From IMG/VR virus record IMGVR_UViG_3300005436_000024, positions 1-34,282 of that record: DNA of 34,282 bases; one strand, given 5' to 3'. The notes under the pieces were generated by a model. The model worked only from the letters and a program-made list of their open reading frames with translations. It did no database searches and was not told where the DNA came from. Position numbers and translations under genes: made by a program. Positions 1-34,282 of this stretch are shown piece after piece (the stretch's first letter is position 1; every line of letters starts with the position of its first letter). This stretch comes from a virus.

Positions 1-50
1 CGAAACCGCACGCGCGCTCGAAGAACTCGAGCCAGCTCAGCCACCACTCG
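1..50. repeat. Terminal redundancy, left copy (circular contig overlap)
   Basis: These 50 bases are identical to 34233-34282. The DUF6745 reading frame continues through the overlap in phase, which is expected if the molecule is circular and the assembler repeated one word length. Unique length would be 34,232 bp. A genuine 50-bp terminal repeat is possible but less likely, because it would cut a conserved gene. Confidence 0.95.
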
Positions 51-367
51 TCGTAGTACCAGTAGCCAAAGTAAAAGACCCAGTCGAGGACCTGAGCGCT
101 GACCTGAGCGCGGACCTGAGCGCGGACCTGAGCGAGGACCTGATCGCTGACCTGAGCGCGGACCTGAGCGAGGACCTGAGCGCTGACCTGAGCGAGGTAT
201 GCAATACCAAGCACGCCCTCGAATGGACTGCGCAGCCAGATCTGAAAGCGTGGCTCCGCCAGACCTGCCGCCGCGTAGGCGGCCCGCGCGCCGCGCCAGG
301 CGCGGGCGCGATCCGAGGGTTCGGTTGACAGCCCGATCGCGAGCCACTCATCGCGCAGCATTGGCAT
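1..367 (-). CDS. DUF6745 protein, N-terminal part (gene continues at 34232-33664)
   Basis: First part of a gene that crosses the contig junction: 367 down to 1, then 34232 down to 33664, giving 311 residues. The ATG at 365-367 has AGGAGG five bases upstream. The frame is also open upstream, and a TTG at 413-415 would add LTPAQEAL. I recall such a segment as part of the DUF6745 N-terminus, so the true start may be 415, overlapping the previous stop. The segment reads RDEWLAIGLSTEPSDRARAW, then nine xAQV tetrapeptides encoded by a 12-bp tandem repeat, then a Trp/Tyr/Phe-rich stretch (FYFGYWYYDEWW). The family is widespread in actinobacteria and its function is unknown. The gene lies in the leftward operon directly after 405-938. 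Confidence 0.85.
   Translation of the reverse strand, partial: MPMLRDEWLAIGLSTEPSDRARAWRGARAAYAAAGLAEPRFQIWLRSPFEGVLGIAYLAQVSAQVLAQVRAQVSDQVLAQVRAQVRAQVSAQVLDWVFYFGYWYYDEWWLSWLEFFERACGF
89..196 (-). repeat. Nine-copy 12-bp tandem repeat inside DUF6745 gene
   Basis: Nine consecutive 12-base units of the form GACCTGAGCGNN on the plus strand, with variation mainly in the last two bases (one unit has GATC for GAGC). On the coding strand each unit encodes x-A-Q-V, with x = L, S or R. The copy number keeps the frame, so expansion or contraction would lengthen or shorten a helix without breaking the gene. All three minus-strand frames stay largely open here. Confidence 0.95.
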
Positions 368-404
368 CAGCGCCTCCTGCGCCGGCGTAAGGCGCTGGAT
401 TGGT

Positions 405-938
405 TTAGTCGGCAACGCGCCGCAGCTCTTCGGGGCTGTACTCCCGCTGCCTGACCACGCGGTAGACGCCTGGTTCGATGGTCTGCGTCGTGTGCTCGGC
501 GTGCTGTAGCTGCGGCGCGGACATGATCTTCGCGAACACGACCTCCGCCTTCTCGAACAGGTCGACCTTACCGCCAACGAGCTCGTGCACGTGGCCGGTC
601 ATCTCGCCCTCGGCCAGGATCACCCGCTTGGGGCGCAAACGCTTCGCTCCCTTGGGAACTTCGTCGACCGGAACGAGGAGCACATCGCCCTGCCTGTAGA
701 TCACCTCGGACCTCCTGGATGGGTGGCGACCGGCCACCGTCGGCGCACTTTGCGAGAGTACGAGCGGCCAGAACGGCCACGACAAACCGCCGGGCGGCAT
801 TTTCGCCCGCTGCCGTTCTGCCTCCGCTCGATCGACCGGGACCTCAGCGAGAGCTGCGTGGAAGCGGCGCCATGCGCGAGAGAGTGAACCCGGCCGCGCC
901 AGCCAGTATTCAACACCACGGTACCGGCGCGACGTCAC
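405..938 (-). CDS. Small beta-rich protein found with DUF6745 (two possible starts)
   Basis: The frame is open from 938 to 405 (177 residues). Residues from about 79 on form a compact domain beginning YRQGDVLLVPVDEVP and ending GVYRVVRQREY, with TGHVHELVGG in the middle. I recall this short protein type as a neighbour of DUF6745 in actinobacteria; its function is unknown. Two starts are well supported. The GTG at 938 has AGGAGG seven bases upstream and overlaps the previous stop (GTGA). The GTG at 704 has AGGAGG six bases upstream and gives a 99-residue protein matching the domain alone. The first 78 residues look like an unrelated Arg/Pro-rich leader. Either a fusion or two nested products is possible. 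It immediately precedes DUF6745, fitting a two-gene module. Confidence 0.75.
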   Translation of the reverse strand: MTSRRYRGVEYWLARPGSLSRAWRRFHAALAEVPVDRAEAERQRAKMPPGGLSWPFWPLVLSQSAPTVAGRHPSRRSEVIYRQGDVLLVPVDEVPKGAKRLRPKRVILAEGEMTGHVHELVGGKVDLFEKAEVVFAKIMSAPQLQHAEHTTQTIEPGVYRVVRQREYSPEELRRVAD

Positions 939-1480
939 AACCGCGCCTCCTGTTGCACCGCTGCCGCGCCGACCAGGTTGAAGACCGCCTCTCGCCAGCC
1001 CTCATACAAAGGCTTGCCTTCTCCGCAGCAGTCGTCAAACCACGAATCGATTGTTCGAGAGGCCATCCCGGATTGTCGGCATCGGTCGGCGACCCTGCCG
1101 CAGAGCGGACAGCTCCTCGAGTGCCGCGAGAACTCCAGCCAGGTCACCTGGACCAATCGCGCCTGGGCTCCGCTGAGCGCAGCAGCCATGCGCTTGGCAC
1201 GCTCTGCTTCTTCCGGAGTCAGCTCGCGCGTTAGGTCCGGTTCGGGAAGCGCGGGTGTGGAGGCGATGATGATCTGCAGTGTTCGTGCGAGGACCACGCC
1301 AGGCGCCGGCGCGAACTCTCGACCTTCCGCGGCGAGCTCGGCGATCGCTTTCAAGGCAGCCGGCTGTGCGATGTCCTTGAAGAGCTCGAATGCCGCCGCC
1401 ATGGTGGGGGGTTCCCAGGGTTGGTTCGGCCAGAGGGCCAGTTCTTTGCGCCCGACCTCGAGCCACTCGACGTGATTCAT
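935..1480 (-). CDS. Putative helicase loader-like replication protein
   Basis: 181 residues. The N-terminal half (LALWPNQPWEPPTMAAAFEL, then AIAELAAEGREFAPAPG) resembles the helical domain of phage helicase loaders of the G40P-inhibitor type (WPN...tyx...L...AL..ai..l...GReFaPt). The C-terminal half has cysteines spaced as CPLC, then single C, then CC, which could hold a metal. The gene starts by ATGA overlap with the replication initiator stop and ends by GTGA overlap with 405-938, so it is coupled to both. Initiator followed by loader is a common phage replication pair, but no DnaB-type helicase gene is visible, so it probably recruits a host helicase. The family call is tentative. Confidence 0.55.
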   Translation of the reverse strand: MNHVEWLEVGRKELALWPNQPWEPPTMAAAFELFKDIAQPAALKAIAELAAEGREFAPAPGVVLARTLQIIIASTPALPEPDLTRELTPEEAERAKRMAAALSGAQARLVQVTWLEFSRHSRSCPLCGRVADRCRQSGMASRTIDSWFDDCCGEGKPLYEGWREAVFNLVGAAAVQQEARL

Positions 1481-2343
1481 CTGCCCTCCGACCGCGCTGT
1501 CTGCTGAGCCTCGGCATAGATCCGATCCAACTGTGCTGCGCGACTGTTCGATCGCGGCAGAGGAGCGCCAGGAGGTCTGCGCGCGAGCTCGAGGAACTTC
1601 TCAACAGTGCCGCCGTCCCGCAAGAGGTTCTTGATGTCGTCATTGAGCGCGATGTGGCGTTCGCTCCAAGGATCGTTGGCGGCACCGATAGTCTCCGCCT
1701 CTACGAGGTCTTCGATCGACCAGCCTTCACGTAGTCGGGCCTCGATCTTTGCCCGACGCTGACGAGTCAGCTTCGCTGTGGGATGCCACATGAGACGCCA
1801 GGGTTCGAAGACCTGCTCCGCGGGACTGAGAGAAACAGGAGGAACAAGCACAAGAGCGTCGGCTTCGCCGACGGGGGACCCTTTAGGGGGAACGGGATCC
1901 GATCCGATCCGATCCGATCCGATCCGGTCTGCGCGCGCGCGCGAGGAACGCGAGAACTCCCGAACATGCGCGAGGCTCTCGCGAGATTTTGGTGGTGCGG
2001 GAATACGGGAACGGGAGGGGTGGTCTACTTTTTGGTGGCGCGCCCAGCCAAGCAGGGCGATGCATTGCTGGGAGGTCCCTGGGTAGGTGCCGTCGACGTG
2101 CCCGTCCCATCGGGTGAGCATCCCTTGCTCCTCCATGACACGTAGCTGGCGGTCGACGGCAGCATGGGTGGTGGATCGATCACAGAAATCGCGTGTCATG
2201 CGGGCTGTGTCGTAGCGCAGGCGCCCGGCGTCATCGGCCTGCGTGATGAGACCGATGAAGACCGCTCGACCGACGTTGGAAAGGCGTCTGAAATCGGGGG
2301 AAGTCCAGATCTCCGGCTTGATGGTGCGGATGCGAGGAGCCAT
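1477..2343 (-). CDS. Phage replication initiator / replisome organizer
   Basis: The ATG at 2341-2343 is chosen because the protein then begins APRIRTIKPEIW, the usual opening of this family; GAGG lies nine bases upstream. Length is 288 residues. Residues 1-95 form a winged-helix domain (RRLSNVGRAVFIGLITQADD, then GRLRYD). A low-complexity linker follows, made by a GATCC tandem repeat (DRIGSDRIGSD). The C-terminal domain (KLTRQRRAKIEARLREGWS, then DPWSERH) resembles the DnaD-like/primosomal C-terminal part of phage initiators. It should bind the phage origin and recruit the loader encoded next. As in lambda O, the linker-coding DNA is a natural place for the origin. Confidence 0.8.
   Translation of the reverse strand: MAPRIRTIKPEIWTSPDFRRLSNVGRAVFIGLITQADDAGRLRYDTARMTRDFCDRSTTHAAVDRQLRVMEEQGMLTRWDGHVDGTYPGTSQQCIALLGWARHQKVDHPSRSRIPAPPKSRESLAHVREFSRSSRARADRIGSDRIGSDPVPPKGSPVGEADALVLVPPVSLSPAEQVFEPWRLMWHPTAKLTRQRRAKIEARLREGWSIEDLVEAETIGAANDPWSERHIALNDDIKNLLRDGGTVEKFLELARRPPGAPLPRSNSRAAQLDRIYAEAQQTARSEGR
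1896..1925. repeat. Six tandem GATCC repeats in the initiator gene linker
   Basis: Six perfect copies of GATCC run from 1896 to 1925 inside the replication initiator gene, between its two domains. Because the unit is five bases, gain or loss of one copy would shift the frame; three units equal five codons. The location suits initiator-binding iterons of an origin embedded in the gene, but no AT-rich unwinding stretch is obvious beside it. Confidence 0.9.
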
Positions 2344-2422
2344 CAGCACGAACCTCGGAAAGCGGGGGAGATGCGGACGCCGGGGCCACAGTCCCCGACG
2401 CCCGCCAGCCCAACAACTGCGG

Positions 2423-2686
2423 TCAGCTCTCATCCTCCTGACCGTTCTTGCCTCCCGCGCCGAGCTTGAGGACGCCCTGGTTGCCGTCGCCCTTGACCAG
2501 CTGGATGGTGAGGCGCGTCTCCTCCCTCTCGTGGTCGACCGTGACCTGATGGCGGCTGATCTTGAAGCCGTGAGGTGCCGCCAGCTCGGCCATGTCCTGG
2601 ACCAGGACCCGTTCGGCGATCGCCCGCTTAGCCGCCATCGCCGCCGTCGCCTCCGCCTTCGTCGGTTCCACCACCGTCACCGTCAT
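2423..2686 (-). CDS. Hypothetical protein in the replication operon
   Basis: 87 residues starting at ATG 2684-2686 with no strong ribosome site. The N-terminal half is Ala/Glu/Lys-rich and helical (TKAEATAAMAAKRAIAERVL). The second half alternates hydrophobic and polar residues in a beta-like way (HQVTVDHEREETRLTIQLV), and the tail is Gly/Lys/Glu-rich. No family recognised. It lies between the Rmf-like gene and the initiator, followed by a 79-bp gap (2344-2422) that holds only a short GC hairpin. Confidence 0.6.
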   Translation of the reverse strand: MTVTVVEPTKAEATAAMAAKRAIAERVLVQDMAELAAPHGFKISRHQVTVDHEREETRLTIQLVKGDGNQGVLKLGAGGKNGQEDES

Positions 2687-2731
2687 CCGGCTTGGGGTCT
2701 GGATCCGGCGTCTCGGTCTCGCTTCTCGGCT

Positions 2732-2989
2732 TCACGCACGCGCTCCTTCTTCAGCGACGGGAGCTGCCGTCTCAGCCGGATGGCGTTTCCGGTCCGCCTC
2801 TCGCCATCCCACGGCCCAGGCGAGGGAGTAAGCCTCTGACCAGCTGCCGCGCCTCGCCTTCTTGGTGACGTGCACCTGGCGGTAAGGGTTGTCGTCCAGC
2901 GTCAGCCCGGCATCCCGCGCATAGCCACCACGGAAGAAGGCGCGCCGCAGCGCAGCGCTGGGGTGGCTCCGATACTCCCGCGGCGTCAC
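2732..2989 (-). CDS. Rmf/CrpP-like small protein
   Basis: 85 residues; the start overlaps the RecT stop as ATGA. The core GGYARDAGLTLDDNPYR followed by SLAWAVGWREADRKR matches the G..A...G...NPY...W..GWr.A layout of ribosome modulation factor and the related CrpP-type small proteins. In bacteria Rmf dimerises ribosomes in stationary phase. In phages such small proteins occur among early genes and their role is uncertain. The match rests on a short motif. Confidence 0.45.
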   Translation of the reverse strand: MTPREYRSHPSAALRRAFFRGGYARDAGLTLDDNPYRQVHVTKKARRGSWSEAYSLAWAVGWREADRKRHPAETAAPVAEEGARA

Positions 2990-3939
2990 CGCCGGAATGC
3001 AGCCCCTGGATCACTCGACAACGTCGTCGGCGATGCCGGCGCCGGCGCCGTAGAGGGCGGTTGGTCGGACGCCTCGGCGGCCTGGCCTTCCGCCGGGCCA
3101 GTTGCCTCCACCGTCTTGGCGTCTCCGCCCTCTACGGCTGCCGGCGCCTTCTTTGCATCGCCGTTGCGGGCGACACCGAAGTCGCTGAGATCGAGGACCT
3201 CACCTGGTGCGAGTCCGAGCTCACGTTCTTCATCGGCGGCGATCGCCTCTGCGGCCTCCGTCGTCAGAGGCAGGAAGGCGCTCATGCGCCGGATCACCGT
3301 CTTGGCCCCCATCGGCTCGTAATCGCTGACCCATGGCCCGTCGTCCTTGGCGCGTGAGCGCGCCCGATAGCGATCGACATCAGCTTTGCTCATGACGAGC
3401 AGTTGGTGGCCCCCGTTGGTGAAGCGAGCGACGCCGTAGAAGGCGACGATGCTGCCGCGGTCGAGCATGGCCGGCCGATGCACGAGGCGGTCCTCGATGC
3501 CGTACTGCCACTCGAAGACGTCGTTGGAGAACACAGCTCGCGCGCTGATGTCCGAGATCTCACCTGAACGCCGAGCCAGGACGATCATGCCCTTGTAGCC
3601 GAGGATGGGCGTGATCTCGCTCACGTTTTTCTTCGTGTTTTTGAAGGGCACCAGGTAGAAATGGCCGAGCGGGCCGCCGACCTCGAGGCCGAGATGCGCG
3701 GAGAGCAATAGCGCGCCGACGAAGGACTCGCGCGTGCAGTCAAGCAGCTTGGGATTGCGCCGGATCTCGTTGAGCGCGACGACGAGCAGACGATCCGCCG
3801 TCAGTCCGCCGGCCGGCAGTGCCGCCTGCAGCTGCGACTTGATCCTCTCGTCCTGGAAGATCGAGAGCACTGTCGATGCTGGCTTGGCCAACGACTGCGT
3901 CTGCTTGGCCTGGTCGATCCTGTCCTTGAGCTTGCTCAC
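2986..3939 (-). CDS. recT: RecT-family single-strand annealing protein
   Basis: The GTG at 3937-3939 is chosen because it overlaps the YqaJ stop (GTGA) and has AAGGAGGA about nine bases upstream; length 317 residues. The core carries RecT features: LNEIRRNPKLLDCTRESFVG, ALLLSAHLGLEVGGPLGHFY, then ITPILGYKGMIVLARRSGEI, and later VIRRMSAFLPLTTEA. It should anneal complementary strands exposed by the partner exonuclease encoded just upstream, giving phage homologous recombination in the cytoplasm. The last 65 residues are Ala/Pro/Glu-rich and probably disordered. The stop overlaps the start of the Rmf-like gene. Confidence 0.92.
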   Translation of the reverse strand: MSKLKDRIDQAKQTQSLAKPASTVLSIFQDERIKSQLQAALPAGGLTADRLLVVALNEIRRNPKLLDCTRESFVGALLLSAHLGLEVGGPLGHFYLVPFKNTKKNVSEITPILGYKGMIVLARRSGEISDISARAVFSNDVFEWQYGIEDRLVHRPAMLDRGSIVAFYGVARFTNGGHQLLVMSKADVDRYRARSRAKDDGPWVSDYEPMGAKTVIRRMSAFLPLTTEAAEAIAADEERELGLAPGEVLDLSDFGVARNGDAKKAPAAVEGGDAKTVEATGPAEGQAAEASDQPPSTAPAPASPTTLSSDPGAAFRR

Positions 3940-4904
3940 GTCGATGTCTCCTCCTTCCCGCCCACAACCGAGAACCGGCGATAACTCGACTTGACCGTTA
4001 GCTGCGCAGCGAGCAGCGGATGCTGGTTGCGAAATGTCTCGAGGTCGATCGTCGATCTCTCGAACCGCTTCCAGGTCACCCGCGGCCGGCCATCGCGTAG
4101 ACCAATCTCGGCGTCGCCGAGCAGCGCCATTAAGGCCTGCTCTGCTTCTGCGCAGGATTTTTCGGCAGCCTTCATGACGTCCTTCGCCTCTGCTCGCTGC
4201 GCGATGAGGGTCTCGGCCTCGCTCGGCAGGATCACGGTCTCTCCTCCGCCGCCGGCGAAGGCCCGACGCAGGTCCTCCGTCGTCGCCTCGTAGCCGTCGC
4301 TCGATGGAGGGACGTCGGCGAGCACGTGCTTGGTCCAGAAGGCGTCCTCGAGCTCGAGCAGGGAATCGATCAGCTCCTCGTCGCGCTCCAGCTCCCGGAT
4401 CTCCATGCGCTGGCCGCCGAAGAGGACCGCGAGCCACGCATGCTGCAGACCGGTGACAGCGAGCTGATGCTGGACCTGCAGCTGGAAATGGTCAGGGACC
4501 TGTTCAGCCCAATCCTTGCTCTTGAATCCGGCGACTGTCTTGATTTCGAGCGCCCCGAGCGCCGGGTAGGAGGGCCAGGGTTCCCCGGATTCGCACACGA
4601 ACCCGTCGATGGTTGACCGCATCCACTTGTGTTCCGGATGCTCGACGAGCTCGCCTCGGCCGGTGACGTGCAGGCCGGTTCGCTTCTCGAACTCTTCGGC
4701 GATCGCCGGCTCGAGGAGATTGCCCCAGCGTCGGTACTCGGCGTCGTCATCGTCGAGAGGTAGGCGATGGGTCTTGTCCAGCCAGATGCTCATCGCGCCC
4801 TTGAACGGATCCAGACCGGCGATTGCGGCCGCGTCTGAGGCGCCGATGCCGCCGCGGCGCCATTCGAGCCAGGCGCGACGATCAGTCAGGGACGGCGCAA
4901 TCAC
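3936..4904 (-). CDS. YqaJ-family exonuclease (RecT partner)
   Basis: 322 residues from GTG 4902-4904, chosen because it overlaps the previous stop (GTGA) and places RRGGIGASDAAAIAGLDPF near the N-terminus as usual. Catalytic elements of the YqaJ/lambda-exonuclease fold are visible: WGNLLEP (Glu about 65), STIDG (Asp about 100), LEIKT (Glu about 120, Lys about 122) and a QLQVQHQL helix. A coiled-coil segment follows (about 225-260). It would degrade the 5' strand at double-strand ends to make substrate for RecT. Tandem YqaJ-RecT genes are a standard phage recombination module. Confidence 0.92.
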   Translation of the reverse strand: MIAPSLTDRRAWLEWRRGGIGASDAAAIAGLDPFKGAMSIWLDKTHRLPLDDDDAEYRRWGNLLEPAIAEEFEKRTGLHVTGRGELVEHPEHKWMRSTIDGFVCESGEPWPSYPALGALEIKTVAGFKSKDWAEQVPDHFQLQVQHQLAVTGLQHAWLAVLFGGQRMEIRELERDEELIDSLLELEDAFWTKHVLADVPPSSDGYEATTEDLRRAFAGGGGETVILPSEAETLIAQRAEAKDVMKAAEKSCAEAEQALMALLGDAEIGLRDGRPRVTWKRFERSTIDLETFRNQHPLLAAQLTVKSSYRRFSVVGGKEETST

Positions 4905-5107
4905 CAGACGAGCCCCGAGCGAGCCCTGATGCAATCGGAGTGCTGGCACAGGCCGGTGCCCTGCAGGACCTCGAAGCCGCGCAGCACGCGATGACAGAAC
5001 CGACACCGGTGCCGCGGCAGAGTCGATGAATATCGACGTCGTGGGCGAGTGGGAGCTGTGGTGCCCGCCACTTTTGTGTCCACAGCCCCCGCTCGCTCAG
5101 CGGACAT
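4901..5107 (-). CDS. Small zinc-ribbon-like protein
   Basis: 68 residues from ATG 5105-5107, overlapping the previous gene by 11 bases; its stop overlaps the YqaJ start (GTGA). The C-terminal half has CRFCHRVLRGFEV followed by GLCQHSDC, a CxxC...CxxxxC arrangement likely to bind zinc. The N-terminal 30 residues are Arg/Thr/Ala-rich. No specific family recognised. Such small zinc proteins are common beside recombination genes of actinophages. Confidence 0.6.
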   Translation of the reverse strand: MSAERAGAVDTKVAGTTAPTRPRRRYSSTLPRHRCRFCHRVLRGFEVLQGTGLCQHSDCIRARSGLVW

Positions 5108-5366
5108 GGCTCGGCCTGCCCGCGCGAAACTTTGCCGCCTCCGGACAGTTCGCGAAATGGCTTCGGTAGCGGTCGCTGGATTCCCGACCAGGACGGAAGT
5201 CGCGACCGACGAGTCGATAAGTGCCGGCCTCGAGGTCGATCGCGATGTTGCCATCCGGTCTCGGCGTGGCCTCGATGGGCGCGTGCCGATTCGTGGTCAC
5301 GTGGCGCAGGTCGAAGACCATGACGCCACAGGCACGACAGGGTCGGGCACTGATGAGGACGGTCAT
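5097..5366 (-). CDS. Small zinc-binding phage protein
   Basis: 89 residues starting right after the previous stop (TAGATG). It opens ISARPCRACGVMVFDLRHV, with HAPIEATPRPDGNIAIDLEA in the middle and SHFANCPEAAKFR near the end. The CxxC pair together with the later H...C would make one zinc site. This layout is familiar from many actinobacterial phage proteins of unknown role, often placed among early replication and recombination genes. Confidence 0.7.
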   Translation of the reverse strand: MTVLISARPCRACGVMVFDLRHVTTNRHAPIEATPRPDGNIAIDLEAGTYRLVGRDFRPGRESSDRYRSHFANCPEAAKFRAGRPSHVR

Positions 5367-5654
5367 CTAAGCCCGGCGCTCGAGCAGTTGCTCGGTTGTC
5401 AGGCTGTCGAGGTAATCGTCCGTCTCGAGGCCCGGCAAGCAGCTGCTGCAGAGGTCGCCGAGGCCTTCTGGATCCTCGACCCACCAGCAGCCGCCTTGAC
5501 AAGCCTGCTCCTCAGTGCATCCGCACACGCGACAGGTTGCGACGTCGATGTCGAGCGAGGAAGTCGAGGCCGCCGACCCGGATAGTCCGAGCCCACTGTT
5601 GATTTGCGGAAGCGGCCCGGCTTCCAACGCGAGGGAGGAATGGGTCTTCTCCAT
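5367..5654 (-). CDS. Small cysteine-rich (zinc) protein
   Basis: 95 residues from ATG 5652-5654, chosen because it overlaps the upstream stop (TGATG) and has AAGGA/GAGG just upstream. A central CRVCGCTEEQACQGGCWWVE followed by LCSSC gives seven cysteines, enough for two metal sites. The C-terminus is acidic/Leu-rich. This cysteine pattern occurs in many phage and actinobacterial proteins without assigned function; DNA or protein binding is likely. Confidence 0.65.
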   Translation of the reverse strand: MEKTHSSLALEAGPLPQINSGLGLSGSAASTSSLDIDVATCRVCGCTEEQACQGGCWWVEDPEGLGDLCSSCLPGLETDDYLDSLTTEQLLERRA

Positions 5655-5893
5655 CAGTCCTCGTCCTTCTCCACCAGGTCGGTGGCGTGCTCGAGGACCG
5701 GCCACTTGGCAAGCTGGACCGAGATCTTCTCCAGGATCCGGTTCTGGACCGGCTCGCCGCGCTTGATCTTGGCCAAAGTGTCGAAGGAGATACCCGCCTT
5801 GCGCAGGGCAGCAGGGGGTTTGCCCCGCAACCGAAGCTTGTGAACCAGCTCGGCGTGGTTGATCCGAACGAGCCCGTCTGGAGACGCCGGCAT
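5654..5893 (-). CDS. XRE-like HTH regulator, first gene of the leftward operon
   Basis: 79 residues from ATG 5891-5893; the frame is open to 5965, so a 103-residue form is possible, and neither start has a clear ribosome site. The HTH is AALRKAGISFDTLAKIKRGE, followed by a helix (ILEKISVQLAKWPVLE), as in Cro/CI-type proteins. It is the first gene after the candidate leftward promoter. The 16-bp palindrome at 5944-5959 just upstream could be its operator. It is the only obvious candidate for an immunity or Cro-like regulator next to the integrase, though it is short for a full repressor. Confidence 0.7.
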   Translation of the reverse strand: MPASPDGLVRINHAELVHKLRLRGKPPAALRKAGISFDTLAKIKRGEPVQNRILEKISVQLAKWPVLEHATDLVEKDED

Positions 5894-5943
5894 GGCTGAG
5901 TCTTCGACTACGGCGGTGTTAACTGACACAGGATTAACGCTCC

Positions 5944-5959
5944 ACCGGCCTGGGCCGGT
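5944..5959. promoter_or_regulatory. Candidate operator palindrome
   Basis: Perfect inverted repeat ACCGGCC-TG-GGCCGGT, about 50 bases upstream of the ATG of the HTH regulator. Size and position fit a dimeric repressor site. If the longer 103-residue start is used, it would lie inside the coding region instead. Confidence 0.4.
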
Positions 5960-6105
5960 CATCACGCGTCAGCCGATTTCGCCGCTCGCTTGCCTCTGCC
6001 ATCCACGAATCTCCCTATGGCGTGATCCCAAACCAGGCGTCTTGACGATCGGCCTCGCCGGCGGTTCTGCGCCATCGCTTGATCTCTGCGACTGCGAGCC
6101 CAGCC

Positions 6106-6136
6106 AATGTAAGCAGCCTGTCTAACTTTTTGTCAA
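6106..6136 (-). promoter_or_regulatory. Candidate leftward early promoter
   Basis: On the minus strand there is a perfect TTGACA at 6131-6136. It is followed after 18-19 bases by TTACAT/TACATT (6106-6112), a weak -10. Transcription would begin near 6099 and enter the HTH gene and the whole leftward operon. The inverted repeat at 6124-6165 overlaps the -35, suggesting regulation. Confidence 0.5.
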
Positions 6137-6257
6137 GCAACTCTTGGTCGCCGAGGTCAAAAGTTCAGGACTCTGACGCGCTGGCATAGCGCACGTCAAA
6201 GACCAGGCGATCCGCCCGATCTCAGCCTGGAGTTTTTCACCCTGCCCGCTCAGCACG

Positions 6258-6304
6258 CCTGGTTTGGGACCAGGAGATCGCGAGTTCAAATCTCGCCCGC
6301 CCGA
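6258..6304 (+). other. attP: attP core: 3' part of a tRNA-Pro(TGG) gene
   Basis: The sequence folds as the anticodon arm to the 3' end of a tRNA. The anticodon stem is CCTGG/CCAGG (6258-6262 / 6270-6274) around loop TTTGGGA (anticodon TGG). Variable bases AGATC follow, then T-stem GCGAG/CTCGC (6280-6284 / 6292-6296) with loop TTCAAAT, then acceptor strand CCGCCCG and discriminator A. No matching 5' acceptor strand CGGGCGG occurs upstream, so it is not a functional tRNA. Integration at a host tRNA-Pro would rebuild the host gene from this piece. Identity with the host may start slightly earlier, near 6251. Confidence 0.88.
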
Positions 6305-6341
6305 TATCGACCGGATATCCAGGTCACTCCTATCGTTTGTT

Positions 6342-6350
6342 TGCTATAGT
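6342..6350 (+). promoter_or_regulatory. Extended -10 promoter of the integrase
   Basis: TGC-TATAGT (6342-6350) is an extended -10 element with no good -35. It would start transcription near 6357, about 35 bases before the integrase ATG. Confidence 0.5.
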
Positions 6351-6391
6351 CCGACGCGTAACCCGGCGGCAGTCGCGTGAAGGATCAAGAG

Positions 6392-7378
6392 ATGCCTCCC
6401 ATCGCAATCGTGAAGAAGGCCGACGCCTCGACCAACACGCTTGCTCTTCTCGTCGACGATTACCTGGCCCACCTGAAGTCCAAGGAGGTCTCGCATCGGA
6501 CCATCGACTGGCATCTCTGGACGCTGACCCGGGTTCTCCTGCCCTTCTGCGCCAAGCACAAGATCACCGAGCCGGCGCAGCTGACGCTCAGGCTGCTCGA
6601 GCGGCTGCAGTCTGAACTCCTCGAGCGGCCGAACATGCACACCGGCAAGCCGCTCTCCCGCGCCTCGGTGCGCACCTACATGCGCTCGATCGGCCACTTC
6701 CTGCGCTGGGCCGGCCGAGAGGGCGAGCAGGTCCCGGTCGCGCCGGCGCCGGTCAGGGTGCCCAAGCCAGCTCGTGATCGCCTCAGTCGCGAGGAGATCC
6801 AGCGCCTCGAGGACGCGGCGCGCAATGAGCGCGACAAGCTTTTGATCCGGATCTCCGCCGACACCGGGGTGCGGCTCGGCGAGCTGATCCACCTCAACGT
6901 CGACGACCTGGTCGAGGTCGACCGCAAGCGTTTCCTGCGCATCCGTCACCGTCAGTACGGAGGCGGCGCCAAGGGCGAGAGCGCGCGGCTGGTGCCGATC
7001 CCGCGGCTGTGGAGCCGGCTCAAGCGCTACATCGACCGCACCCGCCCCAAGGACTCCGACAGCCGGCGCATCTTCCTCAGCCAGGCCCGGCATCCCAAGT
7101 CAGGGCGCCATGAGCCGCTCGAGGAGCGCGGCGTGCAGCTCTTCATCTCCAGCCTCGCTCAGGACGTGCTCGGCAAGCGAGTCCATCCTCATCTCTTCCG
7201 GCACGCCTTCGTCGCCTGGACCCTGCGCCAGCCGGGCATGAGCACGGTGATCGTGGCCCGGACGCTCGGCCATTCCAGCACTGCGATGGTGGACCGCGTC
7301 TATTCGGAGATGGTCGGCTCGGACGACGCATACGAGGCTCTGTCCCGCGCGCTGACGAGCGAAGAGGACGCCGGCTGA
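6392..7378 (+). CDS. int: Tyrosine site-specific integrase
   Basis: 328 residues from ATG 6392, preferred over the GTG at 6377 because AAGGA lies seven bases upstream. The N-terminal SAM-like core-binding domain covers about 15-110. The catalytic domain shows all tyrosine recombinase residues: Arg161 (TGVRLGE), Lys about 194, His267 and Arg270 (HPHLFRHAF), His294 (TLGHSS) and the nucleophile Tyr304 (DRVYSEM). It should recombine the adjacent attP with a tRNA-Pro(TGG) gene of the host. It is one of only two plus-strand genes, so lysogenic integration is transcribed apart from the lytic operon. Confidence 0.96.
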   Translation: MPPIAIVKKADASTNTLALLVDDYLAHLKSKEVSHRTIDWHLWTLTRVLLPFCAKHKITEPAQLTLRLLERLQSELLERPNMHTGKPLSRASVRTYMRSIGHFLRWAGREGEQVPVAPAPVRVPKPARDRLSREEIQRLEDAARNERDKLLIRISADTGVRLGELIHLNVDDLVEVDRKRFLRIRHRQYGGGAKGESARLVPIPRLWSRLKRYIDRTRPKDSDSRRIFLSQARHPKSGRHEPLEERGVQLFISSLAQDVLGKRVHPHLFRHAFVAWTLRQPGMSTVIVARTLGHSSTAMVDRVYSEMVGSDDAYEALSRALTSEEDAG

Positions 7379-7414
7379 AGGCAACAGCAATCGCGGATTC
7401 AAGGAGAAATACAG

Positions 7415-7690
7415 ATGGCGAAGCTCACGGACGACGGCAGGGTGATTTCGGACGATGGCCAATGGCAGTGGGATCCGCAGGGCGGTTCAATCAAGGGAGG
7501 CTCCTGGGAGCGCATCGCCCCGATGACCACAAAGCCGAGCCTGGCGACGCGGCTGCTGGTCAAGAAATCAGCGTGGGGCAAGCCTGGCCTCGGTGAAACG
7601 ATGCAGGCCGACAAGCTGCAGCCCTCGGCGGCGAATCAGAAGCTTGGGGAGCTCGAGCAGAAGATGCGCGACAAGGCCGATCAGACATGA
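7415..7690 (+). CDS. Small hypothetical protein downstream of the integrase
   Basis: 91 residues. The ATG at 7415 has AAGGAG eight bases upstream and lies 36 bases after the integrase stop, so the two are probably co-transcribed. The N-terminal part has DDGRVISDDGQWQWDPQGG, a Gly/Asp/Trp pattern like the short WWDG-type motifs of actinobacterial proteins. The C-terminal part is helical and charged (LGELEQKMRDKADQ). Function unknown. Its position suggests a lysogeny-phase or recombination-directionality role, but nothing in the protein shows this. Confidence 0.7.
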   Translation: MAKLTDDGRVISDDGQWQWDPQGGSIKGGSWERIAPMTTKPSLATRLLVKKSAWGKPGLGETMQADKLQPSAANQKLGELEQKMRDKADQT

Positions 7691-7719
7691 AAAAAGCCCC
7701 GACCGCCGATGCGGCCGGG
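7690..7719 (-). terminator. Intrinsic terminator ending the leftward late operon
   Basis: Read on the minus strand, CCCCGGCCGC-ATCG-GCGGTCGGGG forms a ten-pair stem with one mismatch, followed by C or GC and a run of six T. It sits just after the last leftward gene (stop at 7743) and at the end of the convergent plus-strand pair. The plus-strand reading has no T run after the stem. Confidence 0.88.
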
Positions 7720-7742
7720 GACCTAGAGGGGGAGGAAGGTTT

Positions 7743-8057
7743 CTAAGGCTGCTCGGGCGGCTGGATCGCGTCTGCGACCTTGCGAGGAAGATCCACGATC
7801 GCGTCAGCCTGAGCCTTGATCTTCTCGTTGACCGAGTTGGCTTCGGTGTAGGCTCGCTCGGCCGCCTGATGAGCAGCTGTCGTTCGCTGCGCCAGCTCCA
7901 GGCGAGATAGCTCGATGCGCGAATTGATCTCTTTGGTTTGAGCCTCGATTCGCATCTCTTCTCGCTTCTCGCTCTGCCGACCATTCCAGATCTGAACCCC
8001 GAAGCCAAGCAGAGCGATGAAGGCCAGGATGAGTTGACCGACCTCGGTCTCGGTCAC
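7743..8057 (-). CDS. Membrane-anchored coiled-coil protein, lysis region
   Basis: 104 residues from GTG 8055-8057. Residues 5-24 (VGQLILAFIALLGFGVQIW) are one transmembrane segment near the N-terminus. The rest is a long charged helix (EKREEMRIEAQTKEINSR and onward) predicted to be coiled coil, with a proline-rich end. It is the last gene before the terminator. One N-terminal membrane segment plus a coiled coil resembles accessory lysis or holin-associated proteins, but no family is recognised. Confidence 0.7.
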   Translation of the reverse strand: MTETEVGQLILAFIALLGFGVQIWNGRQSEKREEMRIEAQTKEINSRIELSRLELAQRTTAAHQAAERAYTEANSVNEKIKAQADAIVDLPRKVADAIQPPEQP

Positions 8058-8069
8058 CTCAGAGCCAGG

Positions 8070-8273
8070 TCACTTCGCCGGTGGCGCTGCCGGTGCAGCT
8101 GCTGGCGCATTGGGGACGAAATAGACGGTGATGCCGGCGATCACGCCGGCGACGCCGGCGGCGATGTACTCGGGCGTTCCGAGTGGTCCTTTCTGCGATG
8201 CCGCGACCAGGGCGGCCGCGGCTGCCAGAACAGCTGCCGCGAGAGCCTTGCGTACTTGCGCGAGTGTTCCCAT
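8070..8273 (-). CDS. Holin-like small membrane protein
   Basis: 67 residues from ATG 8271-8273, chosen because AGGAGG lies seven bases upstream. There are two hydrophobic stretches, ALAAAVLAAAAALVAAS and IAAGVAGVIAGITVYFVPN, separated by a short polar turn (QKGPLGTPEY), with an Ala/Pro tail. This layout, ending its second helix in VYxVPN, is common among actinophage holins. Encoded near the amidase endolysin, it is the best holin candidate, forming the membrane lesion that releases the lysin. Confidence 0.7.
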   Translation of the reverse strand: MGTLAQVRKALAAAVLAAAAALVAASQKGPLGTPEYIAAGVAGVIAGITVYFVPNAPAAAPAAPPAK

Positions 8274-8284
8274 GTCAAAACCTC

Positions 8285-8506
8285 CTATTTGAGAATCTGC
8301 TGACCAAAGATGTGTCGCGTCCACCAGACGGCGCCGATGCCGCCGCCAAGCAGAAAGGCGACGAGAATGACGACGAAGACCGACCGCCTGTGCTGCGCGT
8401 ACCAGCTGATCGTGTGCCAGCCCTTCAACCGGAGCCCTGCCTCCTCATACGCGACGAACAGGCCAACCAGGACGAGCAGCGCCAGCAACCAGGCGTAGCT
8501 GCTCAA
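8285..8506 (-). CDS. Two-span membrane protein, lysis region
   Basis: 73 residues from TTG 8504-8506, which overlaps the upstream stop (TTGA). An in-frame ATG at 8542 would give 85 residues but has no ribosome site and overlaps the upstream gene more. There are two membrane spans, AWLLALLVLVGLFVAYEEAG and VFVVILVAFLLGGGIGAVWW, joined by a basic loop (YAQHRRS). Probably a holin or antiholin component encoded directly before the holin-like gene. Confidence 0.65.
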   Translation of the reverse strand: MSSYAWLLALLVLVGLFVAYEEAGLRLKGWHTISWYAQHRRSVFVVILVAFLLGGGIGAVWWTRHIFGQQILK

Positions 8507-8607
8507 AGGATCTCGATCCCACGCCGATAGCCGAAGCGCCATATCAGCGCGCCGTAGACGATGCCGCCGAGGATGGCCAGCGAGACATCAAGCAGGAGCG
8601 ACTTCAT
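8503..8607 (-). CDS. 34-residue single-span membrane peptide
   Basis: Short frame from ATG 8605-8607 to TGA 8503-8505. It begins MKSLLLDVSLAILGG and ends YRRGIEIL, giving one transmembrane helix (about 3-22) followed by a basic end, which predicts N-out/C-in topology. The start lies within the preceding gene, whose stop is at 8588. The stop overlaps the candidate TTG start of the next gene. Only coupling and composition support it. Confidence 0.5.
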   Translation of the reverse strand: MKSLLLDVSLAILGGIVYGALIWRFGYRRGIEIL

Positions 8608-8800
8608 GTCGGCTCCGGTGAGCGAATCGTCTGAGTCGCGCCTTGTGAGAGGGAGCCACGCTCAAGTTGAGAGATCTCTTGAGCACTGAGCCCACGGTCG
8701 CGATGTGGATCAGACCGCGGACATCGCCGGCGCCGGCCAGCCACTTCACAGGCAGCCCACAGTCGATGCATTCGTTGGAGTGTTCTTTCGGCAGTCTCAT
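8588..8800 (-). CDS. Small CxxC protein after the HNH gene
   Basis: 70 residues from ATG 8798-8800, which overlaps the HNH stop (ATGA). The N-terminus has NECIDCGLPVKWLAG, a CxxC knuckle; the rest (GLIHIATVGSVLKRS, then a His/Arg-rich tail) lacks a recognisable partner pair. Function unknown. The start is supported by coupling. Confidence 0.5.
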   Translation of the reverse strand: MRLPKEHSNECIDCGLPVKWLAGAGDVRGLIHIATVGSVLKRSLNLSVAPSHKARLRRFAHRSRHEVAPA

Positions 8801-9258
8801 TTCTCGAAGGGGCCGATCAGGTCTCGGATGTAGAGCTCGGCGGACCAGTCGGCTGCAGCTGCGTGATGGATCCCGCCGGCACCGCGGTGATGCTTCGGGC
8901 ACAACCACATGAAGTTGGCCGCCGTCTCGGCCCAGGCGAGCAGCTCCTCGGTGGTTGTCACCGCGGGGAAGTCCAGAGCCAGGGCGACCAGATCGACGGA
9001 GTTGAGCGTCGCGAACTCGAGGATCTTGTGATGCAGCTCGAGGCCTGGATGGCCAGGCTGATCGAGCATCTCGTGACCCTGCGCGTCCGCGCATTGCTCG
9101 AAGCCTAGTCGCGACCCGACCAGGCAAACCGATCTCGCGTGGTTCAGCCGGTGATAGGCGTTGAAGGCCGCGTAGTTCGGATCCGACTCACGCGGAGCGT
9201 GCTCCGGAAAGTGGATGACGTAGTGGTTTGTCACGCGCTGATCGTGGCCGGCCGTCAT
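8797..9258 (-). CDS. HNH-type nuclease, late region
   Basis: 153 residues from ATG 9256-9258, which overlaps the preceding stop (ATGA); the same frame is open well upstream but then overlaps two other genes. The core LELHHKILEFATLNSVDL, followed by NFMWLCPKHHRGAGGIHH, is the HH...N...H arrangement of an HNH finger, with WSAELYIRDL after it. Such genes occur near the ends of actinophage late operons. It may assist packaging or act as a homing-type or host-DNA nuclease; the sequence does not decide. Confidence 0.75.
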   Translation of the reverse strand: MTAGHDQRVTNHYVIHFPEHAPRESDPNYAAFNAYHRLNHARSVCLVGSRLGFEQCADAQGHEMLDQPGHPGLELHHKILEFATLNSVDLVALALDFPAVTTTEELLAWAETAANFMWLCPKHHRGAGGIHHAAAADWSAELYIRDLIGPFEK

Positions 9259-9368
9259 GACCATTCCCGCCTTGTACAGCTCGCGCAGCGCCAGACCCAT
9301 CGGTCGCCGAACCTGTTCTCCAGCTGCCAGTTGTGAAGACCAAGCCAGCAGAGGAGGCGGTGCATCAT
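9255..9368 (-). CDS. 37-residue small protein between lysin and HNH genes
   Basis: ATG at 9366-9368 overlaps the endolysin stop (ATGA), and its stop overlaps the HNH start (ATGA). It starts MMHRLLCWLGLHNWQLE and ends VWRCASCTRREWS. The mixture of Cys, His and Trp with a final CxxC is typical of very small phage zinc peptides (LLCxLGLHxW...CxxC). Translational coupling on both sides supports expression. Confidence 0.6.
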   Translation of the reverse strand: MMHRLLCWLGLHNWQLENRFGDRWVWRCASCTRREWS

Positions 9369-10477
9369 GACCCCGGCTTGGCGAAAGTGGCCGCCAGCAC
9401 CTGCCAGAGCGAAGGGGTCGCGGATTCGACTCCATCCTTCCCTGGCGGCCCTGGAGGGCCCTGGGCGCCCGCTGCGCCTGCCGGGCCGACCGGACCAGGC
9501 GCCCCAGCTGGCCCTGGAGGGCCTTGAGGCCCTGGGACGCCCGTGGCGGCCGGCTCGTCTCGCAGCACAAAGAGCGATTTCAGCGCCTCGCCGGCCGGGA
9601 TGGCGGGGGTCGGAGCAGCCGCAGCGAGGGGCGTGCTGGTGTCGAGGATGGCGTCCGGCACCCAGTCGCCCTGGTCCGTCTTCCACCACAGATAGTCCGG
9701 CCCGACCAGGCCGTGACCGTCGAGGTCGGTCGACTGGACCGGATGATCTGACCAGCTGTAGCCAACCGCGTTGATCGAAGCGCCCAGGGCCAGGGCGCGG
9801 CTCGCACCTGACCCGCTGTATCTCTCGCGATAAGCAGAGCCGGCCACGAACGTCTTCAGAGTCGCAACCTTGGCGTGCGTGGCGCCGATGTAAACCATCT
9901 CTTCGACATCTCCTCCAATGGATCCGGATCCGGGCCCAAACACTGGCGTCGACGCGTAGGGATCGCCGCCGGCGAGATAGACCGCGGCTTCGCGGATGAT
10001 GCGATCAGTGTCCAGCGAATCCGGGCAGGCAGTCGCATAGACGGTGCGGTGATCGATCAGGCCGGCGACGCCGGTCTTGGCGTTGCCCCGAACACAGGGC
10101 AGCCTGTAGCGGCGACAGATCGCGGCCACCAGTTGCGCCGACCGCTTGTAGAGCGCGTCAGGCCTTGGCGAGTTGTAGTTGCCGCCGTCCTCGTGCTCGA
10201 TGCCGATCGAGTCGAGGTTGACCTGGTAGTCGCCGGCGTGCCAGGCGGCATCCTTCTCGTCGACCCACTGCACGAGCGAACCGTCGAGGCCGACGCCGTA
10301 ATGCGCGCTCGCCTGCTGTGCTGGGTTCCGGAAGCGCGCCTCAGCGCTGGCGACAGTACCGACCATCGTATGAAGCACAATCCACGATGCCGTCGGCGCC
10401 ATGTAATGGCCGTCGCGATTGAGCGAGAAATTGGGCGATCCGAGCCAGGTCGCGCCAGGATCGCGGTAGCTGTTCAT
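9365..10477 (-). CDS. N-acetylmuramoyl-L-alanine amidase endolysin with collagen-like tail
   Basis: 370 residues from ATG 10475-10477, with AGGAGG five bases upstream. Residues 25-175 are an Amidase_2 domain: WIVLHTMVGT (zinc His about 36), SAHYGVGLDGSLVQWV, GIEHEDGG, then LIDHRTVYATACPDS (second His and Cys). An SH3-like wall-binding segment follows (about 200-290, with YLWWKTDQGDWVPDAIL). Next is a collagen-like G-X-Y stretch (GPQGPPGPAGAPGPVGP and onward) ending GKDG. It should cleave the stem peptide from muramic acid at lysis. Collagen repeats on an endolysin are unusual; they might be a stalk, or the protein could be virion-associated. Confidence 0.9.
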   Translation of the reverse strand: MNSYRDPGATWLGSPNFSLNRDGHYMAPTASWIVLHTMVGTVASAEARFRNPAQQASAHYGVGLDGSLVQWVDEKDAAWHAGDYQVNLDSIGIEHEDGGNYNSPRPDALYKRSAQLVAAICRRYRLPCVRGNAKTGVAGLIDHRTVYATACPDSLDTDRIIREAAVYLAGGDPYASTPVFGPGSGSIGGDVEEMVYIGATHAKVATLKTFVAGSAYRERYSGSGASRALALGASINAVGYSWSDHPVQSTDLDGHGLVGPDYLWWKTDQGDWVPDAILDTSTPLAAAAPTPAIPAGEALKSLFVLRDEPAATGVPGPQGPPGPAGAPGPVGPAGAAGAQGPPGPPGKDGVESATPSLWQVLAATFAKPGS

Positions 10478-10518
10478 GGACACCTCCTTCCCCCGAGATG
10501 GGGTACGCGGTCGAAGCG

Positions 10519-10863
10519 CTACAGCGCGCCGGCCATGGTGGACCAGACCTGCCAGATCGCGTCCTTGATCGGTTGGTCGAGCGAGTTGTTGTCGATCCCC
10601 TGGGCTGCAGCAGCAGAGGCGAACGCGTCCACCCAGGACAGCGGCGAATCCATGACCGCCTTGGCGAGAGCAGCGCGGTTCGCGTGATCAGCCGTCGTCG
10701 TCTGCTCCTGTCCGACAGAGATAGCAGCGCTGATCGCGGCCATGATGCAACGACGTCGGAACGCAGTCGCGGGCTCGGAGTCTGCCGTCACCGGAGGAGG
10801 CTGACCGCTGGTCGCGATCGGACCGAAAGCGGCGAGCCACTGATCGAGAAGCGCAGTCGCCAT
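10519..10863 (-). CDS. Hypothetical protein between tail and lysis genes
   Basis: 114 residues; ATG 10861-10863 has AGGAGG seven bases upstream. Composition is Ala-rich and helical (RRRCIMAAISAAISVGQEQ, then KAVMDSPLSWVDAFASAAAA). No signal peptide or clear membrane span. Located between the minor tail protein and the endolysin, so probably a late structural or accessory protein. Confidence 0.65.
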   Translation of the reverse strand: MATALLDQWLAAFGPIATSGQPPPVTADSEPATAFRRRCIMAAISAAISVGQEQTTTADHANRAALAKAVMDSPLSWVDAFASAAAAQGIDNNSLDQPIKDAIWQVWSTMAGAL

Positions 10864-10878
10864 GTGGCTACCTCCTGG

Positions 10879-12453
10879 TCATTGCGTGATCGTCACTCGC
10901 AGATAGCCGCCGAAGACCTTGAACGAGTTCTGCCCCTCCTGCTCAATCAGGGCCCGCGCCGTGTAGGTCCCGGCCGCGATCGCGGTGTCGACCGACCTCC
11001 AGGAGTTCGTCTGCCGGATCAGGCCGAACGGCCACTCGATGCGCGGGTTGGCGAGCTGGCCCTGGACGTCGTTCCAGGCGTCTCGACGCGGCGCCGCGAG
11101 CGTGTTGTCCCACTCTTCCATCTGCGCGTCCATCGCGCCCTCGAGGACGAAGGTGGCGCCGGCGCCGACCACCGTGAACTGTCCGGAGACTAAGGTGAAG
11201 ATCCCGTTCTGAGCAGGATTCGGATAGTCCGAGTTGCGCGCCGGGATCGCCAGGTCGACCACGATGGTCTGCTTCTTGGTCGGCGGGTTGAAGGGGATGC
11301 CGAGCGAGTGCGTCTCCAGGATCCGGATGCGCCGATAGGCGTCGTCGAAGTGACTGGCCAGATCGATCAGCTTCTCGATGTCGCGTTCGACCAGGAGTTC
11401 CACGACCTCGCCTTGGCCTCTGCCTGGAGGGCTGAGATTCCAACCCCGGATCCGCCACAGCGTGGCGATGTTCCCGCCCCAGGGATCGTTGAGCTGGAGG
11501 ATCACGTCGTCGCCGAGGCCGTAGCTTCCGAAGACCGGCGGTTTGGTGCCGGCGACCGAGACTGTCGCGGCATCGACGGGAGAAACCGTGCGTGCTGCCC
11601 GCCGTTGAGTCCAGGAGAGCAGTGCGGCCGCCTGGCTGACAGCGCGGAACGAGGTCGTCCCCTGGAGCAGTGGGCGAGAGATGTCGAGCGACTTCACGCG
11701 TGAGAGCAGGACGTGGCCGGACCCGTCATCGCCAATCCCAAACTGCTCGTTGGCGATGTCCGAGCCGTCCTCCTTCCAGTCGTACTTCGAGATCGGCCCC
11801 CCGGGCAGGTCCCACGACACGAGGCCGCCTCCACGCACGCCCATCTTGGGGAACCCGAACACGATGCGGTGCCGGAAGGTCGAACCCGACCAGTAGCCAT
11901 CGAGCGAGAACTCGAAGCCGCCGAGCTGGTTGGCGAGCTCCTGGCAAGCCTCGGAGATGGGCTTGAGGTCCGCGGTCAGATAGGAGATCGTGCGCACGGT
12001 GCCAGTTGTGAGCGCAGTGGTCGATGGGAAGTCGACGCGGATGTCACCCCCCACCTTCGCGGCCGCCTGGACGAGGAGGTCCTGGAAGATCAGGCCCTGG
12101 TCGATCGCCGTGTAGGTGACGTCCGGATCCACGAACCGCTTGTCGAAGTAGCACCAGATCTCGCGGCCGGAGAGCATGAGAACCTGTCTCGTCGAGTCGT
12201 ACTCGCGGTTGGTGATGATGCCGGCATAGACGACTGCGCCAGCCCGCTCGACCACGATCTCGTTGGCCCATGCCGTCGTGACCGTCTTTGCGTCCAGCGC
12301 GGAGATCACAAGCTTGCTCAGCGGCAGGTCCGCGCTCCAGCTCCCGGCTGCGTTCCTCTCTCGGCTGAAGGTTCCGTTGATCAGAGGCAGCTCCGCCGCG
12401 AGCTTCCCGGTCAGGAGCGAGACCGACTTGTAGCGGTAGACCGGAGAGGCCAT
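10879..12453 (-). CDS. Minor tail / baseplate protein (gp37-like)
   Basis: 524 residues. The N-terminal part (TFSRERNAAGSWSADLPLSK, then VVYAGIITNREYDSTRQVLM) looks like the hub-forming minor tail proteins of siphoviruses, sometimes called Gp37-like or phage tail proteins in actinophages. The middle (QELANQLGGFEFSLDGYW) and the beta-rich end fit a tail-tip structure. It follows the distal tail protein and another minor tail gene, so it is probably part of the adsorption apparatus or tail hub. Confidence 0.75.
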   Translation of the reverse strand: MASPVYRYKSVSLLTGKLAAELPLINGTFSRERNAAGSWSADLPLSKLVISALDAKTVTTAWANEIVVERAGAVVYAGIITNREYDSTRQVLMLSGREIWCYFDKRFVDPDVTYTAIDQGLIFQDLLVQAAAKVGGDIRVDFPSTTALTTGTVRTISYLTADLKPISEACQELANQLGGFEFSLDGYWSGSTFRHRIVFGFPKMGVRGGGLVSWDLPGGPISKYDWKEDGSDIANEQFGIGDDGSGHVLLSRVKSLDISRPLLQGTTSFRAVSQAAALLSWTQRRAARTVSPVDAATVSVAGTKPPVFGSYGLGDDVILQLNDPWGGNIATLWRIRGWNLSPPGRGQGEVVELLVERDIEKLIDLASHFDDAYRRIRILETHSLGIPFNPPTKKQTIVVDLAIPARNSDYPNPAQNGIFTLVSGQFTVVGAGATFVLEGAMDAQMEEWDNTLAAPRRDAWNDVQGQLANPRIEWPFGLIRQTNSWRSVDTAIAAGTYTARALIEQEGQNSFKVFGGYLRVTITQ

Positions 12454-12462
12454 CGACCCCTT

Positions 12463-13578
12463 TCAGGGCTGGAGGCCGGCGTGCCCGAGCAGGATGAAGC
12501 GAGAGCCGACCATGAACTGGGTGCTCCCGACCATGAGCAGGGAAATGCGCGTGATCGGGGCGGTGCTGTCCCAGACAGCGCCCCGCTCGAGCTTCTGCTC
12601 AGTCCCGGTCGTTGTCCCGGTCGGGCTGTAGGAGGTTCCCTGGATGACCTTCTTCTGGCCACCCATGTAGTCCGGGATGTGGATGCGAGCGCCCGAGAAT
12701 CGGTTGGCCGGCGCGCTGTTGGCGACCAGTCCCGCAACGACTGCTGAGGCAGTCGCCAGCGTCTCCGATGCCGCGGCGGCGGCGGCGATGCCCGAGATCT
12801 GCTGCTGGTAGTAGTTCGCGCCCGAGTCGTTGTTGAGGCGAACAAAGATGTTGTCGCCAACGGCAGCCTGGTTGCCGCGTGCATAGAGGATTATCTCGAG
12901 ATCGCTAAGCCCTGTGGGGAGGAGGTTCGTGCCGACGCCGGCAGCGTTCAAGAAGTCGATCTGCGTCGCGCTGACCTGCGTCGGATAGCGAGCGTCGGTT
13001 CCGACCAAGATGTCATCGAGCACCACGATCCCGTTGCCGGCAGGTACCCGCCTGTCGGTGATCACGCTCTGCGGGATCGTCGAACTGGCGTGGATGATCG
13101 ACAGCTGGGCCAGGATCAGCGAGTTCGCGGGCGCGGCTGGCACGGCGGGGGATCCGGAGGGCGTACCGGTGACCATCTCTATCGTCGGCAGGTCGAGCGA
13201 TCCGGAGTAGAACTGGTCCTGATAGCGGGCGACCACCAGGTCGATCCGGTCCAGAGTGGCGTGCGCCGGGTTTGGGCCGAGGACGTTGATGTCCAACGTC
13301 GCGTCGTTGTAGAGGTGATACATGCCCTGACTCGCGGCCTGCGTGCCGCGGACGTAGCAGGAGCCCTGCTGGACATGAATGAACCCGTCCGGCGTTCCGG
13401 TGGCGAGCGCCTTCAGATCGGTACAGGTCCCGCGCGTGTAGACGACGCCCTGGCGATAACCGAGGGACGCGTCGAGCATGCGCCTGAACGCGGCGGCCGA
13501 GGTCCGAAGCTTGTTCGCCTCGACGTCGGTCGCGGGGCCCTGCAGGAACCACATCTCGGGCGCAACGAGAACAGCCAT
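12463..13578 (-). CDS. Minor tail protein, probable receptor-binding or upper baseplate
   Basis: 371 residues. It begins with APEMWFLQGPATDVEANKLR, then has a conserved-looking stretch HATLDRIDLVVARYQDQFYS and ILAQLSIIHASSTIP, ITDRR. The RID.vv.r...i...v..G.P...P..P.... pattern is typical of a structural protein in siphovirus baseplates that precedes receptor-binding domains. The C-terminal half is a separate beta-rich domain of jelly-roll appearance (TGLSDLEIILYARGNQAAVG and onward). Probably host-surface contact. Confidence 0.7.
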   Translation of the reverse strand: MAVLVAPEMWFLQGPATDVEANKLRTSAAAFRRMLDASLGYRQGVVYTRGTCTDLKALATGTPDGFIHVQQGSCYVRGTQAASQGMYHLYNDATLDINVLGPNPAHATLDRIDLVVARYQDQFYSGSLDLPTIEMVTGTPSGSPAVPAAPANSLILAQLSIIHASSTIPQSVITDRRVPAGNGIVVLDDILVGTDARYPTQVSATQIDFLNAAGVGTNLLPTGLSDLEIILYARGNQAAVGDNIFVRLNNDSGANYYQQQISGIAAAAAASETLATASAVVAGLVANSAPANRFSGARIHIPDYMGGQKKVIQGTSYSPTGTTTGTEQKLERGAVWDSTAPITRISLLMVGSTQFMVGSRFILLGHAGLQP

Positions 13579-13587
13579 CGGGCCTCC

Positions 13588-15027
13588 TTACCAGTAGGCG
13601 TCGCGGTAGAGCAGCTCGGCCTGCGAGCCTGCACCCGGACCTGCGGTTCTGTAGTGGATCGTGTTCACGCCCGGAGCGATGCTCCACCAGGACGTGCTCG
13701 CGTCGAGAATGTCAGCGCGGTTGGCCACACCGTTGAGGAGCACCGAGTGAAGGTCATGGTCGAGCTCCAGCACGTCGCCGCTCGCCATGTTGTAGTTGAG
13801 CATGATGGTCTCGTTCGATTCGACTCGATCGAGAAACAGAGGACCCGTCACCGGCCCGGAGACCGCCTTGATCCGAGTGACCGGTTTCGTGCTCGCGGTC
13901 CCCGAGCTGATGGCCTGGTAGAACCCGGCCGCGCCTCCGCCTCCGCCGATGGCTCCGGCCGTCACGCCCATGAGCGGAGGGGCGTAGGCCTGGACGGAGC
14001 TCGACAGGTCTCCTCGCACGTCGTCGACGAAGAACGTCCGCGTGACCGCCGTCCCCTCGTCGCGGACCGTGAGCATGACCTGGACCGGACCGGTCGCCCC
14101 GGTGACCAGCGTCACCGTCAGCTGCTGCCAGGTTCCGGTCGAGGTCACGACGGCCGCGCTCGACGCCAGGACCGCGTTGGTCACGTCGCGGGCCAGAAGC
14201 CGGATCGAGCCTCCTGCCGTCGAGAGGTTCACCCAGCAGGTGAAGGTGTAGGAGGTGTTCGGGAGCAGGTTGGTCAGCGTCGGCTGTCTGACGCCCTGGT
14301 TGGTCGACGCGCCGGAGGTCACGAGTTTGCCCGCCGCCACGCCGCCGTGGAATGTTCCCGTGTCCCTGGTCAGGGTTGCCCCGGCCGCGAGGTCGGTCGC
14401 CACGGTCGTGACCCATCCACCGTCGGTCGCGGCCGCGGACTCGAAGCCGCCGTTCTGGATGATCCGGAGCATCGTGTTTGGGACTCCCAGCAGAGTCGCC
14501 GCGTTCGCTACGACGCCGGCATTGGTGCCCGCCGTCCCGAAGGGAATGGTGACGTCCTGCAGCGTGCCCGAGTAGATCAGGGGGTCGAGCGCCCGGAACA
14601 TCGCGAGCACCGCGTCCTGCGAGAGAAACGGAAAGGACCGATCGACCTTGAAGCTCAGCTTCCGAGGCCGGCCGATGAACAGGAGGGGGCCTAGGTCGGG
14701 ATGCTGGAGCGTGAGACCGACGTCGTCGGAGGACTCGGCGAAGGCGACCTTGAGCGCCTGCATCAGGACCGCCTTGGCGGATCCGCTGAGCATGTCGGGA
14801 TGGACAAGCATGTCGAAGATCAAGTCCCTCGAGGGAGTTGTCTCGATGCCCCCGATCATGCCGTCGCTTCCTGCGCGCGGAACGTCGCCATCGCTGATGG
14901 CCGGTAGGTCTAGACCGTCGACATCAGTGAACGAATAGGCGGTGCCCGCCCCGAAGACCAGACTGCGGAGCTGGGCCTGCCAGGCGCCCGCCGGAACCGG
15001 CCACGCCTGAACCCGAGCCGGCGCCAA
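13588..15027 (-). CDS. Distal tail (Dit-like) protein with carbohydrate-binding-like insert
   Basis: 479 residues; TTG 15025-15027 follows the tape measure stop directly. Residues 1-170 resemble a siphovirus Dit N-terminal domain (LRSLVFGAGTAYSFTDVDGL, FIGRPRKLSFK, MFRALDPLIYSGT). A domain of about 160 residues then begins IIQNGGFESAAATDGGWVTT. It contains LLPNTSYTFTCWVNLSTAGG and TWQQLTVTLVTGATGP and ends FFVDDVRGDL, a CBM_4_9-type jelly roll. The C-terminal domain (about 370-479) completes the Dit fold. Dit forms the ring at the tail tip; the insert likely binds cell-wall sugars ('evolved Dit'). Confidence 0.8.
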   Translation of the reverse strand: MAPARVQAWPVPAGAWQAQLRSLVFGAGTAYSFTDVDGLDLPAISDGDVPRAGSDGMIGGIETTPSRDLIFDMLVHPDMLSGSAKAVLMQALKVAFAESSDDVGLTLQHPDLGPLLFIGRPRKLSFKVDRSFPFLSQDAVLAMFRALDPLIYSGTLQDVTIPFGTAGTNAGVVANAATLLGVPNTMLRIIQNGGFESAAATDGGWVTTVATDLAAGATLTRDTGTFHGGVAAGKLVTSGASTNQGVRQPTLTNLLPNTSYTFTCWVNLSTAGGSIRLLARDVTNAVLASSAAVVTSTGTWQQLTVTLVTGATGPVQVMLTVRDEGTAVTRTFFVDDVRGDLSSSVQAYAPPLMGVTAGAIGGGGGAAGFYQAISSGTASTKPVTRIKAVSGPVTGPLFLDRVESNETIMLNYNMASGDVLELDHDLHSVLLNGVANRADILDASTSWWSIAPGVNTIHYRTAGPGAGSQAELLYRDAYW

Positions 15028-16734
15028 TCAGAAGGCCCTTCGCATCTTGCGCAGCTCCCAGGCCGCGTCGACGGCGATGTCGTGCGCGTCGGCATTGGTT
15101 TGGGCGTTGACGACGACGGAGAGGCTGCTGCCACCCCCGCCAGCGCCATGCGGAATCACCATGCCCCCGCGGGATCCCATGACCAGCGTCTCGGGGCCCT
15201 CCTCGCCGACAGTGTAGATACCGCCAGGGACGACCATGCCGCCAGCCGCGCGATGTCCCGAACGTCCGCCACCGGTCACGCCAGAAGAAGACGGGAGCGA
15301 GCTGCCGCCGATGCCGATCGCGTTCAATGCCCCGCCAATGTCGGAAAGACGCTGGCCGAGCCAATCCAGCACCGGCTTGAGCCAGGACCAGATCCACTCG
15401 CCGAAGCGCTTCAGGCCGTCCCATGCGGCATTGACCGCATCGTGGAACCAGCCCACGTTCTGGTAGGCCCAGATCACGCCAGCAACCAGTGCTGCGACCG
15501 CTATGACGATGACGCCGATCGGGTTGGCATCGAGGGCGAGATTGAGGAGCCACTGCGCTGCGGTCCACAGCCCAACCTTGGAGACGATGGCGACAATGCC
15601 GGCCGCAAACTGCACAGCGAGGATGCCCATCTGGACGATACGCGTGACCTCGAGGGCGACGTTCCAGATTGCCCAGGCGGCGGCAACGCCGGCGATGAAG
15701 GGCGCCCAGGTCCTGATGATGTCGTAAGCCGCCTTCAGCTGCGGGCCGAGCGTGACAAGTTTGTTGTAGAAGGCGGTGATCGCCGGCGTTAGTTGCTGCA
15801 TCCAGGGCTTGGCGAAGGCGACCAGGCCAGGGACGGCCGTTCCGGTCAGCCAATCGATGAACCGAAGAGCCAAGGGCATCAGCACCGTGCCCAGCTGCAT
15901 CGAGAAGCCGGTGATCTCTGAGTTGAGCTTCTGCTGTGCGAGGAAGTATTTGTGCGCAGCATTCACCTGGTCGATGCTCATGACCTCGCCGGTCGCCTGG
16001 CCCTGGATCATCATGTCCTGCAGTCCCTTGCGGCCAAGGTTGAGCACTGGCAGCATGTCCATGCCCTGCTTGCCGAAGAGCTTGATCGCCAGCCCGCTCT
16101 TCTCGATCCCGTCTGGCATGGCGGCGAAGATGTCGGCCGACTCCAGCATCAGCTCGTTGGCCGACTTCATCTTGCCGTGCGCGTCCCAGATGTTGAGACC
16201 CAGGTCCTTCAAGGCTTGACTCAGCGGACCCATGTGGAGCGAGGCCTCACCGGTGAGCTTGTTGTAGGCGTCCTGCTGCTTCTGCAGGGCCAGTAGCGCG
16301 GTCACCGTCTTGTCGCTGTGAGGTCCGAAGGCCTTCAGGGTTTGGTTGTAATGGTCCTGCGCGAGCTTCAGCTTCTCGGTCTCTTCCATGACCTTTCGGG
16401 CGTCCACGGAATGCGTCTCCATGGCCAGGTTCACGTTCTCGAGGTTCTTGGAGAGAAATTTGAAGCCCGAGCCGAGCGAGTCCGCGTTCACCCCAAGGTG
16501 ACGCGCCACGGTAAGCCACGCGCTCGACTGATCCTTCGCCAGGCCAAATTTCTCGCTCATCTGGTAGGCGGCTTGGCCGGCTTCGGCGGTCTTCTCTACA
16601 GCGGCCACCGTGAAGGCGACCACGCCGGCAGCGAGGCCAGCCAGGGCCAGGCCAGCAGATGCCAGCCCAGCGTTGAAGCCGCTGGTGTCGATCTTCAGCC
16701 GCGAGACAAGCGCGGGCAGCGCGTAGTCGGCCAT
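15028..16734 (-). CDS. Tape measure protein
   Basis: 568 residues. The start overlaps the frameshifted chaperone stop (TGATG). The N-terminus LKIDTSGFNAGLASAGLALA is typical of tape measures. A hydrophobic helix (LALAGLAAGVVAFTVAAVEK) follows, then long amphipathic helices (residues 100-280), a central hydrophobic block (VAAAWAIWNVALEV, IGVIVIAVAALVAGVIWAYQ) and a Gly-rich end. It sets tail length and is ejected with DNA. At about 1.5 angstrom per residue the length predicts a short tail of roughly 85 nm. Confidence 0.92.
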   Translation of the reverse strand: MADYALPALVSRLKIDTSGFNAGLASAGLALAGLAAGVVAFTVAAVEKTAEAGQAAYQMSEKFGLAKDQSSAWLTVARHLGVNADSLGSGFKFLSKNLENVNLAMETHSVDARKVMEETEKLKLAQDHYNQTLKAFGPHSDKTVTALLALQKQQDAYNKLTGEASLHMGPLSQALKDLGLNIWDAHGKMKSANELMLESADIFAAMPDGIEKSGLAIKLFGKQGMDMLPVLNLGRKGLQDMMIQGQATGEVMSIDQVNAAHKYFLAQQKLNSEITGFSMQLGTVLMPLALRFIDWLTGTAVPGLVAFAKPWMQQLTPAITAFYNKLVTLGPQLKAAYDIIRTWAPFIAGVAAAWAIWNVALEVTRIVQMGILAVQFAAGIVAIVSKVGLWTAAQWLLNLALDANPIGVIVIAVAALVAGVIWAYQNVGWFHDAVNAAWDGLKRFGEWIWSWLKPVLDWLGQRLSDIGGALNAIGIGGSSLPSSSGVTGGGRSGHRAAGGMVVPGGIYTVGEEGPETLVMGSRGGMVIPHGAGGGGSSLSVVVNAQTNADAHDIAVDAAWELRKMRRAF

Positions 16735-16946
16735 CAGCCCCTGAGCGGCAGGCTGCCGAGCATGGCCCAGTCCTCGGCCCCGCCGGTCTGAGGCGGAGCT
16801 TCACCCTTGCGGCTCTGCAGCTCGACCTCGCCCAGAGCCACCAGCTGCGCCATGGTCATGCGCTTGAACTCTTGGTGGCTGCGTCCGAAGACGACGGTGG
16901 CTGACCAGTAGAGCCGTTTCCAGGGGAGCCGTTGGGGCTCGTCGCT
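16734..16946 (-). CDS. Tail assembly chaperone, -1 frame extension (GT-type)
   Basis: Frame read after a -1 shift at CCCTTTA (16946-16952). It encodes 70 residues beginning SDEPQRLPWKRLYWSATVVF, then RSHQEFKRMTMAQLVALGE, and ends SLPLRG at TGA 16734-16736, overlapping the tape measure start. It has no start codon in a plausible place and is expressed only as a fusion with the 114 residues upstream (184 residues in all). Fusion chaperones of this kind bind the tape measure and major tail protein during assembly. Confidence 0.88.
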   Translation of the reverse strand, partial: SDEPQRLPWKRLYWSATVVFGRSHQEFKRMTMAQLVALGEVELQSRKGEAPPQTGGAEDWAMLGSLPLRG

Positions 16947-17287
16947 AAAGGGGGCTGCTGCTGGCCAGTCGCCTCGGGCATGCCCTCGTTGAAGGCTGCG
17001 CTGAGCGCTTCGACGTACTGCTGGAACTGCTTGAACTCGAGCAGCTTGACGATCTTGTCCGCGGGCATGCCGGTGTGGCTGAGCGCGGCCACCATCGCGT
17101 CCTTGATGGCGGTGAAGCGCTTCCCGGTGCCCTGAAGGATGGCCACAAACGCGTCAAGGCTCCCGTACCTGTCTTCGAGCATGGCGATCGCCTCGAAGTC
17201 AAATACGAGAGCCTGAGTGGATCCATCTTTGAGCGTGACCTGCGTGCCCTTGGCGAGCAGGCGGGCGCTGTCGGATACGTTCTGCAT
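16856..17287 (-). CDS. Tail assembly chaperone, zero-frame product (G-type)
   Basis: 143 residues. The first 114 are the structured part (LVFDFEAIAMLEDRYGSLDA, then KIVKLLEFKQFQQYVEALSA). After the slippery site the zero frame reads a Gly/Pro/Ser-rich tail (SPNGSPGNGSTGQPPSSSDA) that looks like noncoding-type sequence, which supports the shift. Located between the major tail protein and the tape measure, exactly where this chaperone pair is expected. Confidence 0.9.
   Translation of the reverse strand: MQNVSDSARLLAKGTQVTLKDGSTQALVFDFEAIAMLEDRYGSLDAFVAILQGTGKRFTAIKDAMVAALSHTGMPADKIVKLLEFKQFQQYVEALSAAFNEGMPEATGQQQPPLATSPNGSPGNGSTGQPPSSSDAATKSSSA
16946..16952 (-). promoter_or_regulatory. Programmed -1 ribosomal frameshift site CCCTTTA
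   Basis: On the coding strand the zero-frame codons are CCC CCT TTA GCG. C-CCT-TTA is a perfect X-XXY-YYZ slippery heptamer, so the tRNAs can re-pair on CCC and TTT. The -1 frame is then open to 16734 and encodes conserved-looking chaperone sequence. Confidence 0.9.
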
Positions 17288-17324
17288 TCATGTCTCCATG
17301 CCTCGGGTTTCGAGGCGAGGGAAT

Positions 17325-17355
17325 GAAGGGCCGGCCAGGGAGTGACCGGCCCTTC
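17325..17355 (-). promoter_or_regulatory. Strong hairpin after the major tail gene
   Basis: GAAGGGCCGG and CCGGCCCTTC form a perfect ten-pair stem (17325-17334 with 17346-17355) in the 95-base gap between the major tail protein and the chaperone. No T run follows on the transcribed strand. It could be a partial terminator or an mRNA 3'-end stabiliser that lowers expression of the downstream genes relative to the major tail protein. Confidence 0.6.
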
Positions 17356-17382
17356 GGGCCAAGAAGAAGGCGCCGAGTTGTT

Positions 17383-17943
17383 TTAGGCGAGCGCTGCCGC
17401 GGTCTCGCGGATCACGACGTTGACCCAGTTGTTGTCGGAGAGCCGAGGCACGACGACCAGGCTCGCCGTTGACATCTGGTAGTCCTCCTCGTTGAGCCCG
17501 ATGTCCGGAAAGCTGCCGAGCTTGCACTTCCAGAGCGAAAACAGGACGTCGCCGGCGATCGGATCCGCGCCGGCTGCGCGGCCCTCGATCTTGAAGTACT
17601 GGAGCACGTCGGTGTTGGCCATCTGCCAGGTCGCCAGCTGGTTCGGCGTGACGCCGCTGTCGACGACGACGGTGCTGAACATCACCGACATCGCGTCCAG
17701 GCTCAGCTTGGCGTAGTCGATCGTGGCCGTGATCTCCTGCAGCACCGCGTCAGCGTCGAGCAGGCGGTTGTCACCGCGGAGGTACTTGGTGTTGATGGTG
17801 CCCTTGATCGTCAGCTTCTTGGATCCGACCAGGGCGACCGAAGCGCCATAGGTCGACGGGGGCGCACCGGTCGGATCGGTCAGAAGCTTGGCGATCTTGA
17901 GCTCCTTGACCGCGAACACCTTGCTGAAGTGGGAGAGCGCCAT
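17383..17943 (-). CDS. Major tail tube protein
   Basis: 186 residues. The sequence is beta-rich, with VALVGSKKLTIKGTINTKYL, LQEITATIDYAKLSLDAMSV and FKIEGRAAGADPIAGDVLFS. Mid-size, absence of low complexity and position directly before the chaperone/tape measure set identify the tube subunit. It polymerises as hexameric rings around the tape measure. Confidence 0.87.
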   Translation of the reverse strand: MALSHFSKVFAVKELKIAKLLTDPTGAPPSTYGASVALVGSKKLTIKGTINTKYLRGDNRLLDADAVLQEITATIDYAKLSLDAMSVMFSTVVVDSGVTPNQLATWQMANTDVLQYFKIEGRAAGADPIAGDVLFSLWKCKLGSFPDIGLNEEDYQMSTASLVVVPRLSDNNWVNVVIRETAAALA

Positions 17944-17946
17944 GGG

Positions 17947-18150
17947 TTACTTCTCCTTGCCGGATTCCGGCTTGCTTTTTGCTGCCGGGGATTCCGGCGC
18001 GAGCTCGCTACCCTGAACCGCGCTCAGGATCGCCGCGGTGTGCGCGTCGTCGACGTCGACATTGCCGTTCGAGATCTTGTAGATGATCTGCTCTCCGCCA
18101 TCCGTGATGACCACCTGGCCGTCAGCGTCCGGAACCTTGATGGTCGGCAT
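17947..18150 (-). CDS. Small hypothetical protein before the major tail gene
   Basis: 67 residues, starting directly at the preceding stop. The first half is beta-like (TIKVPDADGQVVITDGGEQI, YKISNGNVDV), the second helical and Lys/Pro/Ser-rich. No family recognised; probably a structural accessory protein of the tail. Confidence 0.6.
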   Translation of the reverse strand: MPTIKVPDADGQVVITDGGEQIIYKISNGNVDVDDAHTAAILSAVQGSELAPESPAAKSKPESGKEK

Positions 18151-18432
18151 TTACTCGCCGACCACCCAGAGCCATCCTGAGTCGGCCGCGATGCCTGCTC
18201 CGACCACGGTCACGACCGGGCTGGCCAGCGTGCAGAGCGTCGTTGTCGCGGTGCGGTTGGACGTCGCCACGAACAGTGCCGCGGTCACCGTGATGAAGGG
18301 CGGGATCGTGGTCAGGGTCGAACAGTCGAAGGTGTCCGCCGCAGTGACCTTCTGAAAGCCGAGCAGCGCCCAGCGCGGGCCACCTGGTGAGGATCCGGAA
18401 GCGATAACGGCCGGCGCGGTGAGAGCTGCCAT
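18151..18432 (-). CDS. Hypothetical virion-region protein
   Basis: 93 residues rich in Ala, Thr and Val (FITVTAALFVATSNRTATTT, then VVTVVGAGIAADSGWLWVVG), suggesting a small beta-sheet domain. No family recognised. It is encoded between the tail completion genes and the tail tube gene. Confidence 0.6.
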   Translation of the reverse strand: MAALTAPAVIASGSSPGGPRWALLGFQKVTAADTFDCSTLTTIPPFITVTAALFVATSNRTATTTLCTLASPVVTVVGAGIAADSGWLWVVGE

Positions 18433-18450
18433 CTAATTCTCCTTTGTGGT

Positions 18451-18774
18451 TTAGCTGCCTTCCATGGCCAGCGCTGGTCTCATGAACGGATGCGCGTCTG
18501 AGTGCGTCGTCCCGTACTCCTCGAGCACGGCTTCAGGGACGGTCGAGCCGACGTCGACATAGGGCATGCCGGTGTCGACGCCCTCGCCCTTGATGCCGAT
18601 GTCGTCGCGCAGCTGGCCGGCGTGCGGATCGCTGTCGTCACCGACCGGAGCGAACTGCCGCGCACGATCGGCGATGCGATCCGCGACCTCGTGCATCGTC
18701 ATCTTCGCCGCGGCCGTCAGGAATTCTTCCGCTCCGGCCAGCCCTTCGAGGAATTCCGCCGAGTTCAAGCTCAC
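18451..18774 (-). CDS. HK97 gp10-like head-tail/tail completion protein
   Basis: 107 residues from GTG 18772-18774, which overlaps the upstream stop (GTGA). The string ADRIADRARQFAPVGDDSDP, followed by GQLRDDIGI, then VPEAVLEEYGTTHSDAHPFM and RPAL matches the HK97 gp10-like neck protein family (A..fAPv.tG.Lr.si ... Y..yvE.GT....a.PFlrPAl). It would sit at the neck between connector and tail. Confidence 0.85.
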   Translation of the reverse strand: MSLNSAEFLEGLAGAEEFLTAAAKMTMHEVADRIADRARQFAPVGDDSDPHAGQLRDDIGIKGEGVDTGMPYVDVGSTVPEAVLEEYGTTHSDAHPFMRPALAMEGS

Positions 18775-19217
18775 AGCGCCCTCCAGACTTCGACCCACAG
18801 CGGCACGTGCACGACGTTGGCGTCGCGCTCGAGCAGGCGCGGGCCGATGTTCTTGACCAGGACCGCATAGACGGTGGTCGGCGGCGCGCCGGTACCGGAT
18901 GCGAGAAGACGCGTACCCTGCAGCGCCCTGGCGATCTTGCCCGCCAGCGTTGGATCCTCGAGCCGCTTGTTGGGCGAAGCGAGCAGATCCTTCCAGGCCA
19001 TCCAGAGATGGACGGTCACATGCTCGCGAACCGTCGATGCAGCGCCGTCCTCGAGCTTGTCGGGGACGATCGCCACCGCCTCGTCGACGGTGATGTACGG
19101 CTTGGCCGTGTTCTCCGGCGCCTGGTCCTGGTAGACGCTGAGACCGAGAGCAGCTCCACCCATGGCGAGCGGTCCCTCGAGGTACTGCTTGATCGCGCTC
19201 GAGGTGGTCAGCGCCAT
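18771..19217 (-). CDS. Tail terminator-like protein
   Basis: 148 residues. It contains GLSVYQDQAPENTAKPYITV and REHVTVHLWMAWKD, the P..a..PYi.v......... v.v.iw pattern of tail terminator/DUF3168-like proteins, and ends VPLWVEVWRAL. It would cap the tail tube and join it to the neck. It overlaps the gp10-like gene. Confidence 0.75.
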   Translation of the reverse strand: MALTTSSAIKQYLEGPLAMGGAALGLSVYQDQAPENTAKPYITVDEAVAIVPDKLEDGAASTVREHVTVHLWMAWKDLLASPNKRLEDPTLAGKIARALQGTRLLASGTGAPPTTVYAVLVKNIGPRLLERDANVVHVPLWVEVWRAL

Positions 19218-19218
19218 G

Positions 19219-19575
19219 TCACGTCGCCCCTACCTGGGTGGTCACGAACTCTTCGCACATGCAGGCGAGCTCGCGATGCGCTTCGTCGGGGTCGAGCATC
19301 GCGTGGATGAGGAAGATGCGCAGGATCCCCGCCGGCGTTTCGGCGTAGAGGAAGCGCATGTGAGCGCTGACGTCGGTGCGCCAGCGAATCGTGACCTGGT
19401 GCGTGATCCTCTCCTGGGTCTGCGCCGCCTGGTAACCCTCGATGCCCTGGACCGGATTGATCGACGCCCAGACGACGTCGAGGTCCGCCCAGGTCTCGCT
19501 GGTGAAGCCATCGGCATCCACCACCGAGGAGATCTGCTGCAGGTGAAGGCGGCGATTGAGGCTGCCGGCTCTCAC
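19219..19575 (-). CDS. Head-tail joining (head closure) protein
   Basis: 118 residues with MRAGSLNRRLHLQQ at the start, then TSETWADLDVVWASINPVQG, and HQVTIRWRTDVSAHMRFLY. This is the clear pattern of the phage head-tail joining family (SPP1 gp16/HK97 closure type): aG.l..Rl.lq......G....tW.....vwA.v......r...v.......h.v.iRy...i. It closes the connector after packaging. Confidence 0.9.
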   Translation of the reverse strand: MRAGSLNRRLHLQQISSVVDADGFTSETWADLDVVWASINPVQGIEGYQAAQTQERITHQVTIRWRTDVSAHMRFLYAETPAGILRIFLIHAMLDPDEAHRELACMCEEFVTTQVGAT

Positions 19576-19579
19576 TGAA

Positions 19580-20233
19580 TCACCGCACCAGCGGGAACTT
19601 GTAAGGCGCCATCAGGTCGTCGACGCCGCGGGGCAGCTCGACCACGGCGAGGCGCGAGCCGACCAGCGACTGTTCGCGGTTCTCGTAGAGGTCGCCGATG
19701 ATGAGCTTCAGCGACTGGCGAATGTCGTCAGGGACCAGCGTCGGATCCGTGTATCCCGCCACATAGGTGATGACCACGGCGTTCGGCACCTGGGCTGAGG
19801 CCGGCCAGGTCGTGTTGCGTGCGGGCAGGATGCGCGCCGGCCAGCTCGAGCCGTCGACCAGGTATCCCGCTGGCGCCAGCGTCTGCGGATTTCCCGCCGT
19901 GTCCGTGTAGGTCACCGAGGTCACGGACTGGACCGGCGGCCGCAGCTCGAGCACGCTGGTGAGCGGATAGCCGTAGGCCTGTGGCGGCCACCAGCCGACC
20001 GGCCACCACATGTCCCACAGGTATTCGGCCTGGCCGAACCAGTCCATGCCCTGAACCAGCGTCTGCGTGAGGCAGGCGAAGCGATAGGTGCGCTCGAGGT
20101 TCCAGCGCGCGGTCCGGATGCAGCTCTCGATCAGCTGGTCGTCGTCGTTGATGCCGACGCGGAGATGCGCCTTGGCTTCCGGCAGCGAGATCGGTTCGAG
20201 GAGCGGAGCCACGCTCTGGACGAGCGAGGGCAT
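19580..20233 (-). CDS. Head-tail connector (gp6/gp15-like adaptor)
   Basis: 217 residues. The N-terminal ISLPEAKAHLRVGINDDDQL and IRTARWNLERTYRF match the adaptor family (sl.eaK.hLrid...dD..i..li.aA...ve). The long insertion (AEYLWDMWWPVGWWPPQAYG) and YPLTSVLELRPPVQSVTSV follow, and VPDDIRQSLKLIIGDLYENR closes it. This longer phiE125 gp8-like form is common. It binds under the portal as a 12-mer ring. Confidence 0.88.
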   Translation of the reverse strand: MPSLVQSVAPLLEPISLPEAKAHLRVGINDDDQLIESCIRTARWNLERTYRFACLTQTLVQGMDWFGQAEYLWDMWWPVGWWPPQAYGYPLTSVLELRPPVQSVTSVTYTDTAGNPQTLAPAGYLVDGSSWPARILPARNTTWPASAQVPNAVVITYVAGYTDPTLVPDDIRQSLKLIIGDLYENREQSLVGSRLAVVELPRGVDDLMAPYKFPLVR

Positions 20234-20236
20234 TGC

Positions 20237-20674
20237 CTAGCCGAGCTCGGCGAGGTAGAGCCTCGGGACGCCCCACTGCGAGTTGGCTCCGATCCCGAGC
20301 GTCAGCGTCTTGACGTGGTATCCGGCGAGCAAGATGAGGCCGTCTGGGATGGGCGCCACGGAATGTACGCCGGCGCCGCTGCCGACCTGGCCGCTCTGCA
20401 CGAATCCAGGGCCCCAGGTGTACGCGCAGGTCGTCGACACTGCCTGGGCTGCGCTGCTGCCGATCGATTCCATGATCACGTTGGTTCCGTCGTCGATCTG
20501 CAGGATCGGCTGCGGCGTCTGCGTGATGCCCTGAGTCATCACTGCATAGACCGAGAAGAGCATCCACCACTTATTGGCCGGCACGACCAGGGAGAAGTCG
20601 ACGCCGGCACCTGGTGCAACGACGGTGACTTCCTTGAGCTGAGTGATGACGCTCGGCAGCGGGATGTTGGCCAT
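20237..20674 (-). CDS. Virion-associated beta-rich protein
   Basis: 145 residues, beta-rich: VITQLKEVTVVAPGAGVDFS, VPANKWWMLFSVYAVMTQG, IPDGLILLAGYHVKTLTLG. It resembles small jelly-roll or Ig-like decoration proteins, but no family is recognised. It lies between the connector gene and four small genes that follow the capsid gene. Confidence 0.6.
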   Translation of the reverse strand: MANIPLPSVITQLKEVTVVAPGAGVDFSLVVPANKWWMLFSVYAVMTQGITQTPQPILQIDDGTNVIMESIGSSAAQAVSTTCAYTWGPGFVQSGQVGSGAGVHSVAPIPDGLILLAGYHVKTLTLGIGANSQWGVPRLYLAELG

Positions 20675-20893
20675 CTACGCCGACGCGCCTCGCTTCTCGC
20701 CCGGTGCGGCGGTCGCCTGCTCGACGTCGTAGTGCACGTTCTCTTCCATCGGGCGGAAGTACTGCGGGTTGGTCTGGAGCAGCGGGTGACCTTCGCGCAC
20801 GCGGGTCTGACCCTTGGTGATCTGGTAGTCCTTGCCCTCGATCTGACAGGCGAAGGACTCGGTCGCGACGTAAACACGGTCGCTCTTCGGCAT
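20675..20893 (-). CDS. Small SH3/beta-type hypothetical protein
   Basis: 72 residues from ATG 20891-20893, with AGGAG eight bases upstream and TGATG overlap with the previous stop. It begins PKSDRVYVATESFACQIEGK and continues YQITKGQTRVREGHPLL, QYFRPME. This vyva...f...idG..y.v.kG..r....hpllk..p..F.p pattern is frequent in phage small structural genes downstream of the capsid. Function unknown. Confidence 0.7.
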   Translation of the reverse strand: MPKSDRVYVATESFACQIEGKDYQITKGQTRVREGHPLLQTNPQYFRPMEENVHYDVEQATAAPGEKRGASA

Positions 20894-21126
20894 CACTCTT
20901 GCTCCTGCTGGTTCACGGCCGGGATCACGTAGTCGGGCCCATCCGCGCCGTCGACGTCGGAGTCGCCGTGGTAGTCGGGGCGCGCTTTGTACGGGTTGGG
21001 TGCTTGTGGACCACCCAGCGCGGGGCGCTGAGGATCTGGCGTCGGCGGCGTGATCTTTGTCACGACAGCCGGCTTGAACGTCGGCGGGGGCACGTTCTTC
21101 GGGTTGCCGCCAGCGGTTCCAGCCAT
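20893..21126 (-). CDS. Proline-rich disordered small protein
   Basis: 77 residues, strongly Pro/Thr/Asp-rich (VPPPTFKPAVVTKITPPTPD), with no predicted fold. The start is near the preceding stop (21129); the stop overlaps the next start. Probably a late accessory protein; no family recognised. Confidence 0.6.
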   Translation of the reverse strand: MAGTAGGNPKNVPPPTFKPAVVTKITPPTPDPQRPALGGPQAPNPYKARPDYHGDSDVDGADGPDYVIPAVNQQEQE

Positions 21127-21128
21127 GA

Positions 21129-21350
21129 CTACCTCTTGCTCCTCGAGGCCGGTCGCTGGTTGTCGCTCTTGAGCGGCTGGTTGACCGTCCCCGGATAGGC
21201 GCTCGGCACCGGGTTGCGCACGTTGCCGGAGGTCGGCGCCCGAAGCTTCGAGTCCGGGATCTGAGATGACGGTGGCGCACCCTTGGGCAGCGTCGGCGCG
21301 CCCTTGATGCCGCCCTCTTCCTGAGCCGGATAGGGTTCCTTCTCAGCCAT
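21129..21350 (-). CDS. Proline/serine-rich disordered small protein
   Basis: 73 residues of low complexity (GAPTLPKGAPPSSQIPDSKL, ending QRPASRSKR with a basic tail). The start is adjacent to the previous stop, so it is part of the coupled series after the capsid gene. No family recognised. Confidence 0.6.
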   Translation of the reverse strand: MAEKEPYPAQEEGGIKGAPTLPKGAPPSSQIPDSKLRAPTSGNVRNPVPSAYPGTVNQPLKSDNQRPASRSKR

Positions 21351-21556
21351 CAGACGGCCTCGAACTGCGCTGGATGCAGGGCGACGAAGGGATGATCGGC
21401 GCCGACCACCTCGCCCTCTTCGACCACGCTCTGGTCGGTTCCGTTGGCGGCGAGGTGGATCATCCGCTGCTTGGCCTTGAAGCGAGTCGCCGCCGCTGCA
21501 GCTGCGGGCTCTTCCTCGTCCGCCTTGGACTTCGACGCGGTTGCCTTTTTTGCCAT
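21350..21556 (-). CDS. Small protein after the capsid gene
   Basis: 68 residues. The N-terminus is Lys/Ala/Glu-rich (KKATASKSKADEEEPAAAAA), followed by a compact segment RMIHLAANGTDQSVVEEGEV and HPFVALHPAQFEAV. The C-terminal part resembles the small beta domain (G..v....hp.v..hP..F.p) also seen in 20675-20893. Role unknown; possibly head-associated. Confidence 0.65.
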   Translation of the reverse strand: MAKKATASKSKADEEEPAAAAAATRFKAKQRMIHLAANGTDQSVVEEGEVVGADHPFVALHPAQFEAV

Positions 21557-21583
21557 CGACTTGACCTCCTGTGTCGGGTTGTG

Positions 21584-21610
21584 CAGCCGGGGGCTTCGGG
21601 CCCCCGGCTG
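21584..21610 (-). promoter_or_regulatory. Strong hairpin after the major capsid gene
   Basis: CAGCCGGGGGC (21584-21594) and GCCCCCGGCTG (21600-21610) form a perfect 11-pair stem with a five-base loop, 11 bases after the capsid stop. The transcribed strand has no T run after it. Like the hairpin after the major tail gene, it may be a partial terminator or a stabiliser of the abundant upstream message. Confidence 0.7.
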
Positions 21611-21621
21611 TTTCGACAGTA

Positions 21622-23148
21622 CTAGCTCGTGACGAGCACGCGGAAGGCGTTGACGTCCAGCACCCTCGCGTTGTTGCGCCAGAACGCGTAGAAGCCGCGC
21701 TGGCCGAGAGGCCGCTGACCGGCGGGACCGAAGATGTGCGGGATCACCTCGATGTCCATGCCGATGCGGTCGACGATGATGAAATAGCGGGGGTCACCCA
21801 TGACCGCGATCTTGGATCCGGTCGTGAGCGCGGCCACCATGGCCGACGCCTCGTTCGCGCCGTAACCGAGGACCTGGACGCCCAGGTTGCCACCGCGCGG
21901 CACGTCGTTGTCCAGGCCTGCGGGCAGGAAGACCAGCAAGCCGGCGCCGCCGGCGGTGTCGAACTGCCGGATCTTGTTCCAGATGAAGCGGTTGGCGATG
22001 ATCTGCGCGCGGGGGCGGAACCGCGGTGGGACCGCCTGCTCGAGCAGGTAGAGGTCGGCGATCGCGAAGGCGGCGGATCCGCCGGCCGCCTGGGTCGTGG
22101 TTGCGCCGGTGATCAAGCCGGTGGGGTTGTTGGCACCGCCGACGCCGGTCGTGAACTGCACGGCCTCGAGGTCGTCCTTGGCGTCCTGGATCAGGTTGGC
22201 GAGCTCGGTCTGCAGGCCGCCCCAGTCCTGGGTGAGTTCGATGTTGACCGGCACGAAGCAGTCCGCCCGGATCATCAAGAGGTTGGGCTGGGCGAGGACC
22301 GGCGAGTTGTCCGGAGCCTCGACGCCTTCACCCTGGTACTGCGCGGTGACGCCGGCGGAGGTGACGCCACGCCATTCGTTGCCGGGGATGGTGTCCACGC
22401 GACAGATCGCGCGGTAGGGGTTGACGGACAGGTTGCTGGTCGGGATGACCGTGGGGTCGAGCATGTAGGGAACGGCGAAACCACCGGTCGAGCCGACCTG
22501 AACGCCCATGGCGCGGACTAGCTGGACCGCGCGCGCTTCCTCTGCGGTGAAGCCGGCGTCGAAGTAGCCGTGGAGGTGAGCCATCACGGCCTTGCCGAAG
22601 GCGCTGCGATAGGCGGGCGCGCCGGTGAGGAGGATGCGCCGCGAGAGGTAGTCGTCGGTCTCCGAGTAGCGGTCGACCAGGCTTCCGACGTAGGCCTGAG
22701 CGCGCTCCTTGGTTACCGGCCGGCCGCGCAGGTAGGTTCCCTGCTGCCACTCCGGGAAGTGGGCGATCTCGACCGCGCGCATCGCGCGATCGCGGAGCTC
22801 GCGCCGGCTGGAGGCCGGATCGAAGTAGTTGGCGCGCACCGAGGAGACGTCGTAGACCTCGTGCTCAGTCATGCGGGAGATGATCTGGGGCCCGGAGCTG
22901 CGGCCCCCGCCGAAGCCGGTGCCGCGCTCGTGGTGGTTCTCCTTGTCGGCGAGCTCCTTGATGCGCTTGTCGCGCGTGGCCAGCTCGGCCATCACGCGCT
23001 TGTGCTCCTCGAGCTCTTCGGTGTTGGCCTTCCAGAGCTCGCGGACCTCGTCGGTGAAGGCCTCGTCGGGGAACTCGTTGTGCTGGTCGGTGATCCAGCG
23101 CTCGAGCTCGTCCATGCGGGTTTGACGTTCGTCGCGGGTGAGCGGCAT
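21622..23148 (-). CDS. HK97-family major capsid protein
   Basis: 508 residues. The N-terminal 90 residues are a charged coiled-coil delta-like domain (ERWITDQHNEFPDEAFTDEV, RDKRIKELADKENHHERG) that should act as scaffold and be removed by the protease encoded next to it. The rest has capsid features: GSTGGFAVPYMLDPTVIPTS, ADCFVPVNIELTQDW, GVGGANNPTGLITG, and near the end FYAFWRNNARVLDVNAFRVL. It is longer than the usual 300-400 residues because of the N-terminal region and an insert of about 100 residues (SSRRELRDRAMRAVEIAHFP to AVMAHL). No separate scaffold gene is seen, as in HK97. Confidence 0.95.
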   Translation of the reverse strand: MPLTRDERQTRMDELERWITDQHNEFPDEAFTDEVRELWKANTEELEEHKRVMAELATRDKRIKELADKENHHERGTGFGGGRSSGPQIISRMTEHEVYDVSSVRANYFDPASSRRELRDRAMRAVEIAHFPEWQQGTYLRGRPVTKERAQAYVGSLVDRYSETDDYLSRRILLTGAPAYRSAFGKAVMAHLHGYFDAGFTAEEARAVQLVRAMGVQVGSTGGFAVPYMLDPTVIPTSNLSVNPYRAICRVDTIPGNEWRGVTSAGVTAQYQGEGVEAPDNSPVLAQPNLLMIRADCFVPVNIELTQDWGGLQTELANLIQDAKDDLEAVQFTTGVGGANNPTGLITGATTTQAAGGSAAFAIADLYLLEQAVPPRFRPRAQIIANRFIWNKIRQFDTAGGAGLLVFLPAGLDNDVPRGGNLGVQVLGYGANEASAMVAALTTGSKIAVMGDPRYFIIVDRIGMDIEVIPHIFGPAGQRPLGQRGFYAFWRNNARVLDVNAFRVLVTS

Positions 23149-23153
23149 GTGGG

Positions 23154-24275
23154 TCAGAGCCTCCTGTTGGGATTCCGGATCACGACCAGCGGCGCTGGGC
23201 GGTCCGGATCTGAGTGGCTCTCTCCGTGCGAGTGAGGCTGACCCTCGGCGGCCTTGCGCGAGAGGGTGGCGACTTGCGAGAGGGCGGCAGACGTGGGTGC
23301 GGATTCGATCAGCTGTCGCAGGCGCTCCGGATCGCTCAGGAACGCGGCGAAGATGAACTCGTCGGTCAGTGAACGCAGGCCGGCAGTGGCGCCGGCATAG
23401 GCGGGAAAGGTGACGGGCCCGAACTCCATCATCCGGAGCGACTTGACCGTTCGCTCAGGGATGCCTTCGGGGTTGTAATCACTTCGTTCCGGCTTGTTGT
23501 TGAAGTCCTGCTCGAGGACCTCAAAGCGGAAGGACGCGCCGTAGAGGCCGGCCTCGAGGCCGGGGATCAGGTCGCGGTTGTAGGAGGTGTCGAGCATGGG
23601 CGCCGCGTAGGCGACGCCGGTCTTGTCCTCGGTCAGCTCCTCGATCGGACCCAGAGGCTTGTTGCCGATCTGGGGATCACGGCCGTGCTGGAAAAGGACG
23701 CGCATCGAGGCGCGGTCCTCCTTGATGGTCTGCGAGAAGGCTCCTGGAGCCAGCTGCTCGAGGAACCGGCCTTCGAAGATGGAGTCGATCTCCGTCCACT
23801 GGTTGAACACGGCCAGGTGACCGCTGAGGGTCGGCATCGAGGCTCCGTTGGCGGCCGCACGCAACGCGACGCCGTCTCGGATGGCGCGGATCAGGTTGGC
23901 CCGTGGCGGTCCATCACTGCGCGGCTGTCCGGCAGGTGGTTTGGATGCTGCTTGGATCTGCTTCATGTGCGCCTGGAGATGAGCCTCAGCAGCCGCGCGG
24001 TTGATGAGGCCCTGCGTCTGGGGCAGCCGGCCGAGTGCGTTGCGCACGCCCGAGGCGTTGGCGGGAGCGCCAGGGCGAGCGTGATGCGGAAGTGCCCAGG
24101 CGTCCTGCTTTGAACTGTCACCCGCGCGCTTGCCGGCGCAGATCGCGCCATAGCAGGACGCCGGCGTGGATGACTTCGCGCAGCTGGACATCGCCGCTCC
24201 GCCGTCCCAGCTCCCGTTGTCGATCGCGCGCTCGAAGTGCTCGAGGTCTGAAGGATCGAGGTTCGGTCGTGGCAT
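23154..24275 (-). CDS. Prohead maturation protease (HK97 type)
   Basis: 373 residues from ATG 24273-24275, with GGGAGAGGTG just upstream. Residues 40-110 are a helical N-terminal domain (AICAGKRAGDSSKQDAWALP, HHARPGAPANASGVRNAL, INRAAAEAHLQAHM) often seen fused to this protease in actinophages. The protease domain is at 145-260: SGHLAVFNQWTEIDS, APGAFSQTIKE, LFQHGRDPQIG (catalytic His197) and GLYGASFRFEV (catalytic Ser248). It cleaves the capsid delta domain during head maturation. The C-terminal tail is His/Ser/Pro-rich. Confidence 0.92.
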   Translation of the reverse strand: MPRPNLDPSDLEHFERAIDNGSWDGGAAMSSCAKSSTPASCYGAICAGKRAGDSSKQDAWALPHHARPGAPANASGVRNALGRLPQTQGLINRAAAEAHLQAHMKQIQAASKPPAGQPRSDGPPRANLIRAIRDGVALRAAANGASMPTLSGHLAVFNQWTEIDSIFEGRFLEQLAPGAFSQTIKEDRASMRVLFQHGRDPQIGNKPLGPIEELTEDKTGVAYAAPMLDTSYNRDLIPGLEAGLYGASFRFEVLEQDFNNKPERSDYNPEGIPERTVKSLRMMEFGPVTFPAYAGATAGLRSLTDEFIFAAFLSDPERLRQLIESAPTSAALSQVATLSRKAAEGQPHSHGESHSDPDRPAPLVVIRNPNRRL

Positions 24276-24300
24276 ATCACCTCTCCCGATTCGCTCGCCC

Positions 24301-24876
24301 TTACTGGAGCAGCGCGTATGGCTGAACCGCCAGAACTGTCGGCGATGCCAACGTCGCTGGAGCGATGCTTGCGGCTCCGGTGTAGGTGGCGCAGACCACC
24401 GGCCAGCCACCCAGCGTGTTGAGGGCGGCGCCGACGGTCGCGTTGAGGGCGGTGACCTTGCCGATCAGGGTCGGGATCGTGGTTCCGGTGACGCAGATGG
24501 CCGCGTAGTAGAGACCGTCGGCCGGAACCACATAGGGCGTGACCAGGGTGCCGGTGAAGGCGGTGTTGGCCGCCATCGAGGCCGCCGCCGCGTCGGCACT
24601 CTGCGCCAGCAGCGCCGGCGTTGCCGCTGTGCTGTAGAGCGCGGTGTACTGATGGGTCAGCGTGGCGCCGGCGGTGGCGCCGACCAGGAACGAGATCTTG
24701 CTGATGGTGCTGCCCTGGCGCAGCGGGATCGCGACCGCGGTCATCAGGCCTGTGGCGCCGATCGCGCAGTCGGTCGTGATCTGGTCGTGTGGGAAGTTCT
24801 CGAACAGCGTCGCCGATGGCGACCCGAGGAAGAGGTAGTCGCGCATCGAGAGTCCACGGAAGTCGCCAGCTGGCAT
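24301..24876 (-). CDS. Virion protein, possible head fibre or decoration
   Basis: 191 residues, Ala/Thr/Val-rich and beta-like: AVAIPLRQGSTISKISFLVG, TLTHQYTALYSTAATPALL, VVPADGLYYAAICVTG. It begins MPAGDFRGLSMRDYLF. Such proteins, made of a single beta sandwich, are found near capsid genes of GC-rich phages and in tail fibres. Its place between portal and protease favours a head function, but no family is assigned. Confidence 0.6.
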   Translation of the reverse strand: MPAGDFRGLSMRDYLFLGSPSATLFENFPHDQITTDCAIGATGLMTAVAIPLRQGSTISKISFLVGATAGATLTHQYTALYSTAATPALLAQSADAAAASMAANTAFTGTLVTPYVVPADGLYYAAICVTGTTIPTLIGKVTALNATVGAALNTLGGWPVVCATYTGAASIAPATLASPTVLAVQPYALLQ

Positions 24877-24879
24877 GTC

Positions 24880-26370
24880 TTACTCCTTCGGAGGTGTTTT
24901 GGCGGGCAGCGCCGGCGTGCCCGGAGGTGGGGTTCCGTTCTTCTTCGCCGGCTCCGGCAGAGCCGGTGGGGGCGCGTTAGGTGTGAACGAGGTCTGCGGC
25001 GGCTGGAGCTGGACCGAGAAGAGCCCGGTGTGGACCAGGCGGCTCCAGTCGTGCGCCTGGATCGCGGCGACGATCGAGTCCGGCTTGTAGCCGGCGTCGA
25101 TCAGGGTCCGAATCGATGCCGACTCGACCTGCTGGATGTCGGCGAGATCCTTGGCGTCCTCGCGCAGGAACGCGATGTCGCGGGTGTCGTACCAGAGCTG
25201 CGAACCGCCGGGCACGTTGACCAACGACTCGAGGGATCCGCAGGCATTCCGCCACAGCGGCCGCAGGGTTCCGTCGCCGAAGCGGCGGACCGACTGGCCG
25301 TAGTTGTTGTACGTGCCGGCGGCCAGGCCTTCCGAGAGGCCGACGATGATCGGAGGCACCCCGGCTGCAGCGGCGATGCGGGTTTCGCCTGCGCCCTGCG
25401 TGACCTTGAAGTCCATCTGCCGGAAGTCGGCGCCGACCGTTTTGACATCTGCTCCGCCGCCGAGGTAGAGCGTGCGGTAGGCGTTCATCGCGCCCTCGTG
25501 CTGAGTGCGGAAGATCTTGATCCAGCGGTCGAAGGCCTCGGCCTGGATGGTCGGGTCCAGCGAGACGACCATGTTCACGGTCGCTCCGTTCTCGAAGAAC
25601 TTCAGTTTGTGCGTGGTCGCCGCCGAGTCACCCATCACCTCGCGCAGGATCGGCGTGATCCAGCTCATGCCTCGATAGGAGGCGATCGGGTCAGGGATGG
25701 GCGCGAAGTGACAGACCTCGTCGACGCCGAGCGCGATCGGATCCGCCTGGCCGCGCGGGCCGCCCGGATGGTAGAGGTAGCCGATGACCTCGGAGTCGAT
25801 GTCGCCGGCGACGAAGGCATCGTCGTTGGCGGGATTGCGCGACCCGATCATGATCGTGACCCAGTCCGGCCGCAGCCGCTTGATGGTTCCTGGCGCCGGT
25901 CGGTCGGGACGATTGCTGCCGCGAACGCCGTAGAAGTTGCCGGCCAGGTCGGCGTCCTGGATCATCCGCGTCAGCAGGTCGCCGGTCGTGCCGTTGGGCC
26001 AGGGATGCTCGAGCGGACCGAGCGCCGGGCTCCCCCAGAGGTCCTGCGGCTGCCCGTTGCCCTGGCTCCCCAGCCGGCGCCACTGGAATCGCGCCTCGCT
26101 GAAGATCATGAGCCGGGCGAGGACGCAGGCGAAGACGATGCCGTTCGACTGATAGGCGCCCTGGACGTAGCCGACGAAGCTCTGGGCGATGTCCTCGCGG
26201 TTGCCGAGCAGCGTCTGCGAGGGGATGAAGGGGTACTGGACGCCGCCGAAGGTGAAGAACTGCAGCCACTGGTCGAGCGAGATCGACGGATCGAGGGCTC
26301 GTTCAGCATCGAGCTTGGCGGGCTTGCGCGAGAAGTCGATCTGCAGGCCGCCCGGGAGGGCCAGCTTCAT
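24880..26370 (-). CDS. Portal protein (HK97 family)
   Basis: 496 residues. Portal signatures include SNGIVFACVLARLMIFSEAR, LLTRMIQDADLAGNFY, DEVCHFAPIPDPIASYRGMS, THKLKFFENGATVNMVVSL and IIVGLSEGLAAGTYNNYGQ followed by RRFGDGTLRPLW. The C-terminal 60 residues are Pro-rich. It forms the dodecameric DNA gate of the head. The start overlaps the TerL stop. Confidence 0.94.
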   Translation of the reverse strand: MKLALPGGLQIDFSRKPAKLDAERALDPSISLDQWLQFFTFGGVQYPFIPSQTLLGNREDIAQSFVGYVQGAYQSNGIVFACVLARLMIFSEARFQWRRLGSQGNGQPQDLWGSPALGPLEHPWPNGTTGDLLTRMIQDADLAGNFYGVRGSNRPDRPAPGTIKRLRPDWVTIMIGSRNPANDDAFVAGDIDSEVIGYLYHPGGPRGQADPIALGVDEVCHFAPIPDPIASYRGMSWITPILREVMGDSAATTHKLKFFENGATVNMVVSLDPTIQAEAFDRWIKIFRTQHEGAMNAYRTLYLGGGADVKTVGADFRQMDFKVTQGAGETRIAAAAGVPPIIVGLSEGLAAGTYNNYGQSVRRFGDGTLRPLWRNACGSLESLVNVPGGSQLWYDTRDIAFLREDAKDLADIQQVESASIRTLIDAGYKPDSIVAAIQAHDWSRLVHTGLFSVQLQPPQTSFTPNAPPPALPEPAKKNGTPPPGTPALPAKTPPKE

Positions 26371-27947
26371 ATGTAGGCGACCAGGGGCTCGGGCGGTGGT
26401 ACGTTGCCGCCCTTCTCGAGAGCAGCTCCTCGAGCCACCTCGGCGAGGATGCCGGCGACGAAGGCGTCGATGTGCCCGCCGTCGTGCTTCTTGATCACCT
26501 TCAGGTAGTGCTGGGTCACGCTGATCGCCTCCTCCGGCCGCGATTGCTTGCGCGAACCCTTGCTCAGTGCCGCCGCCTTGGCGTGGGCGGCGAGAATCTC
26601 GTTACCGTCGTGGGTGAAGTCGCCGGCGAAGGCGACCTGGAAGCGAGAGATGGCATCGTCCATCCGCCGCTCGGTGTTGGTCGAGAACTCGACGATTCGT
26701 TTCGGCCAGCGGCCCGCCCAGACGTCGAAGTACTCCTGCCAGTGGGCCGGCTCGCCGAACAGGAACTTGACCTCGTAGGCGTTGAAGGCCTCGGTGACCG
26801 CCTTGTCGACCGCGGTTCGCGGGATCTTCTCGTCCTCGAACGCAGCTGCGTCCCACGTGTTCAGGTGGAACCAACGGCCATCGCTCACCCGGCTCGCGAC
26901 GAGAGATGCGGACTGACCGCGAGCGCCGAAGAAGCCGAGCGCGATCAGCTGCTTCGGCTTCAGGTCTCGCGGCCGCGCCAGCGCGTCCCATCTGGTCGGA
27001 TCCACCGCCGGCGACATGCCGACCACCGGCAGGTTGAAGAAGTAACGCAGCGCGTCAGCTGGAGTCGGACAGACCGCGGGGTCGCGCGCGTCGGCAAGGA
27101 TGCGGTCCGGATCCACCCACCAGGAATCGCCGTAGACGAAGCGCAGCAGCTCGAGCGCGTCGACGTCGTCGTCGAGCTCGGGATGTCGCGGCGGCGGCCG
27201 GTAGTCGATGAAGACGTCGCGCGCCGGGCTCTCGTGCGTGCGCTGCGCGATCGAATTCTCGGACGGGTCGTACATGTTGGTGGTCTCCATCCACCGTCCG
27301 CCCATGCCGGCGAGGTTGCGTTTCATGGTCGTGGCCAGCAGCACGCCGCCGCTGGTCTCAGTCATCAGGTGCGGCTCGTCGAAGAGCGCGAAGGTGATGC
27401 GAGCGCCGAGCCGAGCTCGGCCGGAGGCGGTCATCGGCTCGATCTTTCCGCCCGAGGGAAGGTTCAGGTCCATGAGCCCGATGTCGAGGCCGGCGAGATC
27501 CGCGATCGGTCCGCGCCTGGCCATCTCATAGACGGAGAGCCAGACGTTGTCGGCCTGCTCCTCGGACGTGGCCACGATCTGGACCCACGGTGTGGGATGC
27601 GGTCGACCGACCGGTTCGCCGGCGGAATCCCAGCCGTCAAAGACGACCGGACCGAGCGCGTAGGCGAGGCAGATTGCGCCGCCGAACGGTGACTTGCCCC
27701 ACTTCTGCGGCCGCACCAGCTGCGCGCCGCGGTAGAGGAACGCGGCTGATGGCCGGTTCTCGAGGACCTGGGCGTTGGGATGAAGCCTGAAGAAGCGCAG
27801 CAGGAAGCCGAGCATCTCGTCGGTCAGCCGATAGGGCTCATCCTGGTGCAGTCCGTCAGGGATTACGCAGTTGGCTTCGATCCACTCGCCGACGAGATAG
27901 CCGAGGGTCGGGAACTCGCCCTTGGTTCGAGGGCCTCGCCAAGGCAA
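26367..27947 (-). CDS. terL: Terminase large subunit (ATPase; nuclease motif altered)
   Basis: 526 residues. The ATPase domain has a Walker A-like RPQKWGKSPFGGA (about 79-91), Walker B TFALFDEPHLM and coupling segment WMETTNMYDP. The C-terminal RNase H-fold nuclease is recognisable (LIALGFFGARGQSASLV, FLFGEPAHWQEYFDVW, HDGGHIDAFVAGILAEVA). In related phage terminases the first motif reads GFDGS; here Phe340 replaces the metal-binding Asp, and the second motif has GEP in place of ADP. The third Asp (HIDAF) is kept. Packaging motor function is clear; nuclease activity is doubtful or uses other residues. Length is typical of the family. Confidence 0.93.
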   Translation of the reverse strand: MPWRGPRTKGEFPTLGYLVGEWIEANCVIPDGLHQDEPYRLTDEMLGFLLRFFRLHPNAQVLENRPSAAFLYRGAQLVRPQKWGKSPFGGAICLAYALGPVVFDGWDSAGEPVGRPHPTPWVQIVATSEEQADNVWLSVYEMARRGPIADLAGLDIGLMDLNLPSGGKIEPMTASGRARLGARITFALFDEPHLMTETSGGVLLATTMKRNLAGMGGRWMETTNMYDPSENSIAQRTHESPARDVFIDYRPPPRHPELDDDVDALELLRFVYGDSWWVDPDRILADARDPAVCPTPADALRYFFNLPVVGMSPAVDPTRWDALARPRDLKPKQLIALGFFGARGQSASLVASRVSDGRWFHLNTWDAAAFEDEKIPRTAVDKAVTEAFNAYEVKFLFGEPAHWQEYFDVWAGRWPKRIVEFSTNTERRMDDAISRFQVAFAGDFTHDGNEILAAHAKAAALSKGSRKQSRPEEAISVTQHYLKVIKKHDGGHIDAFVAGILAEVARGAALEKGGNVPPPEPLVAYI

Positions 27948-27956
27948 GCAGACCTC

Positions 27957-28106
27957 TTAGAGCAGCAGGCCGAGCGCGAGCAGGAAGAGAACGATCAGCA
28001 GGATCTTGCCTGTGAGTTCGGCGATGCCGACCAGGACCAGGAAGAGCAGGATCAGAGCCAGGATGGCGCAGATCCGACCGATGCCAAACGCCGTTACTCG
28101 ACTCAC
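27957..28106 (-). CDS. 49-residue two-span membrane protein between TerS and TerL
   Basis: GTG 28104-28106 has AAGGAGAG about seven bases upstream; stop TAA at 27957-27959. The protein has two hydrophobic helices, ICAILALILLFLVLVGIAEL and ILLIVLFLLALGLLL, joined by a Thr-Gly-Lys turn and preceded by a short polar N-terminus with Arg. It is shorter than common gene-calling limits but has a good ribosome site and fills the gap between the terminase genes. A holin-like role is possible; it is far from the lysin. Confidence 0.75.
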   Translation of the reverse strand: MSRVTAFGIGRICAILALILLFLVLVGIAELTGKILLIVLFLLALGLLL

Positions 28107-28119
28107 GTAGCTCTCTCCT

Positions 28120-28548
28120 TCACTCGACGGCCTTCAGGCGATCGCGGATATCGAGGACCTGGCCGGCAATTGCTCCGACAACGTCTTCCTCGATCGTCCA
28201 CTTCAGCCGCAGCATGCTCATCGGCGTCAGGCCGAGCCGATCCTCGAGCTGGCGGGCCTCAATCAGATGCGCGGCCTTGGCATTGCGGCGCTCAGCTGCA
28301 GCGAGGATCCGCGCGTAGCGAGCGACGACGTCGTACCAGCCGAGCTGCTCCCACGCCACGGCTTGCGGCGTCTTCCACAGACGTTTCCAGAGCTCAGCCT
28401 CGCGCTGTGATGGTTTGCCGAGCGGCCAGATCGGCGCTTTGCCGTTCCGGCCATCCGCCGGCAGCCGCGTGGATGCGCGATCAGCGAGATTCCTACCGCG
28501 ACGTCGCTGCTGCTCGCTCGGCTTCGGCGCCGGCCCCATACCGGCCAT
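28120..28548 (-). CDS. terS: Terminase small subunit
   Basis: 142 residues; the start overlaps the HNH stop (TGATG). The sequence GMGPAPKPSEQQRRRGRN, then KAPIWPLGKPSQREAELWKR, TPQAVAWEQLGWYDVVARYA, and EARQLEDRLGLTPMSMLRLK matches small terminase proteins of actinophages. It recognises phage DNA and loads the large subunit. It lies between an HNH nuclease and TerL, the usual order. Confidence 0.88.
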   Translation of the reverse strand: MAGMGPAPKPSEQQRRRGRNLADRASTRLPADGRNGKAPIWPLGKPSQREAELWKRLWKTPQAVAWEQLGWYDVVARYARILAAAERRNAKAAHLIEARQLEDRLGLTPMSMLRLKWTIEEDVVGAIAGQVLDIRDRLKAVE

Positions 28549-29033
28549 CAGGCAATGCGAAAGCGAGTCTCAGACTCGTACTCGACTTCCAGACTTGTAC
28601 GCAGCGCGAGCGGCTGGGACCGGGGTCTCGGGCCGGCTGAGCGGTGAGTTTTTGAACCCGCCCCCCCTGCCTTCAGATCGACCCCCCTTTCCATCGGCGA
28701 AGAGGACGACGTGCTGTCACCCTTGGCGTCATTGCAGGAAAGACAGAGGATGTCGACGTTGCTGCGTTCGGAAAGACCCCCCATTGAAACAGGGGTGCGA
28801 TGGTCGCCCGTCAGTCGCTCTGCAGGGTGGGCTGCACGGCCGTAGCCGGGACAGATCCAGCCGTGCAGGGCCACATGCTCACGGATCATCGTGCGGACTA
28901 GCCGGCGCCAAGCGCCATCGTATCCACGCTGGGCTGCTGATCCGCGTGCCCGCCCCTTAGCGCGACGGTGCGTTTCACAGCGGCTGTCGTTTGAGAGCCC
29001 CCCGCAATCCAAGCACGGCCGCAGCAGGGTCAC
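28548..29033 (-). CDS. HNH endonuclease next to terminase
   Basis: 161 residues from GTG 29031-29033, which overlaps the preceding stop (GTGA). It begins TLLRPCLDCGGLSNDSRC, then has RGYDGAWRRLVRTMIREHVA, and the HNH core LTGDHRTPVSMGGLSERSNV followed by ILCLSCNDAKGD. The C-terminal 55 residues are Ser/Arg-rich. HNH proteins beside terminase genes are needed for cos-type end cleavage in some HK97-like phages, and this one could supply nicking that the altered TerL may lack. Confidence 0.9.
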   Translation of the reverse strand: MTLLRPCLDCGGLSNDSRCETHRRAKGRARGSAAQRGYDGAWRRLVRTMIREHVALHGWICPGYGRAAHPAERLTGDHRTPVSMGGLSERSNVDILCLSCNDAKGDSTSSSSPMERGVDLKAGGAGSKTHRSAGPRPRSQPLALRTSLEVEYESETRFRIA

Positions 29034-29440
29034 CTCTTTTTGCTGGCCCCCTTCTTCGCTGGAGTCGGCTTCGGCGCTGGCTTGGTGTCGTACTTCGGCT
29101 TGAGCACAGCGCCGCCGGCGGCGGGTGTGCTGACCCCCATCGCCATCAGTTGCCGTTCCGGAGAATGGCAACGCCGGACATGGGCCGCGCGCGCGCCATC
29201 GAGGGCCTTGAAGAGCAGACGGAGGCCTTCTTTCGCCTGGGGGCTGCCGCGACGGGCGAGCTCTGCCAGCAGCTGGTTGATCGAATCGATCAGCTCGCCG
29301 ACTCGCGGAGCGGCGCGCATCATCATCTCCTGGTTCATCTGCGCGACCTGGTTCTTGAGCTCCGCGTTCTCCCTGCGCAGGTAGGTCTCGGGCGAGATCG
29401 CATTTGGACCGTGGACCTTGCTGAAGCGCTCTTCGCTCAT
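29030..29440 (-). CDS. Coiled-coil protein with basic tail
   Basis: 136 residues from ATG 29438-29440, with AAGGAG upstream; the frame extends upstream but overlaps the previous gene. The first 60 residues form a coiled coil (PETYLRRENAELKNQVAQMN). The C-terminus is a Lys/Pro/Ala repeat-like tail (PKYDTKPAPKPTPAKKGASK) that should bind nucleic acid. No family recognised. It lies just before the HNH/terminase set. Confidence 0.65.
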   Translation of the reverse strand: MSEERFSKVHGPNAISPETYLRRENAELKNQVAQMNQEMMMRAAPRVGELIDSINQLLAELARRGSPQAKEGLRLLFKALDGARAAHVRRCHSPERQLMAMGVSTPAAGGAVLKPKYDTKPAPKPTPAKKGASKKR

Positions 29441-29456
29441 TGACTTCTTCTCCTTC

Positions 29457-29726
29457 TCAGCCGGCGGTCTGCCACCATCGATCGGTTGCTCGCTCCTGTG
29501 CCTCGCAGCGCCAGACGCAGTCGAGCAGGTCGGCATATTGCTCTTGCAGCTCCGGATGGGTTTCCGGCTCGACGTCGATTGCGGTCAGCGCAGAAACGCT
29601 GCTGCCAGACAACCGGCGGAGGAATCGAACGCGCACGGCACGCAGGATGGATTGCACGGCGACCGCCTCCTCGCCGTAGATCCGCGATGCGGCTTGAGTT
29701 CTAGAGTCCGAGTCCTTCGGGGTCAC
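29457..29726 (-). CDS. Hypothetical protein between sigma-like and late genes
   Basis: 89 residues from GTG 29724-29726, overlapping the sigma region 2-like gene by 26 bases. It is helical and charged (EEAVAVQSILRAVRVRFLRR), followed by THPELQEQYADLLDCVWRCE. No family recognised and no ribosome site; kept because the frame fills the gap between two coupled genes. Confidence 0.5.
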   Translation of the reverse strand: MTPKDSDSRTQAASRIYGEEAVAVQSILRAVRVRFLRRLSGSSVSALTAIDVEPETHPELQEQYADLLDCVWRCEAQERATDRWWQTAG

Positions 29727-29937
29727 GACGATGCGAGCGCGCGTTGAGATTGCTCATCACGATTCGCATCCAGTTCCGGAGCTTGGTGTTGGAGCGAAAT
29801 TTCGGCGGCTTGACCAAGCAAGCCAGGAACGCGTCCTGGACCAGATCTTCAGCCTGCTCGCGGGTGTGCGTGATCTCTCTGGCGCGAGCCAGCAAGGCTG
29901 GGTACATGGGAAGCGCGCGCTCGATCGGCGTGGCCAC
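29701..29937 (-). CDS. Sigma-factor region 2-like protein (split sigma subunit)
   Basis: 78 residues from GTG 29935-29937; an internal ATG at 29907 would remove ten residues. The protein is almost only a sigma-70 region 2: THTREQAEDLVQDAFLACL (region 2.1-2.2, core RNA polymerase contact) and KFRSNTKLRNWMRIVMSN followed by LNARSHRRD (2.3-2.4, -10 melting and recognition). No region 4 follows. A region 4-like HTH is encoded in the gene immediately upstream, so the two may act together as a two-part sigma factor, as SigO and RsoA of Bacillus subtilis do. It could redirect host polymerase to late genes. Confidence 0.75.
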   Translation of the reverse strand: MATPIERALPMYPALLARAREITHTREQAEDLVQDAFLACLVKPPKFRSNTKLRNWMRIVMSNLNARSHRRDPEGLGL

Positions 29938-30628
29938 TACTCAATACATTCCGATGCTGGGGCTTCTTCTCCGAATTGAGGCCCAACCAGCGGAGGCGAT
30001 CGAGGGCGTTGCGATAGAGGGTGTGGACGGTTTGTGGCCGCCAGCCGAGGTCCTGCGCAATCGTCTCGAGATCGGGATTGTAGAGCCAGGTGCGCATAAC
30101 GGCTCGCTCGCCGGCGGACAGTTGCGCCCGCTCGAGCACGAGCTCTATTCCGTCCCCGAGTCGCTCGGCGGCAAGGTCTGACGCGATGCCCGGCGCCGCG
30201 GCGAGCTCGAGCGCATAGGTGTCGTGCCAGTCCAGCGCCGGCGGCGCCGGCGGATCCAGCAGTGCGATGTCCCCGAACTCGATGAGAGGCAACTCCGCGG
30301 CCGCCGCACCGGCGATCTTCCACTCGGCCACGAGCAGGTCTTGGGCGAGCAGCGGCCAGTTGGAGTGAAAGGCCGTGCTAGAGGGCCACTGCTGCAGCGG
30401 CCCAGGGTGGCCTGGGCGGTGCACCTCGTGCCTCTGCCAGACGGCGTCACTGAACGCCTGGAGATGGATATTCCGGGTCTTGGTCAAGCGATAGCCGGCT
30501 TTCGGCTCCGGATCGATGCCGCGGATACCCCAATCAGCCAGACGGACCACCACCAGCGCGAGTGCCGGTGCCAGGCGAGAAAGGCCCAGCGATGGCAGCG
30601 AGTTCCATCGCACCGCGATTGCTTGCAT
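29849..30628 (-). CDS. Protein with sigma region 4-like HTH (split sigma partner)
   Basis: 259 residues from ATG 30626-30628, just after the RusA stop. Residues 1-110 form a domain of unknown family (FSDAVWQRHEVHRPGHPGPL). Residues 165-216 are a sigma region 4-type HTH: LSAGERAVMRTWLYNPDLE then TIAQDLGWRPQTVHTLYRNA LDRLR, with the typical Ls..Er.vl....l..ia..Lg....tV....r.al.rLR spacing. No region 2 is present here; it is in the next gene, which this frame overlaps by 89 bases. The last 40 residues look unstructured. Alternatively an ArpU/RinA-type late activator acting alone. Confidence 0.65.
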   Translation of the reverse strand: MQAIAVRWNSLPSLGLSRLAPALALVVVRLADWGIRGIDPEPKAGYRLTKTRNIHLQAFSDAVWQRHEVHRPGHPGPLQQWPSSTAFHSNWPLLAQDLLVAEWKIAGAAAAELPLIEFGDIALLDPPAPPALDWHDTYALELAAAPGIASDLAAERLGDGIELVLERAQLSAGERAVMRTWLYNPDLETIAQDLGWRPQTVHTLYRNALDRLRWLGLNSEKKPQHRNVLSSGHADRARASHVPSLAGSRQRDHAHPRAG

Positions 30629-30633
30629 TCATG

Positions 30634-31056
30634 TCACTCACGGCCCACCTCCTCGGAGAGGTCAATCTCCCACGCCGGCGGCCCGACCAGCGCATAACGC
30701 TTAGAGCAGGCCACGCTGACCACCTGGCTGTCGTCCTTGAAGGCCACGCCATTGAGCGCGTCGAGCACCGTTTTCAAGTAATTGTCGACGTCCGGACGCG
30801 TGACCGGCAGAGCACTGTCACGTCGCTTCTTGGGGATCGATTGCGGCATCGCCAGCAGGGCTGTGATGGCAAGAGAGACTGGACCGACCCAGGCCTCGTG
30901 TTGCGGGAAGGTCTCACAGAACGTGGTCCGGATCCGCCATTCGGCATCCTTAGTCTTCGCCGGCGTGTAGATCCGCGCCTGCCCTCCACGAAAGCTCGCC
31001 CGCGGCCGTGCCTTAGCGACCGGATCCGTGACCACGCGGAAGGTGAGTCGGCTCAT
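30634..31056 (-). CDS. rusA: RusA-family Holliday junction resolvase
   Basis: 140 residues; the start overlaps the ATPase stop (ATGA). RusA features: VAKARPRASFRGGQARIYTP near the N-terminus, then RPDVDNYLKTVLDALNGVAF (catalytic Asp residues) and DDSQVVSVACSKRYA. It cuts four-way junctions made by replication and RecT recombination so that DNA can be packaged. Length is typical. Confidence 0.93.
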   Translation of the reverse strand: MSRLTFRVVTDPVAKARPRASFRGGQARIYTPAKTKDAEWRIRTTFCETFPQHEAWVGPVSLAITALLAMPQSIPKKRRDSALPVTRPDVDNYLKTVLDALNGVAFKDDSQVVSVACSKRYALVGPPAWEIDLSEEVGRE

Positions 31057-32825
31057 CGGACCGCGGCCTCCTCGAGGAAGAGCACGGGCTGCGCCACGAC
31101 CAGGCCTGGCGATGGGTAATCGATCAGCCCCAGCGAACGCAGCGCACCGAGATTGTTCGTGTACGCCGACGACGTCGACGAGGCCCCTGCCTTGTCGGCG
31201 AGCTCCGTCTTATCGGCAGGATGCGGCCACTGCTTGATCAGCTGCTGGAGGATCCGGACCTGAGGCCCGGGAAGGCGAGTGAAGAGCTGACGATGCAGCT
31301 CCTCGGATGTCTGCGGCAGATCCAGGTCCTCGCGCGCAGCCGAGCGGCCGGTATCGGTGAGGGCGACCAGGCCTGGTCCTGGATAGCTGACCAACCCCGC
31401 GGTGCGCAATGCACCGAGGTTGTTGGTGTACGCGGAGCTCTTCGGGCTGGCATCGGCGAGCAGCGCCAACTGCACCTTCTTCGCCTGCGGGATCCGGACC
31501 GACTCCAGCCAGAAGAGCGCGTCGATGATTCGCTGTTGTGGGCCGGTCGGCGAATGATGACCATTCGAATGCGACTCGACCATGCGGCCGGGTGAGGACT
31601 CCATCGTCCTGGCCGTCGGTAGCGGGGCCTGTCTCGGGCTGGTCCGCGTCCGGCTCAGGCTTCCCTCGACCTTCCGGTTAACGACCGGCTGCTCTGACTG
31701 AGCTAACCCGGCTGCCTGATCGAGCAGCATGTCGAGTACCTTGTGCACCTCGCCGGCGGCGCGACTGGCTGCCTGGATGCGTCGCACGAGATCGCGCGGA
31801 AGTACCTCGACGCGCTTCTCCACGATCTTTTCGCGGACCTCGACCTGCGGCTTTGCATCCTTGATGCGTTGATGCAACTGCTCCTCGAGCTCGCGGATCC
31901 GCTTGCGCAGTTCTCGGGGATCGTCGGCCTTCGCCTTCTCGATCGACCTGGCCAGCTGCTTGCGCAGTTTCTCCAGGTCGACGTCGGCGAGCTTCTTCGG
32001 CTCCGGTCGTTTCTCCCCGACCTTCGGCGTCGACGCGCTGTCGTAGGTGGCACGCCGGCGGACCTTGACCTTCTCGAGAATCTGCAGCCATTCCGGGCTC
32101 CAGATCCAGGCCGTGCCATCTGGCAGCTCGGGGAGTGTTGAAAGGATCGTCTGTCGCTCGTCGGCTCCAGCGTGATAGCGGATCCAGCTGTCGATCGCGT
32201 CGCGGTCCTGCGGTCCTGTCGTGCGATGCGCGATCAGCGTCTCGGCCTGGGTCGTGACGTCCTTGTTGACCTTGGCTGAGCGCTGGGTGATGAGGGTCGC
32301 GCCGATGCCTTCGCCGCGGCCCCACCGGACCAGGCGATCCATCTCGCCGAGCATCGCCTCCTCACCTTTGGCCGGCCGCTGCGGCACGAAGGCATCAGCT
32401 TCTTCGATGAAGACGTGGACGGGGACGCCGGCGTTCTTGTCGAGCAGGCGCTTGGCGAATGCGGCCACGAAGCGCGCGCGCTCGCCCACCGACCAGCCCT
32501 TGGTGCAGAGCACCATCGAGATCCGGTTCTCGATGAAGACGTCAGCCATGAGCTCGCCGGCGCTGGGCTCGAGAGGCAGGTCACCGTGCGCGCCGCCGAA
32601 GACGTAGACGCCGAGACCTGGACCGCTGCCATCGAAACTCGACTTCAGGCCGTACCAGTTGTCGAGCGGCGTCAGCACCACGATCGGCGCCACGCGATAC
32701 ATCTCCTCGGCGAGCACGGTCGCGGTGTTCGTCTTGCCCGAGCCGCGCTTGCCGAAGATCACGAACGTCTGCGTGATCGCGTCGACGGGCAGCTGCAGCT
32801 GGGGCGAGATGTTGAGCTTGCTCAA
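31053..32825 (-). CDS. HerA/DUF87-like ATPase with tandem C-terminal HTH-like repeats
   Basis: 590 residues; the start overlaps the preceding stop (ATGA). The ATPase domain (1-250) has Walker A FGKRGSGKTNT (about 24-34) and Walker B HVFIEEADAF (about 137-146), then RWGRGEGIGATLITQRSAK (sensor/arginine region), as in HerA/VirB4-type ring ATPases. A charged coiled coil spans about 280-345 and a Ser/Pro linker about 390-430. Two similar C-terminal modules follow, each containing SSAYTNNLGALR and a YP.PGLV end, probably winged helices. It may be the phage DNA translocase or helicase; no other helicase gene is visible. Confidence 0.85.
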   Translation of the reverse strand: MSKLNISPQLQLPVDAITQTFVIFGKRGSGKTNTATVLAEEMYRVAPIVVLTPLDNWYGLKSSFDGSGPGLGVYVFGGAHGDLPLEPSAGELMADVFIENRISMVLCTKGWSVGERARFVAAFAKRLLDKNAGVPVHVFIEEADAFVPQRPAKGEEAMLGEMDRLVRWGRGEGIGATLITQRSAKVNKDVTTQAETLIAHRTTGPQDRDAIDSWIRYHAGADERQTILSTLPELPDGTAWIWSPEWLQILEKVKVRRRATYDSASTPKVGEKRPEPKKLADVDLEKLRKQLARSIEKAKADDPRELRKRIRELEEQLHQRIKDAKPQVEVREKIVEKRVEVLPRDLVRRIQAASRAAGEVHKVLDMLLDQAAGLAQSEQPVVNRKVEGSLSRTRTSPRQAPLPTARTMESSPGRMVESHSNGHHSPTGPQQRIIDALFWLESVRIPQAKKVQLALLADASPKSSAYTNNLGALRTAGLVSYPGPGLVALTDTGRSAAREDLDLPQTSEELHRQLFTRLPGPQVRILQQLIKQWPHPADKTELADKAGASSTSSAYTNNLGALRSLGLIDYPSPGLVVAQPVLFLEEAAVR

Positions 32826-33664
32826 ACCGCTTCCACCTCGCGCATCGCGACAGCGGCCGTTTCGTTGATCCGGGGACGTTTCGATTCAGCCTTAGCTGCC
32901 TTAATTGTTTCGATCCATTCCTGGTGCTCGTCCTCGCTCATCGCGCGATGGCGACGGAGCATCAGCTCCTGAGCAGCTCCTCGCTCCCCAGGGCGCGCCC
33001 ATCGCTTCGCGTTGGCCGCGCGGATGGCCTCGAGCATCTTCTCCCGGCTTTTGCCCTTCCACGCGCCAGCGGCCTTGCTGGCGAGGCGCACGGTCTTGCG
33101 ATCGCGCTCGAGCTGAAGCATCAAGGGGCTCACCGGGCGCAGCGGACAGTCGGCTGTGTGGCAGAAACCACCCGGTTCGCACGCGAGACACATCAACGCG
33201 ACCGAGGCCTGGTGTTCTTCGAGACTGTGCAGGGAGACCTCGACGTCGGCGAGTAGGACCCTGATCCGCTTCCCGACGTCGCGTTTTATACGCGCACGCG
33301 GTTGCTCATCGATCGGGATCCGCAGTTTTTGCGTCACACGAAGGCAGAGCTCAGAGCAGTACTTCTTCGGACCAGCTCCTTCGTGGAGGAACGGTTTGCC
33401 ACAGCGCGCGCAGTGACCTGTCCGCGCCTCCCGCACGATGGCGAGCAACGTGTCATCACTGAGCGCTTCGGAGAGTCGTATCGCGGTCTTCAGCGTCGGC
33501 AGGTTGCGACCGTGGCGCCACTGCACGACAGCCGAGCGCGCTACGCCGGCGGCCTTGGCCAGGTTGTTCTGCCCGACCTGATGGCGCGTCATCGCGCGCG
33601 TCAAGGCATCTCCAAACCTGCGAGCTCCGATCAATCGCGGCGAGTCGGGATGGATCGCTCGCAT
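32822..33664 (-). CDS. XRE-type HTH protein with zinc knuckles
   Basis: 280 residues; the start overlaps the DUF6745 stop (TGATG). Residues 15-70 are an XRE HTH (NNLAKAAGVARSAVVQWRHG). A zinc site follows, GHCARCGKPFLHEGAGPKKY with CSELC (CxxC...CxxxC). A second cluster LMCLACEPGGFCHTADCPLR is a cysteine/His motif seen in other phage proteins. The C-terminal third is helical and basic (KGKSREKMLEAIRAANAKRW). Probably a DNA-binding regulator of the early operon; its target is unknown. Confidence 0.75.
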   Translation of the reverse strand: MRAIHPDSPRLIGARRFGDALTRAMTRHQVGQNNLAKAAGVARSAVVQWRHGRNLPTLKTAIRLSEALSDDTLLAIVREARTGHCARCGKPFLHEGAGPKKYCSELCLRVTQKLRIPIDEQPRARIKRDVGKRIRVLLADVEVSLHSLEEHQASVALMCLACEPGGFCHTADCPLRPVSPLMLQLERDRKTVRLASKAAGAWKGKSREKMLEAIRAANAKRWARPGERGAAQELMLRRHRAMSEDEHQEWIETIKAAKAESKRPRINETAAVAMREVEAV

Positions 33665-34282
33665 CAGCTCTCCAGAGCCGGCTGGTATTCCCCCTCGCTC
33701 ATGTCGAACGTCCAGGCCACCGCCTGCGGACAGCGCTTCATTGTCGGGGGCACGCGCAGGATGTACGACTTCCAGGATCCGTCTGGCTCGGGCGTGCTGT
33801 TGGTGACCTCGATCACCAGCAGCGGCTCGTCGCCTGGTTGGTCGACGCGCAGCAGCCGGCGCTGATGTCCGAGCTGATCTGTATCGCGATCGACGACCTT
33901 CGCCTTGACGCCAGCAAGGAAGCGGTCGACGCCGAGGCGCTCGACCATGACTCGCCGGACCTCGGCATTCGCCTCGGCGAGCACCCCGCGCGGATCCAGA
34001 GACTCAGGCTGCTCGATGACCTGTCGCGGCACGTGCACGCCGTGCCATGACCAAATGCCCCAGCCGTCGGGATACTGGATCGCAGCTCCACTCGCGCTGT
34101 GCAGCCGATGGCGATCGTCGCGCTCGAGCCGCATCGGTCGCTCGGTGAAGAGCACCAGGTCGGCGGTTGCCGGCCACCACCAGGTGCTCGTCGACCTCGC
34201 CACCTGCCGTAGGCCATCCACCGGCGCGATGTCGAAACCGCACGCGCGCTCGAAGAACTCGAGCCAGCTCAGCCACCACTCG
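33664..34282 (-). CDS. DUF6745 protein, C-terminal part (gene begins at 367 across the junction)
   Basis: Continuation of the junction-spanning DUF6745 gene; bases 34233-34282 are the redundant copy. The frame enters as EWWLSWLEFFERACGFDIAP and continues through the family's typical string: a TERPMRLERDD motif, RLHSASGAAIQYPDGWGIW, WHGVHVPRQVIEQPE, EANAEVRRVMVERLG, EVTNSTPEPDGSWK and AVAWTFDMSEGEYQPA. Read alone, the frame offers only an internal GTG at 34221 that would remove about 40% of the protein. Its stop overlaps the next gene's start (TGATG at 33662-33666), so it is translationally coupled to the HTH/zinc protein. Biochemical role unknown. Finding it in a phage early operon suggests a host-takeover or defence-related role, but that is inference only. 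Confidence 0.85.
   Translation of the reverse strand, partial: EWWLSWLEFFERACGFDIAPVDGLRQVARSTSTWWWPATADLVLFTERPMRLERDDRHRLHSASGAAIQYPDGWGIWSWHGVHVPRQVIEQPESLDPRGVLAEANAEVRRVMVERLGVDRFLAGVKAKVVDRDTDQLGHQRRLLRVDQPGDEPLLVIEVTNSTPEPDGSWKSYILRVPPTMKRCPQAVAWTFDMSEGEYQPALES
34233..34282. repeat. Terminal redundancy, right copy (circular contig overlap)
   Basis: Exact copy of bases 1-50. Joining the two copies restores one uninterrupted minus-strand gene of 311 or more codons. Confidence 0.95.

Follow-up and report, generated by a model that had tools for sequence, protein, structure and literature searches.

The large terminase subunit (TerL) of the virus record analysed here, a stretch of 34282 bases called the window below, has Phe where most of its relatives have the first catalytic Asp of the nuclease. 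We see about an even chance that this protein is a working packaging motor whose nuclease is no longer catalytic, with the HNH endonuclease encoded beside the small subunit (TerS) most likely making the cut. In textbook terminases a single protein holds both motor and nuclease, and an HNH protein next to a terminase is usually regarded as a helper. In the arrangement proposed for the window, TerL would still drive DNA packaging as a motor, its RNase H-like nuclease would be non-catalytic because Phe replaces the first Asp, Ser the second hairpin Asp and Glu the Asp of motif II, and the HNH protein would free each genome from the concatemer. This would be an exaggerated form of the arrangement in HK97, where the HNH protein gp74 helps TerL to cut cos.

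Genomic setting of the terminase

The window holds all or most of the genome of a temperate tailed phage, with genes for an integrase, RecT, YqaJ, an amidase, a tail protein, the capsid, the portal, RusA and a protease. On the minus strand the order is HNH (29171-28548), TerS (28548-28120), a 49-residue hydrophobic protein (28106-27957), TerL (27947-26367) and portal. The preliminary description had placed an HNH gene next to TerS, and the two genes indeed adjoin, the HNH gene being intact.

30634 to 31056, minus strand: RusA-like resolvase, a second candidate nuclease (PF05866, 4e-28)
28548 to 29171, minus strand: HNH endonuclease with the intact motif GDHRTP...N...LCLSCN (PF01844, 7e-07)
28120 to 28548, minus strand: TerS (PF25673 Terminase_7, 2.2e-11)
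27957 to 28106, minus strand: small hydrophobic protein of 49 residues between TerS and TerL (sequence reading)
26367 to 27947, minus strand: TerL, 526 residues, TTG start (phrog_19179, 3.5e-74; phrog_9, 3e-39)
24880 to 26370, minus strand: portal protein (PF04860, 1.4e-35; 96% identity to the portal of contig L001)

The closest relatives of the window TerL are those of the contigs L001 (82% identical) and L002 (78%). Between the window and L001, identity is 93 to 98% for the major capsid protein (MCP), the protease and the portal, with dN/dS values of 0.06 for MCP, 0.11 for the protease and 0.09 for the portal, while TerS is 62% identical (dN/dS 0.30) and HNH 51% identical (dN/dS 0.22). TerL contains no stop and no frameshift. 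The constrained MCP, protease, portal, TerS and HNH genes, together with the unbroken TerL, favour a working phage without proving it, and we infer that the window phage is viable. Over positions 21622-29171 the similarity to L001 changes in an abrupt step, from 96% for the portal and 98% for MCP to 82% for TerL, 62% for TerS and 51% for HNH, with a mosaic joint at the TerL-portal border. Elsewhere in the window, positions 9365-10483 encode an Amidase_2 endolysin with a collagen-like repeat close to its C-terminus.

Motor half and predicted fold of TerL

No Pfam model matched the window TerL, whereas the terminase families phrog_19179 and phrog_9 did, and its family profile is that of a tailed-phage large terminase (phrog_9, HK97-like). 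Both ATPase motifs expected of a large terminase, Walker A and Walker B, are intact.

26976 to 27947, minus strand: ATPase half, residues 1-324, under normal constraint (window-branch changes 16 replacement, 24 silent)
27687 to 27713, minus strand: Walker A, RPQKWGKSP, residues 79-87 (alignment with relatives)
27375 to 27392, minus strand: Walker B, FALFDE, residues 186-191 (alignment with relatives)
26370 to 26975, minus strand: RNase H-like nuclease half, residues 325-526, under relaxed constraint (G20c match; 27 replacement, 12 silent)

The predicted model (mean pLDDT 89.9, pTM 0.65) contains both the ATPase and the RNase H-like nuclease fold of a large terminase, and in it the nuclease domain is complete and not reduced. 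The closest solved structure is HK97 TerL (6z6d, Z 27.6, rmsd 16.1 over 432 residues, with a shift between the domains), and the nuclease half alone matches G20c TerL (5m1o, Z 17.7, rmsd 3.1, 174 residues).

Loss of nuclease-site residues

Three of the four positions that were followed in the nuclease site are altered in the window TerL.

26928 to 26930, minus strand: codon 340 (TTC), giving Phe at the position of the first catalytic Asp (HK97 D302; alignments, codon reading)
26910 to 26912, minus strand: codon 346 (TCC), giving Ser at the position of the second hairpin Asp, as also in L001 and L002 (alignment)
26751 to 26753, minus strand: codon 399 (GAG), giving Glu at the position of the motif II Asp (HK97 D388; alignments, codon reading)
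26466 to 26468, minus strand: codon 494, GAC, motif III Asp kept (alignment, codon reading)

These positions were compared in 129 near-full-length terminases including the window, a count that leaves out duplicate contigs as well as genes that are fragmentary, split, intein-bearing or ATPase-only. At the first position 113 have Asp and 15 His, with Phe only in the window; at motif II 112 have Asp, 15 Thr, Ser or Ala, one a gap and the window alone Glu; and 125 have the second hairpin Asp. Read together in the order 340, 346, 399 and 494, the states are DDDD in 109 terminases, HDTS in eight, HDSS in six, HDAS in one, DSDD in two (L001 and L002), and DADD (L129), DD-- (L052) and FSED (the window) in one each. 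The preliminary description had claimed a Phe at residue 340 instead of the first nuclease Asp, a changed second motif and a retained third Asp, all of which agree with these data (TTC at 26928-26930 against Asp in 113 of 129; Glu399 against Asp in 112 of 129; Asp494); the change to Ser346 had escaped it.

An alignment of TerL relatives, proposed in that description as a check, puts Phe340 in the column of the first catalytic Asp. The catalytic centre of HK97 TerL consists of D302, D388 and D471 (PMC9410871), all of which HK97 keeps where the window has Phe first and Glu second, and a family profile of 51 sequences aligned to 6z6d (E 2.4e-8) sets F340 on D302 and E399 on D388, the numbering offset of this tagged construct having been counted by hand. 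The possibility that an alternative Asp fills the same place, raised beforehand as the observation that would speak against the claim, was looked for: residues 329-355 of the window TerL contain no acidic residue, which by sequence rules out a neighbouring Asp standing in for the lost one.

Phe340 is known from one sequence, since both sisters, L001 and L002, keep the first Asp (GFDGA in the first motif, GDP in the second and IDA in the third), and no second record with Phe340 was found among the relatives searched. A codon-pattern search for GFFGARGQ in viral contigs gave one match, in L027, whose reading frame is not a terminase.

Of the residues that mark a catalytic RNase H-like nuclease, the window thus lacks the first-strand Asp (Phe340) and has an acid in motif II (Glu399) and the motif III Asp (Asp494). 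Because Asp494 and Glu399 remain, some metal binding is conceivable. A nuclease that is still active, or that nicks, would build on these two acids, which together with other ligands would form a rearranged metal site, and Glu at motif II is known from other terminases; with both hairpin acids gone, no acid in residues 329-355 and relaxed constraint on the domain, we consider such a site quite improbable. A non-catalytic nuclease is the reading retained here: judged from the replaced residues and the model, the window nuclease domain would be enzymatically inactive, and a loss of nuclease function is likely.

Constraint on the two halves of TerL

The nuclease half of the window TerL has lost constraint and the motor half has not. 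Changes on the window branch were polarised with 11 outgroup terminases, a test that supersedes the unpolarised branch test because L001 and L002 share a stem. On this branch the nuclease half has 27 replacement and 12 silent changes; for the ATPase half the counts are 16 and 24 (Fisher p = 0.013). Within the nuclease half, residues 325-410 have 20 replacement and 5 silent changes (p = 0.002) and residues 411-526 have 7 and 7 (p = 0.55), the boundary at residue 410 having been picked after seeing the data. A weaker tendency in the same direction is seen on the stem shared by L001 and L002 (nuclease half 15 and 11, ATPase half 9 and 15, p = 0.17), and unpolarised tests of the L001 and L002 tips gave no split between the halves (p = 1.0 and 0.75). 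A recombined segment was considered as a source of the changes, but there is no clear indication of one, as residues 325-410 do not consistently exceed the rest of the gene in silent differences. The loss of the second hairpin Asp shared by the window, L001 and L002 suggests that change at the site predates the window's split from them.

A nuclease half that evolves nearly neutrally also fits a failing gene, which counts against the explanation preferred here. The window could belong to a failing or defective prophage lineage that lost its nuclease and packages nothing, so that the change would be harmful decay instead of a division of labour. Phe340 was found once, residues 325-410 (chosen post hoc) drift at about the neutral rate on the window branch with their 20 replacement and 5 silent changes, and the phage carries an integrase and may sit in a host chromosome. 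We nevertheless regard decay as unlikely, if far from negligible, given that the ATPase half is still constrained on the same branch (16 replacement, 24 silent), that HNH, portal, protease and MCP are constrained relative to L001, and that TerL has neither frameshift nor stop, where an old decaying gene would lose its motor too.

A sequencing or assembly error at codon 340 has a very slim chance of being the explanation. The window is a single metagenome contig, but turning GAC or GAT into TTC takes two base changes and codon 399 a third, separate one, all without a frameshift. The surrounding excess of replacements, moreover, is confined to the nuclease half, and random error would not pick one domain.

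A clade with His at the first position

The family search also yielded terminases with GFHG, CTP and ISA instead of GFDG, ADP and IDA. A scan with the C-terminal domain gave 20 contigs, 19 of which (L131-L149) cover the first motif and have His there without exception, the remaining one (L150) being a fragment with the third motif only. The His clade comprises 20 records, some of them near-identical (L131-L149 and L030, the latter from a Nocardioides assembly). At motif II ten of the 20 have Thr, eight Ser and two Ala, and at motif III every record has Ser. The second hairpin Asp is retained, and so are the Walker motifs where covered, except that L133 carries an intein-like insert in its Walker A region. 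In both domain trees (short searches, SH-aLRT only) the His records form one clade and the window is placed elsewhere with L001 and L002, so the first Asp was lost at least twice in this family. Clade and window share the TerL family, the missing first Asp and the kept ATPase motifs, and an HNH gene lies upstream in many His-clade records; the clade differs in its His, Thr/Ser/Ala and Ser residues, in keeping the second hairpin Asp and in the conservation of the domain, and it represents an independent event.

In three members (L102, L030 and L090; L102 and L131 are one contig, as are L090 and L134) the terminase nuclease domain is under strong selection although the catalytic acids are gone: dN/dS is 0.035, 0.057 and 0.065 at dS 0.46-0.57. 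Nine pairs of intact relatives, with the pair L091-L094 left out because one codon aligned, range from 0.050 to 0.324; the four at similar distance (dS 0.52-0.80) lie between 0.195 and 0.324, the two more distant ones (dS 0.95 and 1.21) at 0.274 and 0.120, and the three closest (dS 0.09-0.22) at 0.050, 0.086 and 0.165. Strong purifying selection in these three members without catalytic acids makes the domain seem needed, and it probably has a second role. In the model of a His-clade TerL the terminase fold is preserved, with matches to HK97 (Z 28.2) and to the G20c nuclease (Z 18.6, rmsd 3.1, 176 residues). L102 and L090 are 94% identical in the C-terminal domain against 63% in the ATPase half, which implies that the domain may have been exchanged between phages.

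Ku and HNH genes were compared in 47 records (13 His, 33 Asp and the window), picked mostly for length. Ku occurs in 4 of the 13 His-clade records, in none of the 33 Asp records and not in the window (p = 0.004, uncorrected for kinship), and this absence rules out Ku as part of the window's arrangement. The phage Ku genes are at L136:680-1465 and L141:550-1386, in both cases near the HNH gene, and in the contigs of L131 and L144. Ku is also present in Omega-type phages, where it is thought to help genome circularisation.

Losses in other actinophage terminases

Outside this family, the Omega-type (cluster J) mycobacteriophages Redno2 and KashFlow, which belong to a different phrog_9 branch, have a TerL without any of the three acids and combine it with HNH and TerS just upstream. 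They resemble the window in this gene order and, for KashFlow, in a phrog_9 TerL; their TerL branch is distant, and the Redno2 TerL gave no BLAST match to the TerL of the window or of L136. The Firecracker TerL lacks the acids of motifs II and III, that of FirstPlacePfu lacks those of I and III, and Kromp, with a TerL of the same family as the window, has all three.

Of 62 further terminase loci listed from actinobacterial genomes, among them L160-L162, which repeat Asp-type genomes already counted, 58 had the first position aligned. It is Asp in 47, Lys in 7 and Ala, Val, His or Glu in one each of these listed matches; single rows are uncertain owing to low-identity alignments, and as only the best matches are represented, the 11 of 58 without Asp are no frequency. 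The Lys rows (L203, L207, L214, L216, L217, L220 and L221) are of actinobacterial prophage type, and six of the seven read G-V/I-K-F. In the motif II column each of the seven still has Asp, and they are therefore unlike the window.

Phi29 offers a further parallel, its gp16 having a vestigial nuclease in which the first-strand Asp is Tyr (PMC7672431). Both proteins keep the motor and the nuclease fold and have an aromatic residue for the first-strand Asp. Phi29, however, packages unit-length genomes without TerS (PMC9410871), whereas the window has TerS and HNH, which implies cutting from a concatemer, and its modelled nuclease is a full domain; the reduced fold and missing TerS of the phi29 type are thus not what is seen here.

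The candidate cutter and the division of labour

The repeated loss of the site in related phages suggests that another phage enzyme cuts, and position and precedent make HNH the likeliest one. In HK97 the HNH protein gp74 promotes cos cleavage and its gene is part of the packaging set (PMC9410871), all cluster O phages have an HNH gene upstream of the terminase that is implicated in packaging (PMC4351075, which also describes a Ku-like protein for this cluster), and in cluster J phages HNH genes lie close to the terminase (PMC3706429). The passages on clusters O and J say nothing about nuclease residues of the terminase. The window has the same setting of an HNH-motif gene beside the terminase genes (PF01844, 7e-07), intact, abutting TerS and constrained (dN/dS 0.22 against the L001 HNH), and by position its product would take a gp74-like role in cos cleavage.

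An HNH gene as a specific companion of Asp loss is unsupported by the comparison set. PF01844 was found in 20 of 33 records with the first Asp and in 9 of 13 His-clade records (p = 0.74), many of these records being fragments; in contigs of 30 kb or more the counts are 19 of 31 and 7 of 8 (p = 0.23), and all five His-clade contigs above 60 kb have the gene. Being about as frequent with intact TerLs, HNH predates the loss and is not its specific partner.

A cutter other than HNH, be it the RusA-like resolvase (30634-31056), a host enzyme or the terminase of a co-infecting relative, is given a small chance. The HNH gene has the RusA gene about 1.5 kb upstream of it. The 13.6 kb of L001 that were compared, reaching only about 6 kb beyond TerL on the upstream side, yielded no RusA homologue, however, and packaging precedent exists for HNH alone (PMC9410871).

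The division of labour between motor and nuclease that the preliminary description had proposed is therefore plausible and partly supported. In its favour, both hairpin acids are gone, motif II is altered, Walker A and B are unharmed, only the nuclease half shows relaxed selection, and an intact HNH gene abuts TerS; the similar frequency of HNH beside intact TerLs (p = 0.74) lends no backing to the part in which HNH would supply the cut. The best support for the idea comes from the His clade, in which the three acids are replaced, with HNH in all five contigs above 60 kb, and from the Omega-type phages. In the open-access literature searched, no title or abstract opening reported HNH-phage terminases without catalytic acids.

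More broadly, and tentatively, with the chances somewhat below even, tailed actinophages may have repeatedly turned TerL into a pure motor and moved the cut to HNH. The window would be a recent case that is still drifting and the His clade an old, settled one in which the former active-site pocket (His, Asp, Thr/Ser/Ala, Ser) serves a new, conserved function, and Ku, in part of the clade, would perhaps join the ends left by HNH. The single window case is modest, and the main interest lies in the repeated loss, settled in one clade. Natural terminases that lack the catalytic acids and come with TerS and HNH make the question of who cuts cos in HNH phages directly testable, and such a test is feasible as Omega-type phages grow on a laboratory host.

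Other departures from the usual layout were seen among the terminases collected. Very long ones of 789 to 954 residues occur in L133, L145, L174 and L151:3045-5414, and L174 and Redno2, like L133, have an intein-like insert at Walker A. In L023, L048, L049, L058, L179 and L190 the terminase appears to be split, with ATPase and nuclease encoded by different genes, and those of Nyceirae and Isolde are annotated as split. Split terminases such as that of Gordonia phage Nyceirae share with the window the separation of motor and nuclease, the nuclease being a separate gene there and fused but lacking its acids in the window.

Follow-up and report, generated by a model that had tools for sequence, protein, structure and literature searches.

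A half-sigma gene and a neighbouring DNA-binding protein gene suggest a two-part late-gene switch in a temperate phage

Sigma factors are nearly always single chains. Split cases described in the literature include Bacillus SigO/RsoA and T4 gp55/gp33. In the Bacillus yvrI (SigO) - yvrHa (RsoA) operon, separate region-4 (SigO) and region-2 (RsoA) proteins jointly start transcription (PMC8103513); the two domains are listed the other way round in PMC10141391, which gives a mass of 9.00 kDa for RsoA. For its late genes T4 uses the region-2 protein gp55 together with the beta-flap protein gp33, a combination termed a split sigma (PMC2988020).

The window analysed here, the whole 34,282-nucleotide stretch of IMG/VR virus record IMGVR_UViG_3300005436_000024, likewise carries a sigma region 2 and a helix-turn-helix (HTH) partner on separate chains. 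As in SigO/RsoA, the gene on the region-4 side comes first and the small region-2 gene second, and the region-2 protein (8.98 kDa) has the size of RsoA, the likeness being one of layout and size. Unlike SigO/RsoA, the pair is found in a phage at the border between early and late genes, its region 2 is ECF-like and the HTH of the partner is not recognisable as region 4. With T4 gp55/gp33 it putatively shares a phage division of sigma function and a role in late transcription, whereas gp33 reads no DNA sequence and lacks sigma similarity while the partner in the window has an HTH. In sequence and predicted fold the region 2 resembles the ECF (group IV) sigmas SigR and SigH but, unlike them, its chain has no region 4. 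If the pair does act as a sigma factor, this small closed genome of 34 kb, in which a region-2 protein of 9 kDa has a DNA-binding neighbour, would offer a compact system for studying how the parts of a sigma can be separated, and might explain late-gene control in environmental phages without known late promoters. The features of the window that bear on the pair are:

29701..29937, minus strand: region-2-only sigma protein, 78 aa, regions 2.1-2.4
29849..30628, minus strand: HTH partner ORF, sigma region-4-like or LuxR-like, 259 codons
29978..30133, minus strand: helix-turn-helix of the partner, residues 166-217 (AlphaFold2, Foldseek)
30173..30232, minus strand: block DWHDTYALELAAAPGIASDL ahead of the HTH, residues 133-152, conserved across homologues (alignments)
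29457-29726: short ORF after the region-2 gene, unrelated, poor coding score
30634-31056: RusA resolvase, directly before the HTH gene
2986-4904: RecT and YqaJ exonuclease
6377-7378: integrase

A stand-alone sigma region 2 at the early/late border

The window belongs to a temperate phage, as indicated by its integrase and a tRNA-like att site. Bases 1-50 are identical to bases 34233-34282, and the record is probably a complete circular map of 34,232 bp. Just upstream of the integrase gene, positions 6253-6302 look like a tRNA 3' half whose anticodon loop, TTTGGGA, would be that of Pro-TGG; no whole tRNA was detected there by ARAGORN, and this stretch is the probable attP. When the map is read as a circle, the early genes extend from about 5.9 kb downwards past position 1 and continue from 34.2 to 30.6 kb, followed by the pair just ahead of the packaging block, in the order RusA, HTH, region 2, short ORF, 136-aa protein, HNH, terS, terL, portal, structural genes and amidase. 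The pair thus occupies the early/late border, in agreement with the initial annotation, which had located it between DNA-metabolism and packaging genes and had pointed to very short gaps. There is indeed no intergenic space at the pair and, as hardly any intergenic room exists near it, any late promoters must lie within genes or further downstream.

The product of 29701-29937 (pI 10.4) had been described as nearly only a sigma region 2, and profile searches bear this out. Pfam Sigma70_r2 (PF04542) matches residues 12-71 with 36.5 bits (cut-off 24, E=4.4e-9), a score above the gathering threshold that places the protein in the sigma-70 family. NCBIfam TIGR02937 (sigma70-ECF) matches with E=5e-8, the NCBIfam ECF sigma models align with the protein as far as the end of region 2, and a PDB sequence-profile search retrieved region 2 of SigR (E=7e-7); the match to PhyR_sigma2 is weak (E=6e-4, versus 4e-9 for Sigma70_r2). 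The core-binding motif EDLVQD falls in region 2.2, and W56 and RR70-71 fall in regions 2.3-2.4. AlphaFold2 predicts three helices in a region-2 fold (pLDDT 83), and the top PDB structure matches of this model are mostly ECF region 2 domains (SigH, SigR; probability 0.99-1.00), although for so short a chain the E-values are no better than 0.04. With a codon-usage model derived from long genes of the same phage, we scored 29701-29937 at +21.5 bits in its own frame versus -41 and -30 bits in the other frames. A Pfam search of the whole window record returned no second Sigma70_r2. ECF sigmas carry regions 2 and 4 on one chain, and the region-2 chains of the window and of its relatives L002 and L004 (see below) carry region 2 only. 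We conclude that the 78-aa protein, coding and complete, represents a true ECF-type sigma region 2 that stands alone.

The helix-turn-helix partner and its overlap with the region-2 gene

The initial annotation had held that the gene directly upstream ends in a region 4-type HTH. An HTH is present at residues 166-217, where AlphaFold2 places helices at 160-167, 172-183, 187-194 and 198-217 with block mean pLDDT values of 69-91, the model being poor away from the HTH and usable there alone. The gene does not end with it: 42 further codons follow, the last 29 of them overlapping the region-2 gene. As to its type, the Pfam Sigma70_r4 match is below threshold (E=0.027; 14.4 bits, cut-off 24.1) and no better than that of GerE, the profile used for GerE/LuxR membership, which is below its own cut-off as well (13.8 bits, cut-off 23.5, E=0.047). 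The homologue in L002 matches Sigma70_r4 with E=0.049 and that in L004 matches HTH_38 with E=4.5e-7.

Sigma region-4 and LuxR profiles were built from 26 sequences each, the source being the two bacterial genomes in which terminase relatives were found (see below). The HTH proteins of L090, L004, the window and L002 scored 18.1, 16.8, 12.5 and 10.5 bits with the sigma region-4 profile and 11.3, 17.7, 11.2 and 16.7 bits with the LuxR profile, summing over the four proteins to about 58 versus 57 bits, and hhalign gave 96.8% for sigma region 4 and 97.9% for LuxR. Foldseek matched the HTH of the partner to sigma region 4 (3hug, probability 1.00; 3vfz, TM 0.72 of target) and to the LuxR-type EvgA (0.90-0.96). 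Sequence profiles therefore tie or lean slightly towards LuxR, and the structure search leans slightly towards sigma region 4. "Region 4-like" seems a fair label for the predicted domain, and its identity as a sigma region 4 is plausible and no firmer, because the profiles fail to separate region 4 from LuxR/GerE. A profile of the partner run against 397 Actinomycetota genomes gave HTH-level matches alone (best E 1e-7) and no convincing homologue.

The partner ORF shares 89 nt (29849-29937) with the region-2 gene. Over 30628-29938 the partner frame scores +58.8 bits, falling to -14.8 bits in the overlap, where the region-2 frame scores +6.3 bits before reaching +15.1 bits after it. Since the coding signal switches frame at the start of the region-2 gene, the final 29 codons of the partner ORF look non-coding and are probably read-through without meaning. 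The GTG start codon of the region-2 gene overlaps with a TAG in the third frame, and a TGA lies in the region-2 frame directly upstream of it. A single chain fused by frameshifting was considered and ruled out by this in-frame TGA and by the gene that lies between the two halves in L004, which excludes a frameshifted chain in that phage.

Relatives of the pair

Relatives were fetched with terminase and HerA-like ATPase queries, never with sigma sequences. The HerA-like ATPase (31053-32825, DUF87 match) carries two repeats of similar sequence in its C-terminal part, SSAYTNNLGALR..GLVSYPGPGLV and SSAYTNNLGALRSLGLIDYPSPGLV, and has relatives in 37 environmental phage loci. Among bacterial genomes only two terminase relatives were found, in Nocardioides kribbensis (51%) and in a Chloroflexi MAG (37%). 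Sigma70_r2 exceeded the Pfam cut-off in five of the 116 distinct virus records (the window, L002, L004, L040 and L058). Genes with region 2 only, each with a homologue of the HTH protein upstream, occur in three of the 116: the window, L002 (Sigma70_r2 25.6 bits, terminase 82% identical to that of the window) and L004 (25.2 bits, 71%). L040 has a 228-codon stop-to-stop frame with a region-2 match alone. L058, a HerA-carrying phage, encodes a full-length sigma with regions 2 and 4 (13241-13882) directly before its terminase gene, so that a single-chain sigma occupies the position that the split pair holds elsewhere. The genes concerned are:

L002:4694-5221 (stop 5224): HTH homologue
L004:241-783: HTH homologue
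L004:783-1238: ORF between the HTH and region-2 genes, scores as coding
L004:1284-1574: region-2 gene
L090:5250-5786: HTH homologue

In L002 the ATG of the region-2 gene (5196) lies within the end of the HTH gene and the pair stands, as in the window, shortly before HNH-terS-terL. In L004 structural-type genes separate region 2 from the terminase. The ORF at 783-1238 of L004 appears nuclease-like by eye (LLIESKWPAQ) and gave no Pfam match above the cut-off.

The region-2 proteins of L002 and L004 are only 32-34% identical to that of the window. The region 2.2 motif is kept (EDLVQD / DDLVQE / EDIVQD), and W56 and RR70-71 are retained in all three proteins. On the partner side, a single-sequence search connects the HTH proteins of L004 and the window (E=7e-25), a model of these two finds that of L090 (E=2e-7), and a model of these three finds that of L002 with E=7e-10 in 19,519 ORFs; as L002 was kept out of the model, the homology is not circular. 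Every region-2 and partner frame scores as coding with the codon-usage model. The occurrence of both genes in the same order in two diverged relatives indicates that the arrangement is not due to chance, and the separation and reversed order of the region-2 and HTH parts that had been proposed for the window hold in all three phages. These are the only three known instances of the pair. In the 40.6-kb L090 record region 2 was undetected although the HTH protein is present, and the pair is therefore not obligatory. It is to be noted that HTH homologues were sought mainly in the stretches that had been fetched, which makes absence of the HTH protein from other parts of the full records less certain.

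Wider searches yielded no further locus. Viral-contig scans with either the region-2 or the HTH protein as the sole query returned nothing, a viral scan with the 136-aa gene adjoining region 2 added no locus, and most tblastn searches of INPHARED gave no result. The weak INPHARED region-2 matches that were opened proved to belong to sigma genes of greater length (in a Nitrincola phage a sigma-70 gene of 576 bp, in two faecal contigs complete ECFs), and a weak match in L120 corresponded to no convincing region-2 ORF. In L005 (terminase 69%) an unrelated small gene precedes the homologue of the 136-aa gene and the DNA farther upstream is missing.

A two-subunit sigma and its alternatives

A half-sigma gene next to the gene of a DNA-binding protein suggests a two-part late-gene switch, and our best reading, held with moderate confidence, is by analogy a two-subunit late sigma built like SigO/RsoA, the pair named for comparison in the initial annotation, and used like T4 gp55/gp33. 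The 78-aa protein would dock via region 2.2 onto the beta' clamp helices of the host RNA polymerase and its regions 2.3-2.4 would read and melt the -10 element, while the HTH protein, possibly in contact with it, would bind upstream (-35-like) DNA in place of region 4 and perhaps also touch the beta flap. Both would be products of the last part of the early operon, and polymerase would initiate at the neighbouring packaging and structural genes only in the presence of both.

That the pair is a two-subunit phage sigma turning on late genes is, in our estimate, an evenly balanced proposition. In its favour are the region-2 score well above the cut-off, the conserved motif, the retrieval of relatives by non-sigma queries, the homology of the partners, the coding signal of all frames, the lack of a second Sigma70_r2 in the closed genome, the location ahead of the terminase in the window and L002, the single-chain sigma of L058 and the precedent of the SigO/RsoA split; against it are an HTH not diagnosable as region 4, the failure to detect region 2 in L090, the intervening ORF of L004 and its structural-type genes ahead of the terminase, the absence of an evident late promoter, the poor model of the partner outside the HTH and the small number of known instances, three. 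A small separate chain with region 2, encoded beside its partner as in SigO/RsoA, is found in the window and L002, with one gene in between in L004. The initial annotation had named two findings that would refute a split sigma, and neither was encountered: the Pfam match to region 2 is above the cut-off, and in L004 the halves are kept apart by a separate gene, so that no frameshift correction could join them there. Overall, its observation is partly confirmed and its interpretation partly supported.

Other functions can be envisaged for the two proteins. Region 2 might be a minimal sigma by itself, like T4 gp55 in basal late transcription, with the HTH protein an ordinary late activator recruiting it, not a region 4, and off the beta flap. 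The slightly closer hhalign match to LuxR, the HTH_38 match in L004 and the occurrence of the HTH protein without region 2 in L090 would fit such a division of labour, which we nonetheless consider unlikely, as Foldseek ranks sigma region 4 (3hug, 3vfz) weakly above EvgA and the two genes overlap and adjoin in the window and L002. The HTH protein might also be a stand-alone late regulator of the RinA/Ltr positional class and region 2 a clamp-binding decoy or sigma mimic that diverts or inhibits host transcription. The late regulators RinA and Ltr are commonly located just ahead of packaging genes (PMC13123087), and by its position the partner could be of this class; the passage cited mentions no region-2 partner for RinA/Ltr. 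PhyR, whose sigma-like region acts without starting transcription (PMC8103513), offers a model for such a decoy, and the weak PhyR_sigma2 match and the lone HTH protein of L090 are in line with it. However, Sigma70_r2 is by far the better match, all three homologues keep W56 and a basic end to the 2.4 helix, and it is hard to see why a decoy should go together with the HTH gene each time, so that this explanation appears rather improbable. Finally, the region-2 gene might be the functionless, decaying remnant of a normal ECF sigma gene, given its shortness, its few relatives and the unrelated, poorly coding ORF that follows it. An intact, coding gene in three phages at such low identity, never with an in-frame region 4, makes decay very improbable.

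Returning to the two-subunit sigma, a broader version would have a group of environmental temperate phages evolve an obligate two-chain sigma, in which a divergent HTH protein complements a region 2 of ECF type, independently of SigO/RsoA and gp55/gp33, as an AND gate on late genes; this we regard as a tentative and somewhat doubtful extension.

Two other elements of the window were recorded. In the early region, 33664-34221 encodes a DUF6745 protein (E=8e-53). Directly after the gene at 21622-23148, positions 21557-21621 form a strong hairpin, CCGGGGGC-CGAA-GCCCCCGG, which is possibly a terminator or an RNA processing site inside the structural operon.
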